Shown: positions 1 through 64,000 of the stretch, in pieces
Position numbering within the stretch: the first letter of the stretch is position 1
How the letters are laid out: the number at the start of each line of letters is the position of its first letter
Assembly (NCBI RefSeq): GCF_002024165.1
Contig: NZ_MWQN01000001.1
Coordinates: 1,798,001 to 1,862,000, forward strand
Source of the DNA: Embleya scabrispora
GTDB lineage: Bacteria > Actinomycetota > Actinomycetes > Streptomycetales > Streptomycetaceae
Length of the DNA: 64,000 nucleotides
Reading direction: 5' to 3'
Program-made: the position numbers and the translations under genes
The notes under the pieces: model-generated
Database searches by the model: none
What the model was told of the DNA's origin: nothing
What the model saw: the letters and a program-made list of their open reading frames with translations, nothing else

Positions 1-72
1 GCCTTGACGCGCGGTGGCACGGCAAGCGGCAGTGAGAACAAGCGGAAGGTCTACAGCTCGACGATCGGCTGA
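1..72 (+). CDS. Lasso peptide precursor, 3' end (albusnodin-like)
   Basis: This is the C-terminal part of an open reading frame that enters from the left edge; the leader is mostly outside the window. Reading frame 1 ends ALTR followed by GGTASGSENKRKVYSSTIG and a TGA at 70-72. The features are those of a lasso precursor: Thr at position -2 of the leader, Gly at core position 1, and a Glu at core position 8, which would give an eight-residue macrolactam ring with an 11-residue tail. Core Lys10, Arg11 and Tyr14 sit in the same relative places as in albusnodin (remembered as GQGGGQSEDKRRAYNC, acetylated on its Lys10). The lasso synthetase, B protein and a GNAT acetyltransferase follow directly. 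The assignment rests on pattern and context; the start codon cannot be seen. It is too short to appear as a normal gene call. Confidence 0.85.
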   Translation, partial: ALTRGGTASGSENKRKVYSSTIG

Positions 73-86
73 TCACCACGGCTCCC

Positions 87-115
87 GGCCCGCACCCGCA
101 ACCCGGGTGCGGGCC
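87..115 (+). terminator. Intra-operon hairpin behind the lasso precursor
   Basis: An 11-bp perfect stem (87-97 pairs with 105-115) closes a 7-nt loop. It lies 14 nt after the precursor stop and 41 nt before the cyclase start, with no U-run. In RiPP operons such hairpins usually act as partial terminators or 3' stabilisers so that precursor mRNA exceeds enzyme mRNA; that role is inferred here. Confidence 0.6.
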
Positions 116-156
116 GACACCATCGACCCTCCCGGACCTGAAGGGAGTACGACCGA

Positions 157-1998
157 ATGACGATCGTGGGCGGATTCGTCGCCAAGGAACGCCACACGCC
201 GCTGCCGGTACCCGTGTTCGCCGAGTTGCATGAGGAACTGCCCGTATGGTCGATGCCCGACGGGCCGATGCCCGCAGGCCGAATCGCACGTTCGCCGCGG
301 CGGGTGGTGTGTGTGATGGGCGACTGCGGAGCAGACCAGGACGCCCTGACCACCATGGCGGTACGGGGTGTACACCCCACGGACCTCACTCGATGGCCCG
401 GCGCCTACTCGTTGATCGAGATCACCGAGACCGCGACGACGGTCCACGCAGACCTCGCCGCAGCGGTACCGATCTACTGGACGGTCGTCGCGTCCGGGCT
501 CGCGTGGTCCACCTCGGCGCGAGTCCTGGCCGGATTGACCCGTGCCGGAGTCGACCACACATGGTTGGCGATCCGCATCCTCACCCCTGCACTCCCGGAC
601 GCCCTGGCAACCCGCACGGCGTTCGCCGGCGTGCACCGCGTACCCGCCGGCCACCGGGTCGACTTGGCACCCACGGGCACGAGCACGCAGGTGCCCGTAT
701 GGAGCGCGGACCCCACGGCCACTTACGCCGAGGCGGCATCGCGACTCGGCCGGGCCCTGACGGCCTCCGTCACCCTGCGAGTCCTGACAGAGAACGGTCG
801 ACCCACGGCCGATCTCAGCGGCGGCTTCGACTCTGTCGCCCTGACCAGGATCGGCGCGAGGGCCCTCGCCGAACGAAACCGCACCATCGGCGCCATCACC
901 GTCCACCACAAGGACGCCGCAACCGGCGGCGACCTGGACTACGTCCCCGATGCCGCGCACCATCCCGCCATCAGGCACCACATGCTCGCGCTCGACGATC
1001 GCCACCAGCCCTACACCGACGTACACGCAGTGCTGCCCGCAACCGACGAGGCGCCGCCCGCCGCAGTGGGACACGTCTACTTCACCCACCAACTCATCAC
1101 AGCCCGAGACGTATTCGACACCACCGCACACCTGACCGGCGACGGCGGGGACACCCTGCTGTGCCCGCCGCTGGTGTACCTCGCCGATCTCCTCCGCACC
1201 GGGCACCGCCGCAGCGCGGTGGTGCACGCCCTGGGCTGGGCCCACCTGCACGGCGCCCACCCGCGCCGGGTGCTGCGGCAGGCCCGGACGGCGGGTCGCA
1301 CCTCGCGCTCCCTCTCGCTGCGACGCGTGGCAGACGTGCTCACCGGGGACGCCGACGTGCCCGGCGGCATCGCCCTGCTGCCCGTCGAATGTCCTCCGAC
1401 GTGGGCGACCCGGGACGCCTGCGGCCTTGCCGCAGACGCCTACCTCGACGCGGCACGGGCCGCGCGGTATGAACCCTCGCTCGCCGACCGGGGGAATGCG
1501 GTCACGTGGCAGCAGATCGGCGAGATCGGCCGCACAGCCGCCGCAGACGCCCATCTCGCCTTCGCCCTCACCGGGGTTCGTCTGCACAATCCGTTCGTCG
1601 ACTCCGCCGTGGTCGCTGCGGCGCTCGCGTGTCCGTCCCGTCAACGCACACGGCCCGACGCCTACAAACCCCTCCTGCTCGAGGCAATGCCCGGCCTTCT
1701 GCCGCCGTCGATCAGCGCACGGAAAACCAAGGGACAGTCAACCGATGACCACATCCGCGGCCTTCGCACGCATCTGGACGAAGTCCTGAACCTGGCCGAC
1801 GGCCACCTCGCCGAACTCGCCCTCCTGGACGTCGACATGCTCGGAATCGCTGTGCGCCACACGGCAGCCGGAATCGGATCCGACCGCATCGAACCCGTCA
1901 TCGCCGGCGAGATGTGGCTCCGGGCCCATCACGCAGCCCGCGTACCGACCTGGCACAACCTCCCCTCACCCGATCCGGCACCTCCGGGAACAGCGTGA
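157..1998 (+). CDS. Lasso peptide macrolactam synthetase (asparagine synthase-like, C protein)
   Basis: A 613-residue protein of the asparagine synthetase B family. In lasso pathways it adenylates the side-chain carboxylate of the core Asp/Glu (here presumably Glu8) and catalyses amide formation with the N-terminal amine, closing the ring around the tail. The PP-loop pyrophosphatase signature SGGFDS is at residues 221-226, and a second synthetase motif, TGDGGDTLL, follows near residue 328. The N-terminal part is a glutamine-amidotransferase-like fold without an N-terminal catalytic Cys, as in other lasso cyclases. ATG 157 has an AAGGGAG ribosome-binding site 10 nt upstream. The stop overlaps the GTG of the B gene (GTGA at 1995-1998), implying translational coupling. 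Confidence 0.93.
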   Translation: MTIVGGFVAKERHTPLPVPVFAELHEELPVWSMPDGPMPAGRIARSPRRVVCVMGDCGADQDALTTMAVRGVHPTDLTRWPGAYSLIEITETATTVHADLAAAVPIYWTVVASGLAWSTSARVLAGLTRAGVDHTWLAIRILTPALPDALATRTAFAGVHRVPAGHRVDLAPTGTSTQVPVWSADPTATYAEAASRLGRALTASVTLRVLTENGRPTADLSGGFDSVALTRIGARALAERNRTIGAITVHHKDAATGGDLDYVPDAAHHPAIRHHMLALDDRHQPYTDVHAVLPATDEAPPAAVGHVYFTHQLITARDVFDTTAHLTGDGGDTLLCPPLVYLADLLRTGHRRSAVVHALGWAHLHGAHPRRVLRQARTAGRTSRSLSLRRVADVLTGDADVPGGIALLPVECPPTWATRDACGLAADAYLDAARAARYEPSLADRGNAVTWQQIGEIGRTAAADAHLAFALTGVRLHNPFVDSAVVAAALACPSRQRTRPDAYKPLLLEAMPGLLPPSISARKTKGQSTDDHIRGLRTHLDEVLNLADGHLAELALLDVDMLGIAVRHTAAGIGSDRIEPVIAGEMWLRAHHAARVPTWHNLPSPDPAPPGTA

Positions 1999-2771
1999 AT
2001 GCCCCTGTCGCCGTCGCCGCCGGCACCCATGCGGTCGACTTCGCCGGCCCCGGCGTGATCGTGCTCATGGACACCTCGGGAGGAGCCGTCCGGACCTTGA
2101 TGGAACCCGCCGCCACCTGGTGGCGAACCTACGCGGCGACCGGAGACCCCCGGACCGCGGCGCACACGGCCGGCCTGACCGCAGGCGAAGCCCAGGCACT
2201 GCAGGGCGCCCTGCTCGACGCCGGAATCCTTGTCCCGGCACCACAGCCGGGACCGTGGCACGCCCCGCTGCCCGGACACGACCCCGGTCCCAGTCACGGC
2301 ACCCGCACCGCCCCCACGGCACTCCCATCGGCTCCGTCGAACCGGTGCCCGGCCCGTATCGCGGCTTCCGTGAGCTTGGCGACCGCAGCGCTTACGACTC
2401 GGCTCGGACGATCCCACCGCTCGCTCGCACGACACTTGATCCTCGTCCGCGCCGTCACACGATGGAATGCGCTGCGCCGGGCACCCCAGGCCGATATGGC
2501 CACCGCTGCGGAAGCCGTGCGCACCGTCCGCCGCGTTGCCCGATGGTGCCCCACCCGTGCGGCCTGCCTCGAACAAACCACCGCCGCGCTCCTGCTCCTC
2601 GCACTCCACGGGCACGGCGCCACATGGTGCCAGGGGGTCGCGCCCGACCCGATCCGATTCCACGCGTGGATGGAGCAGACCGAGACCGGGCATTACGTCG
2701 AAGAGCCGGTGGAGACCACCGCCTACACGCCCGTTCTGCGTATCCCCGGGAGGCGATTCCCATCAGCTTGA
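1995..2771 (+). CDS. Fused lasso B1-B2: leader-recognition domain plus Cys protease
   Basis: A 258-residue protein. Residues about 10-85 look like a PqqD-type RiPP recognition element (hydrophobic strand, then a helical segment with the TAGEAQALQGALLDAGIL pattern), which binds the leader. Residues about 120-258 are the transglutaminase-like B2 peptidase that removes the leader: the nucleophile is Cys191 in the segment RAACLEQTT and the general base is His223 in FHAWME. Many actinobacterial lasso clusters keep B1 and B2 as separate genes; here they are one polypeptide joined by a Pro-rich linker (about residues 82-118). The GTG at 1995 is preferred because it overlaps the cyclase stop. The stop at 2769-2771 in turn overlaps the likely TTG start of the acetyltransferase. 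Confidence 0.88.
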   Translation: MNAPVAVAAGTHAVDFAGPGVIVLMDTSGGAVRTLMEPAATWWRTYAATGDPRTAAHTAGLTAGEAQALQGALLDAGILVPAPQPGPWHAPLPGHDPGPSHGTRTAPTALPSAPSNRCPARIAASVSLATAALTTRLGRSHRSLARHLILVRAVTRWNALRRAPQADMATAAEAVRTVRRVARWCPTRAACLEQTTAALLLLALHGHGATWCQGVAPDPIRFHAWMEQTETGHYVEEPVETTAYTPVLRIPGRRFPSA

Positions 2772-3322
2772 CCCGCCCCGAAATCGTGCGCGCCACCGAA
2801 TCCCTGGCCATCGGGCCCAGGCGCCACGACCTGCTGGACACATACCTGCGCTGGACGAACGACCCGGTGGTCATGCGCGGCAACGGGCGCTTCGAGCCGG
2901 AGGAACGTGAAGTGCTCCGCGCCGCACTCGACGTCATGATTTCGGGGCCCAACGCTCACTTCACCGTGTACGACCGCCTTCGCACGGATCCTCACGAGGG
3001 GCCGCTTCCGATCGGCACCGCGACCTTGTCCATCGACCGCCCCGTCGCAGCGGCCGAGTTCTTCATCACCCTGGGCGAGGAAGGCCGCGGCCGAGGACTC
3101 GCGGCCCCCGCCACCCGTCTGGTACTCGACTTCGCCTTCGAGGAAGCCGGCTTGGAGAACGTGTTCCTCGCGGTCTTGGAACCGAACGTGGCGGCGATCC
3201 GGGCCTACACGCGAGCGGGATTCCAACGCATCGGCCACCGCCGCCGCAGTGCGCTGTGGGCCGGCAGTCGGGTGGACGAAGTCCTGATGGACGCCATCCC
3301 GACGTCGTTGGAACCGGCCTGA
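2768..3322 (+). CDS. GNAT N-acetyltransferase, putative lasso peptide tailoring enzyme
   Basis: A 184-residue RimJ/RimL-type GNAT protein. The acetyl-CoA pyrophosphate-binding loop is visible as EEGRGRGLAAPATRL near residue 105, followed by the family pattern EPNVAAIRAYTRAGF near the C-terminus. The TTG at 2768 overlaps the stop of the B gene (TTGA) and has GGGAGG upstream, so the protein is probably made by coupled translation from the same transcript as the lasso enzymes. In the albusnodin family a clustered GNAT acetylates a Lys of the core; Lys10 or Lys12 of the core here would be candidate targets. Substrate assignment is inference; the enzyme class is clear. No lasso ABC transporter follows. 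Confidence 0.85.
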   Translation: MTRPEIVRATESLAIGPRRHDLLDTYLRWTNDPVVMRGNGRFEPEEREVLRAALDVMISGPNAHFTVYDRLRTDPHEGPLPIGTATLSIDRPVAAAEFFITLGEEGRGRGLAAPATRLVLDFAFEEAGLENVFLAVLEPNVAAIRAYTRAGFQRIGHRRRSALWAGSRVDEVLMDAIPTSLEPA

Positions 3323-3335
3323 ATGGCCGACTGGG

Positions 3336-3662
3336 TCAAGCCGAGTCGCTCTGGGGTGGGAGTGCGGACACGAATGGGTGGTCCCGGCCGGTGGGGCCGA
3401 CCTTTGCGCTGCCGCCGGGGTCGCCGAGGGTGGTGAAGAACTCGGCGTTGACGTCGGTGAAGTGCCGCCACTCCTCCGGCATGTCGTCCTCGAAGTAGAT
3501 TGCTTCGACGGGACACACCGGCTCGCACGCGCCGCAGTCGGTGCACTCGTTCGGCTGGATGTAGAGCATGCGTTTTCCCTCGTAGATGCAGTCGAGGGGG
3601 CATTCCTCCATGCATGCCTTGTCGGTGACGTCCACACAGGGCAAAGCGATCACATATGTCAT
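3336..3662 (-). CDS. fdxA: 7Fe ferredoxin (3Fe-4S/4Fe-4S), FdxA type
   Basis: A 108-residue ferredoxin that carries single electrons in the cytoplasm. Cys9, Cys17 and Cys50 should hold a 3Fe-4S cluster, and Cys21, Cys40, Cys43 and Cys46 a 4Fe-4S cluster (motif CTDCGACEPVCP). This is the usual actinobacterial 7Fe type of 105-110 residues, with the typical start MTYVIALPC. It is divergent from soxR and its promoter region contains the SoxR box at 3717-3738, so its expression may respond to redox-cycling compounds. Its electron-transfer partner is not identifiable nearby. Confidence 0.92.
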   Translation of the reverse strand: MTYVIALPCVDVTDKACMEECPLDCIYEGKRMLYIQPNECTDCGACEPVCPVEAIYFEDDMPEEWRHFTDVNAEFFTTLGDPGGSAKVGPTGRDHPFVSALPPQSDSA

Positions 3663-3716
3663 CGAACTGCGGTCCCTTCCAGGTCGTTCGTACCGTTGCG
3701 ACGCGGCCGACCGTAT

Positions 3717-3738
3717 GACCTCAAGTAATGTTGAGGTC
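3717..3738. promoter_or_regulatory. SoxR box
   Basis: A perfect 8-bp inverted repeat with 6-nt spacer; the core CCTCAAGTAATGTTGAGG differs from the E. coli soxS operator (remembered as CCTCAAGTTAACTTGAGG) only in the spacer. It lies 17 bp before the soxR start and 55 bp before fdxA, so SoxR probably controls itself and perhaps the ferredoxin. Confidence 0.88.
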
Positions 3739-3754
3739 AACAGAAGGGCTGCCC

Positions 3755-4219
3755 ATGACGAGCTACCGTTCCGGTGAGGTTCGGGCCCGCCCGGACGACT
3801 GGTTGACCATCGGCGAGGTGAGTACCCGGACCGGGGCGGCCGTCTCCGCTCTGCGGTTCTACGAGGAGCTGGGCCTGATCGCGTCCGAACGCGACGACCG
3901 CAACCAGCGCCGCTACCCGCGCCACATGCTGCGCCGAGTCGCGTTGATCTCGGTGGCCAAGCGAATCGGTATCCCGTTGCAGGACCTCCGGGAGGCGTTC
4001 GCCGATGTGCCGCTCGACCGTCCGCCCAGCCACCAGGAGTGGCAGCGCGCCTCGCGCGGTTGGAAGCGTCGACTGGAGGAGCGCCGGCAGACCATCGAGC
4101 GGCTTGAGGCCGAGCTGACCGGGTGCATCGGCTGCGGATGCCTGTCGATGAAGGCGTGCGCTTTGCTGAACCCGGGCGACACGCTCGGCGAAGAGGGTGT
4201 CGGACCCCGACGCGTGTGA
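3755..4219 (+). CDS. soxR: SoxR, redox-sensing MerR-family activator
   Basis: A 154-residue MerR-family regulator. The N-terminal winged helix runs from about residue 16 (LTIGEVSTRTG) to residue 75, a dimerisation helix follows, and the C-terminal [2Fe-2S] signature Cys124-X2-Cys127-X-Cys129-X5-Cys135 is intact (CIGCGCLSMKAC). Oxidation of this cluster by redox-active metabolites switches on target promoters; in Streptomyces SoxR mainly responds to endogenous redox-active antibiotics. ATG 3755 has AAGGG eight nucleotides upstream; an in-frame ATG at 3728 lies within the operator and is less likely. It converges on the next MerR gene with 12 bp between them. Confidence 0.95.
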   Translation: MTSYRSGEVRARPDDWLTIGEVSTRTGAAVSALRFYEELGLIASERDDRNQRRYPRHMLRRVALISVAKRIGIPLQDLREAFADVPLDRPPSHQEWQRASRGWKRRLEERRQTIERLEAELTGCIGCGCLSMKACALLNPGDTLGEEGVGPRRV

Positions 4220-4231
4220 GAGGCCGCCGTC

Positions 4232-4591
4232 CTAGACGAGGGCCTGTTCGTGGGCCTGGGTGGCGGAGATGAGGCCGGCCAAAGAGGTGCGGGTTTCCGC
4301 GAGCGCGGAGATCCGGTTGTCCAGACCTTCGAGGTGTTCCTGAAGGGTCTCCAGCGTGCATTCCGCGATCGTGCCGTCTTGGCGAATGCACGGCTGCAGG
4401 TCGCGGATGACGCGGGTCGGCAGGCCGGCGTCCAACAGCGCCCGAATGCGCCGGACCACGGCGGGGGCGCCGTCGCCGTAGCGGCGGTGGCCACTGTCGA
4501 GGCGGTCGGGCTCCAGAAGGCCCTGCTCCTCGTAGTAGCGCAGCAGACGGACCGGGGTGCCAGTAGCAGCGGCGAGCTCACCGATCTTCAT
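4232..4591 (-). CDS. MerR-family transcriptional regulator
   Basis: A 119-residue MerR protein with the DNA-binding part at the N-terminus (MKIGELAAATGTPVRLLRYYEEQGLL) and a coiled dimerisation helix at the C-terminus. No metal- or drug-binding domain is appended, so the effector cannot be read from sequence. It is divergent from a small monooxygenase, and the 58-bp gap holds a perfect 20-bp palindrome that is the obvious operator for both genes. GAGGAG precedes the ATG. Confidence 0.9.
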   Translation of the reverse strand: MKIGELAAATGTPVRLLRYYEEQGLLEPDRLDSGHRRYGDGAPAVVRRIRALLDAGLPTRVIRDLQPCIRQDGTIAECTLETLQEHLEGLDNRISALAETRTSLAGLISATQAHEQALV

Positions 4592-4615
4592 GTGCTGCTC
4601 CTCACATCTCCTTGA

Positions 4616-4635
4616 ATCTCACATCGATGTGAGAT
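4616..4635. promoter_or_regulatory. 20-bp palindromic operator between merR and monooxygenase
   Basis: ATCTCACATCGATGTGAGAT is a perfect palindrome centred between the two divergent genes. Binding of the MerR protein at 4232-4591 is inferred from position. Confidence 0.75.
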
Positions 4636-4649
4636 CTTAGCGTGGGGTC

Positions 4650-4979
4650 ATGACGAACACGGATCGCCCCCTGGCCCTCTACGGTTTCCTGCGCCCCAGG
4701 CCGGAGTACGCGGACGAAGTCCGGCGCGCCCTCTCTTCTTTCGTGGAACCCACCCGGCAAGAGCCGGGCAACCTGGAGTACCACCTCCACGAGCACGAGG
4801 ACGGCCGCTTCTTCCTCTACGAGGTCTGGCGCTCCCAGGAAGACCTGGACCGACACAACGCGCTGCCGTCGCTGCGCGCCTTCCTGGACAACCTGTCGAC
4901 CTACCTGGAGGAAGCCCCGGAGGCCTACTTCGACACCATGCTCAGCCCATACGCCGAGCCCGACCCGATCCCCGCCTGA
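4650..4979 (+). CDS. Antibiotic biosynthesis monooxygenase (ABM) domain protein
   Basis: A 109-residue single-domain alpha/beta-barrel protein of the ABM/YgiN family. The pattern EPGNLEYHLHEHEDGRFFLYEVWRSQEDLDRH is typical of the family, which contains cofactor-free quinol monooxygenases and haem-degrading enzymes. Nothing shows the substrate. Its divergent MerR neighbour and shared palindrome suggest an inducible detoxification role. A strong terminator follows. Confidence 0.85.
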   Translation: MTNTDRPLALYGFLRPRPEYADEVRRALSSFVEPTRQEPGNLEYHLHEHEDGRFFLYEVWRSQEDLDRHNALPSLRAFLDNLSTYLEEAPEAYFDTMLSPYAEPDPIPA

Positions 4980-4990
4980 GCCACACGCCG

Positions 4991-5038
4991 CACATGCAAG
5001 GCGCTCGACCGACAACCCGGTCGAGCGCCTTGCATGTG
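4991..5038. terminator. Strong bidirectional terminator
   Basis: A 20-bp perfect stem (4991-5010 with 5019-5038) and 8-nt loop sit 11 bp after the monooxygenase stop and just before the end of the convergent DUF397 gene, so it can serve both strands. Confidence 0.85.
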
Positions 5039-5055
5039 TTCACCCCAACCGCGCG

Positions 5056-5253
5056 TCAGACCGCACGCAGCGTCGACACCAACGCCGACCAAGCGCCCGG
5101 GGCAACAACGAGGTGACCAACGCTCGGGTCCTTCGAGTCCCGAATCGGCACGACCTCGAAGCCGGGGGCAACTTCCACGCAGGCACCTCCATCCCCGTTG
5201 CTGTGGGTCGACTTGCGCCACGCCGCATCGCCGAGACGGGGAACTTGGATCAT
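5056..5253 (-). CDS. DUF397 protein
   Basis: A 65-residue DUF397 protein (WRKSTHSNGDGGACVEVAP, then VPIRDSKDP). These small proteins are almost always encoded beside a DUF5753 XRE regulator in streptomycetes and act with it in regulation of development or secondary metabolism (WhiJ-type systems). The ATG overlaps the stop of the regulator (ATGA at 5250-5253), so the pair is translated together. Confidence 0.93.
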   Translation of the reverse strand: MIQVPRLGDAAWRKSTHSNGDGGACVEVAPGFEVVPIRDSKDPSVGHLVVAPGAWSALVSTLRAV

Positions 5254-6092
5254 GACTGCTTCTCCTTGATGACCGCCGTAATCAGGGCTGCCGACTCACC
5301 CGGCGTCAGCGCTTCGGCGCTAACCCGATCGTAGGACCGCCGACGGGCCCGCACAGTATCCGGGTCTTCGAGAAGTTGCCCGTTGACGAGCCCTTCGAGA
5401 TACGCGACCTGCCCACCATCGGGCAAGCCAAGTATGATCAACGGGGCGCCCAAGGCGGCGTGTGCACCTCGGGCAAGCGGAGCAACCCGCAGGAGCGTTC
5501 GCGACGTGTCCACGAGGGGCAACAGCGCTTCGAGTTGCGCACATAGAACGGCCGAACCGCCAACCGCCCGCCTGATGACTGTTTCGTCGAGCACGGCGGA
5601 GACGTAGGGCGGGTCGGAGCTGCGCAGCCGAGCCTGACGACTCATTCGAAGATCCACCATGGACTCGATCGTGTCGGCCGTGGCATCCGGGTTCACGGCT
5701 TGGAACAGCGCACGAGCATACTCGGGGGTCTGCAACAGACCTGGGACTACGTACGGCGCGTACTCGGCGATCTCCCTTGCCCCGTCTTCGAGTCGCATGT
5801 AATCGCGATACCGGTTCGGCCACCGCTCATTCTTGATCATGTCCCAGAGAACGGCGAACATGCCGTGGGTTCCCATGAGTTCGTCCAACTTCGCGGGCAG
5901 CTCCGGCGGAATGGGGCTGCCGTTTTCGTAGCGAGACCATGTCGACGTCGAATAGCCGTACGCCGCCGCCATGTCGGCCAGCGTCAAGCCCATCCGTTCG
6001 CGCTGCGCCCTGATGGCGAGTCCGAACCGGTGCAAACGTTTTTCGCCATCGGGAGCTGCCTCGAAGCGCACGGGGTCACCCACCTTTCCCAC
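5250..6092 (-). CDS. XRE-family regulator with DUF5753 (WhiJ-like)
   Basis: A 280-residue protein. Residues about 22-80 form a helix-turn-helix (LTLADMAAAYGYSTSTWSRYENG); the rest is the DUF5753 domain, recognisable from the YAPYVVPGLLQTPEYARALF segment near residue 110. It pairs with the DUF397 protein that overlaps its end. The family includes WhiJ of S. coelicolor, which represses development unless its DUF397 partner is present. The GTG at 6092 has no clear ribosome-binding site; a GTG at 6071 behind GGGAAAGG is an alternative. It is divergent from a small gene at 6191. Confidence 0.9.
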   Translation of the reverse strand: MGKVGDPVRFEAAPDGEKRLHRFGLAIRAQRERMGLTLADMAAAYGYSTSTWSRYENGSPIPPELPAKLDELMGTHGMFAVLWDMIKNERWPNRYRDYMRLEDGAREIAEYAPYVVPGLLQTPEYARALFQAVNPDATADTIESMVDLRMSRQARLRSSDPPYVSAVLDETVIRRAVGGSAVLCAQLEALLPLVDTSRTLLRVAPLARGAHAALGAPLIILGLPDGGQVAYLEGLVNGQLLEDPDTVRARRRSYDRVSAEALTPGESAALITAVIKEKQS

Positions 6093-6190
6093 AAAAAGTC
6101 GAGACGGGCGCTCACTCCAAAGTGGCTATGCGCCGCGCCACCATCGCAATACGCACAGTGAAGCGCGGACATCGTGAGGAGCGCAGTCGA

Positions 6191-6433
6191 ATGCGAGACC
6201 TGGAACCAAACGAACGCAGCCCGCAGCGTGCAGCCGGCAGTGGCCGGATGTGGCTCGCGGTCTACCGCGTCGACCAGTCGGGAACCCAGATGGTGAAGCC
6301 GCCCGAACTGTTCACCGGCGGGCTCTCTTCGTGGCCGTTCGGCGACGGATCCATGTCCACGAACCCGCCGTGCACGTGCTCGCCGGATTGCCGTTACCCG
6401 GGTTCCGGCATGCCGCCGCGCACAACCTCGTGA
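6191..6433 (+). CDS. Small Cys-containing hypothetical protein
   Basis: An 80-residue frame beginning MRDLEPNERS, with GAGGAG about 10 nt upstream and mostly G/C third positions. Its C-terminal half has three Cys in CTCSPDC. I do not recognise a family. It is divergent from the WhiJ-like regulator and its stop overlaps the GTG of the next frame (GTGA at 6430-6433). Confidence 0.5.
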   Translation: MRDLEPNERSPQRAAGSGRMWLAVYRVDQSGTQMVKPPELFTGGLSSWPFGDGSMSTNPPCTCSPDCRYPGSGMPPRTTS

Positions 6434-6834
6434 CTCGATGCCCCACGTCCGGGAAGGACGCCGACAACTTGAGGCATTCTTTTGCCTGCGTACTCACTTG
6501 GGCGCGGCGACTCTTGGCCCCCGCGTCCCACGACCGGCCCGGGGCCCGGGCCGAGCGAGCCCCGCTAGCGGGCGGGCCCTCCGCGCCGGAGCCGGCGGAC
6601 CGGCGAAGCGGGTGGCGGGACTTCGTGCCGCCGGAACCGGCCGGCGACGATCCGCCCGTGCTGGACTCGGCGACGGTGGTGCCGCCGTACCTGATGACGC
6701 CGGGCGAACTCGCCGCGCGGCGCCGACGCTTCGCCGAAGCGGGCGCGGCCGAAGGGCCGGTGCCGGCCGACACCCGCGCGCGGCCCGCCCGCGACTGGGC
6801 CGTGGCCGCGCGCGCGGCGGGGGTGATGGCGTGA
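6430..6834 (+). CDS. Hypothetical protein, uncertain start
   Basis: A frame of up to 134 residues. Only the C-terminal 80 residues (from about 6590) have convincing codon use; they read as a charged, Pro-rich, probably soluble segment (PPYLMTPGELAARRRRFAEAG). The GTG at 6430 is suggested by the overlap with the preceding stop, but the first 30 codons have poor third-position GC, so a later start is possible. No family recognised. Confidence 0.45.
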   Translation: MTRCPTSGKDADNLRHSFACVLTWARRLLAPASHDRPGARAERAPLAGGPSAPEPADRRSGWRDFVPPEPAGDDPPVLDSATVVPPYLMTPGELAARRRRFAEAGAAEGPVPADTRARPARDWAVAARAAGVMA

Positions 6835-6857
6835 TGCGGGCGGCCGGCCGCCCGCGT

Positions 6858-7631
6858 TCAGGACCGCCGGTGCACCACGCGCGCCGACGTCTGGTCCCGG
6901 GCCAGCACCGTCATCGCGTCGATGTTCACATGTGGCGGCCGGGTCGCCACCCACCCCACGCACTCCGCGATGTCCTGGGCCACCAGCGGCGTCATCCCCG
7001 CGTACACCGCCGACGCGCCCTCGGCGTCCCCGCCGAGCCGGTTCAGCGTGAACTCGGTCTCGACCATGCCCGGATCGATCTGGCACACCCGCACCGGCTG
7101 CCCGCGCAGTTCGAGCCGCAACACCCGCGTCATCGCCGTCACCGCGTGCTTGGCCGCGTTGTACCCGGCGCCGCCCTCGTACGGCTCCCGCCCCGCCACC
7201 GAGCCGATCGTGATCACCTGACCGTCGCCGGAGGCGATCAGCAGCGGCAAAAACGCCTTCGTCACCCGCAACGTCCCGAGCACATTCGTCTCGTACATCG
7301 CCGTCCACGCCGCCTCGTCGGCCTCCGCGACCGACTCCGTGCCGCGCGCGAAGCCCGCGTTGTTGACCAGCACGTCACACCGCTCCACCTCGGCGGCGAA
7401 CGCGGCGACCGAGTCCGGATCGGCGACATCCAGCGGCAGCGCCCGGCCCCTTCCGGCGCAGCGCGCGACCACCTCCTCCAACCGGTCCTTGCGCCGCGCG
7501 CCGAGCACGACCTCGTAGCCCAGGCTCGCCAGATGCACGGCGGTCGCGGCGCCGATCCCGCTGCTGGCACCGGTCACCACCGCACAACCCCGGGGCGCGG
7601 AAGCGGGGTTCGCGGTCTCGTCCTGGCTCAT
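6858..7631 (-). CDS. Short-chain dehydrogenase/reductase
   Basis: A 257-residue classical SDR oxidoreductase. The Rossmann nucleotide loop is TGASSGIG (residues 20-27), NNAG is at 90-93, the catalytic Ser lies in TIGSVAG (near 144) and the catalytic pair YxxxK is at 157-161 (YNAAK). An Arg-rich segment after the second strand (GARRKDR) favours NADP(H). The substrate is unknown. It is transcribed towards the left; GAGAGG precedes the ATG. It stands about 80 bp downstream of the aminopeptidase gene and may share its transcript. Confidence 0.93.
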   Translation of the reverse strand: MSQDETANPASAPRGCAVVTGASSGIGAATAVHLASLGYEVVLGARRKDRLEEVVARCAGRGRALPLDVADPDSVAAFAAEVERCDVLVNNAGFARGTESVAEADEAAWTAMYETNVLGTLRVTKAFLPLLIASGDGQVITIGSVAGREPYEGGAGYNAAKHAVTAMTRVLRLELRGQPVRVCQIDPGMVETEFTLNRLGGDAEGASAVYAGMTPLVAQDIAECVGWVATRPPHVNIDAMTVLARDQTSARVVHRRS

Positions 7632-7710
7632 CACGGCATTCCTCTCGTCGACGCCGACCTCCCCGCACCGTATGCCGGATCGCCCCGCCGCCACATCGCC
7701 GCCCTCCGGT

Positions 7711-9207
7711 TCAGCCGGAGGACCCGCCCTGCCCCGACCCCCACGGCCACCCCAACCGCCCCCGCCGCTGCGGCGACGCGGCGGGCGCGGACGGCGGCGC
7801 GGAAGCGGCCTGCCCGACCGGCAACGGCGGCAGCGCCTCGCGGTCCAACCACGCCTCGAACAACGCGTCCAGCGGCCGGGAGGCGTACCGCGCCGCGTGC
7901 GCGGTGAAGTCGTCGGTGCCGACCAGCCCGTGCCGGTGTGTCGTGGCCCAGTCCCGCAACATCGCGAAGAACGCCACATCGCCCAGCGCACACCGCACCG
8001 CGTGCACGGTCAGCGCGCCCCGCCCGTAGATCCGGTCGTCGAAGATCAGCTTCGGACGCGGCGATCCCAGCAGCAGATCCTGCGGCCGCCCGCTCAGGTC
8101 GGCGTGCTCGATCGCGGCCTGCACGGCGGCGCTGCGCCCGCCCGAGCGCTCGGACCACAACCACTCCGCGTAGCGCGCGAAGCCCTCGTTCAGCCAGATG
8201 TGCCGCCAGTCGGCCAGGCCCACGCTGTTCCCGAACCACTGGTGCGCCAACTCGTGCGCGACCAGCCGTTCGGCGCCACGCGCCCCGTCCACGTGATTGG
8301 CCCCGAAGGTGGCCATCCCCTGCGCCTCGATCGGGATATCGAGGTCGTCGTCGGTGACCACCACGGTGTACTCGCCGAACGGGTACGGCCCGAACAGCTC
8401 CTCGAACAGCGTCATCATCTGCGGTTGGCGGCCGAAGTCCGACCGGAACCGGGACACCAGCCGCCCCGGCACATGCGCGACCTGCGGTACGCCCGTCCCC
8501 GGGAGCGGGACGGTCTCGTAGCGCCCGATCGAGACGGTGACCAGGTAGCTCGCGGTGGGCGCGGGCTGCTCGTAGACCCACGTGGAGTTGCCGCCCCGGC
8601 TGCTGCGGGTGAGCAGCCGGCCGCCGACCACCACGGCGTACATCGACGGCGCGGTGACCGAGATCTGGTAGGCCGCCTTGTCGTCGACCCGGTCGTTGCA
8701 CGGGTACCAGGACGGCGCGCCGATCGGCTGGCCGGCCACGAGCGAGCCGTCGGTCAACTCCTCCCAGCCGACCCCGCCCCAGGGGCTGCGTACCGGCTTG
8801 GGATTGCCGACGTAGTGCACCTCGACGGTGAACGCCGCCCGGGCCCGGATCGCCGTCCCCGGCCGCACCCGCAACTTGCCCGCGCGGTGCGTGTAGCGCG
8901 CCTGGTGACCATCCACGAGCACCCGACCGATGCGGAACTCGGCCAGGTCGAGCACGATCTCGCCGAGCGGGCGGTCACCGGCCACCGCGCCGATCCGGGC
9001 GCTGCCGGCCAGGCGGTTGGGGCCCGGGCGGTAGTCCAGGGTCAGCTCGTAGCGGTGTACGCGGTAGCGCGGGTCGCCGTGTGTGGCGAAGTACGCCTCG
9101 CCGGCACCCGAGCGCGGCCCCTGGTCGCTCACCGATTCGTGCTCCGTCCCCGTCGCGCCCACCGTCGCGGGACGAGCCGCGTCCCGCGACGCCGTCTCGA
9201 AACGCAT
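7711..9207 (-). CDS. M1-family zinc aminopeptidase
   Basis: A 498-residue gluzincin. The zinc site is HELAHQ with the third ligand Glu 18 residues on in NEGFARYAE; the exopeptidase motif appears as IEAQGMATFGAN instead of the classical GAMEN, an atypical form. The N-terminal beta-domain is present; the long C-terminal helical domain of aminopeptidase N is absent, and the protein ends in a Pro/Gly-rich tail. Its ATG overlaps the stop of the Pls-like synthetase (ATGA at 9207-9210), so the two are made together. M1 peptidases commonly accompany Pls-type synthetases, where they may trim or degrade the poly-amino acid; that role is inferred. Confidence 0.88.
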   Translation of the reverse strand: MRFETASRDAARPATVGATGTEHESVSDQGPRSGAGEAYFATHGDPRYRVHRYELTLDYRPGPNRLAGSARIGAVAGDRPLGEIVLDLAEFRIGRVLVDGHQARYTHRAGKLRVRPGTAIRARAAFTVEVHYVGNPKPVRSPWGGVGWEELTDGSLVAGQPIGAPSWYPCNDRVDDKAAYQISVTAPSMYAVVVGGRLLTRSSRGGNSTWVYEQPAPTASYLVTVSIGRYETVPLPGTGVPQVAHVPGRLVSRFRSDFGRQPQMMTLFEELFGPYPFGEYTVVVTDDDLDIPIEAQGMATFGANHVDGARGAERLVAHELAHQWFGNSVGLADWRHIWLNEGFARYAEWLWSERSGGRSAAVQAAIEHADLSGRPQDLLLGSPRPKLIFDDRIYGRGALTVHAVRCALGDVAFFAMLRDWATTHRHGLVGTDDFTAHAARYASRPLDALFEAWLDREALPPLPVGQAASAPPSAPAASPQRRGRLGWPWGSGQGGSSG

Positions 9208-12200
9208 CACCGTCGCCAGGCCTCGATCGGGTTGCCCAGCCAGCCGGTGTCCTCCGGAACGGTCTCGCCCCGCATCACCAGCGAGGCGGGGCCCAGCGTG
9301 CTGCGTGCCCCGATCGTGCTGCCGGGCAGTACGATCCCGCGCGGGCCGAGCGTGGCGCCCTCGCGAAGGATCACAGTATCCATGCGCATGATCCGGTCGT
9401 GGAAGAGATGCGTCTGGAGTACGCAGCCGCGCCCCACGCTCACCGCGTCCTCCAGGGTGACCAGGTCCGCCTCCGGCAGCCAGTAGCTCTCGCACCACAC
9501 GCCGCGCCCGATGTGCGCTCCCAGGCCGCGCAGCCACAGGTTGAGCACGGAGGTCCCGGACACCCGGCCGACCAGCCACGGCACCGCCAGCACCTCGACG
9601 AACGTGTCGGCCAACTCGTTGCGCCACACGAAGCCGCTCCACAGCGGGTGTTCGACCGGCCGGAACCGGCCGACCAGGAGCCACTTGGCCGCGATCGACA
9701 CCACGCACGCCGCCGCCCCGCAGGCGAGCAGGACCAGGCCGGAGAGCAGCGCGGCCAGGACGAGCGAGTACGTGCCGAGCCAGGCCAGCGCGGTCAGCGT
9801 GAGCAGCGCCAGCGCCGCCGAGCACAACACCGGGATCGCCCGGCACAGCTCGACCAGGCCGCGCGCCCAGCGCAGCCGGGCCGGCGGGTCGTAGGTCAGG
9901 CCCTGATCGGCGACGTCGGCCGAACGGGGCAGGCGCATCGGCGGCATGCCCAGGTACGAGCCGCCCTTCTTGGTCTTCTTCGGCGTCGCCGACAACACGC
10001 CGACCAGGCCGCGCGCGGGCACCGAGCGGCCGGGGGCGGTCATCCCGGAGTTGCCCAGGAAGGCCCGCTCGCCGATCGTCGCGGCGCCGATCCGGATCCA
10101 CCCGCCGCCGAGTTCGTAGGAGGCGATCAGCGTGTCGTCGGCCAGGAACGCCCCGTCGCCGACCGTGGTCAGGCTCGGCAGCGCCAGCACGGTGGACGCC
10201 TCGACGCCCTTGCCCACCTTCATCCCGAGCGCCCGCAACCACACCGGCGTGAACAGGCTCGCGTAGATCGGGAACAACTTCTCCCGGGCCAGGTCCATCA
10301 ACTGGGTGACGGTCCACGCCTGCCAGCCGATCCGGCCGTGCAGCGGGTGGTAGCCGGGACGCAGGCCCAGGCTGAGCAACCGCACGAGCAGCACGATGGA
10401 CAGCGCGTACACCGCCGCGAAGGCGGCCACGGCCGGGACCAGCGCGAGCAGCGCGCCGCCGAGCGCCGTACCGAGGCCGTCGCCGGGGTGCACGAACGCG
10501 CCGAGGACGAACAGCGCGGGTACGGCCGCCACGATCGGCAGCACGGTCGGGAGCAGTCCGCCGATGCCGTACAGCACGGACCACAGCGGCTTGCGCGGCG
10601 GCCGATCGCCGAACCGGCCCCGATCCACCTTGCCGAGCCGTACCGCCGGCACCCCGCCCCAGCGCCGGCTCGGCGGCACGTTGCCGGTGACCGCGGAGCC
10701 CGCCGCGACCTCGGCCGAGCGGCCGATCCGCGCGCCGGGGAAGAGCGTGCTGCGGGTGCCCACGATCGCGCCGGCGCCGACCTTGATCGCGCCGATCTCC
10801 AGGCGGTCGCCGTCCAGCCAGTGGCCGGACAGGTCCACCTCGGCCTCCACCGCGCAGCCCCGGCCGAGCTTGAGCAGGCCGGTGACCGGCGGCAGCGTGT
10901 GCAGGTCGACGTCGCGGCCGACCTTGGCGCCGAGCGCGCGGGCGTAGCGCAGCAGCCAGGCCCCGGACAGCGAGGTCGCCCCGCTCGCGTCGGCCAACTG
11001 CTCGGCCGCCCACAGCCGGATGTGCACACCGCCGCCGCGCGGATACGTCCCGGGACGCAGCCCGCGCAGCAGCAGCCGAGCGCCGCCGGCGGAGATGGCC
11101 ACCCGTCCCGGCGGGCTGAACAACACGGCCCAGCCCGCCGCGACCCACCACCAGGACGCGGTGGGTGCCCACGGGTAGTGGCCGAACCAGGCGGCGACGT
11201 TGCCGAGGGCGAGCAGGCCGACCGTCCAGCGCAGGCCGATCAGCGTGTACAGCGGGATCAGCAGGAGCAGCTGGGCCACTCGGGCCCGGGTCGGCGTGGG
11301 CGCCACCTTGCGGCTCGCGCCCGCGTCCTGGGCCGAGCGCTCCAGGCGGCGGGCGAGTTTGCGCAGCGTGGGCTGCTGGTAGATGTCCGCGACGGCGGCC
11401 GCCGGATATCGCTCGCGCAACAGGGTGGTGAGCCGGGCGGCGGCCAGGCTGTTCCCGCCGATCGCGAAGAAGTCGTCCTGCGCGCTGCCCGGGGCGATGC
11501 CGAGCACATCGGTCCACTGCTCGGCAAGCCAGGCCTCGGTGCCGTACAGCTGTTCGGCGGGGCCGCTGTCCTCGGTGTCGGCGAGCGGCCAGGGCAGCGC
11601 GTCGCGGTCCACCTTGCCGGAGGTGCGGGTGGGCAGGTCGGCGACCGGGGCGAGGCGGGGTACGAGGGCTGCGGGCAGTTCGGCGCGCAGCCGGGCCACC
11701 GCGTCCTCGCGGTCCCAGCCGTCGCCGGTGACCAGGTAGCCGACCAGGAGCTGGTTGCCGCCCTTGACGGTGCGCACGGCCGCGGCGGCGCCCACCACGC
11801 CGGGCAGCGCCTGGAGAGCGGCGTCGATCTCGCCCAGTTCGATGCGGCGGCCGCCGAGCTTGATCTGCTCGTCGCCGCGGCCGACGAAGACCAGGCCCTC
11901 GGCGTCGGCGCGGACCACGTCGCCGCTGCGGTAGGCGCGCTCCCAGCCCATCGAGTCCAGCGGGGCGTACTTCTCCGCGTCCTTGGCCGGGTCGAGGTAG
12001 CGGGCCAGGCCGACGCCGCCGATCACCAGTTCGCCGGTCTCGCCCATCGCGACGGGGCGGCCCTCGGCGTCGACCACGGCCAGCTCCCAGCCGTCGAGCG
12101 GCAGGCCGATGCGGACCGGGCCCTCGCCGGTGAGCGGCGCGCCGCAGGCGACCACGGTGGCCTCGGTCGGGCCGTACGTGTTCCAGACCTCGCGGCCCTC

Positions 12201-13091
12201 GGCGACCACCCGCTCGACCAGTTCCGGCGGGCATGCCTCGCCGCCGAAGATCAGCAGGCGTACATCGAGCAGCGCCTCGGTCGGCCACAGCGCGGCGAGC
12301 GTCGGCACGGTGGAGACCACGGTGATCTCCTGCTCGGCCAGCCAGGGTCCGAGGTCGGCGCCGGATCGCACCCGCGAGCGGGGCACGGTGACCAGGCAGG
12401 CGCCGTAGCGCCAGGCCAGCCACATCTCCTCGCAGGAGGCGTCGAAGGCGACCGAAAGGCCGGCCATCACCCGGTCGCCGGGGCCGATCGGCTCCTCTTG
12501 GAGGAAGAGGCCGGCCTCGGCGTCGACGAAGGCGGCGGCGTTGCGGTGGGTGACCGCGACGCCCTTGGGCTTGCCGGTGGAGCCGGAGGTGAAGATGATC
12601 CAGGCGTCGTCGGCGGGGGTGGGGCGGGCCGGCGGGCGCGGGTCACCCACGTGAGTGACGCGCAGGTCGCGTTCGGCGCCCAGTACGGCGGCCACCCCGG
12701 CCTCGCCGAACACCAGGTCGGCGCGCTCGTCGGGGTCCTCGGCGTCGACCGGGACGTAGGCGGCGCCGGCGGCCAGCACGGCGAGGATGCAGATGTACAG
12801 GTCGTTGCTGCCGGAGGGCACCCGGACGCCGACCCGGTCGCCGACCCCGATCCCGGCCTCGGCGAGCCGCCGGCGCAGTCCCTCCACCTCGGCGGCCAAG
12901 GCGCGATACGTGAGCGTACGGCGGCCGTCGTCGAGGGCGGGTTCGTTGGGGTGGGCACGGACGGTGGCGTCCAGGATGTCCACGAGCGTGCGGGGCGTCG
13001 AAGCGGGCCGTCCGGAGTAGACGGCGGGGGTCGACGTGGGCGCGGTACCGAACGGATCGTCGGTGGCGCGCAGCGGTAGCGCTATGGCCAT
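9207..13091 (-). CDS. Pls/PosA-family single-module NRPS (poly-amino acid synthetase-like)
   Basis: A 1294-residue membrane enzyme. Residues about 35-505 are an adenylation domain (FTSGSTGKPKG at 167-177, the alpha-amino-acid Asp in FDAS at 216-219, NTYGPTE at 304-310, catalytic Lys in TSGKVDRDAL near 493). A carrier domain follows with the phosphopantetheine Ser548 in GGNSL. There is no classical condensation or thioesterase domain; instead the C-terminal 700 residues hold about six membrane helices alternating with three soluble hexapeptide-repeat-like domains, the layout of epsilon-poly-L-lysine synthetase. Length is close to Pls (about 1319). Known members make isopeptide-linked poly-amino acids of basic residues. 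The ATG at 13091 is preferred to upstream frames because GAGGA precedes it. Which amino acid is activated cannot be told by eye. Confidence 0.9.
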   Translation of the reverse strand: MAIALPLRATDDPFGTAPTSTPAVYSGRPASTPRTLVDILDATVRAHPNEPALDDGRRTLTYRALAAEVEGLRRRLAEAGIGVGDRVGVRVPSGSNDLYICILAVLAAGAAYVPVDAEDPDERADLVFGEAGVAAVLGAERDLRVTHVGDPRPPARPTPADDAWIIFTSGSTGKPKGVAVTHRNAAAFVDAEAGLFLQEEPIGPGDRVMAGLSVAFDASCEEMWLAWRYGACLVTVPRSRVRSGADLGPWLAEQEITVVSTVPTLAALWPTEALLDVRLLIFGGEACPPELVERVVAEGREVWNTYGPTEATVVACGAPLTGEGPVRIGLPLDGWELAVVDAEGRPVAMGETGELVIGGVGLARYLDPAKDAEKYAPLDSMGWERAYRSGDVVRADAEGLVFVGRGDEQIKLGGRRIELGEIDAALQALPGVVGAAAAVRTVKGGNQLLVGYLVTGDGWDREDAVARLRAELPAALVPRLAPVADLPTRTSGKVDRDALPWPLADTEDSGPAEQLYGTEAWLAEQWTDVLGIAPGSAQDDFFAIGGNSLAAARLTTLLRERYPAAAVADIYQQPTLRKLARRLERSAQDAGASRKVAPTPTRARVAQLLLLIPLYTLIGLRWTVGLLALGNVAAWFGHYPWAPTASWWWVAAGWAVLFSPPGRVAISAGGARLLLRGLRPGTYPRGGGVHIRLWAAEQLADASGATSLSGAWLLRYARALGAKVGRDVDLHTLPPVTGLLKLGRGCAVEAEVDLSGHWLDGDRLEIGAIKVGAGAIVGTRSTLFPGARIGRSAEVAAGSAVTGNVPPSRRWGGVPAVRLGKVDRGRFGDRPPRKPLWSVLYGIGGLLPTVLPIVAAVPALFVLGAFVHPGDGLGTALGGALLALVPAVAAFAAVYALSIVLLVRLLSLGLRPGYHPLHGRIGWQAWTVTQLMDLAREKLFPIYASLFTPVWLRALGMKVGKGVEASTVLALPSLTTVGDGAFLADDTLIASYELGGGWIRIGAATIGERAFLGNSGMTAPGRSVPARGLVGVLSATPKKTKKGGSYLGMPPMRLPRSADVADQGLTYDPPARLRWARGLVELCRAIPVLCSAALALLTLTALAWLGTYSLVLAALLSGLVLLACGAAACVVSIAAKWLLVGRFRPVEHPLWSGFVWRNELADTFVEVLAVPWLVGRVSGTSVLNLWLRGLGAHIGRGVWCESYWLPEADLVTLEDAVSVGRGCVLQTHLFHDRIMRMDTVILREGATLGPRGIVLPGSTIGARSTLGPASLVMRGETVPEDTGWLGNPIEAWRR

Positions 13092-13559
13092 GAGGTCCTC
13101 ATCCCTGGTCCCCGTCAAGGCCTGCGATCGGCTCCCGGGGAGGTGTCGCGGCCCCGGCCCCTGGCCGACCGGGTCGCTTCTCGAGCGTGGCAACCCGACC
13201 GACACTAACCCCGTTCGCCCCGGAGCCACGACTCGTGATGCGATCAACTACCGCTGAAACAAAGGGTTCTGATGCTTCGTCACATATGACTTGACGATCC
13301 ATCAGATCCCACGGTCCCCTGGAAGCAAGCCTCTTGACGACCCGTCAGCCCACAACCCGGCTTACACACCACCCCAAGCTCCTGTGACCCACGCAACACG
13401 CTATGCCCACTCCACGCACCCGCGCCCGCCGACCTCGGCCGGACGGATGACGCCGCCCCGGCGGCCGGACAAGGCGCCGTCGCCACCCGACCGCCCACCA
13501 CGGGCGACGCGAACCACGAGGGGACGGGAGACCGCACCGGTACGACGTGATCACGCCGA

Positions 13560-14210
13560 GTCGAGCGGGAGGTCGGGCGGAGCCGGACCGGGATTGGTCC
13601 GCGACCGGGGTCGAGCCGCCGCCGGCCCCTGGCCGGGTGGAGCCGGGCCACGGTCGAGCCGGACCCGAACCGACCCGAGCCGGAACAGGCAGGGGCCGAA
13701 CCGCACCGCCCCCGAAGCCCCCCAGGGTCGAACGGAACCGGACCGGGATTGGGCCAAACCGGGCCCCAGTCACACCACACCCGAGGCCCGGTAGAGCCGT
13801 GCCCCGGACACGCCGGACCCGAACCGACCCGAGCCGGAACAGGCGGGGGCCGAACCGCACCGCACCCGAAGCCCGCCGGGGTCGAACGGAACCGGACCGG
13901 GATTGGGCCAAACCGGGGCCGAGTCACACGACACCCGAGGCCCGGTAGCGCCGAGCCCCGGACACGCCGGACCCTAACCGACCCGAGCCGGAACAGGCAG
14001 GGGCCGAACCACACCGCGCCCGAAGCCCGCCGGGGTCGAACGGAACCGGACCGGAATTGGGCCAAACCGGGGCCGAGTCACACCACACCCGAGCCCCGGG
14101 CGCACCGGACCCTAACCGAGCCGGGCCGGAACAGGCGGGGTCGAGTCACCGCCGGACCCGGGCCGAGCCGGGTCGGGCGGGGCCGAACCGGGGTTGGGCC
14201 GACCGGACCC
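13560..14210 (+). repeat. Degenerate 154-bp tandem repeat (about four copies)
   Basis: The landmark ATTGGGCC recurs at 13748, 13902 and 14056, exactly 154 bp apart; diverged copies of the landmark lie at 13593 (155 bp earlier) and at 14193 (137 bp later). Between landmarks the same blocks repeat in order (CGAACGGAACCGGACCGG, CACACCCGAGGCCCGG, CCCGAACCGACCCGAGCCGG). Because 154 is 3n+1, each copy is read in a new phase, which argues against protein coding. Confidence 0.88.
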
Positions 14211-14415
14211 GAGCCGAGTCGGAACGAACCGGGGCCGAGTCGCACCAGCCGGGCCGGAAGGAACCGAACCCCGCGTCGCACCGGCCCCGGGTCGAGTCGG
14301 GCCGGAACTGGTCGGGCCGGGCGGAGCCGGGCGACCCGGCCCGCGTCGCACCCGCCGTAGTCGGGTGCAGTCGACCCGGGCCGGGTCGCCCGGTGGGGCC
14401 GGCCCGGTGCGGCCG

Positions 14416-14460
14416 GCCCCACCGCACCACGCCCCACCGCACCACGCCCCACCGCACCAC
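14416..14460 (+). repeat. 15-bp perfect tandem repeat, three copies
   Basis: GCCCCACCGCACCAC occurs three times in a row, followed by a broken copy, 40 bp before the end of the sigma factor gene. Confidence 0.9.
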
Positions 14461-14498
14461 GCCACGCCCCACCACGACGCGCCGCACACCCCCGCAGC

Positions 14499-15386
14499 TC
14501 AGTGGCCCGTGCGCCCCGCGCCCAACCGCATCGCGGCCAACCGCGCCGGCTCCGCGATCACCTCGATGTCGGTGATCCGCCCGGCCGCGAAGCTCAGCCG
14601 CAACACCGCGAACAGTCGCCCACCCGGCGCGATCACGATGCCGGGCCGCCCGTCCACGAGGGCGACCGCGCCCAGCCGGGCCCGGTGGGCGAACATCCGG
14701 GTCTCCTCGGCCACCGACCGCGCGCCCCGGACCTCGCCGGCCACCCCGGTCGGTACCGCGAACCGGTCCACGCGGCGCACCACGTCCGGCGCGAGCAGTT
14801 CGACCAGCGTGTCCAGATCGCCGCCGCGCGAAGCGGCCAGGAACGCGTCCACCACGGTGTAGTGCCGGGCCAGGTCGACCTCGTCGAGCGCGGCCCGCCC
14901 GCGTACCCGCTCGCGGGCCCGGCTGGCCAGCTTCTTGCTCGCCACCGGCGTACGTCCCACCACCGGCGCGATCTCGGCGAACGGCACCGCGAACATGTCG
15001 TGCAGCACGAAGGCGACCCGCTCGGCGGGGGTCAACCGGTCGAGTACGACCAGTATGGCCAGACCCACGGACTCGGCCAGCACCGCCTCGTGCTCGGGTT
15101 CGGGCCCGCCCGGCCGCTCCAAAACCGCCTCCGGCGCCGCCGTCAGCGGCTCCTCGCCCCGGGTCCGGCGAAGCCGCAACATGTCGAGGCACACCCGCGC
15201 GGTGACCGTGGTCAGCCACCCGCCCAGGTTCTCGACGCCGTCGATCCCCGCCCGGTCGACCCGCAACCAGGCCGCCTGCACGGCGTCGTCGGCGTCGTCC
15301 AGCGAGCCGAGCATGCGATAGGCGACCGTGCGCAGGTGCTCACGATGCACCTCGAAGCGCTCGGCCAGGGCCTCGGTTCCGTCCAT
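14499..15386 (-). CDS. ECF sigma factor with SnoaL-like C-terminus (ECF41/SigJ type)
   Basis: A 295-residue sigma-70 protein. Region 2 is at residues about 10-75 (VAYRMLGSLDDADDAVQAAWLR), region 4 at about 115-165 (LTPAERVAFVLHDMFAVPFAEIAPVVG), and the remaining 120 residues form the NTF2/SnoaL-like domain that controls activity in this group instead of a separate anti-sigma factor. The ATG at 15386 behind GGAAAGG is preferred to a GTG two codons earlier. ECF41 factors usually drive an adjacent oxidoreductase-type gene; the divergent azoreductase is the candidate target, but no clear ECF41 promoter is visible to me in the gap. Confidence 0.9.
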   Translation of the reverse strand: MDGTEALAERFEVHREHLRTVAYRMLGSLDDADDAVQAAWLRVDRAGIDGVENLGGWLTTVTARVCLDMLRLRRTRGEEPLTAAPEAVLERPGGPEPEHEAVLAESVGLAILVVLDRLTPAERVAFVLHDMFAVPFAEIAPVVGRTPVASKKLASRARERVRGRAALDEVDLARHYTVVDAFLAASRGGDLDTLVELLAPDVVRRVDRFAVPTGVAGEVRGARSVAEETRMFAHRARLGAVALVDGRPGIVIAPGGRLFAVLRLSFAAGRITDIEVIAEPARLAAMRLGAGRTGH

Positions 15387-15661
15387 GGTCACCTTTCCGA
15401 TCAGGCATCAGTCAGAGGGGAGACGAGCCGCTTCCGCACGATGCCGATCGATAAAGGAGACAACAGCCGAGTTTACCGCCGCCCCATCCGCCCCTCGCGG
15501 CATCCGGCCGCGCAAGGCGTGGCAAGGCCCGAGCCCGATCACCCGCGATCCCGCCCCCACGCCGGGCCGCCCCGGCGCGCTTCCGCACGCCCCGACACCG
15601 GCCGATCCCGGCTCGACGCCACCCCGCAACCCCGCCATCCCGCCATCCCAGGGAGTTCCCC

Positions 15662-16345
15662 GTGAAGTTCTTCCGTCTCGACGCCGCCATCCGCGTCGAA
15701 GGCTCGATCAGCCGATCCCTCGCCGACCTCGCCGAGGCCGAGTGGACCCGGGCGTTCCCGGACGCCGAGTTCGTCCGGCGCGACCTGGGTCGTCATCCCC
15801 TGCCCCCGGTCTGGCCGATCGCCGAGGCGAGCCGGACGACGCCGCAGGACGCCCGTACCCGGGAACAGCACGCGGCGACCGCGCTCGGCACGGAACTGGC
15901 CGACGAGTTCCTGTCCGCCGACGCCTTCCTCCTCGCCGTGCCGATGTACAACTTCGGCGTCCCCCAGCAGGTCAAGACCTGGATCGACCTGATCATCACC
16001 GACCACCGCGCCGCCGACGTCAGCCGCCCGATCGTGCCCGGCCGCCCGGCCCTGCTCGTCCAGGCCCGGGGCGGCGGCTACGCTCCCGGCACCCCGCGCG
16101 CCGGTTGGGACCACGCCACGCCGTACCTGAACCGCATCCTCGGCGACGTCTGGGGGCTCGACACGGTCGCCGCCACGGCCGAACTCACCGCCGCCGACGT
16201 CAATCCCGCCCTGGCGGACCTGCGTCCGCTCGCCCACCGATGCCTCGTCGACGCCAGGGCCGACACGATCCGCCACGCCCGCGACATCGCCGACCGACTG
16301 CGCGCCACCCCCAACTCCCCCGCCCCCGAACCGATCTCGGCCTGA
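15662..16345 (+). CDS. FMN-dependent NADH azoreductase-like oxidoreductase
   Basis: A 227-residue flavodoxin-fold enzyme of the AzoR family: FMN phosphate-binding segment near the N-terminus (VEGSISRSLADL), PMYNFGVPQQVKTWID at about 98-113, and an ARGGGYAPG loop near 140. Such proteins reduce quinones and azo dyes with NAD(P)H through bound FMN in the cytoplasm. It starts with GTG after AGGGAG and is divergent from the ECF41-like sigma factor, 275 bp away, which may control it. Confidence 0.88.
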   Translation: MKFFRLDAAIRVEGSISRSLADLAEAEWTRAFPDAEFVRRDLGRHPLPPVWPIAEASRTTPQDARTREQHAATALGTELADEFLSADAFLLAVPMYNFGVPQQVKTWIDLIITDHRAADVSRPIVPGRPALLVQARGGGYAPGTPRAGWDHATPYLNRILGDVWGLDTVAATAELTAADVNPALADLRPLAHRCLVDARADTIRHARDIADRLRATPNSPAPEPISA

Positions 16346-16821
16346 CCGACCCGTCGTCGAGGGGGGCGAGTCGGCACCCGCCACCGCCCTCTCCGGCGCA
16401 CCCGACGGACCCGACGGACCGTCATGCGGCCACGCCGGCCGGGATTTTCACGCCCGCGAACATATTGGGTACAGATCGAGTACAGCCCCGATCCGCGCCC
16501 GCATCGGCCATCCGGCCCGTCGGGTACCGGCACCGATCCGGCCATCGCGCCCGGACTCGCCGTTATGTGCGAGCCGGAATGCCCGCGATCGGTGCTGGAT
16601 ATGCTCAGTGGCGACCCGATCCCCTTTCCGGGCACCACGTTTTCCCACGTCGGGGTTCGGCACGTCGTGTGCGGAGATCCAACCCCTTCCGATCTCCGCC
16701 GGCCACGCCACAAGCGGCAGGCTCGACGTGCCCGGTCCGGTTCGACGCCCACCACGGCTCGACGGGACAGGGCGTCAAGCGCACCGGAGGCACCACCTTC
16801 ACCCCAAGGAGGAACCACCAG
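16346..16821. other. Intergenic region with likely promoter
   Basis: No gene seen in 476 bp. A relatively AT-rich patch around 16442-16485 contains a direct repeat of GTACAG spaced by 5 nt and is the best candidate promoter region for the leader ORF and HTH gene that follow. Confidence 0.4.
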
Positions 16822-16860
16822 ATGTCGCACTTACCCCGTTGTGAAGGAACCGCGAGATGA
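16822..16860 (+). CDS. 12-codon leader ORF (MSHLPRCEGTAR)
   Basis: A very short frame with the strongest ribosome-binding site in the area (AAGGAGG at 16806-16812, 9 nt before the ATG). Its TGA overlaps the ATG of the HTH gene (ATGA at 16857-16860). This looks like a translated leader that couples or regulates translation of the HTH protein. The peptide itself matches nothing I know. Confidence 0.6.
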   Translation: MSHLPRCEGTAR

Positions 16861-17495
16861 CGACCGCGCCGCGACCGGAGGAACCGACGGGCGCCGAACC
16901 CCCCGCGCCCCGGCCGATCGGCTCGTGCCACCGGGAGTTGGGGCTGACCCTGTACCGCCTGCGTCTGGAGCGCGGACTCTCCCTTCGGGCCCTCGCCCGA
17001 CGTCTGGGATACAGCTCGCACAGTGCCTTCGCCGACTTCGAGAAGGCCCGACGCATGCCCGGCGAACCGCTCCTGGTCGCCTATGAGCGCCTGTTCGAGC
17101 TTCCACACGGACTCCTGCTGGAGCTACGCGCACGGGCGTTGGCCGAACGCGCGGCACGGTTGACCGCGATCCGGGAAAGCACCGTCCTGGGCAGCACGGA
17201 AACCCTCGGCACACCCACACTCGACACCTCCGTCCGCTCACCGGCACCCCCCGCGGCGCCGCCCGGTCCTTCGGGCACCGGTCCGACCGGCACGCCCGAC
17301 CGGGAGGTTACGCGTGTCAACCAGAGCAGACGAGCCGATCCCCCGGCCCCGCTCGACCGGACGAGCCGCCTCACCGGATTCACCCGCAGACCGAGAGCCG
17401 CCGGCGGCCTGGCCGGCCTGGGTGCGGCCGTCGTACATTTCCTCGGCCGCCGTACCGGCGCCGCGTCGGGCACCCGAAGCATCGCAAAACGCTGA
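16857..17495 (+). CDS. XRE-type helix-turn-helix protein
   Basis: A 212-residue protein. Residues about 23-85 are a helix-turn-helix (LGLTLYRLRLERGLSLRALARRLGYSSHSAFADFEKARRMPG), followed by a helical stretch, a Pro/Thr-rich linker and a basic C-terminus with a weak hydrophobic patch (GLAGLGAAVVHFLG). It is a DNA-binding regulator of unknown target. Its start overlaps the stop of the 12-codon leader ORF and GAAGGAA lies upstream, inside that leader. Confidence 0.8.
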   Translation: MTTAPRPEEPTGAEPPAPRPIGSCHRELGLTLYRLRLERGLSLRALARRLGYSSHSAFADFEKARRMPGEPLLVAYERLFELPHGLLLELRARALAERAARLTAIRESTVLGSTETLGTPTLDTSVRSPAPPAAPPGPSGTGPTGTPDREVTRVNQSRRADPPAPLDRTSRLTGFTRRPRAAGGLAGLGAAVVHFLGRRTGAASGTRSIAKR

Positions 17496-17602
17496 TCCCT
17501 CGCAAGCACCGCGTGCCCGCCCCCATCGCAAGGGTCACCGCCCTTCGCCCCGGCAAGGCCGTCCCCACACAACGACACCGACACCGACACCACCCGCACA
17601 GG

Positions 17603-17632
17603 GCGCGGCCCGGCACTCCCGCCGGGCCGCGC
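17603..17632. terminator. Hairpin between HTH gene and antiporter gene
   Basis: A 12-bp perfect GC stem (17603-17614 with 17621-17632) around a 6-nt loop, placed between two convergent genes; probably terminates both. Confidence 0.65.
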
Positions 17633-17699
17633 TCCGCACTCGAAATTCCCTGCCGTTACAGGCCGTTGCCCCCCAACCGAAGCCGAGCGCGCCGGCCGC

Positions 17700-18974
17700 T
17701 CAACCCGACGACACCACCTCCTCCTCCCGACCCGTTCGCGCGTGCGACCGCGCGCCCGCCTCGCGACGATCGAACAGGCTCAACAGCGGAACCGTCATGA
17801 TCGTGGTGATCAGGGCGACCAGGACCAGCGCGGCGAACAACTCGTCGCCGACGATGCCCGCCGCGAGGCCGATGTTGAGCGCGATCAGCTGCATCAACCC
17901 TCGGGCGTTCATCAGTACGCCGACCCGGACGGCCACCGGCCGGGGCTCCCCGCGCAGCCGTGCGGCGGCCCAGCAGCCACCGAACTTGCCGACCACCGCG
18001 ACGATCACCGCCGTCCCCCCGAACACCAGCACCGACGGGTCGGCGAACACGTCGAATTTCGTGTTCAGTCCGGAGTAGGTGAAGAACATCGGTACGAACA
18101 CCACCTGGGTCACCGACTGGGTAGACCGCACCAACCGCTCCGAGTTCTCTCCGCGCGGCATCGCCATCCCGACGCAGAACGCGCCGAACACCGCGTAGAG
18201 GTCGATCGTGTCGGTGAACCACGCGGCGCAGAACAGCACCACGAGGACGAGCAGGAGCCGGGTGTCGTCGCCGAGACCCGGGCGCTCCACGATCCACCGG
18301 AGCAGCAGGCGCCCCAGCAGGAACAGCACCACGACGAACAGCAGGGAGCCGCCGATCGTCTTGACGACCGGTCGCACCTCGCCGGACGCCCCGCCCAGCA
18401 CCCCCGCCAGCATGATCCAGGCGAGGGCGTCGTCGGTGGCCCCGGAGGCCAGCGCGAGGGAGCCGAACCGGGTCCCGGACAGGCCGCGTTCGGTGATGAT
18501 CCGGGCCAGCATCGGAAACGCGGTGATCGCCAGGGCGACGCCGACGAAGGCCGCCGTGACCCACACCGACACCCCGTCGACGAAGATGCCCACGTGCCCG
18601 TACGCCGCCAGGGTCAGCCCCATGCCCAGGACCAGCGGGATCACCACCCCGGCCGCGGAGACCGCGACCGCGGTGCCGGCCAGCCCGCGCCCGGCGTGCG
18701 CCCGGAATTCGTACCCGGTGGCGAACATCAGCGCCACCAGGCCGATCTGTCCGGCCACGTACAACACCGGCTTCAGTTCGGGCGGGAAAACCTCGGCCGA
18801 GGCCCCGGGGGCGACCAGCCCGAACAGGGACGGGCCGAGCAGCACTCCGGCGATCATCTCGCCGACCACGGGCGGTTGCCCGAATCGGCCCACCACGAAG
18901 ACGACCAGCCGACACGTCAGCAGGATCACCACGACGGCCAGGAAGAACACGGGTGCGAGTTCCGACGGAGTCAT
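17700..18974 (-). CDS. Cation/proton antiporter (CPA2, Kef-type)
   Basis: A 424-residue membrane protein with about 12-13 hydrophobic helices from residue 8 on. Family marks include FGQPPVVGEMIAGVLLGPS near residue 30, the ion-binding motif GATDDALAW near 177, and LNTKFD near 305. It exchanges Na+ or K+ for H+ across the cytoplasmic membrane; the length indicates the bare transport domain without regulatory TrkA domains. It starts 13 nt after the P450 stop, within the same transcript, and its ribosome-binding site lies in that gap. A transporter at the end of an oxidative operon could export or balance charge for the product, but this is speculation. Confidence 0.92.
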   Translation of the reverse strand: MTPSELAPVFFLAVVVILLTCRLVVFVVGRFGQPPVVGEMIAGVLLGPSLFGLVAPGASAEVFPPELKPVLYVAGQIGLVALMFATGYEFRAHAGRGLAGTAVAVSAAGVVIPLVLGMGLTLAAYGHVGIFVDGVSVWVTAAFVGVALAITAFPMLARIITERGLSGTRFGSLALASGATDDALAWIMLAGVLGGASGEVRPVVKTIGGSLLFVVVLFLLGRLLLRWIVERPGLGDDTRLLLVLVVLFCAAWFTDTIDLYAVFGAFCVGMAMPRGENSERLVRSTQSVTQVVFVPMFFTYSGLNTKFDVFADPSVLVFGGTAVIVAVVGKFGGCWAAARLRGEPRPVAVRVGVLMNARGLMQLIALNIGLAAGIVGDELFAALVLVALITTIMTVPLLSLFDRREAGARSHARTGREEEVVSSG

Positions 18975-18987
18975 CGCCTCACCCCTC

Positions 18988-20421
18988 TCATCGGCCGGCG
19001 GGTACGGACGGCGCGGGGCCGGCGGACGAGGCGCCGAAGTAGGCGCGGCACAACCCCTGTCGGCGGGCGTCGTGGACCATGTAGGCGCCGAGCACGAGTT
19101 GGGTGAGGCTGCGCGGGACGGCGGCCCATCGGTCCGTGAGGCGCATCACCGCGAGCCGGACCCGGGGCCGGCGCGGGGGTGGGGCGGCCGGATCGGTGCG
19201 CGGGGTGAGCAGGCAGGGTCCTCGGTTGGGCAGGGAACGGGTGTGTTGCGCCGAGGAGTCGAGCCGAAAGCGGCGCAGCGTCTCCTCGGCCGCGACCCGC
19301 AGGGTGAGCAGGGCGAAGCCGCGGGCCGGGCACGGGCGGTTTGCGGTGACGCCGAACGGGATGTACTCGGTGGGCCGGGTGTCCGGGTCCAACCACCGAT
19401 CGGGGTCGAAGGCGAGGCCCTGGGAGCCCTGATACTCGGGGTAGTTGAACAGCAGTACCGAGCCGGTCGGGATGGGCTCGCGCCCCTCCCGGGGGATCTC
19501 ACCCGAGGTGATCCGGTGCGCCACGCCGAAGAGCGGGAAGTGCAGCAGCGTCTCGTCGACGACGCGGTCCAGGTGGTCCGGATCCGTACCGGGCGCCTGG
19601 AGGCGGGTCTGCGTGTCGCGGTGTGTGGCCAGGGCCAGCAGCAGGTGGGCCGCGGCCTCCGACATCTGCACCACGGCGGTATTGAAGAACGTGCCCTGGA
19701 GGTAGTAGGCCTGCTCCCGCCGGTCCAGCGACTCCGGCAGCGGCCCGGGCGGCGGATCGTCGGCGAGTCGGGCCCGCAGGTGGTCGGTGAGCCGGGCCCG
19801 CCGGTCCATGTGCCGAAGGCCCAGGCACTTGATCGAGTCGACCACGTCGTTCGCGTGGTCGGTGATCAGGTTGCGGACGTGGCGCGGGCAGGGTTCGCGG
19901 AAGACCACCTCGTAGTAGACCTCGGCCCACACGGGCATCATCAGGTCGCGTAGCCGCACGTGCAAGGCCCGTGCGGTGCGCGGGTGTTCACCCGATCCGC
20001 CGGTCGCCGTTCGGCCACCGGTCAGTTCGTCGAGGACATTGCGCGTGCAGCGGCCGACCAGTTCGGTCCACTGCTCCCGGGAGATGCCCGCCAGGATGCG
20101 TCGGGTGGTTTTGGCCACGTCGTCGTAGCGAGGTCCGGGTTCCACGTGTTCCTGGTGCACCTCCGGGCCGGGCGCCAGCCAGTACCAGAACAGGTCGGAC
20201 AGGGCGGCGCCGCGACTGCGGCCGTCCGCCGCCGGATGCCCGTACACCCGCTTGAACTCCTCGGCGGGCACCTCGGGTCCGGGCACCCGCACACCGTCCG
20301 CACCGCCCGCCCGGGCGAAGATGCGCACGCGCAGCGCGATCACGATCCCGGGCAGCCAGTAGGGCAGCACGGCCATCGGGAGCATGACCGCGCCGAGGAT
20401 CGACCAGCCGACGGCGCTCAT
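18988..20421 (-). CDS. Cytochrome P450-like protein with non-canonical motifs
   Basis: A 477-residue protein with an N-terminal membrane helix (residues about 5-32), rare in bacterial P450s. The haem-thiolate region reads FGVTANRPCPARGFAL: a Cys is present, but one extra residue separates Phe from Cys and the usual Gly two residues after Cys is Ala. The K-helix reads VDETLLHFP, so the Arg of ExxR is missing, and the I-helix lacks the Gly-x-x-Thr pattern. Either it is a diverged P450 (CYP157 also lacks ExxR) or a haem protein with a different task. Its ATG overlaps the stop of the alpha-hydroxy-acid oxidase (ATGA at 20418-20421), and the antiporter follows. No ferredoxin is encoded in the operon. 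Confidence 0.75.
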   Translation of the reverse strand: MSAVGWSILGAVMLPMAVLPYWLPGIVIALRVRIFARAGGADGVRVPGPEVPAEEFKRVYGHPAADGRSRGAALSDLFWYWLAPGPEVHQEHVEPGPRYDDVAKTTRRILAGISREQWTELVGRCTRNVLDELTGGRTATGGSGEHPRTARALHVRLRDLMMPVWAEVYYEVVFREPCPRHVRNLITDHANDVVDSIKCLGLRHMDRRARLTDHLRARLADDPPPGPLPESLDRREQAYYLQGTFFNTAVVQMSEAAAHLLLALATHRDTQTRLQAPGTDPDHLDRVVDETLLHFPLFGVAHRITSGEIPREGREPIPTGSVLLFNYPEYQGSQGLAFDPDRWLDPDTRPTEYIPFGVTANRPCPARGFALLTLRVAAEETLRRFRLDSSAQHTRSLPNRGPCLLTPRTDPAAPPPRRPRVRLAVMRLTDRWAAVPRSLTQLVLGAYMVHDARRQGLCRAYFGASSAGPAPSVPAGR

Positions 20422-21569
20422 CCGATTCCCCCGCCGCGTCGGGTGTCCGCCCCCGGCGTCACGGTGGGGCCGGGTGCGGATCCCCACCCCGGCACCCGGA
20501 CCAGGTCGGGCGTCAGATCCGCGAGCCCGGAGGCGCCGCACAGGGCCAGCGCCTCGTCGAGTTCGTCCCACAGCAGGTGCAGCAGCCGTCGTACGCCCTT
20601 CTCCCCGCCCTCGGCCAGCGCCCACATCACCGGTCGGCCGATACCCACGGCGATCGCGCCGAGCGCCAGCGCCTTGACCACGTCGGTGCCCCGCCGGATC
20701 CCCCCGTCCAGCACGATCGGGATGCGCCCGGCCACCGCGGCGACCAGCTCGGGCAGCAGTTCCAACGTCGGCGGTACCGTGTCGAGTTGCCGACCGCCGT
20801 GGTTGGACAGCAGCAGTCCGTCGACGCCGTGCCGAACCGCGAGCCGCGCGTCCTCGGGATGCAGCACACCCTTGAGCAGGACCGGCAGATCGGTGCATCG
20901 CCGTAATCGACCCACGTGTTCCCAGGAGAACTCCGGGGACATCGCGATCTGCCGTATGTGCCCGCGCTCGCCGTCCCGCAGGTCCACCAGGTTCTCGCAG
21001 CGCATCCCCGGCGGCAGGTCGTGGAAGCCGTTGCGCCGGTTGCGCTCGCCCGCGCCGAGCACCGGGGAGTCGACGGTGACCACCAGGGCGGTACAGCCGG
21101 CCTCCTCGGCACGGCGTACCAGCGCCTCGGTGATCCCCGGATCGGGTTGGAGGTAGAGCTGGAACCACAGCGGCGGCGCCTGCCCGGGCTCGGCGGCGGC
21201 GCGGGCCGCGGCGGCGACCTCGCCCACCGCCACCGTGGATGCCATGGAGACGATCATGATCGCCCCGGCGGCGGCCGCGGCCCGGGCGGTGGCCGCCTCT
21301 CCCTCCGGATCGACCAGCTTGTGGAAGGCGGTCGGCGAGAGCAGGATCGGCAGGCTCGCCCGTCCGCCGAACAGGGTGACGCACACGTCCCGTTCGAAAC
21401 TGCCGCGCAGCACCCTGGGCAGCAGTTGCAGCCGGGCGAACGCCGCCTCGTTGGCCCGTACGGTGATCTCGTCGCGCGCTCCACCCGCGATGAAGTCGAC
21501 GTGTACGGGATCCAGTCGGGCGCGCGCGGCCTCCTCGAAGTCGTACACGGTGAACCGCACCCCGCTCAC
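20418..21569 (-). CDS. FMN-dependent alpha-hydroxy-acid oxidase
   Basis: A 383-residue TIM-barrel flavoprotein of the lactate/glycolate/4-hydroxymandelate oxidase family. The N-terminal pattern VHVDFIAGGARDE, the Lys in LLKG, the catalytic base His in SNHGGRQLDT (near residue 262) and the FMN phosphate site DGGIRRGTDVVKALALGA are all present. It oxidises an (S)-2-hydroxy acid to the 2-oxo acid. The GTG start overlaps the stop of the preceding FAD monooxygenase (GTGA at 21566-21569). Within this operon it may act on a hydroxylated intermediate; substrate unknown. Confidence 0.92.
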   Translation of the reverse strand: MSGVRFTVYDFEEAARARLDPVHVDFIAGGARDEITVRANEAAFARLQLLPRVLRGSFERDVCVTLFGGRASLPILLSPTAFHKLVDPEGEAATARAAAAAGAIMIVSMASTVAVGEVAAAARAAAEPGQAPPLWFQLYLQPDPGITEALVRRAEEAGCTALVVTVDSPVLGAGERNRRNGFHDLPPGMRCENLVDLRDGERGHIRQIAMSPEFSWEHVGRLRRCTDLPVLLKGVLHPEDARLAVRHGVDGLLLSNHGGRQLDTVPPTLELLPELVAAVAGRIPIVLDGGIRRGTDVVKALALGAIAVGIGRPVMWALAEGGEKGVRRLLHLLWDELDEALALCGASGLADLTPDLVRVPGWGSAPGPTVTPGADTRRGGGIG

Positions 21570-23188
21570 CGCCCGGCCGGGCTCGGCCGCCGGTCCAGTT
21601 CACGGGCGAGGAAGGCCACGAGCGGGGCGTGGTGGACCTGCGGGGAGTCCCACTCGTTCTCCAGGTTCTCCGTCATGTTGTGCGTGGCCGACAGCTCGCC
21701 GTCCCGGAAGTGCCGGATCACCGGGTGCAGGTAGGCGGCGTCGATGGAACCGTCCACCGAGTTCTGCGCGGTGCGGCGCACGGTGATGTCGAAAGGGTCG
21801 ACCTTGTCGTGGTCGGGCCCGTACTCGAGGGTGACGGTGAAGTAGTCGCCGCCGTCGGGCGATCGGCTCTCGTGCGCGTAGTCGACCGGCACCTCCTCGC
21901 GGTAGTGCGCCTGCCCGTCGTGGTCGATCACGATCAGGTCCCCGATCACGCCGAACTGCTGCCACAGCGCCGAGCTGCGATTGACCCGGGCCACCACGGC
22001 ATCCGCGAGCGCCATCGGCGTGCCGGGCAACGACCGCTGTGGCCAGGGTCGTTGGTGGTGGCGCTCGTCGAGGATGTGACCGAGGGCGCGGACGGCGTAG
22101 CGGAATCCGTGGATGAAGCCTCCGGTGGACTTCTTGAAGTCGCGCTGCTGCATCAGGGTGCCGGCGAAGTACAGGCCGGGCACGTTCACCGACTCGTATG
22201 CCGGGGACAGGGCGGCGAACCGGTCGTCGATGGCCAGTTCCGGGCGGCAGTCCGGGGCGAAGATCGAGGCGTCGAAGCGGAAGCCCGTACAGACGACGAC
22301 CCGGTCGTAGTGGAGTTCCTTGACCACCTCGTCGGCGCGCGAGAACGCGAACCGCACCCGGTAGCGCCCCGCGTCGCCGCCCTTGTCCACGGACAACACG
22401 CGACCGTCCAACACGGCGTTGCGCAGCTTGAGTTGGTAGGTGTCGAGGAAGTTGGCGTTGATCGCGCGCAGGTGTCCGACGAAGTGGGTGTTCCAGGCGA
22501 GCCGGATGGAGTGCGGCCCGGCCACGTGGATCACCGCCGCGGTCTCCAGGAGGTTGTCCGCGGTCTCCAGCGCGGAGTTGCCCTTGCCGAGAATCAGGAC
22601 TCGCTGGTCGACGAAGTCCTCCGGGTCCACGGACACCGCCGAGTAGTCGTCGGCGGTCTCGATGCCCGGAATATCGGGGGTGTTGGGCCGGGTCAGTCCG
22701 GTGGCCACCACCAGCCGCCGGGCGTGGTGTCGCTCTCCCCGCTGGTCGGTAGCGGTGAATCCGCCGTCGGCGCGGCGCCCGATCCGCTCGACCCGGGTGT
22801 CGTAGGCGATGTCCAGCTCGAACGCGGCGGCGAAGTCGGCGAGGTAGCGCACGAGGTCGTCGGCGTGCGGGAAGTAGCGCTTGCTGTACCGATTGAACAA
22901 CAGCTCGGGATCCGGGGACAGGAGCGAGTTCCAGTCCATCCGCATGTTCAACTCGGGATCGTCGGTGCCGTTGTACACCTTGTTGACGGAGATGAGGGTG
23001 CGGTGCCGCGGGAAGGTCCGGAAGAAGGTGCCGGGAGTGCGGCCACTCTCCAGGACCCGGTAGCCGTGCCCGGCGGCCTGGAGCAACTGCGCGATCTGGA
23101 GCCCGGCGGGCCCGGCGCCGATCACCAGGTAGTCGAGGAGGTCGGGGTGCGTGGCGGAGCCGGTGGGCGTGCCTGATGCGGAGGTCAT
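21566..23188 (-). CDS. FAD-dependent monooxygenase (FOXRED2-like)
   Basis: A 540-residue flavoprotein. The FAD loop GAGPAGLQIAQLL is at about residues 22-34 and a second Rossmann loop GKGNSALETADNLLE for NADPH is near 205-220, the layout of class B flavin monooxygenases. The segment VYNGTDDPELNMRMDWNSL and YFPHADDLVRYL resemble eukaryotic FOXRED2 as I remember it. The C-terminal 120 residues carry an extra domain without recognised motifs. ATG 23188 is chosen for its AAGGAGAG site; the longer frame upstream has no support. It is the first gene of a four-gene operon running left, divergent from a PLP decarboxylase. Confidence 0.85.
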   Translation of the reverse strand: MTSASGTPTGSATHPDLLDYLVIGAGPAGLQIAQLLQAAGHGYRVLESGRTPGTFFRTFPRHRTLISVNKVYNGTDDPELNMRMDWNSLLSPDPELLFNRYSKRYFPHADDLVRYLADFAAAFELDIAYDTRVERIGRRADGGFTATDQRGERHHARRLVVATGLTRPNTPDIPGIETADDYSAVSVDPEDFVDQRVLILGKGNSALETADNLLETAAVIHVAGPHSIRLAWNTHFVGHLRAINANFLDTYQLKLRNAVLDGRVLSVDKGGDAGRYRVRFAFSRADEVVKELHYDRVVVCTGFRFDASIFAPDCRPELAIDDRFAALSPAYESVNVPGLYFAGTLMQQRDFKKSTGGFIHGFRYAVRALGHILDERHHQRPWPQRSLPGTPMALADAVVARVNRSSALWQQFGVIGDLIVIDHDGQAHYREEVPVDYAHESRSPDGGDYFTVTLEYGPDHDKVDPFDITVRRTAQNSVDGSIDAAYLHPVIRHFRDGELSATHNMTENLENEWDSPQVHHAPLVAFLARELDRRPSPAGR

Positions 23189-23763
23189 CGAACTCTCCTT
23201 GCGCTCCGGGCGAGGACGGGCCCGGAGACCGATGGGGACGGGGATGGAGTCGCGCGAAGTGCGTCGGGTACGTCGGGCGCGGGGCATGCGGGCGCGGCGG
23301 GATGCGCGCGGCCGTGCGGGCGCGCGTGCCGACGAGGTGGGGCGGCGCTGAACGATCCGGCCGCGGGCGGGAATCGCGGCGTGACGTCGTAGTCCCTTGA
23401 ATGCTCAACAAACACGGTAGTTACGAGTGATCCGTTGGGCAATAACGCGGCGCAAGCGAATGATGACCCGAACGGCACACCGGATCCGCCCGCTGCGGGC
23501 GGGTCGCGCGAGGCGGCCGAGCCGACACCATCGCGGAGCCCCGCCGCGGCAACGACGCCGGCACACCCACGCGGGCACGGTCGTCGCCCGCCACAAGGTC
23601 GAGCCGACGGTTCGTCGCACTCGACGATGTTCGGCGCGGCGGGGGTGGGGATGCTGGGCATGCGGACGTCCGGCCGGGCGGCGCGTACGGCGATGCCCTC
23701 GCGCGCGACCGCGGGGCCCCCGCGAGGCGGGCGTGGGCGAGCGACGAGCGATGAGGAGATCCG
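23189..23763. other. Divergent promoter region, no clear gene
   Basis: A 575-bp gap between the flavoprotein operon and the decarboxylase. An AT-richer stretch at 23385-23460 probably contains the promoters. Frames exist here but lack convincing start sites and codon bias. Confidence 0.5.
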
Positions 23764-25116
23764 GTGGAGACGACTTCCGATGCGGCTCGGCGGCGGCGCG
23801 CGGCCCGGAACGCGGCGGTGGCGGCGGCCGTGCGGCAGGGGCTGCTGGGCGCGGGCGAACCGCTGATCGGGCTGTTGGACGTGGACGGGCTGCTCGGCAC
23901 GGTCGCCGAGTTGCACGCGGCCTTCGCCCCGGCCCCGGTCAGGCACGCCTTCGCGGCCAAGGCGTGCGCCCTCGCCCCGGTGATGCGGCTGATGGCGGAC
24001 GCGGGGATGGACTGCGAGGTCGCCTCACCCGGCGAGCTGCGGCTGGCGCTGGCGGCCGGCTTCCCGCCCGAGCGCATCGTGTACGACAGCCCGATCAAGA
24101 CCGTCGCGGAGCTGGAGTTCGCCCTCGCCCACGGCATCGCGCTGAACGTGGACAACTTCCAGGAACTGGCCCGCGTCGACGCCCTGCTCGCCGGCCGGCC
24201 CGCGCCCGCGCCGCTCGGGATCCGGGTCAATCCCCAGGTGGGCCGCGGTTCGGTGGACTCCACGAGTACGGCCACGGCGACGTCGAAGTTCGGCGTGGCG
24301 CTGCGCGACGAGGGCGCGACCGAGGCGGTCGTACAGGCGTTCGTCCGCCATCCGTGGCTGACCCGGATCCACATCCATGTCGGCTCGCTGGGCTGCCCGT
24401 TGCCGCTGATGGCCGAGGGCGTGGCGGCGGCCCACGCGCTGGCCGAGCGGGTGAACGCCGAGGTGGGGCAGCGCCGGGTCACCGGTCTGGACATCGGCGG
24501 CGGCCTGCCGGTGAACTTCGCCGACGACACCGACACGCCGACCTTCGCCGACTACGTCGCCGAGTTGCGCCGGGCCGTGCCGACCCTGTTCGACGGCGAC
24601 TACGACCTGGTCACCGAGTTCGGCCGCTCGATCTTCGCCAAGAACGGCACCGTCGCGTCGATCGTCGAATACACCAAGACCACCGGCGGCCGCCGCATCG
24701 CCGTCACCCACGCGGGCGGCCAGATCCTCACCCGCGCCATGTCGATGCCCGAGGCGTGGCCGATCCGCATCGACGCGTTCGACGCGAAGGGCCGGCCGAA
24801 GTCCGGCCCGACCGAACCCCACGACATCGCGGGCCCGCTGTGCTTCGCCGGCGACCTCTCGGCGATCGCCCGCGACCTGCCCGTACTCGAACCGGGCGAC
24901 ATCCTCGCCCTCCAGGACACGGGCGCCTACTCCCTGTCCACCCACTTCTCCTACAACTCGCTGCCCCGCCCGGCCATCCACGGCTACCGCACCACCCCGT
25001 CCGGCGAGACCACCTTCGCCCCGATCCGCCCGGCCCAATCCCTCGCCGAGGTCCTCACCGACAGCGGCACGGCCCACATCGAATCCCTGACCACGGCCGA
25101 TCGTCGTCACCCGTGA
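23764..25116 (+). CDS. Fold-III PLP-dependent decarboxylase-like enzyme
   Basis: A 450-residue protein of the diaminopimelate/ornithine/arginine decarboxylase fold (alanine-racemase-type barrel plus C-terminal beta domain). The PLP Lys is Lys66 in HAFAAKACAL; DCEVASPGELRLAL, IHIHVGSLG, the phosphate-binding LDIGGGLPVNF and TEFGRSIF follow in the expected order; the C-terminal substrate Cys/Asp motif is replaced by LQDTGAYSLS. It should decarboxylate or otherwise process an amino acid. It is divergent from the flavoprotein/oxidase/P450 operon, a layout suggesting one small pathway that begins with an amino acid. GTG 23764 has GAGGAG upstream. Confidence 0.88.
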   Translation: METTSDAARRRRAARNAAVAAAVRQGLLGAGEPLIGLLDVDGLLGTVAELHAAFAPAPVRHAFAAKACALAPVMRLMADAGMDCEVASPGELRLALAAGFPPERIVYDSPIKTVAELEFALAHGIALNVDNFQELARVDALLAGRPAPAPLGIRVNPQVGRGSVDSTSTATATSKFGVALRDEGATEAVVQAFVRHPWLTRIHIHVGSLGCPLPLMAEGVAAAHALAERVNAEVGQRRVTGLDIGGGLPVNFADDTDTPTFADYVAELRRAVPTLFDGDYDLVTEFGRSIFAKNGTVASIVEYTKTTGGRRIAVTHAGGQILTRAMSMPEAWPIRIDAFDAKGRPKSGPTEPHDIAGPLCFAGDLSAIARDLPVLEPGDILALQDTGAYSLSTHFSYNSLPRPAIHGYRTTPSGETTFAPIRPAQSLAEVLTDSGTAHIESLTTADRRHP

Positions 25117-25252
25117 CCACATCGGCGGGCGCCCCGAAGCAGTCCCGGTTCGCGGTCACGGCCTCGTACACGTCCAAGCACAACCACCTCCCGCGCCCCC
25201 ACACCGCCGGCGAGGTGGGAGACGAAGAGGTGACCGGCACGATCCCGGCGGT

Positions 25253-26710
25253 TCAACGGTGTCGGCGCTGCCGCCCGACGAGGGCGGGGGTGGTGCTTTG
25301 GGCCGTCGCGGTGATGCCGGCGACCGCCGCGGTGTCGCGGGCCGGGACGGACAGGGCGAGCAGGGCGACGTCGTCACGGTCGGAGTCGGGCAGCGTCCCC
25401 AGGAGGGCGACGGTGTCCTCGACGAGGGCCCCGGCGGTGAGGGCGCCGGGGCGCAGGGCCAGGAAGGCGGTCAGGCCCTCCTGGTCGAGTCTGGCGCCTT
25501 CGGCGGTACGGGCCTCGGTGAGTCCGTCGGTGTACAGGAGCAGGCCTTGGCCGTGGGCCAGATGCAGGGTCCGGGAGGCGAACGTGGCGTCGGCGAACGC
25601 GCCGACGAGCATGCCGCCCTCGGCCCGTACCGTCTCCACCCGCACGCCCGCGCCCGGGTCGGGGCTGAGGTGGTAGGCCGGGGGATGGCCGCCGGTGGCC
25701 AGGGTGACGGTGAATCCGCCGTCGGAGTGCGGGTCGAGCATGCCGAAGATCGCGGTGCAGAATCGGGTGCCGACCGAGGCGTCGAGAAGCAGGGCGGTAT
25801 TGAGCGCGGTGAGCGCGACGGTGGGGTCGGCGTCGATCAGGGCGGCGGCGCGCAGGGTGTAGCGGGTCAGCGAGGTGACCGTGGCGGCCTCGGCGCCCTT
25901 GCCGCACACGTCGCCGAGGAAGAAGGCCCACCGCCGGGCGCCGAGCGGAAAGACGTCGTAGAAGTCGCCGCCGACCTCCCGCGGCGAGGCCGTCTGGTAG
26001 TGGCAGGCCAGCTCCAAGCCGGGTACCGCCGGCAACAGCGGCGGTATCAGGGTCCGTTGCAGCGTGGAGGCGAACGCGGCGATGGCGGCCCGGTCCCGCT
26101 CCGCGCGCAGCCGCGCCTGCTCCTCCGCGCGGCGCCGGTCCTGCTCGACCCGGTTCCGTTCCCGCTCGGCCCGGACGGCGTTCAGCGCGGACAGCCGCAA
26201 CTCCAGCTGGTCGCGCACTATCGCGGCCAGGTCCGCGAGGGTGGCCGCGTCGGCGGCGTCGACTCGGCGCGGGCGGGTGTCGAGGATGTTGACGGTGCCG
26301 AGCCGGTGGCCGTCGGCGGTGACGATCGGGGCGCCGGCGTAGAACCGCACCCCCATGGGTCCGACCACCATCGGGTTCGAACACGCGACGGGATCCACCA
26401 GCGTGTCCGGAATGATCAGCGTCTCGTCGCTCAGCACCGCCGAGTCGCACAGGCCCGGGTCGCGGCCGATCTCGGTGACGCCGGGCAGGCCGTGTACGGC
26501 CTTGAAGCGGATGCGATCGGTGTCGACCATCGTCACGGTCGCGACGGGGACGTCGAACAACCGGGCCGCGAGGGCCGCCACCCGGTCGCAGGCGCCGTCG
26601 GGCAGAGCGTCGAGGGTGTCGTAGCGACGCACCGCCGCGATCCGGTCCGCCTCCACCGTCGACGACCCGTTCGTCGGCCGGGCCTCGGGTACGGCTGTTC
26701 GTTCGGACAT
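25253..26710 (-). CDS. GAF-PP2C serine/threonine phosphatase (SpoIIE/RsbU type)
   Basis: A 485-residue signalling protein: GAF domain at residues about 25-170, a charged coiled coil at 175-225 (ERERNRVEQDRRRAEEQARLRAERDR), and a PP2C phosphatase at 235-470 with metal ligands in REVGGDFYDVF, GDVCGKGAEAA, ATGGHPPA and DRDDVALLAL. Such enzymes dephosphorylate anti-anti-sigma factors and so free sigma factors under stress. ATG 26710 is preferred; a longer frame from 26791 is possible. An RsbW-like ATPase starts 358 bp away on the other strand, and the two may belong to one partner-switching circuit. Confidence 0.9.
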   Translation of the reverse strand: MSERTAVPEARPTNGSSTVEADRIAAVRRYDTLDALPDGACDRVAALAARLFDVPVATVTMVDTDRIRFKAVHGLPGVTEIGRDPGLCDSAVLSDETLIIPDTLVDPVACSNPMVVGPMGVRFYAGAPIVTADGHRLGTVNILDTRPRRVDAADAATLADLAAIVRDQLELRLSALNAVRAERERNRVEQDRRRAEEQARLRAERDRAAIAAFASTLQRTLIPPLLPAVPGLELACHYQTASPREVGGDFYDVFPLGARRWAFFLGDVCGKGAEAATVTSLTRYTLRAAALIDADPTVALTALNTALLLDASVGTRFCTAIFGMLDPHSDGGFTVTLATGGHPPAYHLSPDPGAGVRVETVRAEGGMLVGAFADATFASRTLHLAHGQGLLLYTDGLTEARTAEGARLDQEGLTAFLALRPGALTAGALVEDTVALLGTLPDSDRDDVALLALSVPARDTAAVAGITATAQSTTPALVGRQRRHR

Positions 26711-27068
26711 GTGCCTCGTCTCGTCTGCCCCCGTGAAGACACCCGCCAGGACGGCGGGAGCCCGTACGGCCGCCCCCGAGGCGACGGACATGGGCCGCGC
26801 GGGGGCGGTCGCGGTTCGTCCCTCGTCGTCGACCGGTGGTCCGGGTTCCGGTGATGGGCGAGGTCGTCCACACCTTGGGGAGCCACCTATCCCTGCCCCC
26901 GATCCGCCGAGCCGAACTCGCGACGATCCTCGCGGGCGGCCGAGGCTTGAGTCGCCGATCGGGGGGCAGGTGTGCGAGCGTCCCGAACGAGCGGTCGGCG
27001 CGCCGGCGCCGAGCCCGAGTGCCGGCCGCTGTCCGCCCGTGTCCCCGGCCCTGGAGGAAGGTCAGGTC
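26711..27068. other. Divergent intergenic region
   Basis: 358 bp between the phosphatase and the ATPase gene. I see no RNA gene or clear operator; it should contain the promoters for both. Confidence 0.4.
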
Positions 27069-27653
27069 ATGACTCGACTTCGCCGTTCCCTCTTCCGGTG
27101 GCGGGTGCCGCGGCAGACCGGTGCGGCCGGGAGGGCCCGGGGGCAGGTGCGGGCCGCGCTCGCCGGCTGGGGCTGGGACGAGGACCGCGTCGCGACGGCC
27201 GTCCTGGTCGTGTCGGAGCTGTTGACCAACGCCCGGTTGCACACCGACGGGCCCATCGGCCTGACCGTACGCCGCACCAGGCACGGGGTACGGCTGTCGG
27301 TCACCGACGCCGACCCCCGGCCGCCGGCCCGGCGCGACACCGGCCCCCACCACGAGGGCGGCTTCGGCCTGCACATCCTCGACACGATCACCGCGCGCTG
27401 GGGCATTCGCACCCACCGAGCCGGCAAGACCGTCTGGGCCGACCTCGACGCCCCCCACCGCGACGCCCGCTCCCGCCCGTGGCCGGCCCGCGCCCGATCG
27501 ACCGCCGCCGTGGCCCGGGCCGCATTCGCGGCGGGGTCACGAACGGCTGCGGCAACGGCCCGGGTGCGCCTACCCCCGACCCTCCGACGCGCACGACGCG
27601 CCCGGCGCGGGGGCACTGGCCTGATGCTCATGAACACATTCGCGGCGGCGTAG
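27069..27653 (+). CDS. RsbW-like ATP-binding regulator (HATPase_c)
   Basis: A 194-residue protein with a GHKL ATPase domain at residues about 15-135: N box SELLTNARLHTDGP, G1 box SVTDADPRPP and G2 box GGFGLHIL. This is the streptomycete group of anti-sigma kinase-like proteins. The C-terminal 60 residues are an Arg/Ala-rich tail, unusual for the family. ATG 27069 is preceded by GGAGGAAGG. It is divergent from the PP2C phosphatase. Its sigma or anti-anti-sigma partner is not nearby. Confidence 0.88.
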   Translation: MTRLRRSLFRWRVPRQTGAAGRARGQVRAALAGWGWDEDRVATAVLVVSELLTNARLHTDGPIGLTVRRTRHGVRLSVTDADPRPPARRDTGPHHEGGFGLHILDTITARWGIRTHRAGKTVWADLDAPHRDARSRPWPARARSTAAVARAAFAAGSRTAAATARVRLPPTLRRARRARRGGTGLMLMNTFAAA

Positions 27654-27854
27654 TCCGCCGTTCCGACCCTGATGGACGATGCGGCCCGGCACAGGAAGTC
27701 GACCGGCCCGGGTCGCCGGTGCAATGCGGCGGGCGGCGGGCGGATGCGGCGTCGGAGCGTGCCGAGCCGGAAACGGCGGCGGTCTCGGTGGCGATGGATG
27801 ATCCGCGTGGGGCGCGTGCCCGTCGGGGCACCGCGCCTCGGCGTCCTCAGCGGG

Positions 27855-28205
27855 TCAGGAGTCGTCGTCCGAGCGGGTCTCGGCCGCGTCGCGCAGTTCC
27901 GCGTTCAGGCGCAGGGCCTCCTCGAGTTGGTCCTCGAGGATGACGATGCGGCAGGCGGCGTCGATGGCGGTGCCCTGGTCGACGAGTTCGCGGGCACGTT
28001 GGGCGATGCGCAACTGGTAGCGGGAGTAGCGGCGGTGGCCGCCCTCGGAGCGCAGGGGGGTGATCAGGCCGTAGTCGCCGATCGCGCGCAGAAAGCCCTG
28101 CGAGGCGCCGATCAGTTCGGCGGCGCGCCCCATGGTGTAGGCGGGGTAGTCGTCGTCGTCCAGCCTGTCGGCCTTGGTCGGGGTCGATCCGGGTTCGGGG
28201 GCCAT
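27855..28205 (-). CDS. MerR-family regulator
   Basis: A 116-residue protein: acidic N-terminus, then a MerR-type winged helix (YTMGRAAELIGASQGFLRAIGDYGLITPLRSEGGHRRYSRYQLRIA) and a short C-terminal coiled coil with an acidic end. This corresponds to the HTH plus dimer helix only, with no effector domain. GAGAGG precedes ATG 28205. The large repeat-bearing spacer lies directly upstream. Confidence 0.85.
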   Translation of the reverse strand: MAPEPGSTPTKADRLDDDDYPAYTMGRAAELIGASQGFLRAIGDYGLITPLRSEGGHRRYSRYQLRIAQRARELVDQGTAIDAACRIVILEDQLEEALRLNAELRDAAETRSDDDS

Positions 28206-28257
28206 CGGCGCCTCTCTTGAGTTCACGTCCGTATGCGGGCTGCTCGGGAAACGCATC

Positions 28258-28294
28258 GAGGGGCCCTGGTGCCGTACGGCACCAGGGCCCCGAA
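28258..28294. terminator. Hairpin of duplicated unit A
   Basis: GAGGGGCCCTGGTGCC and GGCACCAGGGCCCC form a 14-bp stem around a 4-nt loop. A near copy occurs at 28867-28903. Terminator-like, but the two copies head duplicated non-coding units. Confidence 0.7.
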
Positions 28295-28800
28295 AGAAAT
28301 CCACACCATCCACCGACACCGACGTGTCGGCCTACTTGTTCCGCGTCCGCCCCAACAGGTGGGGGCGCGGGGATCGCAATTGCGTGACCGCGGACCACCT
28401 TTCGTACCGGCGTCTCTACGGATCCCACTCGGCCGAACAACCTCACCGCGCCGAGCGGGCGATCCGGATGGTGTTCGCTCCTTCCTCTCCTACCTTCGTC
28501 GTACAACGTGTACTGCCACTGCGGGTACAACCGAACTGCCGGGAACTGCTCGTCCTGCACGCGGCCCCGTGGGCCGCCCTCGGTTTCTCCTCGGCCCGAC
28601 AACCAGCCTCCGGAACCCTCGCCGAACAACACATGGCCCCGGGACTCTGCTGTCGAACCCTCAACAACGCGCGCCAGTTCGTCTCTGTCGCGCCTCACTG
28701 ATTCGCTTGGCTACACCAGGAAACATACCCACAGTCTCGCTCCATGTCTACTGCGGCCACGGTAGATTTTCCAGCGTCGTCGGATAACGAAGTTCGCCCG
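28258..28800 (+). repeat. Degenerate non-coding unit A
   Basis: First of two similar blocks. Order of shared pieces: hairpin; GGGGGCGCGGGGATCGC; GGGCGATCCGGATGG; CTCCTTCCTCTCC; a stretch rich in TACTGC/GCGGGTAC; CTCCGGAACCC; GGCTACA; then ATGTCTACTGCGGCCACGG at 28744. GC content and codon use are unlike the neighbouring genes, and no ribosome-binding site precedes the ATG. Possibly duplicated leader regions of decayed genes. Confidence 0.65.
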
Positions 28801-28866
28801 GAACGCGGTGCGGCCCGGGCGGCATGCGTGGGCGCCGTCATCGCGCCCCTCGTTCTCCGCAAAAAG

Positions 28867-29610
28867 TTGAGGGGCCCTGGTGCCTTACGGCATCCAGGGC
28901 CCCGAAGGAACTGCTACACCACCTGCCGGCCTGTTACTGCACCGGCTTACCGTTTCCGCGGGCCCGACCGAAACTGCCGTCGGGGGCGCGGGGATCGCGG
29001 TTGCTCGACCGGAGACCACCTCACTATCGATGTCCTGCGGTACCCGGGCTCAAGACTTCCGCCCGGGCGATCCCGATGGCGCTTCCACTCCTTCGTTCTT
29101 CCCTCGGTGACGATGCACTGCGTACTGCCGGTACTGCGGTACTACTGGTGTTCCTCGTGTTGCGCACTGCCGGTGATACATACCGCTCGGTGGCCTGTGA
29201 CAGCACCACCCTTCGACAGCCGGCCCCGATCGCCCGTCCTGCCACCACTTGGCGTGGAACCCCACTGCCGAACCTCCCGGTGCGTGCGCCCGCAGTCGAC
29301 GCCTTCACCGAGGTACTGCTCACCTACTGCACTGCGGGTACTGCTCACGGTGGCCACTATCACCCAGGCCACCCGGTGCGACCGTCGGTCCCGTCGCCGC
29401 CTTTCGACAACTGGCTTCGGAACCCCACCAGCGCACCGTCCTGCACACTGCAACTTCGCGTACTTCGCCCGGCAGTTCATGTCTGCCAGGGCCTTCTGTC
29501 TCTCTGGGCTACAAGAGAAACCATACCCACACCAGAACCCAATGTCTACTCCCGCCACAACAGATTTTTCCCAGTCCCAGGAGCACAAAATCCGCCTCGC
29601 ACCAAGGCCA
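28867..29610 (+). repeat. Degenerate non-coding unit B
   Basis: Second copy of the block with the same order of landmarks: hairpin (28867-28903), GTCGGGGGCGCGGGGATCGC, GGGCGATCCCGATGG, CTCCTTCGTTCTTCC, a longer TACTGC/GCGGTAC-rich stretch, TTCGGAACCCC, GGCTACA and ATGTCTACTCCCGCC at 29542. It is about 190 bp longer than unit A between hairpin and ATG. A partial third copy (TTCCGCTTGGGCGATGCATCC) appears at 29767-29788, cut off by the nitroreductase gene. Confidence 0.65.
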
Positions 29611-29824
29611 TCCTCAACGGCCGCCCATACGGATCGAACTCCACCACGCACGCAGCCCGCCCCACGCACAGTCGAAGGCGGATCGCAGACGGATCCAGGA
29701 TGAGCGAACCCGCCCCACTCACCCCAGTCCCGGTCGAACGGTGTTCCCCGGCCGTGGCCCACCGCTTCCGCTTGGGCGATGCATCCGGGATACCGGCCCC
29801 CTGCGGGGCAACCGGGCGTAGGCC

Positions 29825-30340
29825 CTATCCGTCTACGCGCTCCAGCACGACAACGGGGATCTGCCTGCCCGCAATTGCCTCGAACTCGGCGAACTTCGGG
29901 ACGAGCGCCACCTCTTGCGCCCACAGTCGCTCGCGCTCTTCTCCGTGCGCGAGCCGGGCCGTGACCGGCACGGTCCGGGTGCCCACCTCGACGGTGACGC
30001 GCGGGTTCGCCATGAGATTGCGGACCCATGCCGGATCACGCGGACTGCCACCGTGGGTTCCGAAGACGGCCCAGCCGTTGTCGACCGGCTGGAAGAACAA
30101 CGGGTTGATCCGCTTGCGGCCGCTCCTGGCCCCGATGTTGTGCACCAGGATGAGCGACATTCCCCGTTCGTCGAAGCCGGGTATCCGGGGCGGGACGGGA
30201 CGGCCTGCCGCGAACTCCGCCTCGCTGCTCCAGGACACACACCCGGCGTTCGCCCGGAACTCGGCGATGATCCGTTCGTTCCAAGTGGTGCCGTCCGGCA
30301 CGGTGACATCGTTCGCGCCGGTCGTGGACGGGTCGGACAT
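29825..30340 (-). CDS. Nitroreductase/deazaflavin (F420)-dependent oxidoreductase family
   Basis: A 171-residue split-barrel protein of the DDN/FGD-related family (FDERGMSLILVHNIGARSGRKRINPLFF, WAVFGTHGGSPRDPAWVRNLMANPRVTVEVG). Family members bind F420 or FMN and reduce quinones, nitro compounds or xenobiotics. It is divergent from a TetR gene, and the intergenic region carries two matching palindromes, so induction by a small molecule through the TetR protein is likely. GAGGGAAG precedes ATG 30340. Confidence 0.9.
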   Translation of the reverse strand: MSDPSTTGANDVTVPDGTTWNERIIAEFRANAGCVSWSSEAEFAAGRPVPPRIPGFDERGMSLILVHNIGARSGRKRINPLFFQPVDNGWAVFGTHGGSPRDPAWVRNLMANPRVTVEVGTRTVPVTARLAHGEERERLWAQEVALVPKFAEFEAIAGRQIPVVVLERVDG

Positions 30341-30355
30341 GGCTTCCCTCTCGCT

Positions 30356-30407
30356 ATCCGGAGCACGTGCTCCTCAAAGTAGCACGCGCGGAGCACCTGC
30401 TCCGGAT
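30356..30407. promoter_or_regulatory. Twin TetR-type operators
   Basis: Two 14-bp palindromes, GGAGCACGTGCTCC (30360-30373, perfect) and GGAGCACCTGCTCC (30390-30403, centre mismatch), are centred 30 bp apart, about three helical turns. Outer ATCC/GGAT bases extend the whole arrangement into one large inverted repeat. Located between the divergent nitroreductase and tetR genes. Confidence 0.85.
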
Positions 30408-30426
30408 AAGCCATAGACTCATCCCC

Positions 30427-31125
30427 ATGCCAGTGGCCGAACCAGAAGAACCGGAAGACCCAAAAGAACCGAAAGGCACCACAAAACGCCGCGCGGCGCG
30501 CGCGGACGCGACCCGCAATCGCGAAGCGATCATCGAGGCCGCCTCGGAAGTCCTGGCCACCCGCGGCACCGCGGTGGACGTGCGCGAGATCGCCGCCCGC
30601 AGCGGAGTGGGCATGGGCACCCTCTACCGGCACTTCCCCAAGAAGGAAGACCTCATCCGCACCGTCCTGCACCGGGAATTCTCCCGATGGGCGGACTCCG
30701 CACGCCAAACGGCCATCGAGGCCCGAGACCCCTGGGCCGCCCTGACCGACTTCTACCGACAGGCCCTCACCGGCTACGCACGCCACAGCGCCATCATGGA
30801 AAACTTCGCCCTGACCTGGTCGGTCCCCGACCTCGACGGCATCCGGCAGCTTCGCCTGGTCATCGAGGAACTACGCGCCCGCGCCACCGACGTGCTGCGC
30901 CCCGGCGTGACCACCGACGACCTTCTGCTCCTGCTGGTCTCCCTGGGCCACGCCGTACAGGTCACCGACGACTGCCGCCCCCACATGTGGAACAGACTGC
31001 TGCACATCTCCCTCGCCGGCCTGCACGCCGACCACCGCGAGCCACTACCCACCGAGCCGGCACCGACACCCGCAGCACCAAAGCACCGAGCCGCCACCGA
31101 CCCCGCCCGAGACAACTCGGCATGA
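30427..31125 (+). CDS. TetR-family regulator
   Basis: A 232-residue repressor. After an acidic/basic N-terminal extension the helix-turn-helix is at about residues 30-75 (RNREAIIEAASEVLATRGTAVDVREIAARSGVGMGTLYRHFPKKEDL). The all-helical ligand-binding domain follows and ends in a Pro-rich tail. ATG 30427 lies just after the second operator, so it probably represses itself and the divergent nitroreductase. An inverted repeat (31131-31139 with 31164-31172) follows the gene and may terminate it. Confidence 0.92.
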   Translation: MPVAEPEEPEDPKEPKGTTKRRAARADATRNREAIIEAASEVLATRGTAVDVREIAARSGVGMGTLYRHFPKKEDLIRTVLHREFSRWADSARQTAIEARDPWAALTDFYRQALTGYARHSAIMENFALTWSVPDLDGIRQLRLVIEELRARATDVLRPGVTTDDLLLLLVSLGHAVQVTDDCRPHMWNRLLHISLAGLHADHREPLPTEPAPTPAAPKHRAATDPARDNSA

Positions 31126-31130
31126 CCCGA

Positions 31131-31172
31131 GAGGCGGCCGATCTGCAAGTTTCCCCACTGGCTGGCCGCCTC
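31131..31172 (+). terminator. Possible terminator after tetR
   Basis: GAGGCGGCC and GGCCGCCTC form a 9-bp stem around a 24-nt loop, 5 bp after the tetR stop. Confidence 0.45.
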
Positions 31173-31208
31173 TTGGTGGTCCTGAGCTGTGTATCTGACC
31201 GCGTGCGG

Positions 31209-31238
31209 ACAGACTCGGACTGTCGACCCCCGCTTTGT
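31209..31238. repeat. Partial tRNA-Val copy (att-like direct repeat)
   Basis: Thirty bases match the tRNA-Val gene at 32237-32266 with two mismatches, in the same orientation. The matched part runs from the anticodon loop to the T stem, the region many tyrosine integrases use as attachment core. With the intact tRNA it brackets a 1.03-kb segment. Confidence 0.75.
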
Positions 31239-31378
31239 TCGGTTCGGCTTCGGTGCGAACCGTGCGGGCGTCGAGCAGCCGGCCCGCCCGGTCGGACATC
31301 GCGCCTTGTCCGGGGGATCCCGGGCGGGTCCTGGTCGCGATACGGTCGGGCTCGGCCTGGTGGGGAGGTGCCCGGGTG

Positions 31379-31915
31379 ATGACCGTTGTGGGCATGTTCT
31401 TGTACGCGGCAGCGATGATCTTGATGGTCAAGTTCACCTTTCGCGAGATCCGACGGTGGCTGCGGGGTGAAACGGGCCGGTCGCGCCTTTGGTGGCGCAT
31501 ATCCGGACCTCCGACCCGCCCCTGGAGCGGAGCGCCGGGCCGTTCGGCCGGTCCTTGGGGACGGACGCCGATCCCGTCGCCTCGCCCCCGGGAGTGGGCT
31601 CCCGAACTGCCGTGGCCGGGCGAAGTCTGGTGGGCACTGGTGCCCTTCGCCGAGGTCGCGGGCGCCAAGGATCGGCCGTGCCTGGTGTTATCCGTACAGG
31701 GCGATGTCGCGTTGGTCGCCAAGATCACCAGTAGGTACCATCCCGCAGCCTCGGGGTTGATCCCGCTTCCACCGGGCAGCGTCGACGATCGTCAGGGCCG
31801 CCAGAGTTACGTGGATGCCCGCGAACACCGCTACGTCGCTTTCTCCGACTTCCGCCGGTGTGCGGGGTCCGTTCCCCCGACCGTGTGGCACCAGGTGCAC
31901 CGAAACGTTCCCTGA
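31379..31915 (+). CDS. PemK/MazF-like protein with N-terminal membrane helix
   Basis: A 178-residue protein. Residues 1-20 form a hydrophobic helix (MTVVGMFLYAAAMILMV) followed by positive charges, so the protein is probably membrane-anchored with its domain in the cytoplasm. Residues about 78-170 resemble the PemK/MazF fold: PWPGEVWWALVPF, KDRPCLVLS and a closing VAFSDFRR segment. MazF toxins are mRNA-cleaving ribonucleases, normally soluble and paired with an antitoxin; neither holds here. ATG 31379 has GGGAGG upstream. It lies between the partial tRNA copy and the intact tRNA-Val, beside an RHS fossil. Confidence 0.7.
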   Translation: MTVVGMFLYAAAMILMVKFTFREIRRWLRGETGRSRLWWRISGPPTRPWSGAPGRSAGPWGRTPIPSPRPREWAPELPWPGEVWWALVPFAEVAGAKDRPCLVLSVQGDVALVAKITSRYHPAASGLIPLPPGSVDDRQGRQSYVDAREHRYVAFSDFRRCAGSVPPTVWHQVHRNVP

Positions 31916-31954
31916 CTCGGCGCCGCGGGCTCGGTACGAGACCGACCGATGCTA

Positions 31955-32070
31955 CGACGCCGGTCTGGTTTCCGTCAGCGTCGTACCCATACGTCGTGTT
32001 TCCTCGGGGCCAACCGCATGGATGAGTTCGTCGGCGACATCGTAGGCATACGCCGTCGTCGCCGGAGCAC
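31955..32070 (-). pseudogene. RHS/YD-repeat fragment, frameshifted
   Basis: On the minus strand two adjacent phases give consecutive pieces of one YD repeat: TTAYAYDVADELIHAVGP in one and GNTTYGYDADGNQTGV in the next. RHS proteins have exactly this alternation, so it is a fossil of an RHS/polymorphic toxin gene broken by a frameshift. Nothing else of the gene is recognisable on either side. Confidence 0.75.
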
Positions 32071-32183
32071 CCTGGGCGGCGCTCATAACCAGGCTGAGCC
32101 GCCCACAAGGTCCGCATTGGGATATCGCGCACGCACGCCACCCCACGCGGCCCTCCGCCCGGCGTGGACATCGACCCAGGGCG

Positions 32184-32216
32184 TGAAAAAGCCCAGGTCA
32201 GCGGGCTGACCTGGGC
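32184..32216 (-). terminator. Rho-independent terminator of tRNA-Val
   Basis: An 11-bp perfect stem (32191-32201 with 32206-32216), 4-nt loop, and five T residues on the minus strand, 11 nt beyond the tRNA 3' end. Confidence 0.9.
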
Positions 32217-32227
32217 CTGATTTCGGG

Positions 32228-32301
32228 TGGGCACAGACAGACTCGAACTGTCGACCCCTGCTTTGTAAGAGCAGTGCTCTAACCAACTGAGCTATGCGCC
32301 C
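32228..32301 (-). tRNA. tRNA-Val (anticodon UAC)
   Basis: Full cloverleaf of 74 nt: acceptor GGGCGCA/TGTGCCC, D stem GCTC/GAGC, anticodon stem CTGCT/AGCAG with loop CTTACAA (anticodon TAC), T stem GACAG/CTGTC with loop TTCGAGT, discriminator A. The CCA end is not encoded. Confidence 0.97.
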
Positions 32302-32633
32302 GGATGTGAGAGGACAGCCTACCGAATCCGTGGGGGTGCGTCGTGCCGCGTTGGGGTGGGGGTGGTCACGTCGTGGGGTGGCGGGAGTTGGGGGTACCGG
32401 GAGTTGGGGGTGCCGGCGGGGGTCGGCGGGGCGGGGAGGTGCGGGGCCTGTTGTGTTGGTGCTGGTCGGGGTGGTGGCGCTGTGTCTTGCTGCGGGTCGG
32501 GGTGCCCGTTTGGCGGCCGCTGTGCACGTGCGGTTGGTTGTGTGTGGCGGCGTTGCGGGGGGCCTGTGGTGGGCTTGTTCGGTGTCGCCGATGTGCTTTT
32601 CTGCGGTCGGCTGGGGTGAACGGCATCGGGTGC
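32302..32633. other. GT-rich intergenic stretch
   Basis: Upstream of the tRNA the + strand is G/T-rich with imperfect GGGAGTTGGGGGT repeats at 32390-32412. No supported gene or RNA; the tRNA promoter should lie near 32310-32345. Confidence 0.5.
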
Positions 32634-33617
32634 CTACCGCGCCGTGCCCCCGCCTGCGGCCGGTGACTGTGAGGGCTCGCCCGTCGGCACTTGTGGGAGG
32701 CCGGTGCTGCCTGGGAAAGCCCGGTTCGGCGGTGTCTGAGGGGGGCCGATCGGGACCTGCTCCCGGAAGTCGAGCATCTTCGCCCGCGCGGCCCGATTGA
32801 CCTCCGGATCGACCCAGAGCGACCAACTCGGCGACATCACGATGTCCCGGAGCTGCTTGGTCGGCACGATCTCATACCCCGGAAATCCCAGGATCCCGGC
32901 GTCGATCCTCGACGTCGCCGTCGCCGAAACCCGCACGCCGTCGCGGCGGATCACCTGCGCGGCCCATTCCGAGGGTTCCTTGCCGCCGGGGTCCGGCGTC
33001 TGCCCCTCGGCCCGCGTCTGCGCGAGATAGCCGTGCGTGCCGTCGGGTCCCACAAAGGCATCACAGACGCGGTACATCTTCCGGACCGCCGCGCAGTCGT
33101 CACCCGCGGGATCCCGACCGCTCGCCTGCACCGTCACCGTGAGCGTCGCCGCTCCCTTGGGACTCGCCACGAGCGTCACCACGAACGCACCCACCGAAGT
33201 CGGGTCCCCCGTCTTCGACACGATCCCGGCTCCGGTCAGGTCCCGCATGCTGTCGCCCAACGGCATCTGCCGAAGGATCCGCGCGATCTCCTGCGGGGAG
33301 ACCACCTCTCGGCCCGCCGGCGGAACGGCCGCCGGGTCGGGGGGAGGGCTGGTACTCGGCGCGGGCGCGCCCGCCGGTCCCGACGTCGCCCGTGTCGCCG
33401 ACCGGCCGTCGTCCATCCCCGGGAGCACCACCGCGGCGGCCCCGCCCAGCGCCACCACCGCCACCGCCGACGCACCGATCCGCATCCGGCGCGCCCGGCG
33501 CATCCGTCGCCCCCGGGTGATCCCGCCCGCGACCAATCCCGCGGGCGGGATCAATTCGGCCGCCGCCCCGCGCATCGCGGCGGCCAACTGCTGCTCCTCA
33601 GAACCCGGGGATCCCAT
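32634..33617 (-). CDS. Single-pass membrane protein of unknown function
   Basis: A 327-residue protein. Residues 1-45 are cytoplasmic with an Arg-rich end, residues about 48-66 form one membrane helix (ASAVAVVALGGAAAVVLPG), then a Pro/Ala-rich linker and a 200-residue outside domain. The topology resembles anti-sigma or sigma-associated membrane proteins in streptomycetes, but no zinc-binding anti-sigma motif is present and no sigma gene adjoins it. Two Cys in the outside domain (CAAVRKMYRVC) could form a disulfide. Function unknown. Confidence 0.75.
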   Translation of the reverse strand: MGSPGSEEQQLAAAMRGAAAELIPPAGLVAGGITRGRRMRRARRMRIGASAVAVVALGGAAAVVLPGMDDGRSATRATSGPAGAPAPSTSPPPDPAAVPPAGREVVSPQEIARILRQMPLGDSMRDLTGAGIVSKTGDPTSVGAFVVTLVASPKGAATLTVTVQASGRDPAGDDCAAVRKMYRVCDAFVGPDGTHGYLAQTRAEGQTPDPGGKEPSEWAAQVIRRDGVRVSATATSRIDAGILGFPGYEIVPTKQLRDIVMSPSWSLWVDPEVNRAARAKMLDFREQVPIGPPQTPPNRAFPGSTGLPQVPTGEPSQSPAAGGGTAR

Positions 33618-34114
33618 CGGCCTGCTGTCTCCTAGACATCCGTTCCACCACGTGTCGTGCCCCGCCCCGAGGCGGTGTCGGCAGGTCGCCCGCTCCCCAC
33701 TCGGACCGGGCGGCCGTTACGTACCGTTCCGTACTCTTCCGTACCGGATACGGGCGCGACCACGGAGTGCGCCCGGCAGCCCGCCGGATCGCGCCGCAGG
33801 CCGCCCGCTCACCCACTAGATAGGACGCAGTGGACCCCCCGGCGCGTCACGGAAATTCGCCCGGATCATGAAGTACGTTCCACGCCAAGGCAGTTGCATT
33901 CCGAAGCCACGGTATTGGACCGCACCCCACGTCATCCGCGACACACCGTCCGTACCGAACCCCCCACGTGTCCCACGACCCGCCGGCCATCGGCCCGCGA
34001 TTCGCCCGTGTCGAAGCGATGATTCCGCACCACCCGCGGAGTCTCCCTCTCGGCGGTACGAAGGCCGCCGCGCACGCGCAGCCGACCCGCACGCCGCCCC
34101 GAGGAGCCGACCCG
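33618..34114. other. Intergenic region between divergent genes
   Basis: 497 bp without a convincing gene. Around 33718-33750 TTCCGTAC is repeated twice in a run of GTACC-containing elements, a possible operator. The hydrolase promoter should lie in the AT-richer part at 33850-33930. Confidence 0.4.
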
Positions 34115-35278
34115 ATGAACCCGAGCACCCCAGACGACCTGCGCACACTGCTCGAAACCCACATCGCCGAGGGAACACCCCCGGGCGCCGTGGCCCTGCT
34201 CGCCCGCGGCGACCGCGTCGAGGTACGGGCCGCCGGCTCCCTCGACGCCGCCGGCACCGCCCCGATGGCCCGGGACTCGATCTTCCGCATCGCGTCACTC
34301 ACCAAGCCCGTCGTCGCCGCCGCGGCGATGATGCTGATCGAGGACGGCCGAATCACCCCGGACGACCCGGTCGACGACCTCCTCCCGGAACTGGCCGACC
34401 GAAGCGTGGTCCGCACGCCCTCCGCCGCGATCGACGACGTGGTCCCCGCCGATCGCCCGATCACCGTGCTCGACCTGCTCACGTTCCGGGCCGGCTACGG
34501 CTTCCCGAGCGACTTCTCGCTGCCCGCGCTCGTCCCGCTGATGGAAAGGCTGGGCCAGGGTCCGCCGCAGCCGCAACAGGTCCCCGCGCCCGACGAGTGG
34601 ATGGCGCGGCTGTCCGAGATCCCGCTACTCCACCAGCCGGGCGAGGGCTGGCTCTACAACACCTGTTCGGACATCCTCGGCGTACTGATCGCCCGGGCGG
34701 CCGGTCGTCCGCTGCCCGAATTCCTCGCCGAACGACTGTTCGAGCCTCTCGGCATGGTCGACACCGGCTTCGCGGTACCGCCCGCCGACCTGGGGCGGTT
34801 CACCACCTGCCACCTCACCGACCCGGACGGCAGCCTCCGTATCGTCGACGCCCCCACCGGCCAGTGGAGCACCCCGCCCGCCTTCCCGTCCGGTGGCGGC
34901 GGCCTGGTCTCCACCGTGGACGACTACCACGCCTTCACCCGCCTGCTCCTCGCCGAGGGCACCGTCGCCGGGCGGCGTCTGCTCTCGCCGGAGTCGATCC
35001 GCCGGATGACCACCAACCACCTGACCCCGGCGCAGCGCAGGGCCACCGACCTGTTCCTGGAGGGCCAGGGATGGGGCTTCGGCGGCTCCGTCGACATCGA
35101 GGCCGCCAACGCGTGGAACGTCCCCGGCCGCTACGGATGGATCGGCGGCACCGGCACCACGGCCCACATCGTCCCGACGACCGGCAGCACCGCCATCCTC
35201 TTCACCCAGGTACAACTCGCGGATCCCACCCCTCCCGCCCTGATGCGCGCGTTCTGGCAACTCGCCGCCCACGCCTGA
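34115..35278 (+). CDS. Serine beta-lactamase-fold hydrolase (class C/esterase group)
   Basis: A 387-residue protein of the beta-lactamase/D-alanyl-D-alanine carboxypeptidase/EstB family. The catalytic SxxK is SLTK near residue 59, the second motif is YNT in the stretch GWLYNTCSD near 182, and the third-motif region reads WIGGTGTTAH near 347. No signal peptide is visible, so it is probably a cytoplasmic esterase or amidase, not an exported beta-lactamase. ATG 34115 is chosen because GAGGAG lies 8 nt upstream. A PhzF-family gene follows in the same direction. Confidence 0.88.
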   Translation: MNPSTPDDLRTLLETHIAEGTPPGAVALLARGDRVEVRAAGSLDAAGTAPMARDSIFRIASLTKPVVAAAAMMLIEDGRITPDDPVDDLLPELADRSVVRTPSAAIDDVVPADRPITVLDLLTFRAGYGFPSDFSLPALVPLMERLGQGPPQPQQVPAPDEWMARLSEIPLLHQPGEGWLYNTCSDILGVLIARAAGRPLPEFLAERLFEPLGMVDTGFAVPPADLGRFTTCHLTDPDGSLRIVDAPTGQWSTPPAFPSGGGGLVSTVDDYHAFTRLLLAEGTVAGRRLLSPESIRRMTTNHLTPAQRRATDLFLEGQGWGFGGSVDIEAANAWNVPGRYGWIGGTGTTAHIVPTTGSTAILFTQVQLADPTPPALMRAFWQLAAHA

Positions 35279-35339
35279 CCCCACGGCCCGCCGGCGGTCC
35301 CGGGAATCGTCCCGCCGCCCGACAACGTTGCCCTGCGAC

Positions 35340-36320
35340 ATGAAGACATCGGCCCCGGACCCGGCCCCCACCGACGCCCCGCTTCGCTACACCGCCTTCT
35401 CCACCGACCCGAACGGCGGCAACCCTGCCGGCGTGGTCCTGGACGCCGGCGCTCTGACCGACCGGGACATGCTCACGATCGCCGCCGAACTCGGCTACTC
35501 CGAAACAGCCTTCCTCACCCGAACCGAAACCGAAGCCGGACCCGGACCCGGACCCGAAGCCGGAATCAAAAGCGGAACCGGAACCGCAGCCGAATCCCCA
35601 GCCGAAGCCGCAGTCGAACCCACCACCCCCCGCACCTACACCGTCCGCTACTTCAGCCCCCTCGCCGAGGTCTCCTTCTGCGGCCACGCCACCATCGCCG
35701 CCGCGATCGCCCTCGCCGAGCGCATCGGCCCCGGCCCGCTCGCCTTCACCACCCCGGCGGGCCTCGTCCCGGTCGACGTAGCCCCCGGCCCCGACGGCCG
35801 GCTCCGCGCCACGCTCACCAGCGTCGAGCCGCACCACACCCCCGCCCCGGCCGCCGACGTCGCCGAAGCGCTGGCCCTGCTCGGCTGGAGCGCCGACGAC
35901 CTCGACCCCGAACTGCCGCCCGGCTACGCCTACGCCGGTGCCCACCACCTGATCCTGGCCGCCGCGACCCGGTCCCGCCTGGCCGATCTGGATTACGACT
36001 TCGACGGCCTCGCCGCCTTCATGCGAGCCCGCGACCTGACCACGCTGCAACTGGTCCGACGCACCTCGGCGGACACCTTCCACGTCCGCGACCCGTTCCC
36101 CGTCGGCGGCGTGATCGAGGACCCGGCCACCGGCGCCGCCGCGGCCGCCCTCGGCCACTACCTGCGCGCCCTGTCCCTGGTCCCCGCGCGAGCCACCCTG
36201 ACCCTGCACCAGGGCGACGACCTCGGCCGCCCCGGCGTACTCACCGTCGACCTCGACGAACACGACCCCCGCATCCGCGTATCCGGCCCGGCCGTCCCGA
36301 TCCCCACCCCGACCGCCTGA
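35340..36320 (+). CDS. PhzF-family isomerase with low-complexity insertion
   Basis: A 326-residue PhzF/diaminopimelate-epimerase-fold protein: FSTDPNGGNPAGVVLDA near the N-terminus, the putative catalytic Glu in LGYSETAFL, CGHATIAAA near 115 and DPATGAAAAALG near 265. Right after the SETAF strand there is an insertion of about 35 residues made of Gly-Pro, Glu-Ala and Thr repeats (TETEAGPGPGPEAG), absent from typical PhzF proteins, encoded by CCGGAC-like repeats. Enzymatic role unknown; relatives isomerise small metabolites. ATG 35340 has no good ribosome-binding site. Confidence 0.88.
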   Translation: MKTSAPDPAPTDAPLRYTAFSTDPNGGNPAGVVLDAGALTDRDMLTIAAELGYSETAFLTRTETEAGPGPGPEAGIKSGTGTAAESPAEAAVEPTTPRTYTVRYFSPLAEVSFCGHATIAAAIALAERIGPGPLAFTTPAGLVPVDVAPGPDGRLRATLTSVEPHHTPAPAADVAEALALLGWSADDLDPELPPGYAYAGAHHLILAAATRSRLADLDYDFDGLAAFMRARDLTTLQLVRRTSADTFHVRDPFPVGGVIEDPATGAAAAALGHYLRALSLVPARATLTLHQGDDLGRPGVLTVDLDEHDPRIRVSGPAVPIPTPTA

Positions 36321-36404
36321 ACCCGCCACCGGCCCCGCCGCCCAACCACGCCGCCGAGCAGCCCCCGCCCGCCCCGATCCGGGTTAGCCAATTTGTGCCA
36401 CAGG

Positions 36405-36416
36405 TGGTCCAGACCA
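36405..36416. promoter_or_regulatory. DasR-like dre / chitinase-type operator
   Basis: TGGTCCAGACCA matches the core of the DasR responsive element (consensus remembered as TGGTCTAGACCA) and the 12-bp repeats of streptomycete chitinase promoters. It is 254 bp before the LPMO start. Confidence 0.8.
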
Positions 36417-36496
36417 TTGCCGACCGGAATTCCCTCTTCTAACGTGAAGGAGCGCCCCCGGTAACGAAGGCACGCGACTCGCGCAGGTCGCACCCG

Positions 36497-36520
36497 ACAC
36501 GATCCGCACCCGGATCGTGT
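36497..36520 (+). other. Hairpin in the LPMO leader
   Basis: ACACGATCCG and CGGATCGTGT form a 10-bp perfect stem with a 4-nt loop in the roughly 230-nt region between the dre-like site and the LPMO ATG. Possible mRNA stabiliser or regulator-binding site. Confidence 0.5.
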
Positions 36521-36669
36521 GGTTCCACGTTCGGATGCGGATGTCGACGTCCCATCGACTCGTGACATCCGCGCTCCGGCGCACGTGCGCACGCGCGCGG
36601 ACCGTTTCGAGGCCGCGTCCGAACGAGTCTGCCCGTCCCGGCACGACTTCGTTCACGAGGAGAAGTTCG

Positions 36670-37263
36670 ATGCGCAAGAGCACCATCCTGGCCACGCTGA
36701 GCGCTTCGGTGCTCGCCCTGCCGTTCCTGCTGCCGGCGTCCTCCGCCTCCGCCCACGGGTACATCTCCAGCCCCGCCAGCCGCTCCGCGTTGTGCGGCGA
36801 GGGCAAGGTCAAGCGCTGCGGCGACATCCAGTGGGAGCCGCAGAGCGTCGAGGGCCCCAAGGGTTACCCCGCGGGTGGACCGCCCGACGGGCAGCTGTGC
36901 GCCGGCGCGGACGGCCGCTGGGCCCCGCTCGACAATCCGCGCAACGGCGCCTGGCCGACCACCCCGCTCACCTCCGGCGCCTCGTTCAGCTTCACCTGGG
37001 AGATCGAGGCCCGGCACTCGACCACGTCGTTCCGCTACTACATCACCAAGCCGACCTGGAATCCCGCGACCCCGATCAGCCGCGCCCAGATCGAGAGCAC
37101 CCCGTTCCTGACCGTCCCGTACCACGGTGCCCAGCCCGCCGCACACCAGGTGCACACCGGCACCCTCCCGGCCGGCCGCACCGGCCGCGCGCTGATCTTC
37201 GCCGTCTGGGACGTCGACGACACCGACAACGCGTTCTACTCCTGCTCCGACGTGACCTTCTGA
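36670..37263 (+). CDS. Secreted lytic polysaccharide monooxygenase (AA10)
   Basis: A 197-residue copper enzyme that cleaves chitin or cellulose oxidatively outside the cell. Residues 1-28 are a signal peptide ending ASA; cleavage exposes His29 as the N-terminal residue of mature HGYISSPASR, one arm of the copper histidine brace. The second brace His lies in WEIEARHSTTSFRYYITK. Four Cys (CGEGKVKRCGD, and CAG, CSD) can form disulfides. No carbohydrate-binding module is attached. GAGGAGAAG precedes ATG 36670. The upstream dre-like site indicates N-acetylglucosamine/DasR control and hence chitin as substrate. Confidence 0.95.
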   Translation: MRKSTILATLSASVLALPFLLPASSASAHGYISSPASRSALCGEGKVKRCGDIQWEPQSVEGPKGYPAGGPPDGQLCAGADGRWAPLDNPRNGAWPTTPLTSGASFSFTWEIEARHSTTSFRYYITKPTWNPATPISRAQIESTPFLTVPYHGAQPAAHQVHTGTLPAGRTGRALIFAVWDVDDTDNAFYSCSDVTF

Positions 37264-37499
37264 CCGGAGCACCCTCCGGAACCACCCGTCACACCCCGCC
37301 CGGCGGTCGCCCACAACGGCCGCCGGGCCCGCCACGCCCGACATCCCCACGCACCCGCCCGTCCACCTGCCCACCCGCCCACCAGGCCCGACGGCCCACC
37401 TCACCTCCCTCCAAGCGCCCCGTCCGACCCCGGACACGCGCCGAAGGGACGGTTGGTGGACCTCCATCGGACAGCACCTGGAAGGATGGGGAGGATGGA

Positions 37500-38876
37500 G
37501 TGCGCACAGTTCACACGGTGACGGGAGCAGGCGTGGTGGTCGGATCCGCACGACGGTCCCTCGGGGGCGGCCTTCCCCTGTCGCTCACGCTCGCGCCGCT
37601 GCTCCTGGCTCTGCTCCCGGGCGCGTTCGCCGGCGGCGAGACCCGTCCGTGGCGCCGGCGCAAGGAAGCCGCCCGCTCGGCCGCACTGGCCGCGCGCGAG
37701 GCGGCGGGCGAGGCGTTCCTCCAGTTGGACACCGCGCAGCGGGACATGATGCTCTCGCTGGAGACGGTCCGAGCCGTACGCGGCGCGCGCGGCACCGAGG
37801 ACGCGCTGCGCGGCTTCGCCGCGGTGAGCCTGCGGATCGACGAGGTGAGCGCCGCCTACATCGCGCTGATGGACCGTCATCCGCTCGACGTGGAGTTGGA
37901 GACTGACGAATACGAGTCGGCTCGGCGGGAGTTGGCCGAGGTGGCGAGTCGACTCGACGCCGTGCGCCAGGAGTTGGACCGCTTCGGCACCTCGCTGGGC
38001 CCGCTGCTCGCCGACGCCGAACAGGCCCTCGGCCGACTGCCCCCCGCCGTGGACCGGGCCCGCCGCGCCGCCGCCGAGGCCGAACGGGCGGTCGCCGAGA
38101 CCGAGCGGGCCGGCCTCGGCTCGCCCGCGCTCACCACCCGACTGGCCGCCGTACGCGCCGACCTGACCGAACTGGACCGGGGCCCGGCCGCGCTGGGCAT
38201 CCCGGGCACGCTCGAGGTGGCCCAGCGGATCGAGACCTCGGCCGCCGAGCTGCGCGCGGAGGCCGAGCGGCTGCCCAGGCAGCGCGAGGAGGTCACCAAC
38301 CGGCTGTCCTCGCTGCGCACCCGCGCTCAGGCGCTGGAATCCCGCCTGGGCACGATGGAGCCGGCCCTGCACCGACTGCGCCGCGACTACGTACAGTCCT
38401 GCTGGATCGACCTGGAGCAGGTGCCGGCGCGCACCCGACAGGCCCTGGGCGTGGCCCGCAGCCGCCTGGAGGAGGCCGGCGCCGCGGCCGGACGCGGCGA
38501 GTACGCCGACGCGGTCAGCCGGCTGGCCACCGCCCGGGCCACCCTCAAGGACGCCGACGAGGCGATGGCCTCGGTCAACGACCGGCTGCACGCGCTGGAG
38601 GAGGTGGCCCGCGACCCGGAGGCCGAGCTGGAGCGCACCCGGTTCGCGCTGCGCGACGCCCAGCGGCTCGCCCTCGGCGGCCGGGCCAACGCCGAGGAGC
38701 GCTACGCCCGCCGGCTGGACGCGCTCGTGTACCGCCTGGAGGCGATCGCCGCAGAGCCGGAGCAGCCCCGCCCGGACTGGTGGCGCTTCCTCAGCGAGAC
38801 CCGGGACATCCGCGCCGAGGTCGCGGCCACCGTGCAGGTGATCCGCGAGGACCGAGCCGGCCCCGGCCCGCACTGA
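37500..38876 (+). CDS. Secreted or membrane-anchored coiled-coil protein
   Basis: A 458-residue protein of unknown function. A hydrophobic segment at residues about 22-42 (LSLTLAPLLLALLPGAFAGG) is a signal peptide or anchor; nearly all the rest is charged heptad-type helix (for example RRAAAEAERAVAETERAG). The central part resembles the region after the membrane helix in streptomycete TPM-domain proteins, but the TPM domain itself is missing; this similarity is from memory. GTG 37500 follows GGGGAGG. The last ten codons coincide with the first copy of a 31-33 bp tandem repeat. Confidence 0.75.
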   Translation: MRTVHTVTGAGVVVGSARRSLGGGLPLSLTLAPLLLALLPGAFAGGETRPWRRRKEAARSAALAAREAAGEAFLQLDTAQRDMMLSLETVRAVRGARGTEDALRGFAAVSLRIDEVSAAYIALMDRHPLDVELETDEYESARRELAEVASRLDAVRQELDRFGTSLGPLLADAEQALGRLPPAVDRARRAAAEAERAVAETERAGLGSPALTTRLAAVRADLTELDRGPAALGIPGTLEVAQRIETSAAELRAEAERLPRQREEVTNRLSSLRTRAQALESRLGTMEPALHRLRRDYVQSCWIDLEQVPARTRQALGVARSRLEEAGAAAGRGEYADAVSRLATARATLKDADEAMASVNDRLHALEEVARDPEAELERTRFALRDAQRLALGGRANAEERYARRLDALVYRLEAIAAEPEQPRPDWWRFLSETRDIRAEVAATVQVIREDRAGPGPH

Positions 38877-39004
38877 CGCGAGGACCGAGCCGACTCGCCC
38901 GCACCGACGAGAACCGAGCCGACTCCCACCGGCACTGACGCGAGGACCGAGCCGAACCCCACCGGCACCGACGCGAGAACCGAGCCGACCTCGACCCGCA
39001 CTGG
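38844..39004 (+). repeat. Five tandem 31-33 bp repeats overlapping a gene end
   Basis: Copies start at 38844, 38877, 38908, 38939 and 38972; each has the form CGCGAGGACCGAGCCGAC then a variable part and CACTGA or CACCGA. The first copy encodes the C-terminus and stop of the coiled-coil protein; the others are downstream. Confidence 0.88.
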
Positions 39005-39336
39005 CACCAAACCCGGACACTACGCACAGCGATCATCCGCCACCCGAAAGCCGTCATTTTCCGCAATCGACGCACATTCGGCAACTCCACGTAGCGCTTT
39101 CGTCGCCATGTTCGACCGGTCGGGTAAAAAATCGGCACCGGTGGCCGCTTTCTCGAAAATCAAGGTTTAAAGTCGACGGACCGGCCGACTTCGGGACCTT
39201 GGTCCCGATTCACGGGACGAAACCCCGTGGCGCTCGGGTGCGAGACCCCGGGCGCTCGGGGCGGAGAGCCGAGGCGCCGGGGATGGGTCCCGCGCGCCGC
39301 GCCGGCGACCACGATGCTGACACCGGGAAGTCGCAC
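39005..39336. other. Intergenic region with promoter-like patch
   Basis: No gene seen. The stretch 39030-39175 is markedly AT-richer than its surroundings and probably holds the promoter of the next gene, followed by a G-rich leader. Confidence 0.45.
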
Positions 39337-39816
39337 ATGCCCGTGCTCTTGATGCTCCTGTTCGTCTTTCTCCTCGTCCTGGTACCGCCGTGCCTGCGCG
39401 CGCTGCGCCGGGCTCCGCAGGCGGCCCCGGTGTTGCCCCTGCACACCGACGACATGACCGACATGCACCGCATGATGGCCGTCGCCTACGAGGAGGAGCG
39501 CGCGGTGCTGCATCGCCGGGCGGTCAGCTGGCTGCACTCGCTCGGGCGCGGTCCGCTGCGGGTGACCGACGCCCAGGCGGCGACCGGCAACCGCGGCTGC
39601 GACCTGGTCACCCTCGGCGACGGCACGGTGCTCGGCCTGTCCTCGACGGGGGTGGTCATGCACGAGTTGTGCGGCGCGCTCGACCGCTTCACCGAGGTCG
39701 CGCTGACCCGGGTGCGCGCCGCGCGCGACGGCTTCGAACTGACCTTCGACATGGAGTGCGGCCGGCAGCTGCACGCCCGGGCCGAACTACTGACCGTCCG
39801 CGGCGCCTGCGTCTGA
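39337..39816 (+). CDS. Small membrane-anchored hypothetical protein
   Basis: A 159-residue protein with an N-terminal membrane helix (MPVLLMLLFVFLLVLVPPCL) and a soluble domain of about 130 residues without recognised motifs. ATG 39337 follows GGGAAG. Its last 30 bp overlap the end of the convergent phosphopantetheinyl transferase gene, so each 3' end also codes on the other strand. Confidence 0.7.
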   Translation: MPVLLMLLFVFLLVLVPPCLRALRRAPQAAPVLPLHTDDMTDMHRMMAVAYEEERAVLHRRAVSWLHSLGRGPLRVTDAQAATGNRGCDLVTLGDGTVLGLSSTGVVMHELCGALDRFTEVALTRVRAARDGFELTFDMECGRQLHARAELLTVRGACV

Positions 39817-40596
39817 CCGGTCCGGCGCCGCCCCGCCCGGCAGCGATACCGCGTCCACCCAGCGCTCGCGCACCGTGTCCGGCCCGGGTCCGCGCAGCGC
39901 CACCGTCGCCGCGTAGCCGACGCCCGGCGCCAGGTCGTACATCCGCACCGCATCCTGCCCGTGGTGCGGATGTCCGCCGTCCGGGTCGATCGCCGCAAGG
40001 CGGCCCGGCACGCCCGCCGCACGCGCCGCCTCCGGCGGATCCGGCCACTCCAGCAATCGGGGCGGCTCGCCGGCGCCGGACACCGTCAACCGGCGCGGAT
40101 CGACGGTCAGACCGAGCCCGTACACCTTGAGCAGTGCCTCCTTGCGGGTCCACCGGGTGATCGCGTCGACCGCCCGCGAGCGCGCCGGCAGCCGGCCCTG
40201 CGCGGCCAGTTCGGCGCTCGACAGGATGCCCGCGACGGTGGCGATCCGCTCCACGTCCACGCCCACCTCGGCGCCCTCGACCACCGCGAGCACGACCCGC
40301 TCCCCGGCGTGCGAGATGGAGAAGTCGAGCCGGGACGGGCCACGCACCACCCTCGGCTTGCCCCGGTCGCACCCGCAAAGCCGGCAGGTCGTATCGAAGC
40401 GCACCTCGCCCGGGGCCACGTCGAGCCGGGCCGCCAGCACCCGCCGGGCCAGCGCCCGGGCGGTGGCGAACCTGGCCCGGTCGGCCGGGCGGCGATACCG
40501 CTCGTATCTGGCCCGCTCGGCCGCGTCGAACCAGGCCCGCGCGACCGCGTCGGGATCCGGCTCGGCCCACCACACGACACACTCGGCAGGTCCCAC
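39787..40596 (-). CDS. Sfp-type 4'-phosphopantetheinyl transferase
   Basis: A 269-residue enzyme that moves phosphopantetheine from CoA to the Ser of carrier domains. The Mg/CoA motifs are VGVDVERI (near residue 112) and WTRKEALLKVYG (near 150); ISHAGERVVLAV precedes them. A Cys cluster TCRLCGCDRGKP near 75 is typical of the Sfp/EntD class (GxxKP-type loop). GTG 40596 is preferred over an upstream TTG because GGAGGAGG lies just before it. It is the only such enzyme in the window and may activate Ser548 of the Pls-like synthetase. Confidence 0.92.
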   Translation of the reverse strand: MGPAECVVWWAEPDPDAVARAWFDAAERARYERYRRPADRARFATARALARRVLAARLDVAPGEVRFDTTCRLCGCDRGKPRVVRGPSRLDFSISHAGERVVLAVVEGAEVGVDVERIATVAGILSSAELAAQGRLPARSRAVDAITRWTRKEALLKVYGLGLTVDPRRLTVSGAGEPPRLLEWPDPPEAARAAGVPGRLAAIDPDGGHPHHGQDAVRMYDLAPGVGYAATVALRGPGPDTVRERWVDAVSLPGGAAPDRSDAGAADGQ

Positions 40597-40735
40597 GACG
40601 GCCCCTCCTCCTCGTCGCGCACCATTCAACCGCGCCCGAACCGGACCCGGGCCCGATCATCCGGAACAGGCGCGCCCGCCCGCGGCCCGACGGCGGCGAG
40701 CCGACACACCGCGACGCCGGACGCCTACGCGCCGA

Positions 40736-41557
40736 TCACCGGCCGACGCCGACTCGACTCCGCTCCAACAGCCACTCGGCGATCCGCTCCCCCGCGGACA
40801 GTCCCATCGCGGTCAACGCCTCCACATGCGGCGCCGACCAGCCGCTGTCGGCCAGTTCGCCGTGCCCCGGCCGCACCCCGGCGACCGCGGCCCGCAGCAG
40901 TTCGATGTCCAGGAGCGAGTCGCCGGCCGCGAACACCGCGTCGGCCGAGGCCCGTCGGGCCACCTCGCGCACCGCGTCGCCCTTGGTCAGCGCGTCCGGG
41001 ACGAGGTAGAGCTTGCGCCCTTGGAGCGAGACACCGTAGCCGCGCGCGTTCGCCCACTCCGTCAACTCCGGCACGAACTCCGGCGGCAGCGCCGCCCGTT
41101 CCACCACCAGATAGCCGAACAGGTCTTCGGCCACCCGGAGTTTGAGCGTCCACTCGGGCCGGGCGACCACTTCGAGGTGGGCGATCACCTCCGGCAGCGG
41201 CGCGGCCTTCGCGGCGAGCGTCTTGCGCACCCCCGCGTGCCAGTCCGGGTCGCTCTCGCCGTGCACGAGCAGGTGGCCGCCGTTGGCGCAGATGGCGAAC
41301 TCCGGTGCCCGGCCGGGCAGTACGATCCGCCCGTACTGCTCCCGGGTGCGCGTGGTGGTGGGCACGAACGTGCTGTGCTCGGCGAGTTCGGCCAGCAGCT
41401 CGCTCGCCCGGCGGGTCACGAAGGACATCGGCGCGCCCTCGTACTCCTCCACGCACACCAGCTCGGGCGTCGGCTCCTCGGGGCCCAGCCCCAGCCGCGC
41501 GGCGGCCTTCGAGTAGATCAGGGTCCGGTCCAGGTCACTGGCCACCAGCACGTTCAC
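40736..41557 (-). CDS. HAD-superfamily (Cof-type) phosphatase of ter biosynthetic operon
   Basis: A 273-residue HAD hydrolase: motif I ASDLDRTLIY near the N-terminus, TRTREQYGRI, the motif III Lys in DALTKGDAV and motif IV AAGDSLLDIELL near 200. It should remove a phosphate from a small metabolite. It is the last gene of an overlapping operon with StiP-like, phosphoribosyltransferase-TRSP and CitE-like genes; this set accompanies ter genes and was proposed by Anantharaman, Iyer and Aravind to make a nucleoside-like metabolite. GTG 41557 overlaps the preceding stop (GTGA at 41554-41557). Confidence 0.9.
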   Translation of the reverse strand: MNVLVASDLDRTLIYSKAAARLGLGPEEPTPELVCVEEYEGAPMSFVTRRASELLAELAEHSTFVPTTTRTREQYGRIVLPGRAPEFAICANGGHLLVHGESDPDWHAGVRKTLAAKAAPLPEVIAHLEVVARPEWTLKLRVAEDLFGYLVVERAALPPEFVPELTEWANARGYGVSLQGRKLYLVPDALTKGDAVREVARRASADAVFAAGDSLLDIELLRAAVAGVRPGHGELADSGWSAPHVEALTAMGLSAGERIAEWLLERSRVGVGR

Positions 41558-42735
41558 GCCACGCCCCCGTCCCGGCGAAAGCCCGGTTTGACCAGACCCA
41601 CGCACGAGTAAGGCAGGTCGCCCACGTCGATCACCGGCACCCCGCGCTGGGCGGCGAGCATGCGCACGTGGTCCAGTTCCGCGCCGACCCCCTCGCGGGC
41701 GAGGATCTGCCACGGCACCCGGCGCAGCAGCACCCGCGTGGTCTCGCCGACCCCGGGCTTGATCAGGTTGATGTTGTCGATCCCGTACTCGGCGCCGATC
41801 CGCTCGACCGCGCGCCATCCGGCCCACGTCGGCGTGCGGTCGCTCGCGGCGAGCGCGGGCTGGTCGCGCGCCACGTCCTGGGCCACCGCGTCGAAGCGTT
41901 CGGCGACGGCGTCCAGGAACAGCCCGGACACGTCCGCGTCGGCCAACTCGGCGTAGAACTTCGCGCCGTGGAACTCGTCCGGACCGACCAGGTCGTCGCG
42001 CAGCACGGTGCGCGAGACCAGCCCGGACACCGTCGAGTTCAGGCACGCGGACGGGATGAGGAAGTCGTCCCGGGTGCCGTAGGTACGCACGCACGAGCCC
42101 GGGTCGGCCAGCACGGCCAACTCCGGGTCGAAGCGCATGCCGGTGGTCGCCGCGGTCAGATCCAGCGCGTCGGACAACTCGCGGGTGATCGCGCCCTTGC
42201 CGGTCCAGCCGTCCACGAAGACGATCCGCGACGGGTCGAACTCGCGGCCCAGCCAACGCAGCGCGGTGGTGTCGATGCCGCGTCCGCGCACGATCGACAC
42301 GGCGAAGTGCGGCAGCGTCAGGCCGTGCGCGCGCCGGGCCCAGCGGCGCATCAGCACGCCCACCGGGGTGCCGGCGCGGGCCAGCGAGACCAGCACCGCG
42401 TCCCGGCCGCGTTCGGCGAGGATGGTCTCGGTGACCACGCCGACCGCGTGCGCGATCCGCTCCGCCGAGGCCTCCAGCGCGGCGTGGAACAGCGCCTGGT
42501 ACTCGGGCGAGGGCTGGTACTCGATGGGCAACGACTCGGCGTAGTGCGCGCCCGCGTGCTGGATCGCCTCCTCGCGCTCCTCCAGCGGCGCTTCCAACTC
42601 GACCGCGGACAGGTCCTTGAGCAGCCAGGCGACCTCGTCGGCGGCGTAGGAGGAGAACGCGGGACCGTACAGCGGCTCCGGCAGCTTCCCGGTGTCGGGT
42701 CCGGCCGCACCGGGCCGATCGGACTGGTGGTTCAT
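41554..42735 (-). CDS. StiP/PELOTA-type protein of ter biosynthetic operon
   Basis: A 393-residue protein of the group annotated cysteine protease StiP or PELOTA-domain protein in tellurite-resistance loci. Recognisable segments are VLVSLARAGTPVGVLMRRW (phosphoribosyltransferase-like loop), FVDGWTGKGAITREL and a C-terminal half with NINLIKPGVGETTRVLLRRVPW, resembling RNA-binding PELOTA regions. True activity is unknown. ATG 42735 overlaps the stop of the upstream phosphoribosyltransferase (ATGA at 42732-42735) and its own stop overlaps the HAD start, so the three enzymes are made in fixed proportion. Confidence 0.8.
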   Translation of the reverse strand: MNHQSDRPGAAGPDTGKLPEPLYGPAFSSYAADEVAWLLKDLSAVELEAPLEEREEAIQHAGAHYAESLPIEYQPSPEYQALFHAALEASAERIAHAVGVVTETILAERGRDAVLVSLARAGTPVGVLMRRWARRAHGLTLPHFAVSIVRGRGIDTTALRWLGREFDPSRIVFVDGWTGKGAITRELSDALDLTAATTGMRFDPELAVLADPGSCVRTYGTRDDFLIPSACLNSTVSGLVSRTVLRDDLVGPDEFHGAKFYAELADADVSGLFLDAVAERFDAVAQDVARDQPALAASDRTPTWAGWRAVERIGAEYGIDNINLIKPGVGETTRVLLRRVPWQILAREGVGAELDHVRMLAAQRGVPVIDVGDLPYSCVGLVKPGFRRDGGVA

Positions 42736-44129
42736 GACCTGCGCACCTCGGGGGTGAAGGAGGGGACGACGAGCAGAGCGACGTGGTCGGTGACCCGGGA
42801 CAGCGCGTCCAACAGCCCGCCGGGCGCGCGCAGTTCGGGGGTGTCGGCGACCGAGTCGACGACGATCAGCACCTCGTCGAAGCGCCGCCCGGGGTCGGCG
42901 CCGGCCGCGACGTTGTACGCGTAGCGCTCGCCGGGCCCGTCCGCCGGATCGTCGTGGGCGGGGAATTGCAATCGGGTACGGATCGCGTAGCCCGGATCGT
43001 CCACGGCCAGCACCGGCGAGCGGGTCGTGGTCGAATAGCGCACCTCGACTCCGGCCGGCACGCGCTCGGCCAGCGCGCGGGCCAACCGCAGCGGGGTGTA
43101 CATCAGTTCCTCGAAGCCGAGGACCAGGATCCGCCGGCCCACCACCTGCCCGGCCAGCGCCGCGCCGAGGGCGGGCAGGACCCGCTCCAGGGTGTCCTGG
43201 TCGGCCTGGGTGAACCCGTGCCGCCCGCCGTCGGGCAGGTCGGCGGGCCAGTCCAGGTCGAGGGTGCGCACCGTGCCGGGCGGCCCGTCCGCCGGCCCGC
43301 CGGCCTCGTGCGCCGCGACCAGCGCGGTGCCGCGCGCCAGTACGTCCTCGGGCAGGTCGACGGTGCCGGTCGCGAGCGCCACCACGTCCACCCGGGCGCC
43401 GAGTTCGGCCGCGAAGACCTCGAACTCGGCCCGGTCGGCGGGACCGCGCACGTCGATCAGCGCGGCGATCACGTAGTGCATCCGAGGCGTGACCGCGTGC
43501 AGTGCCCGGATCGTGTTGGTCACCGTGCGTCCGGTGGACAGTTCGTCGTCCACCAGGACCAACGGCCCGCTTCCGGCGAGCAGTTCGCGATCACGCGGCA
43601 GGATCAGGTGCGAGGTGGCGTGCGAGTGCTCCTCCTCGAAGGCGCCGAACCGGTCCACGCCGGCCACCGGACGCCGGGTGGAGTGCAGGTAGGCCGCCCC
43701 CGGCAGGGCTTCGGCCACGCAGTGCCCCAGGCCCGTGGCGGTCTCCGCGTAGCCGAGCACCACCGGCGTCGGCTCGCCGGCCAGTACGCGCGCCACTCGC
43801 TCGCCCAGGTCGCGACCCGCGTCGTGCACCACCTCGGGCAGTTGCGGAACGTGCTTGCCCAACACGGTGGACACCAGCAGGTGGGCCCGGCGCGGGTTGC
43901 GCCGCAGCGCGAGCCCGACCAGCGCGTCGAGGCCGTCCCCGACGAGCGCCACGTCGAGCCGCTCGGCGACCCAACTCCCCGACCAGGTCGCCGTATCCGT
44001 CGACCCGCCCGTACCCGTCGACCCGACCGAGGCCTTCGCCCCGCCCGGCCCGCCCGGTCCTCCCGGTCCTCCCGGTCCCCCCGGTCCCCCCGGTCCCCCC
44101 GACCAGGTCTCCATCCCATGTTGCGTCAC
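42732..44129 (-). CDS. Phosphoribosyltransferase-TRSP protein with Gly-Gly-Pro repeat
   Basis: A 465-residue protein. The PRPP-binding loop is VLVDDELSTGRTVTNTI near residue 192, and the C-terminal half matches the TRSP domain that accompanies this enzyme in ter clusters (LVLGFEELMYTPLRLA). An unusual N-terminal extension holds seven or eight GGP triplets in succession (residues about 11-30), a collagen-like tract encoded by 9-bp repeats. GTG 44129 is used; ATG 44114 is an alternative and also precedes the repeat. Inferred role: glycosyl transfer step making the nucleoside-like Ter metabolite. Confidence 0.85.
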   Translation of the reverse strand: MTQHGMETWSGGPGGPGGPGGPGGPGGPGGAKASVGSTGTGGSTDTATWSGSWVAERLDVALVGDGLDALVGLALRRNPRRAHLLVSTVLGKHVPQLPEVVHDAGRDLGERVARVLAGEPTPVVLGYAETATGLGHCVAEALPGAAYLHSTRRPVAGVDRFGAFEEEHSHATSHLILPRDRELLAGSGPLVLVDDELSTGRTVTNTIRALHAVTPRMHYVIAALIDVRGPADRAEFEVFAAELGARVDVVALATGTVDLPEDVLARGTALVAAHEAGGPADGPPGTVRTLDLDWPADLPDGGRHGFTQADQDTLERVLPALGAALAGQVVGRRILVLGFEELMYTPLRLARALAERVPAGVEVRYSTTTRSPVLAVDDPGYAIRTRLQFPAHDDPADGPGERYAYNVAAGADPGRRFDEVLIVVDSVADTPELRAPGGLLDALSRVTDHVALLVVPSFTPEVRRS

Positions 44130-44199
44130 GCACGAACCCGCTTCCCTCGTTGCCCCGTATCGACCGATCCCGCCGGGACGTCCCGCCCCGGCCGCCGGC

Positions 44200-45372
44200 T
44201 CACTCCATGACCCCCGCCGCGAGCAGGTCCACGAACGTGACGTCCTCGCGGGCCACGCCGAACGCGCGCGCTCGGCGCATGACCGCCTGCGCCCACGCGC
44301 GGTGCGGCTTCACCTCGTTCATCTTGTTGGTGTACGCCGAGCGCAGCACCCCGCCGCCGGCCGCGCTCTCCGCGAGGATGTCGCCGGCGTCGCAGTACTC
44401 CTCGTGCGTGACCACCGACATCGCGTGGATCACCGCCACGTGGCTGGGGTGGATCGCGGTCTTGCCGAGCAGGCCGTTGGCCTTGTCCAGTTCGAGTTCG
44501 CGGATCAGCCCGTCCAGGTCGGCGGAGATCAGCCGGGTGCGCAGCTCGACCGCCTCCGGGTCCTCGGCCTCGGCGAACGGCGTGCGCCGCAGCTGTGGCT
44601 TGAACAGCCGCTCGCCCTGCGGGAAGTACTCCCACACCGGCCCGCTGATCACGTGTCCGGTGCCGTCGGCCCGCCCGAAGACGTTGACGATGTCGCCGAT
44701 CAGCTGGGCCACCAGGTGCACGTCGTAGGCGGTCAGATCGCGCGAGCGGCGCAGCGCGTACGCGGACTGGAAGTCGGTGGCCCCGATCCGTACCGCCAGG
44801 ATGCGCTCGCGGTGCACGGCGATCAGCTCGGCGAGTTCGGCGAGCACGGCCCGGCGGTGCTCGATGTAGGCGATCGACGGCGATTCCAGGACGGGCATGG
44901 CGAACAGTCGGCGGCCACTCATCGCGATCGCCTCGTCCAGCGCCTTGAGGTAGCGCGCGCCGCTGTCCGGCTCGAACTTGGGCAGCACGAATCCGGTCAG
45001 CACGTCGAGCGAGTCGCCGAGCCGCTCCGCGAGGTCGGTGATCTGCTCGGGGTGGCGGACCCGGATGAACAGCAGCGGCCCCTCGGCCCCGGAGCCGGCG
45101 AACGCGGCCAACTGCTCGACCAGGTTCTGCTCGGCGCCGACCACCTCGCGGTCGTCGATCGAGTCCTCCAGGCACAACACCATCGAGGTCACCCCGCGGG
45201 CGGCCTGCTTGGCGATGTCCGTCGCGAGCGTCCCGCGCGTCGCGGGGCTGTACAGGGTCGCGCCGAGAGCCGAGGCGAGGACGCCGGCATCGCTGTCCCG
45301 GTCGAACGTCTCCGGCTCGCGGTGGAACAGGTGGTCGCGGACCGCATCGTCCAGGTAGCCGAAATGCCGCAT
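44200..45372 (-). CDS. HpcH/HpaI aldolase/CitE-like lyase of ter operon
   Basis: A 390-residue TIM-barrel protein of the citrate-lyase beta/malyl-CoA lyase family: GATLYSPATR (substrate/CoA region), LCLEDSIDD with acidic metal ligand, RVRHPEQI, and IGKTAIHPSHVAVI-type ending (LLGKTAIHPSHV). It should form or cleave a C-C bond next to a carboxylate. It is the first gene of the minus-strand ter biosynthetic operon and is divergent from a TerD gene, 250 bp away. GAGGGGGA lies about 11 nt before ATG 45372. Confidence 0.9.
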   Translation of the reverse strand: MRHFGYLDDAVRDHLFHREPETFDRDSDAGVLASALGATLYSPATRGTLATDIAKQAARGVTSMVLCLEDSIDDREVVGAEQNLVEQLAAFAGSGAEGPLLFIRVRHPEQITDLAERLGDSLDVLTGFVLPKFEPDSGARYLKALDEAIAMSGRRLFAMPVLESPSIAYIEHRRAVLAELAELIAVHRERILAVRIGATDFQSAYALRRSRDLTAYDVHLVAQLIGDIVNVFGRADGTGHVISGPVWEYFPQGERLFKPQLRRTPFAEAEDPEAVELRTRLISADLDGLIRELELDKANGLLGKTAIHPSHVAVIHAMSVVTHEEYCDAGDILAESAAGGGVLRSAYTNKMNEVKPHRAWAQAVMRRARAFGVAREDVTFVDLLAAGVME

Positions 45373-45622
45373 CGTGATCTGATCCCCCTCGACCGTCGGT
45401 GGTGATGGCACAGGCGCGTCGGGAAGGGAACCCGTACCCGCCCCGGATGTAGCGAAAGGCGCATTACGCGCCGAGCCGGTGAGCCGCCGGCAGGTGCTGC
45501 CTACGGTAACCGAAAAGCAAAATCGAAGACGTACGATCCGGTTATAGGACCATGTGTTCACACAATCGTCACGGCCCCGACCCACGTTGAGCCCGACTCC
45601 TTCGGGACGGCAGGATGGGGAC

Positions 45623-46900
45623 ATGACCCAGGTGATGTCCAAGGGAGCGAATACGGCCCTCCCCGCCCGGTCCGTGCGCATGGTCCTCGAATGGCGGCCG
45701 GGAGCCGGTGTCCCGGACATGGACGCCTCGGCCCTGCTGCTCGGCGCGGACGACAAGGTGCGCGGCGACCACGATTTCGTCTTCTACAACCAGCCCAGAC
45801 ACCCTTCCGGCACGGTCGTGCACGAGGGCAAGCACACCGCCCCCGACCGCTGCACCGACGGCGTCCGCGTGGATGTCGCCGCACTCACCCCGGATGTCCG
45901 GCACGTGATCGTGGCCGCGTCCGCCGACGGCGGCACGATCGGCGCGGTGCCCGGTCTGGTCCTTCGACTGTACGACGTCGACGGCGGCGGCGAGCTGCTC
46001 AACTTCCCGATCACCGGCGCGACCACCGAGACCGCGTTCGTGTTCGGCGAGATCTACCGGCGCGGCGACCAGTGGAAGTTCCGCGCGGTCGGCCAGGGCT
46101 ACGCGAGCGGTCTCGCCGGTCTGGCCACCGACTACGGGATCAGCGTCGACGACGAACCGGCCCCCGCGAGCGCCCCGCCCGCCCCGGCTCCCGTACCGCT
46201 GCCGCCGGTGCACCAGTCGCCGCCCACCGCGCCGGCCCCGCCGCCGGCGCCGGTCTTCGGCAACCCCCCGGCGCCGCAGCCGACCTACCAGGACGCGGCC
46301 CCCACCGCCGTGCTGCCGCAGTACGACCGGGGCGCCCCGCCCGCCCCGCCCGCGCGGCAGCAGCCGGCGCCGCCCCAGGGCGTGCTTCCCGTCTCGGGCA
46401 ACGCGCCGTACGGCGGCCCCTCGGTGCCGCCCCCGCCGCGCCACGACGGCCCGACGATCCCGCCGCCGCCGGCCCCGCACACGTTCGGCGGCCCGCCCCC
46501 CGGCTACCCGCAGACGCCCTCCGCCGGCGCGCCCGTACCGCCGCCGCCCGGCCCGGGCGGCACCCCGCCGCAGGGCTTCGCCCAGCCTCCCGGCACCCCC
46601 TCGCACGGCGTCGCCTTCCAGACCCCGCCGGGCGTGATGCACATGCCCCCGGGCGGCCCGCAGCTCCCGGCCCCGGGGCAGTACCCGCCCGCACACGGCG
46701 CCCCGCAGCCCCCGGGCCCGTACACGCCCTCCCACGGCGCCCCGCAGCCCCCCGGGCAATACCCACCGGGCATGACCCCGCCGCAGGGCATGGGCATGCC
46801 CCCGCAGCCGCACCACGGCACCCCGCCCCAGGGCCACGGCGGTCCGCCCCAGTTGCGCCGCCTGGACTCGCCGCCGCAGGGCCCGCAGTTCCAGGGCTGA
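45623..46900 (+). CDS. TerD-domain protein with long Pro/Gly/Gln-rich tail
   Basis: A 425-residue protein. Residues about 1-175 are a TerD domain: [30 protein letters not shown], and [34 protein letters not shown], with the acidic residues that bind Ca2+ in this family. Residues about 180-425 form a disordered tail of [12 protein letters not shown] and GMTPPQG repeats, as if for surface assembly or protein binding. TerD proteins are calcium-binding stress proteins acting with TerC at the membrane. Divergent from the CitE-like gene; the shared region probably co-regulates both. Confidence 0.92.
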
Positions 46901-46976
46901 TCCGCCTCGCGCACGGGTGACCCGCTCCGCCGACGGACCGGGTCACCCGCCGCACCGGGTCACCGGTGCCCGCGGC

Positions 46977-47669
46977 TCACTTGTAGCCGCGCGCCCACAG
47001 CAGACCCCACCCGTACTCGCGGTCCAACTCGGCCTGATAGCCGTGCACGTAGCGGACCTCGCGGCGGACCACGATGTCGTCGCCGTGGTTCTCCACCACC
47101 GCCACCGCGCAGGTGTGCGCCTCGCGCGCGTGCTCGTCCAGCCGCACCTCGATCGGCAGACCCGCGTTCGGGAACAGCGTGACCACGCCGTTGACCTGGT
47201 CGAACGCCGGAATGCCCTCGTAGATGTAGACGAAGATGAGCAGTCGGCGCACATTGCGCGCCTGGTCGATGTTGATGAACAGCGTCTCGCCCGACGCCGA
47301 TCCGGAGCGGTCGTCGGTGTCCAGGCGCACGTACGGCGGCTGGCTGAACTGCCCGTAGAGGTTGCCGAGCGCCTGGACCACGCCCTTGGAGCCGTCGGAC
47401 ATCTCCCACATGCAGCCCAGGTCGAGGTCGATCTTCTGCGGCAGCGGCGGCGACTGCACCGCAAGCGGCCGGAACAGCCCGCCGCTGCGCTGTCGCGGCG
47501 GCGCCTGCTCGACCTGCGGGTTCCAGTGCAGGTTGACCCGCAGCGTGCCGGTCGCCGAGCCCGCCTGGGTCAGCGAGACCTCGGGGGTCGAGCGGGTCAG
47601 CGCTACCTTGTGCCCGCCGTGGTCCGGCTCGCGTTCGATCAATCCCCGACGCCAGTCGAAAAGCGGCAT
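46977..47669 (-). CDS. TerA-like/TerD-superfamily protein
   Basis: A 230-residue protein of the tellurite-resistance TerA/TerD superfamily: VSLTQAGSATGTLRVNLHWN, KIDLDLGCMWEMSDGSKGVVQALG, PPYVRLDTDDRSG and RRLLIFVYIYEG. The usual Ca2+-binding acidic cluster is present as LDTDDRSGSASGETLFIN. GGGAGGG precedes ATG 47669. It is convergent to the Pro-rich TerD gene and lies downstream of terC, separated from it by a terminator. Confidence 0.88.
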   Translation of the reverse strand: MPLFDWRRGLIEREPDHGGHKVALTRSTPEVSLTQAGSATGTLRVNLHWNPQVEQAPPRQRSGGLFRPLAVQSPPLPQKIDLDLGCMWEMSDGSKGVVQALGNLYGQFSQPPYVRLDTDDRSGSASGETLFINIDQARNVRRLLIFVYIYEGIPAFDQVNGVVTLFPNAGLPIEVRLDEHAREAHTCAVAVVENHGDDIVVRREVRYVHGYQAELDREYGWGLLWARGYK

Positions 47670-47754
47670 CAAGCCCTCCCCTGCTCCCCAGAACCCCGAG
47701 CCCCCGTGCCCGCGTACGCGCGGTGGCGGCTTCAGTACACAACATAACCGGGCC

Positions 47755-47802
47755 GGAAAAAACCGGTACCGCGCCCGACGGATGCTCGGACGCGGTACCG
47801 GT
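47755..47802 (-). terminator. Rho-independent terminator of terC
   Basis: A 12-bp perfect stem (47762-47773 with 47791-47802) followed on the minus strand by a run of T, 29 bp after the terC stop. Confidence 0.9.
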
Positions 47803-47830
47803 GTTGCCTGCGGGGTGGTGCCTCGGGCGG

Positions 47831-48988
47831 CTAGGCGACGCCGGCCTTGGTCTTGGCCTCGCCGTTCTGCCCGGGGACGTGCCCGATCCGCTTGTTCCGC
47901 ACGATCGAGGAGATCAGCGCGACGCCGATGAAGCCGACCCCGACCACGCCGGTGATGACCTCGTGGATCTCCCACTTGATCGACGCCAGGAGGATGCCGG
48001 CGAGCGCGCCGATCGCGTACATCGCGCCGTGCTCCAGGTACACGTAGTCGTCCAGCGTGCCCTGGCGCACCAGGTAGACGGTGAGCGAACGGATGTACAT
48101 CGCGCCGATGCCCAGACCCAGCGTGATCATCAGCAGGTCCTGGGTGATGGCGAACGCGCCGACCACACCGTCGAAGGAGAACGACGCGTCGAGCACCTCG
48201 AGGTAGAGGAACATGAAGAACGCGGCCTTGCCGGCGGCCAGTTGCGCGTCGTTCGGGCCGCTGCGCGCGGGCCGGGCGGCCTCGGCGCCCTCCTCGGCCT
48301 CGTCGTCCTCGTCCTCTTCGGCGTTGATCTCACCGAGCGTGCCGTGCGACTCGAAGTAGTCGGAGAGGCCGCCGACGGCCAGGTAGGCGATCAGGCCGAG
48401 CACGCCCGCCACCATGACCGTGCCCTCCTTGTGCGCGGGCGCGATCGACTGCGCCACGACCACCAGGACGACCAGCGCGATCAGCGTGGACAGCACGTCG
48501 AGCTTGCCGAGCTTGCCGGTGAACCGTTCCAGCGGGCCGACCCAGTGGTGCTCGCGCTCCTCGTCGAACATGAAGTCCAGGAAGATCATCAGCAGGAACA
48601 GCCCGCCGAAGGCGGCGATCGCCGGGTGCGCCTCGTCCAGGTGGTTCGCGTAGGTCATCCCGTCGATCATCTTGTCCTCGTGGAACGCGAGGTCCACCAC
48701 GTCCGTCGGACTCATGCCGGCGGTCAGACACACGATGAGCAGCGGGAAGACGAGACGCATGCCGAAGACGGCGATGAGAATGCCGACCGTCAGGAACATC
48801 TTCTGCCAGAAGGCATTCATCTTCTTGAGGATCGTGGCATTTACTACAGCGTTGTCGAAAGACAACGAGATCTCGAGGATCGACAGGATCAGCACGATGC
48901 CGAATCCGGTCGCTCCCCAGAAATAGGCGGCGACGGCGAGACCGACCGCCGTCACAGCGAACGACCAGCCGAACGTACGGATTACCAC
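47831..48988 (-). CDS. TerC-family (DUF475) integral membrane protein
   Basis: A 385-residue membrane protein with about nine helices. The acidic membrane motifs of the TerC family are visible as SLSFDNAVVNA near residue 43 and DASFSFDGVVGAFA near 275. An acidic, disordered loop (EEDEDDEAEEGAEAA) lies at about residue 225. TerC proteins form a membrane platform with TerD-type proteins and take part in metal homeostasis, including Mn2+ export. GTG 48988 has AAGGA upstream. Together with the three TerD paralogues it makes a full ter stress module. Confidence 0.93.
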   Translation of the reverse strand: MVIRTFGWSFAVTAVGLAVAAYFWGATGFGIVLILSILEISLSFDNAVVNATILKKMNAFWQKMFLTVGILIAVFGMRLVFPLLIVCLTAGMSPTDVVDLAFHEDKMIDGMTYANHLDEAHPAIAAFGGLFLLMIFLDFMFDEEREHHWVGPLERFTGKLGKLDVLSTLIALVVLVVVAQSIAPAHKEGTVMVAGVLGLIAYLAVGGLSDYFESHGTLGEINAEEDEDDEAEEGAEAARPARSGPNDAQLAAGKAAFFMFLYLEVLDASFSFDGVVGAFAITQDLLMITLGLGIGAMYIRSLTVYLVRQGTLDDYVYLEHGAMYAIGALAGILLASIKWEIHEVITGVVGVGFIGVALISSIVRNKRIGHVPGQNGEAKTKAGVA

Positions 48989-49133
48989 GGATGAGGTCCT
49001 TATCTACCTGGGATTGCAATCTCGGGCGGGTCATCAGGAAGACCGGCCCTCGTCCCCCACCCGAGAGTCCTCGGAAAAGGCGTCAGGGCCGGCCCCACCG
49101 GGTGACCGACCCTGACACACCGTCAGCGCATAC

Positions 49134-49711
49134 TCATTGCACGCTGACGCCGAAGTCGAGTGCGATCCCCCGCAGGCCCGAAGCGTACCCCTGCCCTACC
49201 GCGCGGAACTTCCACTCCCCCTGGTAACGGTAAAGTTCTCCAAAGATCATGGCAGTCTCGCTTGACGCGTCCTCGGTCAGGTCGTAACGAGCCAGCTCGT
49301 TGTTGTCCGCCTGATTCACGATCCGAATGTAGGCGTTGCGGACCTGGCCGAAGGTCTGCCCGCGCATCTCCGCGTCATAGATGGAGACCGGGAAAACCAC
49401 CTTCTCCACCTGCTCCGGAACGGCCGTCAGGTCGACCAGGATCACCTCGTCGTCACCGTCGCCGTCGCCGGTGAGGTTGTCGCCGGTGTGCTCGATCGAC
49501 CCCTCGGGCTCTTCAGATTGTTGTAGAAGACGAAATAGTCGTCGCCGAGCACCTTGCCCGCGCCACCGCACAGCAGCGCACTCGCGTCCAGGTCGAACGA
49601 GGCGCCCGTGGTGGCACGCGCGTCCCAGCCCAGACCCACCAGCACATTGGTGAGATTGGGTGCGGCCTTGCTCAGCGAGACGTTTCCGCCCTTGGCGAGG
49701 GTGACCCCCAT
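49134..49711 (-). pseudogene. terD: terD paralogue with a single-base frameshift
   Basis: The frame starts at ATG 49711 behind AGGAGG ([20 protein letters not shown]) and continues through NNLKSP, then reads out of phase; the rest of TerD ([22 protein letters not shown] to GLRGIALDFGVSVQ) is in another phase ending at 49134. Comparison with the intact paralogue downstream shows that one base is missing near 49510. Both halves are otherwise well preserved, so it is either a very recent mutation or a sequencing error. If intact it would encode a 191-192 residue calcium-binding TerD stress protein. Confidence 0.85.
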
Positions 49712-49907
49712 CGAATCCTCCTGATCGTCGTACATTCGCGTTCAACCTTGCCACGCCCCCGACCCGCCGGGACCCCCTTTTTGCACAGCTCGAGACGTGT
49801 ACAGGGGCACATTTGACAGCCCTCGGCGCGGGCCCGACCGGTCCGGGACGACGAACGCCCGCCGACCGCGGTGTGCGGTCGGCGGGCGTCGATCACTGTG
49901 CGCCGGG

Positions 49908-50483
49908 TCAGACGTTGACTCCGAAGTCCTTGGCGATGCCGCGCAGGCCCGAGGCGTAGCCCTGGCCCACCGCGCGGAACTTCCACTCCGCGCCGTTGCG
50001 GTACAGCTCGCCGAACACCATCGCGGTCTCGGTCGACGCGTCCTCGGTGAGGTCGTACCGGGCGAGTTCCTTGTTGTCGGCCTGGTTCACGATGCGAATG
50101 AACGCGTTGCGGACCTGGCCGAAGCTCTGCTGCCGCGTCTCGGCGTCGTAGATCGAGACCGGGAAGACGATCCGCTCGACATCGGCGGGGACACCCGCGA
50201 GGTTGACCTTGATCGTCTCGTCGTCGCCCTCGCCCTCACCGGTGAGGTTGTCGCCGGTGTGCTCGACGGAGCCGTCGGGGCTCTTCAGGTTGTTGAAGAA
50301 GACGAAGTGCCCGTCCGACGGCGCCTGGCCGCTTCCGTTGAGCAGGATCGCGCTCGCGTCGAGGTCGAAGTCCGTGCCGGTGGTCGTACGCACGTCCCAA
50401 CCCAGGCCGACGAGAACGGCGGTCAGGCCGGGAGCCTCCTTCGAGAGCGAGACGTTGCCGCCCTTGCTCAGGCTGACGCCCAC
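49908..50483 (-). CDS. terD: TerD-family calcium-binding stress protein
   Basis: A 191-residue canonical Ter[67 protein letters not shown], and [34 protein letters not shown]. Acidic residues in the DLDAS and [13 protein letters not shown] segments bind two Ca2+ in the family. GTG 50483 with GGAGG upstream gives the usual MGVSLSKGG-type start. It is about 73% identical by eye to the frameshifted copy just downstream, clearly a tandem duplication. The peroxiredoxin gene is upstream. Confidence 0.95.
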
Positions 50484-50649
50484 GAGTCCTCCAAAAAGTT
50501 CATGGAGCAACGGGTGCCCCGGGGTTTTCGCCTACGACGTGACAACGCGCCGATCCTAGTCATGAGTTCCTGACCGGCGGGAGATCTCGCCGCGGCACGG
50601 GTACCCGCCCCGGTCCGAGCTACGCCCGAACCGACCGGCGAACCTCGCC

Positions 50650-51108
50650 TCACAGCGCCGCGAGCGCCCTGTGGTACTCCGTCCCGTCCCGCGCGTCGGG
50701 CATCGCGTTGACCACGCTCCAGCGGATCACACCGTCCCGGTCGATCACGAAGCTCGCCCGCAACGCGCACCCCTTGTCCTCGGCGAAGACCCCGTACGCC
50801 CGCGCCGCGGCGCCGTGCGGCCAAAAGTCCGAGAGCAGCGGAAACGCGTAGCCCTCCCCCTCGGCGAACACTCGCAGCGAGAACGGCGCGTCACAGGAGA
50901 CCGCGAGCACCTGCACCTCGTCGTTCTGAAAGGCGGACAGCTCGTCGCGCAGCGCACCCAGCTCGGCCGTGCACACGCCGGTGAACGCGAACGGATAGAA
51001 GACGAGGAGCACGTGCCTTTCCCCCCGGAAGTCCGCGAGCCGCACGCTCTCGCCGTGCTGGTCCCGCAGCTCGAAGTCGGGGGCCTCACTACCGATCTCC
51101 ACGGCCAT
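50650..51108 (-). CDS. AhpE-type one-cysteine peroxiredoxin
   Basis: A 152-residue thioredoxin-fold peroxidase that reduces hydroperoxides. The peroxidatic Cys is in PFAFTGVCTAEL near residue 45, and the usual Arg near 116 is retained. Length matches mycobacterial AhpE (153). ATG 51108 is favoured, 9 nt after GAGGAG; an ATG three codons earlier is possible. Gene order terD - peroxiredoxin - DUF3052 - aceE resembles, as I recall, the region around SCO2368-SCO2371 of S. coelicolor, which supports a streptomycete core-chromosome location. Confidence 0.92.
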   Translation of the reverse strand: MAVEIGSEAPDFELRDQHGESVRLADFRGERHVLLVFYPFAFTGVCTAELGALRDELSAFQNDEVQVLAVSCDAPFSLRVFAEGEGYAFPLLSDFWPHGAAARAYGVFAEDKGCALRASFVIDRDGVIRWSVVNAMPDARDGTEYHRALAAL

Positions 51109-51249
51109 CGTGCGCATCTCCTCGTCCCGGGCAACGTCCGCTTCGCGCCGGCGAGCCTAGGCCCTGTCCGGCCGGACGCCGCACGGCGGCCCGCACGAGC
51201 GGGTGGGGGGCCGGCGTTCGGGTGTCGAGGGAGCGGGCAGTATGCGGGC

Positions 51250-52197
51250 ATGTCCTCGATCGAGATCGTCAGCGGCCCGTGGGGCACCGCCTCCATGCCC
51301 GCCGAGGTGCAGCGCACGCGGGCCCTGGCCGCCTGGGACGCCTTCCGAGACCTGGCCGGCCGGGTCGACCTCGACGCGCCGTCGCGCCTGCCGGGCTGGG
51401 ACGGCCGCGCCGTGATCACTCACCTCGCGTCCTGGCCCGACGCCCCGCTGCTGGTCCGCCTGCTGGCCGAGGCGAGCGGCCGACGGGCCCCGGACGCGGC
51501 GCCGATGCACCAGGACGAGGTCAACGCGCGCCTGGTTTTGACCCACCGCGACGCCGATCGGGAGGAACTGCTCGCCGCGCTCGACGACGGCCGGGCCCGA
51601 CTGGTCGCCGCGTTCGACGCCACCGCCGAGGACCCGTCCCTGGCGCTGGCCCGCACCGGTTCGCAGGTCGGCCCGGTCCCGCTGCTCACCCAGCTCGGCG
51701 CCATCGCGTACGAGCTGGCCGTACACGCGCTCGACCTGGCCCCCTGCGGCGCGGGCGAGCCGCCGCCGGAGCTGCTGGACGCCGGCGTGCTGGCCCTGGC
51801 CGACATCACCGGCGCGCTCGCCGCCCGGCACGGCGTCCGGGCCCGCACCGGCCTGGCCGTCCCCGGCGGCGGCTGGGGCTTCGCCGCCCCCGGCGCGGCC
51901 GGCACCGGCTGGGAGGTCTTCCCGCTCCCGCCCGGCCGGCCGAACCTGCCCGCCGTCGAGGCCCGCGCCGCCGCCCTGCTCCTCGACGCCTCCGCCGGCC
52001 GCCGCCCGGTCCCCGCCCTCCTGGCCCGCCGCGACCTGAAGCCGCACAACCTCCCGGGCCTGCTGTCCCTGGCCCCCCTGCTCGACCACGTCCCGGGCCT
52101 GCCCGGCGGCCCGGCCCTGCGCCTGGCCGCCGCCGCGCTCGGCGGCGTCGGCCGCATAACCGCCCTGCTTCCCGCCCTCACCCGAACCCGCCCCTGA
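51250..52197 (+). CDS. Maleylpyruvate isomerase/DinB-type mycothiol-dependent protein
   Basis: A 315-residue protein of the DinB/MDMPI superfamily. The N-terminal four-helix bundle has the metal ligand His in GRAVITHLASWPD near residue 58 and a later AYELAVHALDLA near 160. Family members use mycothiol or bacillithiol as cofactor, but many are uncharacterised. Divergent from the peroxiredoxin gene, with a shared gap of about 140 bp. ATG 51250 is the best start, though the ribosome-binding site is weak. Confidence 0.82.
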   Translation: MSSIEIVSGPWGTASMPAEVQRTRALAAWDAFRDLAGRVDLDAPSRLPGWDGRAVITHLASWPDAPLLVRLLAEASGRRAPDAAPMHQDEVNARLVLTHRDADREELLAALDDGRARLVAAFDATAEDPSLALARTGSQVGPVPLLTQLGAIAYELAVHALDLAPCGAGEPPPELLDAGVLALADITGALAARHGVRARTGLAVPGGGWGFAAPGAAGTGWEVFPLPPGRPNLPAVEARAAALLLDASAGRRPVPALLARRDLKPHNLPGLLSLAPLLDHVPGLPGGPALRLAAAALGGVGRITALLPALTRTRP

Positions 52198-52240
52198 CCC
52201 GGACCCGGACCCGGACCCGCCGAGCCGGCCCCGAACAGCC

Positions 52241-52282
52241 GAGACCCCGGTGCGGTGACCTTTGTCACCGCGCCGGGGTCTC
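52241..52282. terminator. Bidirectional terminator
   Basis: An approximately 18-bp stem with one bulge (52241-52259 with 52264-52282) and a 4-nt loop between the convergent DinB-type and DUF3052 genes. Confidence 0.85.
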
Positions 52283-52310
52283 TTCGTCTGCTTACCGCAG
52301 TGGCATCGAG

Positions 52311-52754
52311 TCACTTCTTGCCGCTGCGCACCGCCTTGGGCGACACCAGACGGGTCGCCGACCAGTCCTTGACGGCGCCGAAGCTCGTCGTGCGGGCCAA
52401 TCCCGCCGTCGGCGCGGCTTCACCGATGTCCGAGGGTTCTACATATCCGTCCCGGCCGGTCTTCGGGGTCAGCAGCCAGATATGGCCGCCATCCGTGAGC
52501 GTGGCGAGGGCATCCACGAGGGTGTCGACGAGATCGCCGTCGTCCTCCCGGAACCACAGCAGGACGACGTCGGCAACGTCCTCCTCGTAGTCCTCATCGA
52601 CGAGTTCGTTTCCGGTGAGTTCCGCGATCTCCTCGCGCAGCTCCTCGTCCACGTCGTCGTCGTAACCGAGCTCCTGGACCACCTGTCCGGGCTGGAACCC
52701 AAGTCGAACGGCCGAGTTGGCCCGCTCTTCCGCGTGGTCCGCGGTCGCGCTCAC
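52311..52754 (-). CDS. DUF3052 protein
   Basis: A 147-residue acidic protein (ANSAVRLGFQPGQVVQELGYDDDVDEELREEIAELTG; HIWLLTPKTGRDGYVEPSDIGEAAPTAGL). The family is conserved in actinobacteria, usually beside aceE as here, and has no established function. GTG 52754 follows GGGAGG. Confidence 0.92.
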   Translation of the reverse strand: MSATADHAEERANSAVRLGFQPGQVVQELGYDDDVDEELREEIAELTGNELVDEDYEEDVADVVLLWFREDDGDLVDTLVDALATLTDGGHIWLLTPKTGRDGYVEPSDIGEAAPTAGLARTTSFGAVKDWSATRLVSPKAVRSGKK

Positions 52755-52946
52755 GAATCAACCTCCCTTGTCCGGCCCCACAACGCTTCGGGGCTCACGC
52801 GCGTAAGTCCACACGCGCCAGGCTGTTCGCGCAAGTACCCAGGTCACGTACTCGCGCAAACGCCACACCACATGTCCTGCGGAAGCTACCCCCACCGGGC
52901 GTGGATCACGCACCGTATTCGAGGGTCCAGCCTGACAGACGAAAGC

Positions 52947-53171
52947 TCACCAGGTGCGCCGGGGCCGTCCGGCGGCCGGATCCGCGCCCCCGACCCGCTC
53001 GATCACCGCGTCGGCGCCGGGGACCACCAGACCGGTGTGCCCGTCCTCGAACCGCACCACGTACGGCGGCCCGCCGTCCGGGCCCCTGACCTCGACGATC
53101 TCCCCGAATCGATCGCCTCGGCCGACCGTTTTCCCGTGCACGTGGAGCCGGTCGCCAATTCGTGCCCGCAT
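52947..53171 (-). CDS. DUF1918 protein
   Basis: A 74-residue protein of the DUF1918 family (MRARIGDRLHVHGKTVG, GEIVEVRGPDGGPPYVVRFEDGH), a small beta-rich fold common in streptomycetes with unknown function. GGGAGG lies upstream of ATG 53171. Confidence 0.9.
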   Translation of the reverse strand: MRARIGDRLHVHGKTVGRGDRFGEIVEVRGPDGGPPYVVRFEDGHTGLVVPGADAVIERVGGADPAAGRPRRTW

Positions 53172-53562
53172 CAGCCCTGACCTCCCTGTCGAAGGGGTGC
53201 GAAACCACTCACACCCTCCCAGGGAACTACGCCAGTGCGCTGTGCGTAAGACAGTCGGCGTAAGGTCTTGGAGGTTCACGGTTGCATCACCCCGCAATCG
53301 CGAACCGCCGCGTGGAGCGTCCGGCGACAGCCGGACGATCAGGGCAGCTCCGCTCCTGTCGCGGTAACCGAACACGGATCGGGCTCGGTACATGATCGGT
53401 GGATGAGACGCAGGCGGGCACCCCGCCGGTCCATTACCGGTCGGTAGAGATGACGGATCCGACGTCCGGGTACCACGATGGGGACGGCGCGACACCGCTC
53501 AGGGTGGTCGACCCCGCTCTCGCGGGGAGGGTCCCCATCTACCGATAAGGCGAAGGAACAGC
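53172..53562. other. Intergenic region upstream of aceE
   Basis: 391 bp containing the promoters of the DUF1918 gene and aceE. I see no RNA gene. An inverted repeat of GGGACGG/CCGTCCC type is not evident; regulator sites cannot be assigned by eye. Confidence 0.4.
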
Positions 53563-56298
53563 GTGGCTTCCGGACGAGAGCGCTTCTCGATCATCAGCGA
53601 CGGCCTCCCGAGCCAGCTCCCCGACATCGATCCGAACGAGACCGGGGAATGGCTGGAGTCGCTGGACGCAGTCATCAACGAGCAGGGCCGCCAGCGAGCC
53701 CGATACATCATGCTCAAGCTGCTCGAACGGGCCCGTGAACGTCAGGTCGGCGTGCCGGGCCTGCGGAGCACGGACTACATCAACACGATTGCCCCGGAGA
53801 GCGAGCCCTGGTTCCCCGGCGACGAGAACATCGAACGGCGCATCCGTGCGTTCGTCCGGTGGAACGCCGCGATCATGGTGTCGCGGGCCAACCGCCCCGG
53901 CCTGGGCGTCGGTGGCCACATCGCCACCTACGCGTCCTCGGCGAGCCTGTACGAGGTCGGCTTCAACCACTTCTTCCGCGGCAAGGACCACGGGGAGTCG
54001 GGCGACCAGATCTACTTCCAGGGACACGCGTCGCCGGGCATCTACGCACGTGCCTTCCTGGAAGGACGGCTGAGCGAGGCCCAGCTCGACGGCTTCCGGC
54101 AGGAGAAGTCGGCCGCGCCGAACGGGCTGCCCAGCTACCCGCACCCGCGGATGATGCCGGAGTTCTGGGAGTTCCCGACCGTCTCGATGGGCCTCGGCCC
54201 GCTCGGCGCGATCTACCAGGCCCGGTTCAACCGCTACCTGCACAACCGCAACATCAAGGACACCTCGCGCAGCCACGTCTGGGCCTTCCTCGGCGACGGC
54301 GAGATGGACGAGCCGGAGTCGCTCGGCAACATCGGCCTGGCCGCGCGCGAGGAGCTGGACAACCTCACCTTCGTGATCAACTGCAACCTGCAGCGACTCG
54401 ACGGTCCGGTGCGCGGCAACGGCAAGATCATCCAGGAGCTGGAGTCGTACTTCCGCGGCGCCGGCTGGAATGTGATCAAGGTCGTCTGGGGCCGCGACTG
54501 GGACCCGCTGCTGGCCCAGGACACCGACGGCGCGCTCGTGAACAAGATGAACACGACGCCCGACGGCCAGTTCCAGACCTACGCGGTGGAATCCGGCGCC
54601 TACGTGCGCGAGCACTTCTTCGGCGACGACGCGCGGCTGCGCCGCATGGTGTCGGACCTGACCGACGAGGACATCCAAAAGCTCGGTCGCGGCGGGCACG
54701 ACTACCGCAAGGTCTACGCGGCCTTCAAGTCGGCACGTGAGCACGTCGGCCAGCCGACGGTGATCCTGGCGCAGACGGTGAAGGGGTGGACGCTCGGCCC
54801 GAACTTCGAGTCGCGCAACGCCACGCACCAGATGAAGAAGCTCACCAAGTCGGACCTGAAGGCGTTCCGCGACCGGCTCTACCTGCCGATCTCGGACGAG
54901 CAGCTCGAGGCCGACCTCCCCCCGTACTTCCACCCCGGTGAGAAGTCCGAGGAGATGGAGTACATGCGCGAGCGGCGCGCCGCGCTCGGTGGCTCGCTGC
55001 CGCAGCGGCTCGACCGGTCCAAGGCGCTCAAGCTGCCCGGCGACCCGGTCTACAGCGTGCTGAAGAAGGGCTCGAAGCAGCCGGTCGCCACGACGCAGGC
55101 GTTCGTGCGCCTGCTCAAGGACCTGATGCGCGACCCGGAGATCGGCAAGCGCTTCGTGCCGATCGCGCCGGACGAGTACCGCACCTTCGGCATGGACGCG
55201 ATGTTCCCGACCGCGAAGGTCTACAACCCGCACGGGCAGACCTACGACTCGGTGGACCGGGAACTGCTGCTGTCGTACAAGGAGTCGGCGCAGGGCCAGA
55301 TGTTGCACGACGGCATCTCCGAGGCCGGTTGTGTGGCGTCGCTGATCGCCGCGGGATCGACGTACTCGACGCACGGCGAGCAGATGATCCCCGTGTACGT
55401 CTTCTACTCGATGTTCGGGTTCCAGCGCACCGGCGACCAGTTCTGGCAGATGGCCGACCAGCTCAGCCGCGGCTTCGTGCTCGGCGCCACCGCCGGCCGC
55501 ACCACGCTGACCGGCGAGGGCACCCAGCACGCGGACGGGCACTCGCAGCTGCTGGCCTCGACCAACCCGGCCTGTGTGGCGTACGACCCGGCCTTCTCGT
55601 ACGAGATCGCGCACATCGTCAAGGACGGTCTGCGCCGGATGTACGGCGAGAACGCCGAGGACGTCTTCTACTACATGACGGTCTACAACGAGCCGATCGC
55701 GCAGCCGGCGGAGCCCGCGAACGTCGACGTGGACGGCATCCTCAAGGGCCTGTACCTCTACCAGGACGGCCCCGCCAAGGAGGGCGCGCTGCGCGCCCAG
55801 ATCCTCGCCTCCGGTGTCGGCATGCCGTGGGCGCTGGACGCGCAGAAGCTGCTCGCCCAGGACTGGAACGTGGTCGCCGACGTCTGGTCGGTCACGTCCT
55901 GGAACGAGCTGCGGCGCGACGCGGTCGCGGCGGAGGAGCACAACCTGCTCCACCCCGAGGCCGAGCCGCACATCCCGTACGTGACCCGCGTGCTCGACGG
56001 CCGGCCCGGCCCGGTGGTGGCGGTCAGCGACTGGATGCGGGCCGTCCCGGACCAGATCTCGCGCTGGGTCCCGGCCGACTTCGCGTCGCTCGGCACCGAC
56101 GGTTTCGGCTTCGCCGACACCCGCGGCGCGGCCCGGCGCTTCTTCCACGTGGACACCGAGTCCGTCGTGGTGGGCGTGCTGTCCGAGCTGTCCCGCCGGG
56201 GCGAGATCGACCCGGGCGTGGTGGCCAAGGCCATCGCCCAGTACCAGCTCCTGGACGTCAAGGCGGCCGGAGTGGGCACGGTCGGCGGCGACGCCTGA
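53563..56298 (+). CDS. aceE: Pyruvate dehydrogenase E1 component, homodimeric
   Basis: A 911-residue thiamine diphosphate enzyme that decarboxylates pyruvate and acetylates the lipoyl arm of E2 at the entry to the TCA cycle. The ThDP signature [19 protein letters not shown] lies near residues 248-285, HGRGGH-type segments and the N-terminal [15 protein letters not shown] are present, and the length (about 890-930) fits the homodimeric AceE type. GTG 53563 has AAGGAA upstream. A hairpin-rich 25-bp region after the stop repeats GCCTCGGCC around GATCCG and probably terminates the mRNA. Confidence 0.97.
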
Positions 56299-56317
56299 CC
56301 CGCCGGTGACCCGCCGA

Positions 56318-56365
56318 CAGTGCGGCCGAGGCCCCGATCCGTGCGCGGATCGGGGCCTCGGCCGT
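56318..56365 (+). terminator. Terminator after aceE
   Basis: CGGCCGAGGCCCCGATCCG and CGGATCGGGGCCTCGGCCG form a 19-bp stem around a short loop (TGCG), followed by TTATTT. Confidence 0.88.
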
Positions 56366-56525
56366 TATTTCCCGCGCCGCCGCGAACTCCCCGGTCTAGA
56401 CTTTCCGGGCCGGCCGCGGGACTTCGGTTTGCGACTTTCGGAACCGCCTCTCAAGCGTCACTTCGCTGTTCGCTCCTCCATTCCCCGGCCGGCACCCACT
56501 TTTGCTCGGGCCGAGGGGATGCGTG

Positions 56526-57953
56526 GTGGACCGCCGGGACCTGGCCGCCTGCGAAGACGTGGTGATGTTCGTCAACGCGGCGGTGACCGCCACCGGGCAA
56601 CGCGAGTTCCGTGACGACGCGAGCGCACAGCGGTTGTCGGTGGAGTTCCTGCACGAATACATCCTGGGCAACTACCGCGAGCTCTACGCCGCGTCCCTGG
56701 CGCTGGACATCAACGACTTCAACGCCGCGCTGATCGTGCGCAACCTGCTGGTGAGCAGCCGCGACCTGACCCCCGAGGTGCGCCGCCGCGAGGGCGAACT
56801 GATCGCCCGCCGGCTGGAACTGATGGCCCCTCAGCGGGTCTGGCGACTGTTTCGCGAGCTGGCCGGGCGCGGCGTCAACAACCGGCGCACCCGGGCGATC
56901 ATGCGGGACTGGACCGCGCAGCGCCGCGATCCGGTCTTCGACGCGGTGAAGTACCGCACCGGGGTGAAGGCGACGATGCGGCACGCCCATCTGGAAGTGC
57001 CCGCCGAGACGGGGACGTTCCTGTTCAGCTCGCCGCGGAAGGTGTCTGCGTTCGGCACGCCGCTGTTCGAGACGTGGCGGCAGGCGCACTACGCACAGCG
57101 CGCGCTCTACGACCTGCCGTACAGCGTGGCCGAGGGGCTGGCCTCGATGCACGGCATCAAGCGGGCCACGTTCCTGGAGAAGATCGCCCCGCAACTGACC
57201 CGCCTGGAGCGCCTGCGCCTGCAGGACGCGGCCGAGCGCGCCGGGGTGGCGGCGGTCCGGGCCGATCTCACCGCGATGCCGCTGACCCGGCTCGCGTCGT
57301 ATGTACTGTCCCTGTCGCAGACCGAACGGGCGTCCCGGCACGACGAGTTGCGCCACGCGATGACCGTCTCCGCACGCCGTGTGGCGGGTCCCGCCGCGGG
57401 CACCTGGGGGCGGGTGGTCGCGGTGCTCGACGACAGTTTCTCGTCCTTCGGTTCGACCGCGAAGCGGCAGCGGCCGCTGGCCGTGGCACTCGCGTGTCGG
57501 TTCCTGCTCAAGGCGCTCGCCGAGGAGTTCACCGGGTTGTGGACCTCGGGCACGCACGATCCGCTGCTGGTGCGGCCGAGCGGGCCGACGCCGCTGGGCG
57601 AGCGCTTGATCGACGCGCTGGAGCTTGCCCCAGACCGGCTGATCGTGGTCTCGGACGGGTGGGACAACAGTCCGCCGGGGCTGGCCGCCGAGGTGTTGCG
57701 GGTGTGGCGCGAGCGGTTGGACCCGACGGGGGCGACCGCGGTGGTGCATCTGAACCCGGTGTACGACGCGGAGGGCTTCGACGTGAAGCGGTTGTCGGCG
57801 AGCGTGCCGACGGTGGGTGTGCGCGACGCCGAGGACGTGCCGGCGCTGGTGGAGTTGGCCCGGTTCGCCGAGGGTCGGGCCGGGTTCGCCGAGCTGCGCC
57901 GCTATCTGGCGGATCGGCAGGACCGGTTCCGGTCCCGGAAGGCGGCGGCGTGA
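56526..57953 (+). CDS. vWA-type protein with helical N-terminus (TROVE/Ro60-like layout)
   Basis: A 475-residue protein. The first 280 residues are helical and resemble a HEAT/TROVE-type array (NDFNAALIVRNLLVSSRDL, RRLELMAPQRVWRLFRELAGRGVNNRRTRAIMRDW). The last 175 residues look like a von Willebrand factor A domain: MIDAS-like DDSFSSFGS near 305, then RLIVVSDGWDNSPPG near 380. This is the layout of Ro60/TROVE RNA-binding proteins, but the match is by pattern only. GTG 56526 is chosen 7 nt after GAGGGG; GTG 56523 is equally possible. Its stop overlaps the next start (GTGA at 57950-57953), so both products likely work together. Confidence 0.7.
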   Translation: MDRRDLAACEDVVMFVNAAVTATGQREFRDDASAQRLSVEFLHEYILGNYRELYAASLALDINDFNAALIVRNLLVSSRDLTPEVRRREGELIARRLELMAPQRVWRLFRELAGRGVNNRRTRAIMRDWTAQRRDPVFDAVKYRTGVKATMRHAHLEVPAETGTFLFSSPRKVSAFGTPLFETWRQAHYAQRALYDLPYSVAEGLASMHGIKRATFLEKIAPQLTRLERLRLQDAAERAGVAAVRADLTAMPLTRLASYVLSLSQTERASRHDELRHAMTVSARRVAGPAAGTWGRVVAVLDDSFSSFGSTAKRQRPLAVALACRFLLKALAEEFTGLWTSGTHDPLLVRPSGPTPLGERLIDALELAPDRLIVVSDGWDNSPPGLAAEVLRVWRERLDPTGATAVVHLNPVYDAEGFDVKRLSASVPTVGVRDAEDVPALVELARFAEGRAGFAELRRYLADRQDRFRSRKAAA

Positions 57954-59110
57954 GCGGCGGTTTCGCGGCGACCGGGCTGGTCGCCCGACCCGCGCAGGTG
58001 TGGGGCGCGGTGCGGCTGGTACCGCTGGTGCGGGAGGAGCCGCTGGTCGGCCTGCGCCTGGATCGACGGGTCCACGAGGTCGGTGATCCCTCGATCGTGG
58101 ACGTCGGCGACGGCACCTACTACCGCTCCTTCATTCCGCACGCGTTCGTCGCGTCGTGGGATCCCGACGGCGACCGGACGGCGGCGTTCGGCACCCAGCT
58201 CCAGGAGCGCCCGGTCACGCCGCGCACCGCGCGGATGAAGATGCCGGCCCGGCGCGCGCTGCGCCGGATGGCCCGCGGCGGCGTCGGCAATCGGCTGCGT
58301 TTCCTGCCGATGCACCTGGCCATGGAGGGATATCTCGCGCTGCACTTCGGCGGGCCCTCGATCGTGTGGGAGGAGTGGACCGACCGGGCCGTGCGCGAGG
58401 GTTTGTCGCCGCGCATGGAGGAGGCGTACTGCGGATACGCGGTGCGCGGTCTGGCCGACGCGCTCAAGGTGTTCGAGATCCATCGGGGCCAGTGCGGGGT
58501 CGCGCTGTATGTCGCGGACACGCTCGCGAGCGTGTTCGTGGTGCCGCATCCGTCCGACTACCGGGCCCTGCACGCGACGCTGCTCGAAGACCTGTACGGC
58601 GAGGTGCTGTTCCACTACGCGAACTACGTCGAGGCGGTGCCGGACTTCGTGGTGGGGATCGACGCCGATCGGGTGTCCTCGCTCGCCGACCTGCGCCGGG
58701 CGGCGGCCGGGCAGGCCGGGGCCTGGGAGCGGTTCCACCATCTGATGTTGTCCGGCCTCACCGCAGAGGGCGCCTACACGAGCGAGTCGGTGTACCGGCT
58801 GGGGCCGTTCGAGCTGTCCCGGTTCCTGCCCTCGTTCCGGCTCGACGAGGAGAACCACATCGGCGAGCGGATCGTCCACGAGGACGGGCGGCTGGCCTAC
58901 TGCAAGACGTTTCGGCTGTCCGCGGCGCAGATCCGCCGGGGCCACCTGCTCACCACGCTGCACACGCACGGCTGGGCCCTGGACGTGGCGGCGACCGCCC
59001 TGCGCACCACGCCGTCGGCGCTGGCCCGGCGGATCCGCGAGTCCGGGTTCGAGGGCCTGCTGCGGCAGCACGTGGTGGACCGTCTGGAGCGCGAGGGCCG
59101 GCGCCGCTGA
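57950..59110 (+). CDS. ARPP-2-like protein with C-terminal helix-turn-helix
   Basis: A 386-residue protein. It opens ARPAQVWGAVRLVPLVREEPLVGLRLD, which recalls the ARPP domains (ADP-ribosylglycohydrolase- and rhodanese-phosphatase-associated proteins); assignment is from memory. The middle part is alpha/beta with GQCGVALYVADTLASVFVVPHPSDYRALHATLLEDLYGEVLFHYA. The last 60 residues look like a helix-turn-helix (TLHTHGWALDVAATALRTTPSALARRIRESGFEGLL), so it may bind nucleic acid. GTG start inside the stop of the vWA-type gene. A terminator follows directly. Function unknown. Confidence 0.65.
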   Translation: MSGGFAATGLVARPAQVWGAVRLVPLVREEPLVGLRLDRRVHEVGDPSIVDVGDGTYYRSFIPHAFVASWDPDGDRTAAFGTQLQERPVTPRTARMKMPARRALRRMARGGVGNRLRFLPMHLAMEGYLALHFGGPSIVWEEWTDRAVREGLSPRMEEAYCGYAVRGLADALKVFEIHRGQCGVALYVADTLASVFVVPHPSDYRALHATLLEDLYGEVLFHYANYVEAVPDFVVGIDADRVSSLADLRRAAAGQAGAWERFHHLMLSGLTAEGAYTSESVYRLGPFELSRFLPSFRLDEENHIGERIVHEDGRLAYCKTFRLSAAQIRRGHLLTTLHTHGWALDVAATALRTTPSALARRIRESGFEGLLRQHVVDRLEREGRRR

Positions 59111-59134
59111 GGCCGCCCCGTGCGGGGCGGCCTC
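59109..59134. terminator. Terminator between convergent genes
   Basis: An 11-bp perfect stem (59109-59119 with 59124-59134) that includes the stop of the ARPP-2-like gene and precedes the end of the aldo/keto reductase gene. Confidence 0.85.
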
Positions 59135-59144
59135 GGGGTTGCGC

Positions 59145-60143
59145 TCAGTCGCGGTCGTTGAAGGTGGCCGCCATGTCGGGGTAGCGCGCCCCGGTGACCT
59201 GCCCCGCGATCGGCTCCAGCGCGGCCAGTTCGGCCTCGGTCAGCGTCAGGTCGACCGCCGCCACGTTCTCCTCCAGGCGGTGCCGCTTGGTGGTCCCGGG
59301 GATCGGCACCACCGGCAGGCCCCAGACCCGGGTGCGCGACTGCACCCAGGCGAGCGCGATCTGCGCGGGAGTGGCGCCGTGGGCCTCGGCGATCGTCCGC
59401 AGCGGCGCCAGGATCGCGGCGTTCGCCGCGGCGTTGTCGCCGGTGAAGCGCGGCTGGGCACGGCGGAAGTCACCCTCGGGCAACGTTTCGGCGCTGGCCC
59501 AGGCACCGCTGAGGAAGCCCCGGCCGAGCGGCGAGTAGGCCACCAGCGCGGCGCCGACCTCGCGCACGGCGGGCACCACGCTCTCCTCGATGTCGCGGGT
59601 GAACAGGCTCCACTCCGACTGCACGGCGGCGATCGGGTGCACGGCCGCCGCCGCGCGCAGTTCCTTCGCGGTCACCTCGGACAGGCCCAGGTGCCGGACC
59701 TTGCCCTCGCGGACCAGGTCCGCCATCGCGCCGACCGTCTCCTCGATCGGCACCCGGACGTCGCGGCGGTGCATGTAGTACAGGTCGATCACATCGGTGC
59801 GCAGCCGGCGCAGGCTGGCCTCGGCGGCCTGCTTGACGTAGGCCGCGTCGCCGCGGATCTCGCGCTTGCCCTCGGGGGTGTACGCGATCGCGAACTTGGT
59901 GGCCAGGGTGACCCGGTCGCGTCGAGCGCCCTCGCTCAGGAAGGCCCCGAGCAGTTCCTCGTTGGTGTGCGGGCCGTAGACGTCCGAGGTGTCGAACAGG
60001 TCGACCCCCAGGTCGAGGGCCCGCTCCAGGGTGGCCACCGACTCGTCGTGCTCGGCGCCCGCGTAGAAGGCGCTCATGCCCATGCAGCCCAGGCCCTGGG
60101 CGAAGATCTCCGGGCCGTGCTCACCCAGCTTGAGAGTGCTCAT
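59145..60143 (-). CDS. Aldo/keto reductase
   Basis: A 332-residue NADPH-dependent AKR barrel. Catalytic tetrad: Asp in LFDTSDVYGP, Tyr in the same segment, Lys in ATKF, His in DLYYMHRRD. The C-terminal cofactor motif reads VPIPGTTKRHRLEEN. Related to YhdN/IolS-type reductases acting on aldehydes. Its ATG lies 23 bp inside the end of the upstream MerR gene, so it is probably translated by coupling and controlled by that regulator. Confidence 0.93.
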   Translation of the reverse strand: MSTLKLGEHGPEIFAQGLGCMGMSAFYAGAEHDESVATLERALDLGVDLFDTSDVYGPHTNEELLGAFLSEGARRDRVTLATKFAIAYTPEGKREIRGDAAYVKQAAEASLRRLRTDVIDLYYMHRRDVRVPIEETVGAMADLVREGKVRHLGLSEVTAKELRAAAAVHPIAAVQSEWSLFTRDIEESVVPAVREVGAALVAYSPLGRGFLSGAWASAETLPEGDFRRAQPRFTGDNAAANAAILAPLRTIAEAHGATPAQIALAWVQSRTRVWGLPVVPIPGTTKRHRLEENVAAVDLTLTEAELAALEPIAGQVTGARYPDMAATFNDRD

Positions 60144-60582
60144 CGTCGTTGCTCGCTTCCGCGTCCGCGTACGTCTCGATCTTGTAGTCGATGACGAGCA
60201 GGCAGCTCTGGAGATCGCTGATGCGGTTGCGGACCTCCTCGCGGTGGTCCTCCAACAACTCTCGGCGCGCGCGCCGGGTGTGATCGCCCTGGCGGACCAA
60301 CTCCGCGTAGCGGAGCATGTCCGCCACCGGCATCCCGGTCAGGCGCATCTTGCCGACGAACTCCAGCCAGTCGAGATCGTGGTCGCTGTAGCGACGACGA
60401 CTCCCCCGCCCGTCACCGTTCCCTCCCGTCCGGGGGCCCTGGCGGCTGACGTGCCGCATCAGGCCGATCCGCTCGTACCAGCGCAGCGTGTGCGCGGTCA
60501 GACCGGTGCGTTCGGCCACCTCGCCGATCGAGTACTTGCCGACCTCGTAGTCCGCGGACGGCCGGGTCTGCTGTACCGACAT
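60121..60582 (-). CDS. MerR-family regulator (aldehyde/AKR-linked)
   Basis: A 153-residue MerR protein: YSIGEVAERTGLTAHTLRWYERIGLM, a short Gly/Arg-rich insertion (RQGPRTGGNGDGRGSRRRY), then the second half of the winged helix and a dimerisation helix. No Cys is placed for metal binding, except one in the terminal helix (LQSCLLVIDYKI), which could sense electrophiles. GGAGG precedes ATG 60582. The overlapping aldo/keto reductase is the likely target gene. Confidence 0.9.
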   Translation of the reverse strand: MSVQQTRPSADYEVGKYSIGEVAERTGLTAHTLRWYERIGLMRHVSRQGPRTGGNGDGRGSRRRYSDHDLDWLEFVGKMRLTGMPVADMLRYAELVRQGDHTRRARRELLEDHREEVRNRISDLQSCLLVIDYKIETYADAEASNDDEHSQAG

Positions 60583-60756
60583 CGAGAAGCCTCCGGTGGG
60601 AGGCCCGCCCCGGTGGGACGGGCACAACGAGAACGCTACGGAGTTCGAGCGCACTCCAAGCAAGCACCCGATCCCGCGGGTGGGTCAAGTCGGGAGCGAC
60701 GGTGGACCGGGGGTTCGCGGGGCGGCAAACCACCCCCAATCACCGAGGGTGAACGA

Positions 60757-60935
60757 CGGCGTTGATATCGTTCGCGCGTCGGCGACCGGTTTGTCGCCGA
60801 CGGCGTCGAACGCAGCGAAGTCCGGTGTGATCCCGGCGCTGTCCCGCAACCGTGATGGCCCACCCCGCTCCCGGGGTCGCCGAGCCGGGTCGCCTCGTCC
60901 GCGCCGACGACATCGGCCTCGCAGGAGGGGCGATC
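60757..60935 (+). promoter_or_regulatory. Cobalamin riboswitch
   Basis: Contains the family core AAGTCCGGTGTGATCC, GGCGCTGTCCCGCAACCGTGA and the 3' AGCCGGGTCGCCTCG element, plus the GTCGGCGAC/GTCGCCGAC hairpin upstream. It ends about 50 nt before the start of the B12-uptake operon. Cobalamin binding should reduce btuFCD expression, probably by hiding the ribosome-binding site, as no U-run terminator is seen. Confidence 0.92.
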
Positions 60936-60986
60936 CGTCCCCACGGGTCCCGACGCCTGCCGCGTCCCGTGGACCTGGAGTTTGCG

Positions 60987-61973
60987 TTGAGATCCGTACC
61001 CCTGCTGCGTTCCGCCGCCGTGCTGCTGTTCGGCGCGCTCGTCCTCACCGGCTGCGGTGACTCGGACGACTCGAAGGACGACAAGACCCAGGGCACGCCC
61101 GCGGCGTCCGGCGCCGGCACCGGGTCGGGCCCCGACGCCAAGGCGTTCCCCGTGACCGTGGACTCGGGCGGCGCCAAGGTCACCATCCCCGCCGCGCCGA
61201 AGAAGATCGTCTCGCTCGCACCCACCGCGACCGAGATGTTGTACGCGATCGGCGCGGGCGGCCAGGTCACCGCGGTCGACGACCAGTCGAACTTCCCGGC
61301 GAACGCGCCCAAGACCAAGCTGTCCGGCTTCAAGCCGAACGTCGAGGCGATCAGCAACTACACGCCCGACCTGGTGGTGACCACCGACGACGCCGACGGC
61401 GTGGTCGCGGCGCTGAACAAGCTGAGGATCCCGGTGGTGCTGACGCCCGCCGCGAAGACCTTCGACGACTCCTACGCGCAGCTGAACACGCTGGGCGCGG
61501 CCACCGGCCACAGCCGCGAGGCGGGCGAGGTGGCGACGAAGATGAGGGCCGACATCGCGGCCGTCGTCGCCGCGACGCCCAAGCCGGCGAAGCCGCTGAC
61601 CTACTTCCACGAGCTGGACAACACGCTGTTCACCTCCACCTCGAAGACCTTCATCGGTCAGGTGTACGCGCAGTTCGGACTGAAGAACATCGCGGACGAG
61701 GCGGACAAGAGCGGTTCGGGCTACCCGCAGCTGTCCGCCGAGGCCCTGGTGCAGGCCGACCCCGACCTGATCTTCCTCGCCGACGCCAAGGGCGGCGGCC
61801 AGAGCGCGGAGACCGTGGCCAAGCGCCCGGGCTGGGACCGGCTCAAGGCCGTGCGCGGCGGCGGTGTGGTCGCGCTCGACGACGACATCGCCTCGCGCTG
61901 GGGTCCGCGCGTGGTGGAGTTGGTCCGGGCCGTGGCGGACGCGGTCACCAAGGCCGGTGCGGCGAAGAGCTGA
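60987..61973 (+). CDS. btuF: Vitamin B12 ABC transporter substrate-binding lipoprotein
   Basis: A 328-residue lipoprotein. Signal peptide with lipobox LTGC, Cys23 being lipidated; after a Gly/Ser/Asp-rich linker comes the helical-backbone binding protein fold of the BtuF/FecB group (RIVSLAPTATEMLYAIG-type segment KKIVSLAPTATEMLYAIGAG, PDLVVTTDD, SRWGPRVVELVRAVA). It captures cobalamin outside the membrane for BtuC/BtuD. TTG 60987 is chosen: GGAG lies 6 nt upstream and the signal peptide has normal length; GTG 60969 would add six codons. The cobalamin riboswitch upstream confirms the ligand. Confidence 0.92.
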   Translation: MRSVPLLRSAAVLLFGALVLTGCGDSDDSKDDKTQGTPAASGAGTGSGPDAKAFPVTVDSGGAKVTIPAAPKKIVSLAPTATEMLYAIGAGGQVTAVDDQSNFPANAPKTKLSGFKPNVEAISNYTPDLVVTTDDADGVVAALNKLRIPVVLTPAAKTFDDSYAQLNTLGAATGHSREAGEVATKMRADIAAVVAATPKPAKPLTYFHELDNTLFTSTSKTFIGQVYAQFGLKNIADEADKSGSGYPQLSAEALVQADPDLIFLADAKGGGQSAETVAKRPGWDRLKAVRGGGVVALDDDIASRWGPRVVELVRAVADAVTKAGAAKS

Positions 61974-61983
61974 CGGCCGGCTC

Positions 61984-63036
61984 ATGCGGGATCTCCTGCC
62001 GACCCGACGCCGGCCGGCGCTGCCACCCCTGCTCTGTGCGGGCGGGCTGCTGGTCGGCGCGGTCGTCCTCGGGCTGATCGTGGGCGCGGCCGATCTGCCC
62101 GTGCGCGGAGTGTGCCTGGCGCTGCTCGACGAGTTGCCGTTCGTACACCTGGACCACGGACTGACCCCGGTGCAGTACGCCGTGCTGATGGACCTGCGGC
62201 TGCCGCGCGTGCTGGCCGCGGTGACCGTGGGCGGGCTGCTCGCCCTGGCCGGGGCGGGGTATCAGGGCGTCTTCCGCAATCCGCTGGCCGACCCGTACCT
62301 GCTCGGCGCGGCCTCCGGCGCGGGGCTGGGCGCGACGCTGGTGATCGTGTACGCCCACGGGGACAGCGTGGGCGGTGTGCCGGTGGTGCCGCTCGCCTCC
62401 TTCGTCGGGGCGATGGGCGGGGTGCTGCTCGCGTATGCCATCGGCGCGACCTCGAACCGCTCCGGCGGCACCGCGAACCTGGTCCTGGCGGGTGTGGCGG
62501 TCGCCCAGTTCCTGGCCGCCGCGCAGACCTACGTCCAGTCCGCCAACACCGACGAACTGCGCCGGATCTACTCGTGGCTCTTCGGCCGGCTGTCCGGGAT
62601 CGGCTGGGCCGACCTGCGCATGGTCCTGCCGTACGCCCTGCTCAGCACGGTGGTGCTGGTCCTGCACGGCCGCCTCCTGGACGTGATGTCGGTGGGCGAC
62701 GAGGAGGCGGCGGGCCTGGGTGTCCGGGCCGGCCGGGTCCGGCTGGTGGTGCTGCTCGCCGCGTCCCTCGCCACCGCGTCGGCGGTCGCGATCAGCGGCC
62801 TGATCGGCTTCGTCGGCATCGTCGTGCCGCACCTCGTGCGCCGCTTCGTCGGCGGCAGCTACCGGCGGGTGTTGCCGATGTCGCTGCTGTGCGGGGCCAC
62901 GTTCCTGGTCCTGACCGACGTGCTCGCCCGCACCCTGACCGCGCCCGGCGAACTGCCGATCGGCGTGGTCACCGCGTTCGTCGGCGCGCCGTTCTTCGTC
63001 CTCGTGCTGCGCGGCACCCGGAAGGTGGACGTGTGA
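61984..63036 (+). CDS. btuC: Vitamin B12 ABC transporter permease (FecCD family)
   Basis: A 350-residue permease with about ten membrane helices. Family marks are LRLPRVLAAVTVGGLLALAGAGYQGVFRNPLADPYLLGAASGAGLG near residue 75 and GLIGFVGIVVPHLVRRFVG near 285, the latter contacting the ATPase. ATG 61984 is 10 nt after the btuF stop. Its stop overlaps the GTG of the ATPase gene (GTGTGA at 63031-63036). Confidence 0.94.
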   Translation: MRDLLPTRRRPALPPLLCAGGLLVGAVVLGLIVGAADLPVRGVCLALLDELPFVHLDHGLTPVQYAVLMDLRLPRVLAAVTVGGLLALAGAGYQGVFRNPLADPYLLGAASGAGLGATLVIVYAHGDSVGGVPVVPLASFVGAMGGVLLAYAIGATSNRSGGTANLVLAGVAVAQFLAAAQTYVQSANTDELRRIYSWLFGRLSGIGWADLRMVLPYALLSTVVLVLHGRLLDVMSVGDEEAAGLGVRAGRVRLVVLLAASLATASAVAISGLIGFVGIVVPHLVRRFVGGSYRRVLPMSLLCGATFLVLTDVLARTLTAPGELPIGVVTAFVGAPFFVLVLRGTRKVDV

Positions 63037-63839
63037 GCGCGCGCCTGTCGCTGCGCGCGGCCGGGGTCGACCGGGACGGGGTCCCCGTGTTGCGCGACGT
63101 GCGCGCCGACGTCGAGCCGGGCGAGTGGGTGGCGGTCATCGGCCCCAACGGCGCCGGCAAGTCCACCCTCCTCAAGGCGGTCGCCGGCCTGCTCCCCCAC
63201 ATGGGCGAGATCACCGTGGCGGGCCGCCCGGTCCGCGGCCTCTCCGCCCGGGAGTCGGCCCGAACCATCGCCTACACGGCCCAGAACCCGGTCGTGCCCG
63301 ACCGGATGCCCGTCCACGAGTACGTCCTCCTCGGCCGCACCCCCCACCTGGGGTACCTGGCCCGCCCGGGTCGCCGGGACCGCGCCATCGCGAGCGAGGT
63401 GATCGACCGCCTCGACCTGGGCCGTTTCGCCGACCGCGACGTGGGCCGGCTCTCCGGCGGCGAACGGCAGCGCGTGGTGCTGGCCCGCGCCCTGGCCCAG
63501 CAGGCGCCGGTGCTGCTCCTGGACGAGCCGACCACCGCCCTCGACCTGGGCCACCAGCAGCAGGTCCTGGAACTGGTCGACACGCTGCGGATCACCGACG
63601 GCCTGACCGTCCTGACCACCCTGCACGACCTGGGCGTGGCCGCCCAGTACGCGGACCGCCTGCTGATGCTGGTAGGCGGCCGAGCGGTGTCCTCCGGCCC
63701 GCCCGCCGACGTACTCACCCCCGACACGATCGCCGAGCACTACCAGGCGAGCGTCACCGTCGACAGGGGCCCGGACGGCCGCCCCCGGGTCCACCCGATC
63801 CGCCCGAGACACGGCAACGGGCGAGACGGCATCGAGTAA
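63033..63839 (+). CDS. btuD: Vitamin B12 ABC transporter ATPase
   Basis: A 268-residue ABC ATPase of the iron/B12 class: Walker A GPNGAGKST near residue 35, Q-loop AQNPVV, signature LSGGERQRVVLARAL near 140, Walker B VLLLDEPTTALD and switch His in TLHDLG. GTG 63033 overlaps the btuC stop. It is the last gene seen; cobalamin biosynthesis or salvage genes may follow outside the window. Confidence 0.95.
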   Translation: MSARLSLRAAGVDRDGVPVLRDVRADVEPGEWVAVIGPNGAGKSTLLKAVAGLLPHMGEITVAGRPVRGLSARESARTIAYTAQNPVVPDRMPVHEYVLLGRTPHLGYLARPGRRDRAIASEVIDRLDLGRFADRDVGRLSGGERQRVVLARALAQQAPVLLLDEPTTALDLGHQQQVLELVDTLRITDGLTVLTTLHDLGVAAQYADRLLMLVGGRAVSSGPPADVLTPDTIAEHYQASVTVDRGPDGRPRVHPIRPRHGNGRDGIE

Positions 63840-64000
63840 CGACGCCGGCCGCCCCACGAAGACCGCAGGCACGGAACGGAGGAAGCGACAGGCACGAAGG
63901 AGCGGGGCGAAGTCGTGTGGGCAACGCGACTCCGGACCGTAAACGCATCGCAGGCCAGGCACCGGACCCGGGTCGAGGCCGCAGCCTGACTCCGGACCCG

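Follow-up and report, generated by a model that had tools for sequence, protein, structure and literature searches.

A 1.03-kb segment beside tRNA-Val(UAC) of Embleya scabrispora is probably what is left of an integrative element

Within the window, the whole 64-kb stretch of DNA from the soil actinomycete Embleya scabrispora that was analyzed, a 1.03-kb segment next to the tRNA-Val(UAC) gene is probably what erosion has left of one integrative element, or of a stack of several, inserted by site-specific recombination and most likely by a tyrosine integrase. Two modules, each composed of a tRNA 3′ half and a hairpin, lie 1 kb apart at this gene in the pattern of site-specific integration, and the sequence between them carries two coding features and no integrase match. 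From left to right, the features are:

31130 to 31207, minus strand: decayed 3′ end of the tRNA, with a 4-nt gap, together with the older flank, which retains a relict hairpin and aligns to the tRNA-Val flank of E. scabrispora DSM 41855.
31208 to 31238, minus strand: displaced 3′ half of tRNA-Val, decayed (31 bp with 2 mismatches), its match stopping within the anticodon.
31379 to 31915, plus strand: solo PemK/MazF-like gene, 178 aa, with an N-terminal hydrophobic helix (PF02452, E 1.9e-7, above cut-off).
31940 to 32100 (approximate limits), minus strand: frameshifted fragment with two YD motifs (motif pair; RHS_repeat below cut-off).
32189 to 32225, minus strand: flank and terminator-like hairpin 3′ of the intact tRNA, common to E. 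hyalina (BLASTN to locus L031).
32226 to 32301, minus strand: intact tRNA-Val(UAC) (ARAGORN and Rfam), whose 3′ half is the attachment side.

The intact gene is matched by Rfam RF00005 at 32228-32301 (E 1.1e-14), and the search of 27000-33000 at E up to 0.1 returned nothing besides it. The first-pass annotation had described a 30-bp, two-mismatch copy of the tRNA 3′ half about 1.03 kb away in the same orientation, and measurement bears this out with a gain of one base pair: the pair 31208-31238 and 32236-32266 is identical at 29 of 31 positions, in the same orientation, with a spacing of 1,028 nt. Past a 4-nt gap in the acceptor part, the alignment resumes, runs through the tRNA 3′ end, and reaches 31130. 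The direct repeat, with this acceptor gap, covers the tRNA from the anticodon region to its 3′ end in one orientation, as expected of the remnant of a tRNA-integrated element. Scanning the 64-kb window for the tRNA-Val 3′ half at up to three mismatches gives two matches, both in the repeat pair, and none in 100 dinucleotide shuffles, which rules out a chance repeat. A whole-tRNA scan of 24 kb (20001-44000) finds one displaced copy and no more.

In the usual scheme of such insertions, the displaced half retains the older flank and the element brings a new one. BLASTN aligns 31130-31238 to the tRNA-Val 3′ half of E. scabrispora DSM 41855 and the 70 nt beyond it (74% over 114 columns, E 3.8e-10), in register with the tRNA end and about 70 nt into the downstream flank, without synteny beyond. 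The older flank alone (31130-31207) scores 27 against this strain, a value reached by none of 500 shuffles (top shuffle 26) and the highest among 14 relatives, with Streptomyces sp. SID3343 second (21, reached by 6 of 500 shuffles). The flank of the intact tRNA scores 39 against E. hyalina and 29 against a locus of another genus (L039), each unmatched by 500 shuffles; since terminators can resemble each other, as the latter match illustrates, the flank statistic taken alone is soft. The two flanks of the window score only 13 against each other, as expected if one of them arrived with an element. Folding relative to shuffles gives z values of -3.3 after the displaced copy (31120-31185), -6.0 after the intact tRNA (32180-32226) and -5.6 for the hairpin after the tRNA of E. 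scabrispora DSM 41855.

On the preferred reading of an integration remnant, the element would have supplied a new tRNA 3′ half and a new terminator (32189-32266), and its insertion would have pushed away the older half and the terminator belonging to that half (31130-31238). The integrase, along with whatever transfer genes there were, would then have been lost through later deletions that spared the MazF-like gene and the YD-repeat scrap, both of which may have come with the element. The event had been taken to be recent. This is not supported: the copy has decayed, and E. hyalina has the same flank as the one now adjoining the intact tRNA, which points to an old event. As the older flank resembles that of E. 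scabrispora DSM 41855 and the new one that of E. hyalina, the insertion would be older than the divergence from E. hyalina, in which the displaced half would later have been lost. With one attachment half damaged and no integrase, the remnant is probably immobile, and it can still be recognized as a scar because the displaced tRNA half still has its own terminator.

The 3′ half of tRNA-Val(UAC) is a hotspot and a much-used landing site in the family. At up to three mismatches, its 41-nt 3′ half is matched in 144 of 200 family genomes, with at least two matches in 50 of the 200, where second matches may include full tRNA genes; the copy in the window is too decayed to be counted among them. Extra matches end near the anticodon in genomes G006, G015, G020, G034, and G035. 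Fourteen genomes were chosen for an integrase check (four Embleya, three of genus g2, and seven others with several matches), and six of them (G006, G015, G034, G035, G061, and G101) have a PF00589 domain no more than 3 kb from a copy. Among the matches listed (8 of 10 for the genome of the window), none lies near tRNA-Val in Embleya, genus g2, or G073. Intervals between neighboring matches, 41 in 33 genomes (G020 included) among the matches listed, range from 0.26 to 428 kb with a median of 12.6 kb, 4 of the 41 being below 3 kb, and are not necessarily islands. Searched with a 45-nt Embleya core, the phage collection gave no match and the plasmid collection five Acinetobacter records at 31 of 45 nt. 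A 50-nt core from G006 likewise has no phage match and is found in two Streptomyces plasmids, in one of which the 21 listed features around the match include no integrase. A parallel short scar is seen in G020 (L035 8792-9964), where a 44-bp copy of the tRNA-Val 3′ half, free of mismatches, lies 1.17 kb from the tRNA and adjoins a partial glycosyl hydrolase family 3 gene; four frames of the interval gave no Pfam match.

Stacked copies of the 3′ half are common, with seven matches in G034, six of them within about 48 kb on contig C490 (likely a stack of elements) and the seventh on another contig, and three each in G006 and G035. The locus in the window may itself be a product of accretion by several elements, with 31130-31238 representing the inner junction of a lost second element and not the original tRNA end of the host. 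This variant, which is compatible with the preferred reading, seems possible to us, with the balance leaning against it. The flank of E. scabrispora DSM 41855 could be derived from an element, as near it lie an HTH gene and a GntR-type UTRA fragment that scores below cut-off (E 0.00025), and either accretion or such a flank would give the same flank pattern. An accretion at tRNA-Arg with a traB-less remnant is also in print (PMC9513070). The single displaced copy within the 24 kb scanned, however, speaks against a stack in the window.

The locus was compared in the three genus mates of the set: Embleya hyalina NBRC 13850 (G001), E. scabrispora DSM 41855 (G002), and Streptomyces sp. SID3343 (G003). 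The empty-site comparison that had been proposed gave no clean outcome: none of the three shows the interior between the halves at tRNA-Val, but the neighboring genes differ in all three, and no clean empty site was found among them. E. hyalina is collinear with the window on both sides, with two glycosyltransferase-type genes after the tRNA, and has no displaced copy in 20 kb; in the 20-kb stretches from E. scabrispora DSM 41855 and SID3343, no window protein is matched beyond the tRNA region. When 31150-32360 was searched against 60 other genomes, interior matches (the best candidates, up to six per genome) fell either on the PemK domain or on the part that runs from about 32106 into the tRNA and comprises the tRNA, its hairpin, and the near flank. 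Taken with the hairpin flank on the displaced copy, the hotspot, and the integrases beside copies elsewhere, the lack of the interior there lends good support to the original description of an integrase-less remnant at tRNA-Val.

Composition does not mark the segment out, because the lowered G+C (about 27.75-32.5 kb) extends to either side of the displaced copy and is broader than 1 kb. To the left of this copy lie a TetR gene and an F420H2-reductase-type gene. Farther left, 28258-29600 holds a tandem pair of units spaced by about 611 nt, both of which start with a 32-nt near-palindrome that forms a strong hairpin; they adjoin a MerR-type gene and have no Rfam match. Positions 27778-28781 have 86-87% matches elsewhere in E. 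scabrispora DSM 41855 and SID3343 and a second place in the genome of the window (C1:6202125-6203146). On the tRNA side, a gene matching 37611-38861 adjoins the 5′ side of the tRNA in genus g2 and lies 5.3 kb off in the window; the intervening genes (32302-37600) are common to E. hyalina. No strong match points to another source of the interior in the same genome, the best among the 40 of 155 candidates scored being two tRNA-Lys genes (E 5e-4). These two tRNA-Lys(ctt) genes (G000 C1:4393334 and C1:4428860; L067 and L066), 35.5 kb apart in the same orientation and with equal match scores, possibly bound an island.

Between the halves, the absence of an integrase that had been noted is confirmed: six frames of 31239-32235 gave no integrase match in Pfam at E up to 1, which rules out a hidden integrase fragment, and the same frames gave only PemK and weak matches in place of transfer or replication genes (traB, rep). 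The RHS fossil reported earlier survives in part. Two YD motifs in order, in two different frames, are not reproduced in any of 3,000 dinucleotide-shuffled versions of the interval, so the fragment is real but small; its Pfam RHS_repeat match is below cut-off (E 0.0099), there is no NCBIfam match, and it is too short for the parent gene to be named.

The PemK/MazF-like gene described between the halves is there, with PF02452 above cut-off. By eye, a GGGGAGG stretch lies 10 nt 5′ of its ATG. The single-sequence model has a helix at residues 3-28 and low confidence otherwise, and its mean pLDDT of 47.7 is too poor for a fold search. Among 60 other genomes, 18 have a homolog (E up to 1e-6), with 13 of these belonging to the family, and a hydrophobic stretch precedes the domain in all 12 family homologs examined and in none of five from the wider order; the protein is probably membrane-anchored. 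PF02452 is matched by 13 of 13 members of alignment A1, in which R100 and T118, which may be the catalytic Arg/Thr pair of PemK/MazF, are invariant. One genome with a PemK-like match (G017), to which the motif used did not match, was left out of the alignment and the anchor check. No antitoxin domain was found in the six frames of 31239-32235, and the TetR and F420-reductase genes on the left match no antitoxin family.

The MazF-like gene had also been called typical cargo, a description that is not supported: neither it nor its family is matched among 72,556 plasmid and 50,697 phage records, and its relatives occupy the same fixed position on the chromosome in six genomes, which represent three genera (L071, L072, L073, L074, L075, and L079). 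Judged by domains named on L071 only, this place is between PALP and MBL-fold genes, with JAB, PTS, and RNase PH nearby; the region spans L071 1746-8629 in G029. In two genomes the PemK-like gene adjoins two tRNA-Asn genes. On the strength of these relatives, the scar could be real and the MazF-like gene and the YD fragment could nevertheless have come separately, by local insertion or relocation, and not as cargo, an alternative that we hold to be unlikely without being far-fetched. Relocation is conceivable because all four Embleya genomes have PALP/JAB and MBL matches in which the MazF-like gene is missing, the PemK part being matched only elsewhere: in the gene of the window itself, at other places in G002 and G003, and nowhere in G001. 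Against separate arrival, the gene and the fragment lie precisely in the interval that the halves bound, and the gene is not seen at this tRNA in any of the genus mates. The window protein also groups, weakly, with streptomycete relatives (G029 and G018; 81/97, fork not starred) and outside the Embleya/Yinghuangia members. This position fits an arrival from outside, although with an end branch of 1.21 it is unsure.

Plain duplication of the tRNA 3′ end without an integrase, with which the missing integrase and the imperfect copy would agree, is improbable, as it would copy the same flank whereas those in the window are dissimilar (score 13), and as the match stops within the anticodon like the att-like copies in other genomes. 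Set against the integration remnant as a whole, which we still consider probable, are the missing integrase match and clean empty site, the softness of the flank statistic (L039), a G+C dip not confined to the 1 kb, and the lack of an integrase near tRNA-Val in Embleya among the matches listed.

As an object, this is of a known kind, a decayed mobile-element scar at a tRNA left by a well-known type of event. It offers a worked example of how an integration scar decays and documents tRNA-Val(UAC) as a landing site much used in the family. The PemK-like gene in addition draws attention to conserved relatives of the toxin family that are probably anchored in the membrane and whose role is open to direct testing. 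A more speculative and rather doubtful proposal is that they form a family that has received little notice, made up of MazF-fold proteins tethered to the membrane and encoded alone, without antitoxins, fixed in many streptomycetes between PALP and MBL-fold genes near RNase PH and acting as membrane-localized RNases and not as addiction toxins. In that case an element would have acquired one member of the family and left it behind at tRNA-Val.

Among known systems, the family profile of the window gene matches the endoribonuclease MazF6 (PDB 5hk3, E 2e-5) and, weakly, EndoA. The window protein differs from MazF6 in its hydrophobic N-terminal helix and linker and in having no recognized antitoxin adjoining, and by itself it finds no MazF structure and no NCBIfam or PADLOC match. 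A CIME is an att-bounded segment without recombination genes of its own, and the remnant resembles the CIME XSAM1 in this respect. XSAM1 adjoins pSAM2 and is 42 kb long (PMC4891641), whereas the segment here is 1 kb, with one half damaged and no partner element present; a CIME would need two usable attachment halves and a partner that mobilizes it. The AICE gene set, in part after PMC9513070, includes traB and rep. In PMC9513070, AICE03 of two Streptomyces strains is inserted in a tRNA-Val gene between 46-nt repeats. The insertion site and repeats on the length scale of a tRNA (here 31 nt ungapped and longer with the gap) are shared with the window; the difference is that AICE03 is a full element, whereas no integrase, rep, or tra match is present here, and the tRNA-Val isoacceptor may differ. 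The traB-less remnant that persists at the tRNA-Arg accretion site, described in the same paper, is likewise a short remnant between copies of a tRNA end, at another tRNA and common to all strains of its population.
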